From a virus, in IMG/VR virus record IMGVR_UViG_3300037189_005905, positions 1 through 20,371 of that record: 20,371 nucleotides of DNA. The stretch is one strand, 5' to 3'. The notes under the pieces were generated by a model, which had not been told where the DNA came from, ran no database searches, and saw nothing but the letters and a program-made list of their open reading frames with translations. Shown piece after piece: positions 1 to 20,371 of the stretch (positions within the stretch are counted from its first letter, which is position 1; every line of letters starts with the position of its first letter). Both the position numbers and the translations under genes were made by a program.

Positions 1-49
1 AATTAAAGGAAAATGAAATAATAATAAAATTTATACTGGAGAATATGAA

Positions 50-2284
50 ATGTCTTATAGATTGAAAGTAGAGGAAAGAGATTTATCAGGTTTTGTTGTA
101 CCAATTAACAATCAAGTCGGAGCTATGGTAGTTAAGTCAAGAAAAGGAAATAAAACGCCGACGCTTTGTCAAAATGAAAGCGAAGTAGTTAGACTTTTAG
201 GAAATCCTAACTCAGACAACTTTGGAGTATTTGAGGCCATAGAATACGCTTTCGCAGGAAATCCTATATGGGTTACTTGTGCTTTGGGAACAGGATACCG
301 ATACGCTGGAGTAGATGTAAAAACTACTTCCGTTGAAACTTTCGGAACTAGAACGGGAAGAGTTTATGATACCTTTACTGACAATTCTTACTCCACTACT
401 TTAAAGAATTTGACTTATACTGACCTAACTAAGGGTAACGGTATAACAAAAACTTTTAGCGGAACAATAAATACTTCTGGAGTAACCTTTCCGATTATAG
501 GAACTTCGGTTCAATTAAAGGTAGGTTCTAATACTTACGCCGTAACTATAAATACAGGAACAAACGCTATTACCAGTTCTGTTTTAACGGGAGTAAATAC
601 TTTTAACGTTGCGGACGGTACTTATAATATAACTTTCTCTGGGGCTTCTGGAACTTTGTCTAGTTATACTAGCAACGTTGACGTTAGTTCAGGGGTTAAT
701 TTAGATCCTGAATCAGATGCTCAAAATAAAGGAATTGATCTTACAATAGACGGGGTTCTATATAAAAATATTAGTTTTGGATACAGTTCTTCTACGACTA
801 GGGCTTCTATAATTTCCGCTATTAATACTGCTGTTGGTCAAACGGTAGCTTACGTTTCAGGAAATTTTATTCAAATTAAAGGTCTATACGCCGATACTAC
901 TTTGGGTCAAGTTAAAATTGCTCCAGCTTCTAATTTAGGAAGTGCTATAAGATTAGTTTTCGATTCTACTGCAACAAACGACTCTGTCCTTTCAGGAAGT
1001 ACTGCGATAAGCCCGACGGGTTATATTCCACAAGCTAAAGATTCTATTGTTTGGGATTTTAATTTTAATAAAGATATTAAGTCTGAAACTTGTTTCTCAA
1101 TTTTTACTACATCCCCTTTCGATGATTTAGTAGAGAAATATTCTGTAACAGTAAACAAAGTAGCTAACGCCGATAAGCAATATAGAATTATTCTTTATTT
1201 AGATAGTTCTACTGGCGGTTCTTCAATAGTAGGTGATTATACTTTTTCTCTCGATAAACAAAAGTTGAATGGGAAGTCTATCTATTATGAAGATATTTTT
1301 GATAACGACCCATATATAACTATCTATGTAAATTCTAGTTACGCTGGAGTTTGTAATCCTGTTTCAAATACTCCTGTTTATTTAACTGGAGGAAATAGAG
1401 GAAGCGAACCTTTGTCTTCTGATTATGTAGAAGCTTGGAATCGTTTTAGAAAAAGAAATCTATACCCTATAAAAACTTTTATGGATGTTTATGGAACTTC
1501 GGCTTCGACTCTTGCAAATTTAATAGATCAATATCACCCTTACGCTTTCGGAATAACTTGCGTACCTTACGGATATAATGTTGATGCTGCAGTTCAGTTT
1601 AGAACTGACTTAGGATTAGATTTCGACGGTTTAGCCTTATACACTAACTGGATGAAAATATCGGATACCTATAATAATACTTTCGCTTGGACTTCGGGAG
1701 TAGGTAAAATGGGAGTTAAGTACGGTCAGATGGGAGACTTTTTTGACGGACTGGCCCCTGCGGGTACAGATGAAAACGGAATCGGGGGCCAAATAAACGG
1801 TCTTAGATTTACGATTATAGAACTTGAAAGAGACTATACCGACTACGAACTTCAAGTTTTAGATGAGGCTCAAATTAATCCTATAATTAAAGATAGCGTT
1901 ATGGTAATGGCCTACGGGGATAAGACTCTTCAAGTAGCAACTACCGATACTTCTTTCATTCCTCATAGACGTTTACTAAACTACATAACGGACAATATTT
2001 CAACTAAAATCTTAAAGCAACAAATCTTTAAGTTGAACGATAGCTTTCATAGATTAGTTGCTAAGACTCAATCGGATATTTTAATAGCCCCTATCTTCAA
2101 CTTAAATCTATTAAGAGATTTTTTAGTTGTATGCGATGAGAGTAATAATACTGACGCTGTTCTTTCACAGAGAAAGTTTATACTAGACGTTTATGTTAAA
2201 GTAACTCCCTTTTCTGAATTTGTTCAATTAAGAATTACTAGATTGCCTCAAAACGCAATTATAGCTGAGTATATAGGAGGATAA
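50..2284 (+). CDS. Contractile tail sheath protein (T4 gp18-like) with inserted surface domains
   Basis: This 744-residue protein is most likely the tail sheath subunit, which polymerises around the tail tube and contracts during infection. Residues 1-90 look like a sheath N-terminal region (GAMVVKSRKGN followed by FEAIEYAFAGNPIWV). The C-terminal part, about 440-744, resembles the conserved sheath core and ends in ILDVYVKVTPFSEFVQLRI, typical of the strand-exchange C-terminus of gp18-type sheaths. Residues 125-320 are Thr/Ser/Gly-rich and beta-like and appear to be an insertion; residues 226-290 contain a 'LTIDG...IISAINTAVG' pattern like motifs in flagellar-cap and other sheath decoration domains. 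The start is ATG at 50, with GGAG at 38-41 at suitable spacing. It directly precedes the tube genes, as is usual for sheath genes. The family call is confident; the insertion boundaries are estimates. Confidence 0.9.
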   Translation: MSYRLKVEERDLSGFVVPINNQVGAMVVKSRKGNKTPTLCQNESEVVRLLGNPNSDNFGVFEAIEYAFAGNPIWVTCALGTGYRYAGVDVKTTSVETFGTRTGRVYDTFTDNSYSTTLKNLTYTDLTKGNGITKTFSGTINTSGVTFPIIGTSVQLKVGSNTYAVTINTGTNAITSSVLTGVNTFNVADGTYNITFSGASGTLSSYTSNVDVSSGVNLDPESDAQNKGIDLTIDGVLYKNISFGYSSSTTRASIISAINTAVGQTVAYVSGNFIQIKGLYADTTLGQVKIAPASNLGSAIRLVFDSTATNDSVLSGSTAISPTGYIPQAKDSIVWDFNFNKDIKSETCFSIFTTSPFDDLVEKYSVTVNKVANADKQYRIILYLDSSTGGSSIVGDYTFSLDKQKLNGKSIYYEDIFDNDPYITIYVNSSYAGVCNPVSNTPVYLTGGNRGSEPLSSDYVEAWNRFRKRNLYPIKTFMDVYGTSASTLANLIDQYHPYAFGITCVPYGYNVDAAVQFRTDLGLDFDGLALYTNWMKISDTYNNTFAWTSGVGKMGVKYGQMGDFFDGLAPAGTDENGIGGQINGLRFTIIELERDYTDYELQVLDEAQINPIIKDSVMVMAYGDKTLQVATTDTSFIPHRRLLNYITDNISTKILKQQIFKLNDSFHRLVAKTQSDILIAPIFNLNLLRDFLVVCDESNNTDAVLSQRKFILDVYVKVTPFSEFVQLRITRLPQNAIIAEYIGG

Positions 2285-2288
2285 TGTT

Positions 2289-2867
2289 ATGGCTTTACAA
2301 TATATGACAGATTTATCGGTCGGGAACGACCAAATGGCTAATCAGTTTCAGGCTAGGTTTGTTAACGTTCCTCCAACGACTAGTCAATCGACTAGTCAAC
2401 TTACTCTAAGAGTAAAAGGGTCAATTGAACCTCCCGATAATCAAATTGCTACTTACGACGTAGAATATCAGGGAGTAAAGTATTCTATGTTATCAGCTAA
2501 AGACGATACGGATAAAACAATAACTATTACCTTTCGACTAGACGCTGATTGGGGTACCTACGATATTTTGAAAAACTGGATGACCTATACTTTTAATTAT
2601 AGTAAAGGGAGTTCTAGTGGAAGTTTTTCAAATAAAGCCACTACTCAAACAGTAATGTATATAGACGCTTTTAAAGGCAATAAAGTTAATTCTAGTAGTA
2701 TTAAATATGATAACGTTAGAATAACAAGTTTGAAAATAAATTCTTTTGATCAAACAAGTAATGAACCTTCCGAGTTAGAATGCGTATTTATTTACGAAGC
2801 GGTTAGCGTAATATCGGATGCTGCGGCTACAGCTATCGGTACTGACAGCGTTATTGCTAGTTCTTAA
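2289..2867 (+). CDS. Tail tube protein, paralogue 1 (T4 gp19-like)
   Basis: This 192-residue protein is the first of three consecutive paralogues of the gp19-type tail tube family, which form the inner tube through which DNA passes. Shared landmarks are DQMANQF near residue 14, a 'SIEPPDNQIATYDVEYQGVK' strand pair near 45-65, DKTITITFRLDADWGTYD near 75-90, and a C-terminal 'SLKINSFDQTSNEPSELECVFIYE' block. It differs from the next two copies by 'VKGSIEPP' where they have 'RMDRSIDIP', and by a longer C-terminal tail rich in Ala, Thr and Ser. The start is ATG at 2289, eight bases after GGAGG at 2276-2280, which lies inside the end of the sheath gene. Tight spacing to the sheath implies one transcript. 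Confidence 0.85.
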   Translation: MALQYMTDLSVGNDQMANQFQARFVNVPPTTSQSTSQLTLRVKGSIEPPDNQIATYDVEYQGVKYSMLSAKDDTDKTITITFRLDADWGTYDILKNWMTYTFNYSKGSSSGSFSNKATTQTVMYIDAFKGNKVNSSSIKYDNVRITSLKINSFDQTSNEPSELECVFIYEAVSVISDAAATAIGTDSVIASS

Positions 2868-2888
2868 TAAAAATATAAGGAGACTATT

Positions 2889-3422
2889 ATGGCTTTAAAT
2901 TATCTATCATCTTTGAGCGTTGCTGATGACCAAATGGCCAATCAGTTTGAAATCGAGTTTGCTTCAGTTCCTGTTTATTCTGGAGACGCTTCTGCAAAGG
3001 CTACTACAACAGATTTAAAATTTAGAATGGATAGGTCGATAGATATTCCCGAAGCGAAAGTAGCAACTTATGATATTGAATATCGTGGTATGAAAAGTCC
3101 AATGATTGCTCAGAAAGAAGACTTTGATAAATCGGTAACTTTAAATTTTAGATTAGATGAAAATTGGAAAATTTATAACGCTTTACAGTCTTGGTATAAG
3201 ACAGCCTTTGACCCAAATAGCGGTATTAGAGGGGGAGTTTCAGATTATTCAGTAACTATGACTTTTAAGGCTTATGCAGGAAGTAGCTTAAAAAAATCCG
3301 TTACCTTTAACGACGTAAGAATTAAGAGTTTAAAGTTAGAAACTTTCGACCACGGTTCAAGCGATCCAAGTAGAGTTGAATGCGCATTTATATATAGTTA
3401 CAGTACTTTCGGACAAGTATAA
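2889..3422 (+). CDS. Tail tube protein, paralogue 2 (T4 gp19-like)
   Basis: This 177-residue protein is the second tandem gp19-like tube paralogue. It carries DDQMANQFEIEF near residue 13, RMDRSIDIPEAKVATYDIEY near 47-66, DKSVTLNFRLDENWKIYN near 80-97, and a C-terminal LKLETFDHGSSDPSRVECAF block. It is closest to the following gene, sharing RMDRSIDIP and the same length. Short DNA stretches are nearly identical too: aaattttagattaga occurs in both at equivalent positions (about 3142 and 3662), which points to gene duplication. The start is ATG at 2889 with AGGAG at 2878-2882. The stop TAA immediately abuts the GTG of the next gene. Confidence 0.85.
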   Translation: MALNYLSSLSVADDQMANQFEIEFASVPVYSGDASAKATTTDLKFRMDRSIDIPEAKVATYDIEYRGMKSPMIAQKEDFDKSVTLNFRLDENWKIYNALQSWYKTAFDPNSGIRGGVSDYSVTMTFKAYAGSSLKKSVTFNDVRIKSLKLETFDHGSSDPSRVECAFIYSYSTFGQV

Positions 3423-3956
3423 GTGAGTTTATCTTATTTAGATAAGTTAGCTAGGGTTGGAGCGGTCGATGACCAGATGTCTAACCAATTTGAAATTTAT
3501 TTCTTAGGAACGCCTGTATTAAATATTGAAGAAATGTCTCTTAGGATGGATAGGTCAATTGATATTCCTAAAAGGTCGGTCGCTAAATCAGAAATAAATT
3601 ATCAAGGCGTAAAGATACCTAAACTTACCTCAAATGAAGAAACTGATAAAACTATAACGTTAAATTTTAGATTAGACCAAAATTGGATGGTTTATAATAC
3701 CTTAAATATATGGTTTGGTAAAACGCATAATCATTTTAACGGTTCTATGAAAAAGACAGATGATAGAACAGTTACTTTAGTATTTAGGGCTTTTAAAAAT
3801 AATAATGAGACATCTAGGTTATTCCTATTTAAGAATTTACAAATAATGAGTATTAAATTATCAGAGTTCGACCATACTAGCAATGAGCCGATAAGAGTAG
3901 AGTGCGAGTTTATATATTCTGATATGGAGGATGCTATAAATGATTTCTTTATTTGA
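3423..3956 (+). CDS. Tail tube protein, paralogue 3 (T4 gp19-like), GTG start
   Basis: This 177-residue protein is the third tandem tube paralogue. The DQMSNQFEIYF, RMDRSIDIPKRSVAKSEINY, DKTITLNFRLDQNWMVYN and FDHTSNEPIRVECEFIY blocks match the two genes before it. The N-terminus has a four-residue extension (ARVGAVDDQM) relative to the other two copies. Its GTG start at 3423 follows the previous TAA without a gap, and only a weak GGA precedes it, so translation is probably coupled to the upstream gene. Its last 17 bases overlap the next gene, and that gene's GGAGG lies inside this one. A specialised role, such as a tube-end or baseplate-proximal ring, is possible but only inferred. Confidence 0.85.
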   Translation: MSLSYLDKLARVGAVDDQMSNQFEIYFLGTPVLNIEEMSLRMDRSIDIPKRSVAKSEINYQGVKIPKLTSNEETDKTITLNFRLDQNWMVYNTLNIWFGKTHNHFNGSMKKTDDRTVTLVFRAFKNNNETSRLFLFKNLQIMSIKLSEFDHTSNEPIRVECEFIYSDMEDAINDFFI

Positions 3957-4611
3957 TAATAAAAATAATATTCAAAAATTAGCTAAGTTAGATTTACAAC
4001 AAAAAAATAAATTCAAAGTAATTATGTTTCCTAGCTACGACTCTTTTTTTGATAGTGGCGGCGGTACTAACATTTCGGCTTTTGCAGGTGCGGCACTAGC
4101 GTTAGCAGGGAATGTTGTTACTAGCTTATATTTACAATCAATTACTCTTCCTGCAAGTCTTAGTATAGAATATGAAGAAATTTCTAAAGTTCCTAAAGGT
4201 CTAGTTAGGCCAGAACAAATTTCTATGACTTTTTTAGAAGATGAAAAAGGTACAGTTTGGAGATATCTACAACTTTGGAGAAAGACGATAGCCTATGTTG
4301 CTCCAGTAAAAGCTTCAGGAGATTCTTCTGGTTCATCAGGATTTAAAAGTGCGGTTAATACGGTATTAAGTGCTGAATCAGAATACGTTTTTGCAGATAA
4401 TCAATTAGCCAGCGAAAGGATAGCTATTCTATTGCCTGGTAAGGCAACCGATTCTACTCTTACTTACGGAACTGCTAAATTTCCTAGAATTATGATGTAT
4501 GGCTTAAAACTTAAAGGGATAGAAGATTTAACTTTTTCAAATGAAGAGGGCGGTAACTTAACGTATAATGCTACATTCTCAGTTAGAGAAGTTGCGGCAC
4601 CTTTAGTATAA
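3940..4611 (+). CDS. Divergent gp19-like tail tube-fold protein, possibly tube initiator or terminator
   Basis: This 223-residue protein looks like a distant member of the tail tube fold family. It has an N-terminal KNKFKVIMFPS strand, a central 'LYLQSITLPASLSIEYEEIS' region, 'ISMTFLEDEKGTVWRYLQLW', and a C-terminal strand pair (MYGLKLKGIEDLTF then LTYNATFSVREV) like the end of gp19-type proteins. An Ala/Gly-rich segment at residues 43-60 and a Ser/Gly-rich loop near 125-135 interrupt the fold. It overlaps the third tube gene by 17 bases; GGAGG at 3926-3930 supports ATG at 3940. Its position between the tubes and the chaperone would suit a tube-baseplate adaptor (gp48/gp54-type) or a tail completion protein. 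The fold is likely; the exact role is not determined. Confidence 0.6.
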   Translation: MISLFDNKNNIQKLAKLDLQQKNKFKVIMFPSYDSFFDSGGGTNISAFAGAALALAGNVVTSLYLQSITLPASLSIEYEEISKVPKGLVRPEQISMTFLEDEKGTVWRYLQLWRKTIAYVAPVKASGDSSGSSGFKSAVNTVLSAESEYVFADNQLASERIAILLPGKATDSTLTYGTAKFPRIMMYGLKLKGIEDLTFSNEEGGNLTYNATFSVREVAAPLV

Positions 4612-4641
4612 ATATAAAAATAAAATGGAGACACAAAATAA

Positions 4642-5868
4642 ATGGAACATGAGGAAGAGTCGGGATTTATAAATCCTGAAAAATTAATTAAAAATCCACA
4701 AGTCAGAAGAGTTGCTAAAACTATTATAGACGGGGATATAGACAATTCAGTTCAACCTTCCCCTCAAATAAAAGAAGTACAAAATGTAATTCATAATGAA
4801 TACCTAAACTACGGTTCTACGGTAAAGGTTGAGTTTGAATCAAGCGGTCGCTTCGGAAATCCTGCTATTTTAGTTCTTAAGGATTATTCTGCGAGACACA
4901 TTCATGATTTAGTCACTAGCAAAGAAGAAGATATATTTGAAACTCTTGTCGGTATATTGAATCAGTGCGTTGTTGAACCTGCGGGATTCGATGTAGGAAA
5001 TCTTACTAACGATGAATTTTTAGAAGTAATGATTGGTATGAAGTTAGCGTTCGATAATAGCACCTATACTCATAGGTGGATTCATAATATAGATAATTGT
5101 CAAGGAAAAGTTTCAGAATACGATGAGAAGAAAATTAGTGAGTTTCAAATAGATTTATCTCAAGTAAAAATGACTTCTATTGAAGAAAGCGATGATAAAA
5201 TTAAAGAGTTCTATCGGTCTAAGCTACAAGAGTTTTCGGAAGAACAATTTAAAGCATACCTTATGACAAAGTATAATAGAGAAATGGAATCTACTATCGA
5301 TGAAGAAATTGACAAAGTAAAGATTCAAGAACCATTTCTTATTAAGGGATATGACTGCGATTACGAGTTTAATCTAATACGGGTAAAAGATTTACTTCTA
5401 GCTCATAAAATGGCCTCTAGGGAAATTAATCATAAGATTAGGGTAGAGAAAAATAAACCTATAAAGCAAGACCAAAATAGAGACGCTAACATACAAGAAA
5501 AAGAAGACAGGTTAGATAAGTTAAATAGAGAGAAGGGCCAAAAGATTTTATCTTACGCTCAGGCTTTCTCTTTAAGATTTGTTAGAAGAAACGGAAACAG
5601 AATACCTTTAGATACTCCCGACCAAAAAATAAAAGAGTATAACAATATGCCTAGAGCAGTAGTTATAAATTATCTTAAAGCCATAGAGACTATTGAATAC
5701 GGCGTAAATCATGAAGTAGATATGGTTTGCGAACACTGTAACGGTACAGAAAGGGGGTATCTTCAACGCATCATCACTCCTCTCGATCTCATACCTTTAT
5801 CTAACGATAAGAACAATTCTACCAGCCGAAACGTTCGACAATCTTCAGGATTTGATTTTTATTTTTAA
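4642..5868 (+). CDS. gp26-like tail assembly chaperone (zero-frame product)
   Basis: This 408-residue protein resembles the T4 gp26 'base plate protein' family, whose members often sit just upstream of the tape measure gene and are thought to act as assembly chaperones. Residues 60-175 follow the family pattern: VKVEFESSGRFGNP, then 'ARHIHDLVTSKEEDIFETLV', 'LNQCVVEP' and 'NDEFLEVMIGMKLAF'. A charged, probably helical segment (176-230) and a second charged stretch (266-300) separate this from a C-terminal part with a CEHC half-zinc-ribbon at 363-366, followed by IITPLDLIPL, which fits the family ending. It lacks a signal peptide or membrane segments. ATG at 4642 is preceded by GGAG at 4627-4630. 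The +1 frame stays open past this stop to 6025, which suggests a longer frameshifted product. The neighbouring tape measure supports the chaperone role; whether it stays in the virion is unknown. Confidence 0.65.
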   Translation: MEHEEESGFINPEKLIKNPQVRRVAKTIIDGDIDNSVQPSPQIKEVQNVIHNEYLNYGSTVKVEFESSGRFGNPAILVLKDYSARHIHDLVTSKEEDIFETLVGILNQCVVEPAGFDVGNLTNDEFLEVMIGMKLAFDNSTYTHRWIHNIDNCQGKVSEYDEKKISEFQIDLSQVKMTSIEESDDKIKEFYRSKLQEFSEEQFKAYLMTKYNREMESTIDEEIDKVKIQEPFLIKGYDCDYEFNLIRVKDLLLAHKMASREINHKIRVEKNKPIKQDQNRDANIQEKEDRLDKLNREKGQKILSYAQAFSLRFVRRNGNRIPLDTPDQKIKEYNNMPRAVVINYLKAIETIEYGVNHEVDMVCEHCNGTERGYLQRIITPLDLIPLSNDKNNSTSRNVRQSSGFDFYF

Positions 5869-6025
5869 CCTAGAATTAAGAACTTCAGATGAAGAATTTT
5901 TAAACATGCCTTACCATTGGGTTAAGGCAAAATACTCTAGGCTAAAGAAAAAATGGGAAATGCAAGAGAAACAACAAAAAGAAATGGAAGAGAAAATGAA
6001 ACAAAATCGTTCTAAAAAAAGATAA
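5867..6025 (+). CDS. Probable +1-frameshift 'T' extension of the tail assembly chaperone
   Basis: The +1 frame is open from 5717 to the TAA at 6023-6025. From 5867 it encodes 52 residues including LELRTSDEEFLNMPYHWVKA, then a highly charged helix-like tail rich in Lys, Glu and Gln. The 'short hydrophobic stretch, acidic, NMPYHW, then helix' pattern resembles the T domains fused to tail chaperones by translational frameshifting. This frame has no convincing start of its own: the first ATG (5906) falls inside the motif and has no good ribosome binding site. At the zero-frame terminus UUU (5863-5865) is followed by UAA and C, so the Phe tRNA could re-pair perfectly one base downstream and continue with AAC, giving a fusion of about 460 residues. 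A shift upstream within 5717-5866 is also possible. It lies between the chaperone and the tape measure, where such extensions are expected. Confidence 0.55.
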   Translation, partial: NLELRTSDEEFLNMPYHWVKAKYSRLKKKWEMQEKQQKEMEEKMKQNRSKKR

Positions 6026-6026
6026 T

Positions 6027-6035
6027 ATACTAATA
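6027..6035 (+). promoter_or_regulatory. ATACTAATA motif before the tape measure gene (candidate late promoter)
   Basis: ATACTAATA lies four bases before the tape measure ATG at 6040, read as TATACT (6026-6031) plus AATA. TATACT is a good match to a bacterial -10 element, but no -35 element is visible. The gene has no Shine-Dalgarno sequence, which would fit a very short leader. The same 9-mer sits in three other gene gaps. Confidence 0.35.
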
Positions 6036-6039
6036 GATA

Positions 6040-8565
6040 ATGGCCTCTGATTCTTCATCTATGGTTTTTCCTTTACCCCTTCCCGTAATTATTTCGGATA
6101 AGCCAATACAGACATCTACCCTAGATGAACAAAAATCTCAAACCGATTTATTAAGAAATCAACAAGGTATGTGGACAAAATACCTTCAACTTTTTGGTTT
6201 AAATAAAGAGGAACTAAACGAACATAATAATCAAATTGTTAACGAGTTAAAAGTACAAAACGAACAAAGTAAAGATAAGATTGAACAAGATACTAGGGAT
6301 AAGAAGAAAGATGAGAAAGGGGAAAAGCTAAAGGATAAGTTAGCTAAGTTTTGGGAAAAGATTAAATTTTGGAAATACTTTCCCGACTTGTTTAAAAACA
6401 TAAAAGAGATTGCTAAAAATTCTTACGAGAAAGTTAAGGGTTGGATAGAAGGTCTTGCTGAATGGTTTTGGTATTCTCTAGTCGATCCTTCGGGTTCTTT
6501 AATTACTACTGTTGTAGCCTTAATAATTCCTGCTTTAGGTAACTTAGTAACGTTAGCTATGAACCTATTAGGAACGGTCATACCTCAAATTATTAATATG
6601 GTAATAGCTTTCTTACCGCAAATGTTTAGAATGATAGAGACTCTAGTTCTAAAATTAGTTAAAATGGCCCCAATGTTTATAAATGCTTTAGTTAAGGCTA
6701 TCCCGATTCTAATTAAAGGTTTGGTTAGAGTTTTACCCGTTTTAGTTAAGGCTTTGATTAAGGTAACTATTGCTTTATTTAAAGCGGTTGTTTTATTAAT
6801 TCCCGTTTTACTTAAAGGAGTTTGGGATGCAGCAAAGGGTATATGGAAAGAGTTAGTCAACGCATGGCCCGAACTAAAGAAAGCCTTGATAGACGGAATG
6901 GCAAGTCTAGGTAAATCAATCCTTAAAATATTTGACGATATTTTCGGAGGCGACTCTTCCGAAACTATGAAAAAAGTAAAAGACTTCTTTAATGATTTAT
7001 ATATTATAATGGATTATTTATGGATGGAGTTAAAGGGATTCTTTAAAGATATTTACGACGCTCTGGGTGGGGAAGAGGGTATAATGAAATCTTTCGAGGG
7101 CGTTAAGAAAGCGGTATCGGATATATGGGATTCCATTTCCTCATTTATAGATGAAATGATGCCTTATATTGAAATGTTGATCCCTCCTTTGATGAAATTG
7201 AAAGACGTTTTTGTTAGGGTTAGTTTAGTAGTTATTAAAGGTTTGAAATGGGCCTTTGATAAACTTATGATTGTTATTGGGCCTGTTATAGATATTATAC
7301 TTTGGTTAGTTAAGACTTTCTTTAAATTTCTTATTCCTATTGTAGCTTGGCTTATAGATATATTTGCTGATTTATACGACTCATATATAGACATATTGGA
7401 AGTAGTAGGAAAAGTAATAGACTGGTTATGGGATTGGGGAGTTAAAGTAGTTAAATGGTTCAAAGATTTATGGGAAACTGTCAGTAAAGCTTTCGATAAG
7501 GTTAAAGACGTTTTTGTAGAAACTTGGGACGCTCTAGCTAACGCAGTTAAAGACGGTCTTAAAAAACTACTTGGTTATTTTTCTAATTGGTTTAGTAGCG
7601 TTAAGGATGAAGTTCCTGAACCAATTAACCAAACGGAAACTTCGACTACTACCAATACGGGGGAACTATCGGGCGACCAATCTCTGTACAATAGAACTTT
7701 AAAGAAAACTAAAGAACAACTAGATAAGGGAAGACAAGGAATAGAAAAATTTAGAGAAACAATCAATAAGGCTTTTAATCTTAGAACTATTAGCATACCT
7801 AATATAGGTTCTATGTTTAGCGGTATAGTAAGCAACGCTTTTAGTACTGCGGCTTCGGCTTCGGGAATAAAAGGAATTATAGACGACGTAAAAGATTCTG
7901 CAACTTTTAAAGCTATCGAAAGGTTAGTAGGGGAATTCAAAAAAAGTTTTGATAGTATAATAAATGATTTAAAAACGAGTTTTAAGAACTTCATAGATTG
8001 GTTTGAAAACTTACCTTTAGTTAAGCCAGCGTTAGATGCAGTTAAAAAAGTTAAAAATGCGTTAATCGGTGGTACAAATCCAACGCCTGGTCAAACTACA
8101 AATATAAAAGTAGAAAGACAAAAGGGTAGTATTTTTAACGCCTTTCAATCTTATTCTACAGAAGATTTAGAAAAAACTAAAGCAGCTGCCGCTAAAAAAA
8201 ATTTAAACGTTAAAGATGAAAAGTCTTTAAGAAATGCGTTTGAAGCAAAATTTGGAGCAAATGTTGAAAATAAAGATTTGTTATCAGAATATTTTATAAG
8301 AAAGCTACGAGGGGAAGATATTAAGGCTGAAAAGTTTTTTGAAGGAAGTGATGAAGCAATAACAGAAGAAATGGGAAGAAATATTGATAAATTAGTTAGT
8401 GAAATGAATTCTCAAAATAAAGATGCTAAAAATAGAGACAAAGAGTTATTAGATTGGCTTAATGCTAACAGCGGTTCAGGTAAGACAGTTAATACCATTC
8501 TGTTTACTAGCCCTAAACAAGTACCTGGGTTTACAGAAGCGTTTAGTAATAGTGGTGTAAAATAG
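6040..8565 (+). CDS. Tail tape measure protein
   Basis: This 841-residue protein is the likely tape measure protein, which sets tail length and fills the tube lumen before ejection. The N-terminus (about 30-120) is polar, helical and Lys/Glu-rich. Long hydrophobic helical tracts follow at about 154-194, 209-262 (alternating Leu/Val/Ile with Lys, such as ALVKAIPILIKGLVRVLPVL) and 380-454. A Thr/Asn-rich linker lies near 524-550, with another amphipathic helical region and a charged C-terminus after it. No lytic domain is visible. At the usual rule of about 0.15 nm per residue the tail would be roughly 125 nm, an inference only. ATG at 6040 is the first start after an in-frame TAA at 6031 and has no Shine-Dalgarno. 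Its place after the chaperone and before the hub genes fits the role. Confidence 0.85.
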   Translation: MASDSSSMVFPLPLPVIISDKPIQTSTLDEQKSQTDLLRNQQGMWTKYLQLFGLNKEELNEHNNQIVNELKVQNEQSKDKIEQDTRDKKKDEKGEKLKDKLAKFWEKIKFWKYFPDLFKNIKEIAKNSYEKVKGWIEGLAEWFWYSLVDPSGSLITTVVALIIPALGNLVTLAMNLLGTVIPQIINMVIAFLPQMFRMIETLVLKLVKMAPMFINALVKAIPILIKGLVRVLPVLVKALIKVTIALFKAVVLLIPVLLKGVWDAAKGIWKELVNAWPELKKALIDGMASLGKSILKIFDDIFGGDSSETMKKVKDFFNDLYIIMDYLWMELKGFFKDIYDALGGEEGIMKSFEGVKKAVSDIWDSISSFIDEMMPYIEMLIPPLMKLKDVFVRVSLVVIKGLKWAFDKLMIVIGPVIDIILWLVKTFFKFLIPIVAWLIDIFADLYDSYIDILEVVGKVIDWLWDWGVKVVKWFKDLWETVSKAFDKVKDVFVETWDALANAVKDGLKKLLGYFSNWFSSVKDEVPEPINQTETSTTTNTGELSGDQSLYNRTLKKTKEQLDKGRQGIEKFRETINKAFNLRTISIPNIGSMFSGIVSNAFSTAASASGIKGIIDDVKDSATFKAIERLVGEFKKSFDSIINDLKTSFKNFIDWFENLPLVKPALDAVKKVKNALIGGTNPTPGQTTNIKVERQKGSIFNAFQSYSTEDLEKTKAAAAKKNLNVKDEKSLRNAFEAKFGANVENKDLLSEYFIRKLRGEDIKAEKFFEGSDEAITEEMGRNIDKLVSEMNSQNKDAKNRDKELLDWLNANSGSGKTVNTILFTSPKQVPGFTEAFSNSGVK

Positions 8566-8574
8566 GAGAGTAAT

Positions 8575-8943
8575 ATGAGTTATGTTTCTTTTTTCGATTT
8601 TAATTTAGAATCATCAAGTTTTTTATACGATGCTGTTGGTCTAAATAAACAATATCCTAATTTTTCTTCACAACAAATTAGTATTACTGAAACTGAAACC
8701 GTAAGCCAAGATAAAAAAACTAAAACTAAAACTGTTTCAGTATCAAAAGGATCGGGAAATATTAAAAGAATTAGCGTTTGGGGAGAAATACATGAAGATT
8801 GGACTTTTGAAATGAAAACTAATTTTCAAAGTTACGCCGAAGCTATTGGAGGGGTAAGTGGAATTGCAGAAAGTTTAAATGGAATTATAAATAAGTTAAG
8901 ATCAGCTTCAACTTTAGCTTCAGGGACAACAAACGTAACGTAA
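8575..8943 (+). CDS. N-terminal part of a split baseplate hub/adaptor protein
   Basis: This ORF encodes 122 residues: an aromatic N-terminus (SYVSFFDFN), a Thr/Lys-rich strand region (ITETETVSQDKKTKTKTVSV), then VWGEIHEDWTFEMKTNF and a short Ala/Ser-rich end. A good TAGGAGAG ribosome binding site lies just before ATG at 8575, so this part is probably translated. It ends at a TAA created within a CGTAA CGTAA tandem repeat (8934-8943). Removing one copy joins it without a stop to the ORF starting at 8964, giving about 336 residues. The family was not recognised from this part alone. Position after the tape measure and before the LysM and spike genes suggests a tube-hub adaptor or hub component. 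Confidence 0.55.
   Translation: MSYVSFFDFNLESSSFLYDAVGLNKQYPNFSSQQISITETETVSQDKKTKTKTVSVSKGSGNIKRISVWGEIHEDWTFEMKTNFQSYAEAIGGVSGIAESLNGIINKLRSASTLASGTTNVT
8934..8943 (+). repeat. 5-bp tandem duplication (CGTAA x2) at the frame break
   Basis: CGTAA occurs twice in direct succession, at 8934-8938 and 8939-8943. The second copy supplies the stop codon of the upstream ORF. Deleting either copy restores one continuous reading frame into the next gene (residues TNVTNDYNKFMVWKD across the joint). This is seen directly; the cause (mutation, assembly error, or ribosomal bypass between the GTA codons at 8935 and 8940) is not known. Confidence 0.8.
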
Positions 8944-8963
8944 CTAATGATTATAATAAATTT

Positions 8964-9590
8964 ATGGTTTGGAAAGATACTGAACCAATAAATATGAGTA
9001 CTAAATTAGTTTTTGAAACTAAAACTAATCCTTACTACGACGTATATTTACCAACAATGTTACTATTAAGTCGAACAACTCTTACTCCCAAGTCGGAAGG
9101 TTCAAATGAAATGATAGTACCTGGATTTTTTGTAGGAGTTTTCAAAACTTCAGTAAATAAACAAGGAGAAGTTACTTCTGATACCGTTCCTCCATCCAAT
9201 ACTAAAGTAAAAAGAACAGATGCTAATTATCAAAATCAAATTAATACATTAATAGACAGCGCATCAGATAACGGAAAACTAATAAGTACTTTTAGCGTCG
9301 GTTTTAGAGAAATTAATACAAGTGGTGGAGGAAGCGTATCTGTAGACGCATCAAGTATAGGTTATACTTATAAATCTTTAATTAGTTTTTCTCCTTGTTA
9401 TATACAATCTGTTAAGCCTACTTTTTCTAAAGACAGAACTACTTCGGGTATTCCTTTGAGAGCGGAAGTTGAGGTATCTGTTCAATCTTTATTTTCAGCA
9501 AACGATATTGCTATAAATACTCTAAAAAGTGATTCGTCAGATACTAGCTTTGCTGATTTAGGTAGTGCTGCAGCAAATATATTTAGGTAA
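8964..9590 (+). CDS. C-terminal part of a split baseplate hub/adaptor protein
   Basis: This ORF encodes 208 residues from ATG 8964, but the same frame is open upstream from 8895 and joins the preceding ORF if one CGTAA copy is removed. No Shine-Dalgarno precedes 8964, so independent translation is doubtful. The sequence begins VWKDTEPINMSTKLVFETK and YYDVYLPTMLLL, a pattern I associate with mid-protein segments of phage baseplate proteins (aromatic, T-E-P, beta strand, then D-V-x-x-P). It ends with 'SFSPCYIQSVKPTFSKD', 'GIPLRAEVEVSVQSLFSAND', which resembles the C-terminal strands of tube-hub adaptor proteins next to LysM genes. The role as a baseplate hub or tube-initiator component is inferred from these patterns and from its place between the tape measure and LysM genes. 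Confidence 0.5.
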   Translation: MVWKDTEPINMSTKLVFETKTNPYYDVYLPTMLLLSRTTLTPKSEGSNEMIVPGFFVGVFKTSVNKQGEVTSDTVPPSNTKVKRTDANYQNQINTLIDSASDNGKLISTFSVGFREINTSGGGSVSVDASSIGYTYKSLISFSPCYIQSVKPTFSKDRTTSGIPLRAEVEVSVQSLFSANDIAINTLKSDSSDTSFADLGSAAANIFR

Positions 9591-9596
9591 AATAAA

Positions 9597-9908
9597 ATGT
9601 TAAGATATAATTTTTTAGACCAAATCTCTACGGTAAACGATATTAATATATACGACTTACTTCAAGTAAACTGGAGCGAGTTTATATTTAAAAACGGTAT
9701 TAAGAGAGTAAAACTTACTGAGGCCCAAGCAGATAGATTTTACGAGTTTACGGTACAGTATTATAATTCATATTATAACCAAGATTTTATTCTATTTATA
9801 AACAAGATTGCTGACCCAACAGACTTATATCCTGGCCAAGAAATTATACTTCCCGATAGTCAGGATATATCGGATTTTATATTTCAACAAACAGGGGTTA
9901 GGTCTTGA
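9597..9908 (+). CDS. Small LysM-like baseplate protein (gp53 / Pvc7-tail type)
   Basis: This 103-residue protein has an N-terminal region with aromatic and acidic residues and a C-terminal LysM-like segment at about 65-87 (FINKIADPTDLYPGQEIILP). The 'D-P-x-D-L-x-P-G-Q-x-I-x-x-P' ending is typical of phage LysM domains and of the T4 gp53 baseplate wedge protein, which holds the baseplate together rather than binding peptidoglycan. Only a weak TAGG precedes the ATG. The stop codon TGA overlaps the TTG start of the spike gene by two bases, implying coupled translation. In other contractile systems a LysM protein sits immediately before the spike, which supports this call. Confidence 0.6.
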   Translation: MLRYNFLDQISTVNDINIYDLLQVNWSEFIFKNGIKRVKLTEAQADRFYEFTVQYYNSYYNQDFILFINKIADPTDLYPGQEIILPDSQDISDFIFQQTGVRS

Positions 9909-10624
9909 TACAAAGATTTATACACGTTGCCGAAGTAAAAGATAGTAACGATACTTCTAAAGAGGGAAGGGTTCAAATATACATAGAAAGTCTTATGTCT
10001 AATTTTGATGATTCTCATCTTCCTTGGGCCAGACCGTTTCATCCAGGTTTTGGAGGAAGTTCGGATTACGGTAGGCTTCGAGTCCCAAAGAAGGGTTCTA
10101 AGATTTGGGTATTTTCGGAAAAACCAGACTTACTATTTAATTGGTTTTATATGGCCGACGTTTCTTTAAAGAAATTGAATCCTATTGAAAAGATTCTTAC
10201 TTTTCTAAACGGTAAATTTAAAGCTACTCCTCAAACTGGAGGGTTAGGGCTTTCCTCTTCCTATCCCGACGTTGATATTATTCTTTACCCTAACGGAATT
10301 TATACAGGGGTTTCTACGGGGGACAATCCTGAAGTATTTGTTTATCATCCATCGGCTTTAATAAGTATAGATAAGCAAGGAAACATTTCTACTAAAGGAA
10401 CTAAATGGACTCATTACGGAGATGTTATTATAAAAGAAGGCGACTTTGAAATTACCAAAGGAGATTTAACTATCGGGGAAGGCGACGTTGACGTTACTAA
10501 GGGTAAGTTAGACGTTGGAGCAGATATAAAATGGAATACTCAAAGTACAGCTACGACTGCTAGTACGCATACTCATCCTACGGCGGTACCTGGTTCTCCA
10601 TCTCCACCAACGGCAGGAACTTAA
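9905..10624 (+). CDS. Baseplate central spike protein (gp5/gpV-like, OB-fold plus beta-helix), TTG start
   Basis: This 239-residue protein is probably the membrane-piercing central spike. Residues 1-110 match the gp5-type OB fold: EGRVQIYIESL near 20-30 and LPWARPFHPGFGG near 39-51, then VPKKGSKIWVFSE. Residues 170-210 form short repeats of a beta-helix type (GDVIIKEGDFEITKGDLTI, then GEGDVDVTKGKLDVG). The C-terminus has a THTHP motif (His 222 and 224) followed by Pro/Gly/Ser-rich sequence, like metal-binding spike tips. There is no lysozyme domain and no N-terminal gp27-like hub domain. The TTG start at 9905 overlaps the previous TGA, with AGGGG about eight bases upstream. The start codon choice is moderately certain; the function is well supported. 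Confidence 0.8.
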   Translation: MIQRFIHVAEVKDSNDTSKEGRVQIYIESLMSNFDDSHLPWARPFHPGFGGSSDYGRLRVPKKGSKIWVFSEKPDLLFNWFYMADVSLKKLNPIEKILTFLNGKFKATPQTGGLGLSSSYPDVDIILYPNGIYTGVSTGDNPEVFVYHPSALISIDKQGNISTKGTKWTHYGDVIIKEGDFEITKGDLTIGEGDVDVTKGKLDVGADIKWNTQSTATTASTHTHPTAVPGSPSPPTAGT

Positions 10625-10625
10625 T

Positions 10626-11156
10626 ATGTCTTTAAGTAAAAGCGATTTAAAGGCAGCTTTAAAAACTATGTTTACTACTCAACCTAATCCTAAGACTATG
10701 GCTCAACATTTTATAAATTTTGCAAAGGTCTATGACGACTATGCTAAAGATGCTATTGAATCGGGAGGGGGCAACGAATTGCTTTCTACAGGGAAAACTT
10801 CTTTTCAGTCAACTATGGAATCTTACGCTCTTTTACCTAGTAGTTTATTAAATTATGTTGATTATATAGAGAAGGCTTGTATATCTTATTGGGGTGCTAG
10901 TAGTTTTAAAACTTTAATCCCTCCACTTTCAATGTCTTCTATAACAAGTATTGAAATAGAGGCTATGAGTGAAGCTAGTCTTACAACTTTGTTATTAAAA
11001 GCTATAAATGATTCTAACGGAGATCCTGAAACGTTAGCGACTAAGTTGTCCGATGAAATTCATACTAATACTAAAACTGTTACAGTTACTATAAAGGGGA
11101 AAAGTAAAACAGTTCCTCCCGTTGACATAACTTTAACAAATCAAGCAATATTGTAA
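10626..11156 (+). CDS. Unrecognised structural protein between spike and gp25 genes
   Basis: I do not recognise this 176-residue protein. It opens with a helical, Lys/Ala-rich stretch (SLSKSDLKAALKTMF), has a likely helical middle with TMESYALLPSSLLNYVDYIE and several Ser/Leu-rich segments, and ends in beta-like TVTVTIKGKSKTVPPVDITL. It has no signal peptide or membrane segment. AGGA at 10615-10618 precedes ATG at 10626, one base after the spike's stop. Its place between the spike and gp25-like genes suggests a baseplate or virion component, perhaps associated with the spike tip or hub, but the sequence does not show a specific function. Confidence 0.6.
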   Translation: MSLSKSDLKAALKTMFTTQPNPKTMAQHFINFAKVYDDYAKDAIESGGGNELLSTGKTSFQSTMESYALLPSSLLNYVDYIEKACISYWGASSFKTLIPPLSMSSITSIEIEAMSEASLTTLLLKAINDSNGDPETLATKLSDEIHTNTKTVTVTIKGKSKTVPPVDITLTNQAIL

Positions 11157-11169
11157 AGAGGAAGAACGT

Positions 11170-11784
11170 ATGGCTGAACAACAATTAAGTAATATATCAA
11201 TTGTAGATTTTGATTTTTACGGTAGGAGTGCTACTAACGGCGGCCCATTATTTCATAGAAACGACTACGCTATTTCTAACTCCATAGCTTTCTTTTTAAC
11301 GTTAAGAAGGGGTTCATATTTGTACAATCCTAATATCGGAGGGGTTTTAGAAGGATTGCTTTTTAAAAGAATTTCACCTGTTGAAATAACGTCTTACGAG
11401 AATTCAGTAACTAGAGCAATAAATGCAAATTACGGGGCTTTAGTGTCACAAGTAGAAACTAGAATATTCTATAATTCAGAATACACTAAGAGGGTAATAG
11501 AAGTTCAAGTATTTTACGTAAGCAATCAAACAAACGAAACTAACCTACTATCTGTATTTGTTAATTCTAAAAAAGAAGCGATAGGGGTTACTCTTATTGA
11601 CGTAAATTTAGAAGGCGATAATCTAATTGCTTTTGTTAATTTACAACTTACGGCGGTAAATCAACCTTTAACTTATAATGCTACTCTAGGAGTTTATAGT
11701 TGGGGAAAGTATCGCTTGAATAATCTTAAGGAAGGAACGGAAACTTTCGATTATATTAAAAACCTAGTTGGTTATCAAAACTGA
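11170..11784 (+). CDS. Baseplate wedge protein, gp25/GPW family, with C-terminal extension
   Basis: This 204-residue protein fits the gp25-like family, which forms a core of the baseplate wedge and helps trigger sheath contraction. Key stretches are 'AISNSIAFFLTLRRGSYLYN' and PNIGGVLEGLLF (about 34-65), equivalent to the family's R-G-E-x-x-x-N-P-x-x-G-x-x-L-x-x-x-L-F pattern. 'SYENSVTRAINANY' and a 'VIEVQVFYV' strand follow. Residues after about 140 go beyond the usual gp25 length and form an extra beta-like domain (LIAFVNLQLTAVNQPL, then an aromatic YSWGKYRLNNL). GAGGAAG at 11158-11164 precedes ATG at 11170. Its stop TGA overlaps the ATACTAATA motif before the next gene. Confidence 0.8.
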   Translation: MAEQQLSNISIVDFDFYGRSATNGGPLFHRNDYAISNSIAFFLTLRRGSYLYNPNIGGVLEGLLFKRISPVEITSYENSVTRAINANYGALVSQVETRIFYNSEYTKRVIEVQVFYVSNQTNETNLLSVFVNSKKEAIGVTLIDVNLEGDNLIAFVNLQLTAVNQPLTYNATLGVYSWGKYRLNNLKEGTETFDYIKNLVGYQN

Positions 11785-11792
11785 TACTAATA
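11784..11792 (+). promoter_or_regulatory. ATACTAATA motif before the gp6-like gene (candidate late promoter)
   Basis: ATACTAATA begins at the last base of the previous stop codon and ends seven bases before the gp6-like ATG at 11800. GATACT at 11783-11788 could serve as a -10 element; there is no visible -35. The downstream gene has no Shine-Dalgarno, which would fit a very short leader. It is an exact copy of the motifs at 6027, 17526 and 18590. Confidence 0.35.
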
Positions 11793-11799
11793 TAAAGTT

Positions 11800-14166
11800 A
11801 TGAACTTCACATTTACCGATATTAAAACAACTTTAGTAAATAAACTAAAAGAGTATTCTGAATGGAAAAATGAAATATTAAGTATCGGGGTTTATTCCGT
11901 ACTACTAGATATTGTAGCATTCATTATAGAAAAGCTGGCCTACTATGTAGATTTTCTATTTATAGAGACGACTAAAAATGCTAGTTTGAAATCTAATATT
12001 TCTAGGATAGCTAAAGACTATGGTTACATACCAACTCGAAAGTCGGGAGCAATAGGTTATTTAATTTTCGGAACAGATTCAACTTTTTCCTCTACGGGAT
12101 TAGAGTATCAAGGTTCTGGATACCTTATTACTAAGTACACTCAATTTCAAAACAGCGGCGGTGACGTCATAGTTTATTCTACCGAAGACGTCCCTTTAAC
12201 TAAGGGAACTATTCAAAAAGTTATTTATCCCGACGCTGGAACTCAAACAATGAATATCGGTAACGGGGAACAAACTGGAATAAGAATAACGGCTCATGGA
12301 CTAACTTTAGGCGATAAAATTTATATATCGGGAACTTCAACCTTAAACGGTTTATGGATTTTAACCAGTAGTACTTCTACAAATTATATAGTCTTAAATA
12401 AAACTTATCAAGATGAAGAGTTTAGTGGATTAGAGGCAATATATACAGGATACGCTATTGTGCCAGTTAGACAAGGGATTCCTACAAATTATACATACGT
12501 CGGTACAGGAATATTAAATGAAAAAATTCCTATATACTCAGATAGCATAGATCAACAAGAAATATACGTTTATCTTATGAATTCAGACGGTAGCGTGAAT
12601 TATGAAATCCCTATTGTAGAAGACATTTACTTTTCTAATCAAACCGATACCTATACTTGTGAAGTAGAAAACTTTCCCGATTATACAGGATTGTTTATTA
12701 AGTTTGGAGACAATATTACAAGTAAACAACTTATGTTAGGGGACGTAATTAGAATAAAATATTCCGTAACTTCGGGAGAAAATGGAAATTTAAGAGCGTC
12801 AGCCTTAATAACTTCTTTATCATCTCCTTTAACAAACGTCTTAGGAGAAGTAGAAACTACTTATGTAACTAACGTGGACGAGATAGTTGGGGGAACAAAC
12901 TTAGAAACTATTGAACAAATTAAAAAGCAGTATTCTAGGGCTTACTCTTCCTCTAAACAACTTACTAAAAGAGACGCTTGGGAATCTGCAATAGAAGAGA
13001 AGCAATACGTTTATAGGGCCAAAGTTTGGACTCAATTAGATTTATCTATAAATTCTCAACTTCCCGTAACTATATCGGGATTACAGAATTATCATTATAT
13101 TACGGCGGTAAATACAGAAGGAAATAGTTTGACCCCTTCTCAACAAGTAGATATTTCAAACAATATTCTGTTACCTAGAAAAAGTCCAACGGATGTAGTT
13201 TCTTGGCAAACGCTTACAAAAATAAGAATCAAATTTGACATACTTGCCGAGATAGTAAATACTATTTCTTTTACCGATATGAAAAACCGTATCTCAAATA
13301 AACTTAAAGCAGACTACGGGGTTCTTAATCTGAACTTTGCTCAAAATATTTATACTTCTAACTACGTTAGAACAATTGATTTAATTACTGATATAGTTAG
13401 ACATGAAACTACGGCTTCTTACGCAGAAGAAAATATTGGTACAACCGCAAGTACAGATGATAGTAGTACAAAAAGCTACTTAGCGACTAAGACGGCTAGT
13501 TATTTAAAATTAGATGAAAGAATTTTATTAGTAGAGAATAGTACTCAATTATGGGTTAGAAGAAAAATAAACGATGTTTGGTATGAACCTTTACAAATAG
13601 CTTATACCAGTGGAATAAATGTTAGCGGTACTAATTTTTTTGAAGTTAGTGGAACTATTTCTTATAACGCAGGTTCTACTTCTCAAAATCAGGCTTCAAT
13701 AAATTATACTTGTAACGACTTTTTAATAAACGAAGTACCTTTTATTTCCGTTAGCGGAACGGTTCAAGTTAATAATCAAATTGTTTCAAATATTAGTTCT
13801 CAAGATATAATTAAAATTTCAGTCGGTATGTACGCTAACTCTAATTCTATTGCGACTTCAAAAAGAATAATTGCAGTAAATACGACTGCTAGAACTTTTA
13901 CTTTAGAATCGGCGGTAAGTATTTTAACAAATTCTAATGAGTATATAGATATAAGTTGGTTTCCAGATCATGGAGATAGTTTTGGAATTAAGAATCCTGA
14001 CGACTCATCTACTAAGGGGTATATTCTATATTTAATATATCAAACTAAAGATGGTTACGATAAAAGAATTGGGGATTTAAGGCTAGGTAACTTTAATCAA
14101 ATTTTAGATTATAATGCTGATCTTTCTGAATTTGATTTTGTTTATGGAAATCCTAATACGTATTAA
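11800..14166 (+). CDS. Baseplate wedge protein, gp6 / baseplate J-like, with inserted 'HGL-GD' domain
   Basis: This 788-residue protein resembles the gp6/baseplate J family, whose dimers form the ring that joins baseplate wedges. The N-terminus (SVLLDIVAFIIEKLAYYVDF, then IAKDYGYIPTRKSGAIGYL near 75-95) is typical of gp6. 'VDEIVGGTNLETIEQIKKQY' and 'KRDAWESAIEEKQYVYRAKV' (about 360-410) also fit the baseplate J pattern. Residues about 158-222 contain ITAHGLTLGDKIYISGTS, NGLWIL and a closing YTGYA, a small beta domain found in many phage tail proteins that appears inserted here. The C-terminal 640-725 region is again Ser/Asn/Ile-rich and beta-like. ATG at 11800 lacks a Shine-Dalgarno and is preceded by ATACTAATA. 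The family is confident; details of the inserts are inferred. Confidence 0.8.
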   Translation: MNFTFTDIKTTLVNKLKEYSEWKNEILSIGVYSVLLDIVAFIIEKLAYYVDFLFIETTKNASLKSNISRIAKDYGYIPTRKSGAIGYLIFGTDSTFSSTGLEYQGSGYLITKYTQFQNSGGDVIVYSTEDVPLTKGTIQKVIYPDAGTQTMNIGNGEQTGIRITAHGLTLGDKIYISGTSTLNGLWILTSSTSTNYIVLNKTYQDEEFSGLEAIYTGYAIVPVRQGIPTNYTYVGTGILNEKIPIYSDSIDQQEIYVYLMNSDGSVNYEIPIVEDIYFSNQTDTYTCEVENFPDYTGLFIKFGDNITSKQLMLGDVIRIKYSVTSGENGNLRASALITSLSSPLTNVLGEVETTYVTNVDEIVGGTNLETIEQIKKQYSRAYSSSKQLTKRDAWESAIEEKQYVYRAKVWTQLDLSINSQLPVTISGLQNYHYITAVNTEGNSLTPSQQVDISNNILLPRKSPTDVVSWQTLTKIRIKFDILAEIVNTISFTDMKNRISNKLKADYGVLNLNFAQNIYTSNYVRTIDLITDIVRHETTASYAEENIGTTASTDDSSTKSYLATKTASYLKLDERILLVENSTQLWVRRKINDVWYEPLQIAYTSGINVSGTNFFEVSGTISYNAGSTSQNQASINYTCNDFLINEVPFISVSGTVQVNNQIVSNISSQDIIKISVGMYANSNSIATSKRIIAVNTTARTFTLESAVSILTNSNEYIDISWFPDHGDSFGIKNPDDSSTKGYILYLIYQTKDGYDKRIGDLRLGNFNQILDYNADLSEFDFVYGNPNTY

Positions 14167-14168
14167 TT

Positions 14169-15356
14169 ATGAAATTTAAAAATTTATTACCTAGCAATTT
14201 AGTAGGAACTAGATGGGAACAATTTTTTGATGTTATTCAATGGTATGTACAAGAGTTTAAGACAAACAAAAGTTCAATATTAAAGAACAAGTTCAATCCT
14301 AGCGAGAACTTAGAATCGGATAAGGACAACCTTAGAGATTTAATTCAAAGAAAAGGCTATAAAATTATAGAAGGGGACGGCTATGCTTCCACCCTAGAGT
14401 ATTTTAAAAGAAGGGCTTTAAATTTACCAACCGAGATTCAATGGGCTTTGTCCGATAAGGCTTATAAGTATATCTTTAAATCGTTTTGGATTTATAACAC
14501 TACTTTCTCTTTAGGTTTAGAGACAGACCAAAAAGACGGTTTAAAATTTATCTTAATTCCTTATACCAGTTTTCAAACTAGCGTGATTACCGATGATTTA
14601 ATACTAGATCCAGAAAACGATATTATATACTACTATCAGGTTGTAGATGGAGTAACCTTACCCGTTCCTAATCCTCCAATTCAAACGGGTTTGAATGCTG
14701 CTTTTTTAGATACTCCTGAATTTCCTTTTTTAGATTTTAATTCTTTAAGCCAGATAACAAATCACTTTCTCTTAAATTATTTCTTTTATACCGTTGAAGA
14801 AAAAGACGTTTTTATTTCCTACGCTTCGGCTAAGTCTTTGTACGAGACTGTACAACAAATGCATAGGTTAAAAGAGGTGCCTCATTTTAGGCCAGATTTA
14901 TCTATTAAATTAAAAATCGACGGCTCTGTATGGAGTAAAACCTATTATTCCTACGATAAGGATTCAAATAAAACAAGCTATTTACAATCTAAGTATTTTA
15001 CCGATACTTTTATAAATGTAGCCTACATTCAGTTTGGTTCAAAGCCTTATACTAATTTAGAGTTGGTTAGTTCTATAACGGAAGTAAACGAACTAATAAC
15101 AGAGTTGGTAATAGATGATTGTTTTAATACTTCTAACGTCGATAATTATAGTATTGATTTAGAATATATTATGTTAGAGTACGGTAAGCTAATTACGGGA
15201 GGGGATTTAGTTTCAGGGGATTTAATTTTATCTTTTTCAGAAATAGCTTTACTTAATTTTAACAGACAAGTAATAATGTATATTAAATTACCAACTATAA
15301 ATTTTTACGAGTTTATGTTTTCATCTATAAAATTATCTATACGGTATGAGGAATAA
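14169..15356 (+). CDS. Baseplate wedge or tail protein I-like structural protein
   Basis: This 395-residue protein probably belongs to the baseplate periphery, equivalent to T4 gp7 or P2 gpI, because it follows gp25 and gp6 homologues and precedes the fibres. The N-terminus (NLVGTRWEQFFDVIQWYVQE) and 'LRDLIQRKGYKIIEGDGYA' with 'YFKRRALNLPTEIQW' are helical and aromatic like wedge-fibre adaptor proteins. A later segment, 'AKSLYETVQQMHRLKEVPHF', could be the wedge-fibre joint. No signal peptide or membrane segment is seen. ATG at 14169 lies two bases after the previous stop, without a Shine-Dalgarno, so coupled translation is likely. Its stop TAA overlaps the next ATG by one base (TAATG). The family is uncertain; the position is the main support. 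Confidence 0.5.
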   Translation: MKFKNLLPSNLVGTRWEQFFDVIQWYVQEFKTNKSSILKNKFNPSENLESDKDNLRDLIQRKGYKIIEGDGYASTLEYFKRRALNLPTEIQWALSDKAYKYIFKSFWIYNTTFSLGLETDQKDGLKFILIPYTSFQTSVITDDLILDPENDIIYYYQVVDGVTLPVPNPPIQTGLNAAFLDTPEFPFLDFNSLSQITNHFLLNYFFYTVEEKDVFISYASAKSLYETVQQMHRLKEVPHFRPDLSIKLKIDGSVWSKTYYSYDKDSNKTSYLQSKYFTDTFINVAYIQFGSKPYTNLELVSSITEVNELITELVIDDCFNTSNVDNYSIDLEYIMLEYGKLITGGDLVSGDLILSFSEIALLNFNRQVIMYIKLPTINFYEFMFSSIKLSIRYEE

Positions 15357-17506
15357 TGGGTTACGTAAATCAAGGAAATCAATTTATAACTTTTGACTTT
15401 AAACATAAGGCTAAAGGTTATGACTTTAATAGATTAAATAGAAATATATTACGTCGGGGTATTTATAGAGGAATGGGAATAGCCTATGCTAATAATGACG
15501 TAACCATTTCTACGGGTTCTGTTTTATTTGATACCTATTTTCAACCTTCGGCTGGAATTACAAACGATGTAGTTCAAACTAAAATAGATTTTGAGGCAAC
15601 TTACTTATTTTCTAATTTAGAACCAAGCGACTCGGAATTAAATCCATCAACAGGAACTTGGTATAATGAAATACTATACCTATCTTATCAATACGCTGAA
15701 ATAACTTTTAACTATGCTGAATTTTTATCTACTAGCGTTCGGGCCATAGAACTTCTTGATTCTACAGCTATAATTATAGGGGAAATAACTTTTAACTTGT
15801 CTAAGCAAGTAACAGGCTTCTCATACTCAAAAAGAAATTACGGATTATTTACCTACGAGACTGGTTATGCTTTTCCCGACTCTACTTATTTTTTTAATAT
15901 CGACCATCCTAGTCTAACTACTACAAAACGTTGGAGTATTGATGGAAGCAGAATATCTACAGGAACTCATAAGATTTATATTCCTAATACTACTCCTATA
16001 AATAATAATTCTATATTTGAATACGATTTACTTTTAACAAACTACAACAATACAACGGTTGTTAAGAATAATTTAAGTATAGGAAACAGCCTAGCCATAT
16101 CTAATAATTTTCAAGTATTTGGAAACACAGTTTTAAATACGGCTTATATAAATACTATATCCGTAAGCGGTACTTCTAACCTTACCCAAGTAAATGTAAG
16201 TGGGGACGTTGCAGTTACAGGAAATTTAACAACTGCGGAAAACATATATATTGATTCTACTGACAATTCTTCAAATTCTCAAGTAGGGGCTTTGGTTGTT
16301 AAAGGCGGGGTTGGTATACAAAAAAACCTTAACGTTGACGGGAACGCAAGTATATTATCTACGGAACAGTCTTTAAATTCCGATTCTGGGGCATTGACGG
16401 TTCATGGAGGGGTTGGAATACAAAAAAACCTCAATGTTGAGGGAGAAGCAAACATAATAGATTATTTAAACTTAAAGAAAACTACAAATTTAAGTTCTTT
16501 AGATTTGGTTTCAGCTTCAGGTAATGTAACGGCTAGTTTTGTAAATGTGGATGTTTCCTTTGTAACTTTAAATAATGCTGGTAGTACTACTATCGTATTA
16601 TCGGTACCATTATTGGCTGGTAACAAAACAAGGGAGTTAAAATTATTTGTTAAGTCAAACGGAAACTATACTTTTCAAAATTCAACAAGTCAAGGAAGTA
16701 TAATATATTGGAAAACTACAACTAACACGCTAGGAAGTCAACCTACTTGGCTTGCGTATGACAATATTGTAGATGCTCATACGTTTATATACGATGGATC
16801 AAAATTGTATCATATAGAAACATATTCTTATGTTGTTTCTATAACAGCACCTTCAAATTTAAATTATTCGGGTAATACATTTGATTTAGAAACCCATACA
16901 ACACATACTTTAATTCCAACTTTAAGCGGTACTTATCCTATGGTGTTTTCTAATCCTACTTCTAATTTATCGTCGGGGGTAAGTTTAGATACTAACACAG
17001 GAAATATAACCGCATATAGAACAAGTACTCTATTAAATTATGTTACTTCAACTATTCGTGCTACAAATAGTTCGGGTAGTATAGATAGATCAATAAATAT
17101 AAGATTTAGTTATAATAATTCTACTTTAACAAAAGGATCACAAACTTACTCAAGCACTTACTTCAATGGTTATAATAGTTTAAATGAACCTTTTTTAGGT
17201 ATTGAAATGACTACTTTTGGAAGTTTAAGTAACACAAATATTGTAGGAGTATCTATTTTAAGACTTATTTGGGCTAGAGACATACTTAATTATTTACGTT
17301 TAGTGATTGGAGGAAATACTCTTTTAGGTGGTAGTCCTACCCTAAACATCGGAGGATTAGTTTTTGTTTTAGATTATGTGACGTATGACGGTTCTACTAA
17401 TAGAACTACTTATTCTCCAACAAGAGATGGGTTATCTATTATTACAGAAAATGAATATAATTTATTGCAAAATTTATCTAGCCCTATGAGTATTAGGATT
17501 TATTAA
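15356..17506 (+). CDS. Tail fibre protein with GVGIQKNLNV repeats and an Ig-like domain
   Basis: This 716-residue protein is likely a tail fibre. Residues 1-170 (QGNQFITFDFKHKAKGYDFN, RGIYRGMGIAYA, NYGLFTY) resemble the N-terminus of the next gene and probably attach to the baseplate. Residues 230-300 are Asn/Thr/Ser-rich beta repeats. Two copies of a fibre repeat follow, GALVVKGGVGIQKNLNVDG (311-329) and GALTVHGGVGIQKNLNVEG (345-363). Residues 495-585 look like a putative Ig/cadherin-like domain (SGVSLDTNTGNITAYR, then VTSTIRATNSSGSIDRSI). The C-terminal 125 residues are unrecognised and may be the receptor-binding tip. GAGG just upstream of ATG supports the start, which overlaps the preceding stop by one base. 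Host receptor binding is inferred. Confidence 0.75.
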   Translation: MGYVNQGNQFITFDFKHKAKGYDFNRLNRNILRRGIYRGMGIAYANNDVTISTGSVLFDTYFQPSAGITNDVVQTKIDFEATYLFSNLEPSDSELNPSTGTWYNEILYLSYQYAEITFNYAEFLSTSVRAIELLDSTAIIIGEITFNLSKQVTGFSYSKRNYGLFTYETGYAFPDSTYFFNIDHPSLTTTKRWSIDGSRISTGTHKIYIPNTTPINNNSIFEYDLLLTNYNNTTVVKNNLSIGNSLAISNNFQVFGNTVLNTAYINTISVSGTSNLTQVNVSGDVAVTGNLTTAENIYIDSTDNSSNSQVGALVVKGGVGIQKNLNVDGNASILSTEQSLNSDSGALTVHGGVGIQKNLNVEGEANIIDYLNLKKTTNLSSLDLVSASGNVTASFVNVDVSFVTLNNAGSTTIVLSVPLLAGNKTRELKLFVKSNGNYTFQNSTSQGSIIYWKTTTNTLGSQPTWLAYDNIVDAHTFIYDGSKLYHIETYSYVVSITAPSNLNYSGNTFDLETHTTHTLIPTLSGTYPMVFSNPTSNLSSGVSLDTNTGNITAYRTSTLLNYVTSTIRATNSSGSIDRSINIRFSYNNSTLTKGSQTYSSTYFNGYNSLNEPFLGIEMTTFGSLSNTNIVGVSILRLIWARDILNYLRLVIGGNTLLGGSPTLNIGGLVFVLDYVTYDGSTNRTTYSPTRDGLSIITENEYNLLQNLSSPMSIRIY
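16286..16444 (+). repeat. Two in-frame fibre repeats (GALxVxGGVGIQKNLNV)
   Basis: Two copies, 16286-16340 and 16388-16444, are spaced 102 bases apart and encode near-identical strands in the fibre above. The DNA contains ggggttgg-tatacaaaaaaacc-type stretches in both copies, so the duplication looks fairly recent. This repeat type is common in phage fibre shafts. Confidence 0.7.
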
Positions 17507-17525
17507 AATATGATAAAAATTAATT

Positions 17526-17534
17526 ATACTAATA
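17526..17534 (+). promoter_or_regulatory. ATACTAATA motif before the second fibre gene (candidate late promoter)
   Basis: ATACTAATA lies in the 52-base gap between fibre genes, 24 bases before ATG at 17559. TATACT at 17525-17530 could be a -10 element; the region upstream is AT-rich with no clear -35. Only a weak GGAT precedes the start. It is an exact copy of the motif at 6027, 11784 and 18590. Confidence 0.35.
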
Positions 17535-17558
17535 TATGATATGTGGATAAAATAAGAT

Positions 17559-18563
17559 ATGGCTACCCCTACTAATTTAGGCAATCAGAAAATAACTTTT
17601 GATTTTAAAGCCCCAGCTAAAGGCTCTGAATTTAATAGACTCTTATATGGAAGCGTAAAGCCAGGAATTTATAAAGGTTTAGAGTTAAGTATTGTTTCAA
17701 CTTCCTCAATTAGTATTTCTCCAGGAATAGCTTTCTTAAATACTTCTTTTCAAGCTGAAACTAAAAGAATGGTTTTAGCAGAAACTAGGTCTAATATATC
17801 TTATACTTTTACTAATACTTCCTATAATCAAATTGTATATCTAAAATACGACTATAAAGAAGTAGTAGAGAATTGGGTTCAAGTAGCCTCAATACCAGCC
17901 AGCGGCTCTGCTCCTGTAAATAGCGTTATTATAGGGAACGTATATTTTAATGAAGGAAATATTTCTTCAGCAGATTATAAAAATAAAACTTGGGGGCTAT
18001 ACCGAGCAGACTCTAATCAGTATTCTATAAACGACGTTATAACCTTTAGCGACGTAAACGATTTAACCAAACAAGTAAGGTTTTCGGCTTCGGGGGTTTC
18101 CTCTTCATCTGTAAGAATAATTCAAATACCCGACTACGACTATTCTTTAAATACCTTTCAAGATTGGGTTTCAAGTAGAAACTATAAAAAATATGAGATT
18201 GTGGTTTACAATAACTCTGTTTATAGGTGTAATTTTACTCATACGTCTTTTAACTTTCAATCTCAAATAGCTTACTGGGATAATGTCGGAGGAAACGATC
18301 AAAAATATGATACTACTTATACTCTTACTTATAACTCTTGGGCTACCCCTAATTTAGATTTAGAAATACCTATAAATCATAGTTTAAATAAATTAGTTCA
18401 AGTCTATACCTATAACAACTCTAATTTAGAAGAATATTTTACAGGAGTTACTAGAGTGGACGACAATAACATAAAGATAGTTATAAATTGGGATATAAGG
18501 AATGTTTTATTTCCTCTTGGGGTTGGAAGCCCTTCGGTAGTAATAAGAATATTGTGTATATAG
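17559..18563 (+). CDS. Tail fibre protein with shared N-terminal domain and a carbohydrate-binding-like module
   Basis: This 334-residue protein has an N-terminus similar to the preceding fibre (GNQKITFDFKAPAKGSEFN, KPGIYKGLELSI, and NKTWGLYRA near 141-150), so both likely dock at the same baseplate site. Residues 203-240 (QDWVSSRNYKKYEIVVYNNS, then VYRCNF and YWDNVGG) match the W-x(4)-Y-x(4)-V-x-Y-x(4)-Y pattern of small chitinase-type carbohydrate-binding modules (CBM5/12), often found on phage fibres. The C-terminal 90 residues form beta strands ending in VVIRILCI. It stops with TAG. Binding of cell surface glycans is plausible but inferred. Confidence 0.7.
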   Translation: MATPTNLGNQKITFDFKAPAKGSEFNRLLYGSVKPGIYKGLELSIVSTSSISISPGIAFLNTSFQAETKRMVLAETRSNISYTFTNTSYNQIVYLKYDYKEVVENWVQVASIPASGSAPVNSVIIGNVYFNEGNISSADYKNKTWGLYRADSNQYSINDVITFSDVNDLTKQVRFSASGVSSSSVRIIQIPDYDYSLNTFQDWVSSRNYKKYEIVVYNNSVYRCNFTHTSFNFQSQIAYWDNVGGNDQKYDTTYTLTYNSWATPNLDLEIPINHSLNKLVQVYTYNNSNLEEYFTGVTRVDDNNIKIVINWDIRNVLFPLGVGSPSVVIRILCI

Positions 18564-18589
18564 AGAATAGTTATGTGGAATATATTTTA

Positions 18590-18598
18590 ATACTAATA
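18590..18598 (+). promoter_or_regulatory. ATACTAATA motif before the third fibre gene (candidate late promoter)
   Basis: ATACTAATA lies in the 59-base gap after the second fibre gene, 24 bases before ATG at 18623, at the same distance as the copy at 17526. AATACT at 18589-18594 could be a -10 element; no clear -35 is visible. It runs directly into an 11-bp tandem repeat carrying GGGA elements. Confidence 0.35.
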
Positions 18599-18618
18599 AA
18601 GGGAAAATAAAGGGAAAA
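18597..18618 (+). repeat. 11-bp tandem repeat (TAAAGGGAAAA x2) before ATG 18623
   Basis: TAAAGGGAAAA occurs at 18597-18607 and 18608-18618. Each copy carries an AAGGGA segment that could act as a weak Shine-Dalgarno; the second is about eight bases from the start codon, a normal spacing, and the first is too far. Confidence 0.85.
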
Positions 18619-18622
18619 TAAC

Positions 18623-19333
18623 ATGGCATCTAAAAAGTTTTTCGTTGATATTGATTTACAAAAACAACAATTAAAGCAAGTAAGAATTGAAAACGTGGTG
18701 GCCGCTTCGGGTGTATCTACTCCTGTTTCTGGTCAAATGGTATTTGATACGACTATGAGCAGAATGGCCTTTTACAATGGCACTTCGTGGGAATTTTTAA
18801 ACCAAGTTGCTGTTGATACTATAAACTATAAAGGGGCTATTGCTCATAACGGTTTGGTATCCAATCCAGAAATTGGGGATATGTATATCTTTAACTCGGC
18901 AGGGACGGCTACCAACTTCGGCGGTGCAGTTGTTCAAGTAGGGGATTTTGCAATATACAACGGAAGTAGTTGGGATATTATTCAAGGAAATGTTGTTTCT
19001 GCAAGTGAATCTACGGCTGGTATAGTTAGACTAGCTACTTCTGCGGAAACTATAACTGGAACTGACAGCACTATTGCTACAAGCCCTGCCGATATTACTG
19101 CTTGGGCCACTCAATCCAATAAGACAGTGGTTCGTAAGAGAGTTTATGCTGGAGAATCTCTTTCAACAACTCCTAGAGTTTTAACTCACGCTATCGGTTC
19201 TGATAATCCTATGGTTATGGTTTATGAAGATTCTACGGGTGCTGAAATTATAGCCGACATTATTAAAGGTTCTGGAACGGTTACGATTACAACAAATACT
19301 TCGGTTACGGCTACTGTTGTTATAATGGCTTAA
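18623..19333 (+). CDS. Tail fibre-associated or fibre hinge protein
   Basis: This 236-residue protein has the hallmarks of tail fibre or tail collar proteins. It contains two YNGxSW units, FYNGTSWEFL (50-59) and IYNGSSWDII (111-120), and the classical fibre segment SESTAGIVRLATSAET (128-143) followed by TGTDSTIATSPADI. The C-terminus is Thr/Val-rich and beta-like, as in fibre tips or small capping proteins. The start ATG at 18623 has an AAGGGA-type ribosome binding site within the tandem repeat. The stop TAA forms part of a palindrome in the downstream gap. The role, a fibre subunit or tip, is inferred from motifs and from adjacent fibre genes. Confidence 0.7.
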   Translation: MASKKFFVDIDLQKQQLKQVRIENVVAASGVSTPVSGQMVFDTTMSRMAFYNGTSWEFLNQVAVDTINYKGAIAHNGLVSNPEIGDMYIFNSAGTATNFGGAVVQVGDFAIYNGSSWDIIQGNVVSASESTAGIVRLATSAETITGTDSTIATSPADITAWATQSNKTVVRKRVYAGESLSTTPRVLTHAIGSDNPMVMVYEDSTGAEIIADIIKGSGTVTITTNTSVTATVVIMA

Positions 19334-19373
19334 ACAAATTTGTTTATTTTATCTTTACTAATTAAAGTAAAGA
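19331..19373 (+). other. Two small inverted repeats in the gap before the last fibre gene
   Basis: TAAACAAATTTGTTTA (19331-19346) is a perfect 16-base palindrome, followed by TTTTATCTTT. TCTTTACT (19352-19359) and AGTAAAGA (19366-19373) form an 8-bp stem with a 6-base loop (AATTAA) just before GGGA of the next ribosome binding site. Both stems are AT-rich, so they are weak terminator candidates at best. A TTTACTAATT stretch similar to the ATACTAATA motif lies inside the second hairpin. Confidence 0.45.
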
Positions 19374-19389
19374 AGGGAAAAAGAGTTTA

Positions 19390-20371
19390 ATGAGTTTAAG
19401 TCAATACACTAATCTTAATTTGCTAGGTCATTTATCTTTAGATTTAGCAAATGATAATAGTTCATCGGGAACTTTAAATAACATACCGACTAAAGACGTT
19501 TCTTTTATAAGATTTACGTCTAATAGCGTTGTTATAGTTACAGGTTTCGATCCTGATTATAACAATGACAATAATAAACTATTAATAGTTAGTTATGTAG
19601 GGAATAATACCCTTACTTTAAAGCACTCGGCTAGTGGTTCTATTCCCGTAAATAGGATTCAATGTCCTTTAGCAACTGACATTACTTTGACTACCAACTC
19701 TAGTGTGATTTTGATTTATGATTCTTATTCTAATTTTTGGAGAGTTCTTTCAGGGGTAAGTGGTGGGGGCGGTACTTCCGACCACGCTCTCTTAACTAAC
19801 TTACAAGGTGGGGATTCAGGAACTTACTATCATTCTAATCAACAAATAAATACTACAAGCGATGTTCAATTTAATTCTGTAACAGTAAATAGTAGAACGG
19901 TTTACGGGGGAACGATTAAACCTAACACAAGTTCGGGTGTGGTAGCTTCTATCGGATCTGTATATATTCAAAGTGACGGTACTATTTGGACAAAAGTTGG
20001 TTCGGGAAATACCGACTGGAGAAATCTCTATACTGGGGATTTAAGTAACGAACCTACTGGTTTTCCCGTTGATTCGGATGGGGAAGTTAATAGAACTTCT
20101 TCGGGGCTAGCTTTTTCAAACGTCAATAGGCAATTTTCTATCGGGCCAACGGGAGGCAATACTTCTTATTCAATAGTTATTAAGGGTAGAGAGTACGTAA
20201 AAAGTACTACAGAAACGGTAACAATAGATAATACTACAGGAAGTTATTATATTTATTTTAATGAATCGGGAACATTGACATACGCTACAGACTTTGATTT
20301 AGAAATAATTTATAAATATGTTTATGTTGCTTCTATCTATTGGAACGCTAGTCAATCTAAAGTAATACACT
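19390..20371 (+). CDS. Tail fibre protein, 3' end outside the window
   Basis: An open frame from ATG 19390 runs to the window edge without a stop (327 residues seen). The ribosome binding region is AAGAAGGGAAAAAG, about ten bases upstream. Residues 131-165 contain HALLTNLQGGDSGTYYH and 'TSDVQFNSVTVNS', a well-known fibre motif (D-H-x-x-L-x-x-L-Q-G-G-x-x-G-x-Y-Y-H). Residues 225-320 have RQFSIGPTGG, VIKGREYVK, TGSYYIYFNESGTLTY and VASIYWNA, a beta-rich pattern found near the ends of other phage fibres. An early beta region (40-120) includes NFWRVLSG and a Gly-rich hinge (122-129). This is probably a receptor-binding or distal fibre subunit. The complete size and C-terminus cannot be judged from here. 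Confidence 0.75.
   Translation, partial: MSLSQYTNLNLLGHLSLDLANDNSSSGTLNNIPTKDVSFIRFTSNSVVIVTGFDPDYNNDNNKLLIVSYVGNNTLTLKHSASGSIPVNRIQCPLATDITLTTNSSVILIYDSYSNFWRVLSGVSGGGGTSDHALLTNLQGGDSGTYYHSNQQINTTSDVQFNSVTVNSRTVYGGTIKPNTSSGVVASIGSVYIQSDGTIWTKVGSGNTDWRNLYTGDLSNEPTGFPVDSDGEVNRTSSGLAFSNVNRQFSIGPTGGNTSYSIVIKGREYVKSTTETVTIDNTTGSYYIYFNESGTLTYATDFDLEIIYKYVYVASIYWNASQSKVIH

Follow-up and report, generated by a model that had tools for sequence, protein, structure and literature searches.

Introduction

The main known case of Shine-Dalgarno (SD)-stimulated +1 frameshifting in bacteria is prfB, the gene of release factor 2 (RF2), in which a stop codon supplies the pause. Tail assembly chaperones of phages are also made by frameshifting, the shift in Mu being -2, and Vladimirov and co-workers are said to have described in 2022 that the gp26 and gp51 parts are separate genes in T4-like phages. 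The chaperone frameshifts of the G/GT type (lambda, HK97, P2, Mu and the Vandenendeviridae) are mostly -1, as in phage Adele, where the shift takes place at GTTTTT (PMC12846349), and chaperone frameshifts tested elsewhere reached 6–7% (PMC3711429). A +1 shift in phage structural genes occurs in Listeria phage PSA, at a proline codon before a pseudoknot or stop and not in a chaperone, and no SD cassette is described there (PMC5009743).

The prfB frameshift cassette of E. coli has been described (PMC8710568, PMC12421855). The SD-to-slip-codon spacing for +1 shifts is 3 nt (PMC5009743). UAU is among the typical spacer codons, and by the accepted mechanism tRNA-Leu(GAG) slips off CUU onto the next triplet (PMC13245932). 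RF2 sites with CGN sense codons in place of UGA have been used to measure +1 shifting with a B. subtilis reporter (PMC10454642), which indicates that the stop codon is not essential. The literature searched, outside which most subscription papers lie, yielded no description of a phage chaperone with a prfB-like cassette. While tail-chaperone frameshifting is known, the RF2-like, stop-less +1 signal that is proposed here to drive it would be new.

Results

Locus and relatives

The features of the locus are collected in Table 1, in which the window is the whole stretch of DNA that was analysed. The chaperone gene sits between the tail tube and tape measure genes in the window and in both of its relatives, the IMG/VR contigs L003 and L042. 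The upstream part of the module holds three tandem tail-tube paralogues and a fourth tube-like gene; multiple tube copies were also seen in L042 and in Rhizobium phage RHph_N46, and have been described for Vandenendeviridae (PMC12846349).

Table 1. Coordinates of the chaperone locus and of the proposed slip cassette in the window.
Feature	Position	Strand	Details and basis
Virus record IMGVR_UViG_3300037189_005905	20,371 bases (window)		Contractile-tail module: sheath, tube paralogues, chaperone, tape measure, baseplate genes
Tail tube paralogues and tube-like/terminator-like gene, 5' of chaperone	2289..4611	+	PHROG 45 tail tube matches; paralogue alignment
Tail assembly chaperone, 0-frame short form (G-like; gp26/PHROG 13792-like)	4642..5868	+	408 aa; ORF, PHROG match, position
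SD-like stimulator AGGGGG (codons AGG GGG)	5752..5757	+	Identical in L003, L042 and E. coli prfB
3-nt spacer / E-site codon UAU	5758..5760	+	Identical in all three; E. coli prfB spacer codon
Proposed +1 slip site CUU_C	5761..5764	+	Identical in window, L003 and L042; 0-frame A-site CAA, +1 codon AAC
+1-frame T-like segment	5765..6025	+	86 aa, then stop; +1-frame conservation, helical model
0-frame stop UAA	5866..5868	+	Slip point of the first-pass annotation; same place in L003
Tape measure protein gene, directly 3' of chaperone locus	6040..8565	+	PHROG tape-measure matches down to 5e-23

An open +1 frame runs from 5720 to a stop at 6023–6025, across the chaperone end, with 52 codons beyond the 0-frame stop. 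The first-pass annotation had given the end of this frame correctly and its start as 5717, where a TAG (5717–5719) lies; the 52-codon extension, the UUU at 5863–5865 and the GGGGG run at 5753–5757 were all found where it had placed them. It had also held that the frame has no good start of its own, and indeed no +1-frame start codon with a ribosome-binding site is common to the window, L003 and L042, and a second gene of the T4 gp26/gp51 style, with its own start, was found in none of the three.

Among 50,697 phage records, none matched the chaperone, the +1 tail or the DNA, and neither scans with the chaperone, the sheath or the +1 tail alone nor a search of genome contigs returned relatives. 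L003 was found through alignment of the three tube paralogues; its gene order is that of the window, the two chaperones share 53% identity, and the +1 tail of L003 has the same overlap position and ends just short of the tape measure gene. L042 was found by an IMG/VR pattern scan for the 15-base slip region AGGGGGTATCTTCAA, which occurred in 44 stretches; besides L003, only L042 combined a long ORF with a +1 tail, in the same gene order, with a homologous chaperone (32% identical) and the same overlapping +1 tail. The remaining stretches were rejected because this architecture was absent. L007 and L008 were chance matches to the slip-region pattern, and the region round the baseplate gene of MA9V-1 gave no useful comparison. 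Since L042 was retrieved by the motif, its motif is not independent evidence, whereas its homology and two-frame layout are. The comparison rests on three sequences, of which L003 and L042 come from one metagenome sample, yet are clearly different phages. The terminase-like protein of L042 (847–3831, minus strand) appears to carry an intein, with an interruption near the GKS motif by a segment that starts at Cys and ends HN-S.

A prfB-like cassette in the chaperone gene

The 0 frame at 5752–5764 reads AGG GGG UAU CUU C, and its 12-base core is identical, in the same frame, to the E. coli prfB cassette (AGGGGGUAUCUU), as confirmed by matching to prfB in 5,375 E. coli genomes. The likeness to the RF2 site that the first-pass annotation had noticed at the stop is real, its place being about 100 nt further upstream. 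The cassette lies in the longest run of identical codons between the chaperone genes of the window and L003, TERGYLQR (ACAGAAAGGGGGUAUCUUCAACGC; ACA GAA AGG GGG UAU CUU CAA CGC), the L042 equivalent of which is ACA GAU AGG GGG UAU CUU CAA CAG. From T369 on, the window and L003 use the same codon at 17/19 conserved residues, compared with 103/188 upstream. AGGGGG was found once in 14.7 kb of L003, and the in-frame pattern AGG(A/G)GG-NNN-CTT-Y, expected by chance in the permitted stretch at about 3e-5, had no other occurrence in the 8,847 codons of the window and L003 contigs. When CTTC is read as one step, clean fusions of 451 aa (L003) and 477 aa (L042) result, and in these two the slip-site CTTC is the sole in-frame CTTC of the chaperone gene; the window fusion was computed as 374 + 86 = 460 aa, the window gene holding further in-frame CTTC words.

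In all three sequences AGGGGG stands in frame and 3 nt from CUU, which is followed by a pyrimidine and could re-pair. Judged by base pairing, the new triplet, UUC, should be no worse a fit than UUU in prfB. In the A site stands CAA and not the UGA stop plus C of prfB, and CAA is the common Gln codon of the window contig (186/211), so that, with neither a stop nor an evidently slow codon in the A site, efficiency may be low. No downstream RNA structure was detected (z between -0.1 and -1.1). Several genes in the window and L003 contigs carry SD sequences, which makes anti-SD pairing plausible in the host.

Conservation of the +1 frame in the overlap

The alignment of the window with L003 is gap-free across the overlap, and changes in 5758–5868 fall 20, 6 and 9 times on third, first and second +1-codon positions, respectively. 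When synonymous codons were shuffled with both 0-frame proteins fixed, the +1 frame was open in both sequences in about 1/10,000 trials. Identity in the +1 frame was 21/34, with 12.7 ± 2.1 expected (0/20,000 synonymous shuffles reached the observed value), and each half of the overlap showed the excess (P 0.0085 and 0.003). In the converse shuffle, in which the +1 proteins were held constant, 0-frame identity was 13 vs. 17 expected, without excess. An excess in both halves for the +1 frame and none for the 0 frame argues that translation is in the +1 frame from near 5764 on; as judged by this alignment, the constrained frame in the overlap is +1, not 0, beginning just after 5764 and not at the stop. 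The +1 shift assumed by the first-pass annotation is supported, and so is its T-domain-like extension, the conservation of which was confirmed in sequence comparison, together with an overlap exceeding chance.

Conservation between the window and L003 reaches about 34 codons 5' of the UAA. The LIFIF helix, the codons of which precede the 0-frame stop, is kept in the window, L003 and L042. The underlying bases at 5854–5865 of the window (ATTTTTATTTTT), which read LIFIF in +1 and DFYF/NFYF in the 0 frame, are identical in all three even at silent sites, possibly owing to dual coding only. The 0 frame is itself open across 5764–5865 in the window and L003, which chance would give about once in 1,000, and over a comparable length in L042. 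Its residues there show no conservation in excess of that imposed by the +1 frame; this suggests that the short form requires the presence of this tail, not its exact sequence.

Chaperone family and T-like segment

The identification of a gp26-like chaperone ending at 5868 held: PHROG 13792 is matched by L003 (4.7e-6, the best of the three), by the window (0.0035, weak for the window alone) and by L042. The same profile also hits RHph_N46, at the syntenic gene (1.4e-9), as well as S-SRM01 and EniLVp02, at their gp26-position genes, although direct hhalign of the chaperone to these two gp26-position genes was not significant. A separate 57-aa ORF follows the gp26-position gene and precedes the tape measure in EniLVp02 and S-SRM01, and the window fusion likely corresponds to a gp26-like and gp51-like pair. 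The gp51-like half of this correspondence draws on its place in the gene order and a loose motif (..MP[YW]..), because profile comparison was not significant; likewise, hhalign of the T segment against known T domains, with 2–3-sequence profiles, was not significant. The T segment was modelled as helical at moderate confidence (mean pLDDT 69.6), with one helix across the 0-frame stop, and its fold search gave no match with E below 1e-3. The short form, folded separately from the T segment, gave a poor model (pLDDT 48), and a PDB profile search returned nothing.

Alternative explanations

The first-pass annotation had proposed that tRNA-Phe slips by +1 on UUU_U at the UAA (5863–5868), the T part then starting from NLEL. 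UUU UAA is present in both the window and L003, within an identical flank (ATTTTTATTTTTAA); a small share of prfB genes have UUU_U as their slip site (PMC5009743), and the +1 tails of RHph_N46 (CCC UAA) and of Streptomyces phage LuckySocke (CUC UGA) overlap near their stops. Nevertheless, a slip at this point would leave some 34 upstream +1 codons untranslated and their conservation unexplained, the predicted helix 27–38 straddles the stop (in a moderate-confidence model), and no SD lies there at 3-nt spacing. L042 has no UUU UAA at its stop, its 0 frame running to DFYFSN* with a UAG after AAU. With +1 conservation extending 5' of the UAA and a relative that lacks the site, the shift must lie upstream of the stop, and slippage at UUU UAA is considered very unlikely.

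The same downstream +1 conservation is predicted by a Mu-like -2 slip, or a +1 slip on GGG_U, at the GGGGG run, which reaches the same frame. GGG re-pairs perfectly at -2 and the run is kept in the window, L003 and L042. However, re-pairing does not extend to a second codon (AGG to AAA), the run also forms a complete SD-like element with the spacing for +1 shifts, and the UAU and CUU at the exact positions of the prfB cassette are left unexplained. The run fits better in the role of SD-like stimulator for a +1 shift, and a -2 event appears unlikely; it would give the joint peptide GGIFNASSLLSISYLYLTIR (...ERGG-IFN), whereas a +1 slip at CUU would give the tryptic joint peptide GYL-NASSLLSISYLYLTIR.

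A separate gene for the +1 tail would have a precedent in the gp26-position gene and 57-aa gene of T4-like EniLVp02 and S-SRM01, two ORFs before the tape measure. Against it stand the lack of a conserved start with ribosome-binding site in the +1 frame and a conservation that begins immediately past the cassette. An assembly error or a decayed gene was considered as well, but the same frames recur in three independent contigs, so that the single-base error named by the first-pass annotation as a possible refutation does not apply. Taken together, a separate, erroneous or decayed tail is highly improbable.

Discussion

On the comparison of the three sequences, it was established that both frames are conserved, that the cassette is identical and that the shift point lies 5' of the stop. 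The long form of the tail chaperone is probably made through a stop-less, RF2-like +1 signal at 5752–5764. The majority of ribosomes would read the 0 frame to the UAA at 5866 and yield the short form, whereas a minority would pause at the cassette, with AGGGGG paired to the anti-SD of 16S rRNA and CUU in the P site. Ahead of the decoding of CAA, the strain would shift the peptidyl-tRNA-Leu by +1, off CUU and onto UUC; reading would resume at AAC (5765) and run to the stop at 6023, giving the 460-aa fusion, the C-terminal part of which is a helical, T-like segment. By the pattern of other G/GT systems, the tape measure would be coated by the short form, which is abundant, and tube subunits would be brought in by the long form, which is rare. 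The slip event, its efficiency (probably a few percent) and these assembly roles are inferred; a level of 6–7% for the window chaperone would be a guess by analogy.

The phage site and the prfB cassette share stimulator, spacer, slip codon, frame and direction. The phage site differs in its sense codon in the A site and in joining a chaperone to a T part, without RF2 autoregulation; with CAA in place of UGA there would be no stop competition, and the site would work like an RF2 autoregulatory site without being one. The locus resembles the G/GT systems in its position between tube and tape measure and in overlapping frames giving a short and a long form with a small helical C-terminal part, and differs in its +1 direction, SD-like stimulator and lack of RNA structure. 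The T4-like gp26 and gp51 genes are alike in the PHROG 13792 match and the small ORF before the tape measure, although the two parts, separate there, would be joined by the proposed frameshift in the window.

RHph_N46 and LuckySocke share the order of sheath, tube(s), chaperone, +1-frame T-like tail and tape measure-sized gene, but have no prfB-like cassette, their possible slips lying at or near the 0-frame stop. In RHph_N46 (L011, 10980–12285), the +1 tail overlaps the chaperone stop (UUG UUU CCC UAA GC) and is annotated merely as a 52-aa ORF from a later ATG; this resembles a +1 frameshift, not annotated as such, at UUU_C or CCC_U before the UAA. In LuckySocke (L012, 4391–5498), an unannotated +1-frame T-like tail (SDYELAYQEYEQLVDAYGWSLFELKK...HWVNRY) is open across the chaperone stop, with UUU_C before CUC UGA, or CUC_UGA itself, as slip candidates.

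If the proposed reading is true, the site is a natural sense-codon cassette in which anti-SD strain is enough by itself to give low-level but useful shifting, and phages would possess, beside the familiar -1 and -2 shifts, another type of signal for their short/long chaperone ratio. It would also link the two-gene chaperones of T4 to the frameshifted ones, and annotators would gain the searchable motif AGGGGG-NNN-CUUY. More tentatively, an uncultivated T4-related lineage of contractile phages may join gp26-like and gp51-like chaperones by means of a stop-less RF2 cassette, in which the short-to-long ratio would reflect anti-SD slippage against Gln-codon decoding and could perhaps respond to the tRNA-Gln supply of the host.
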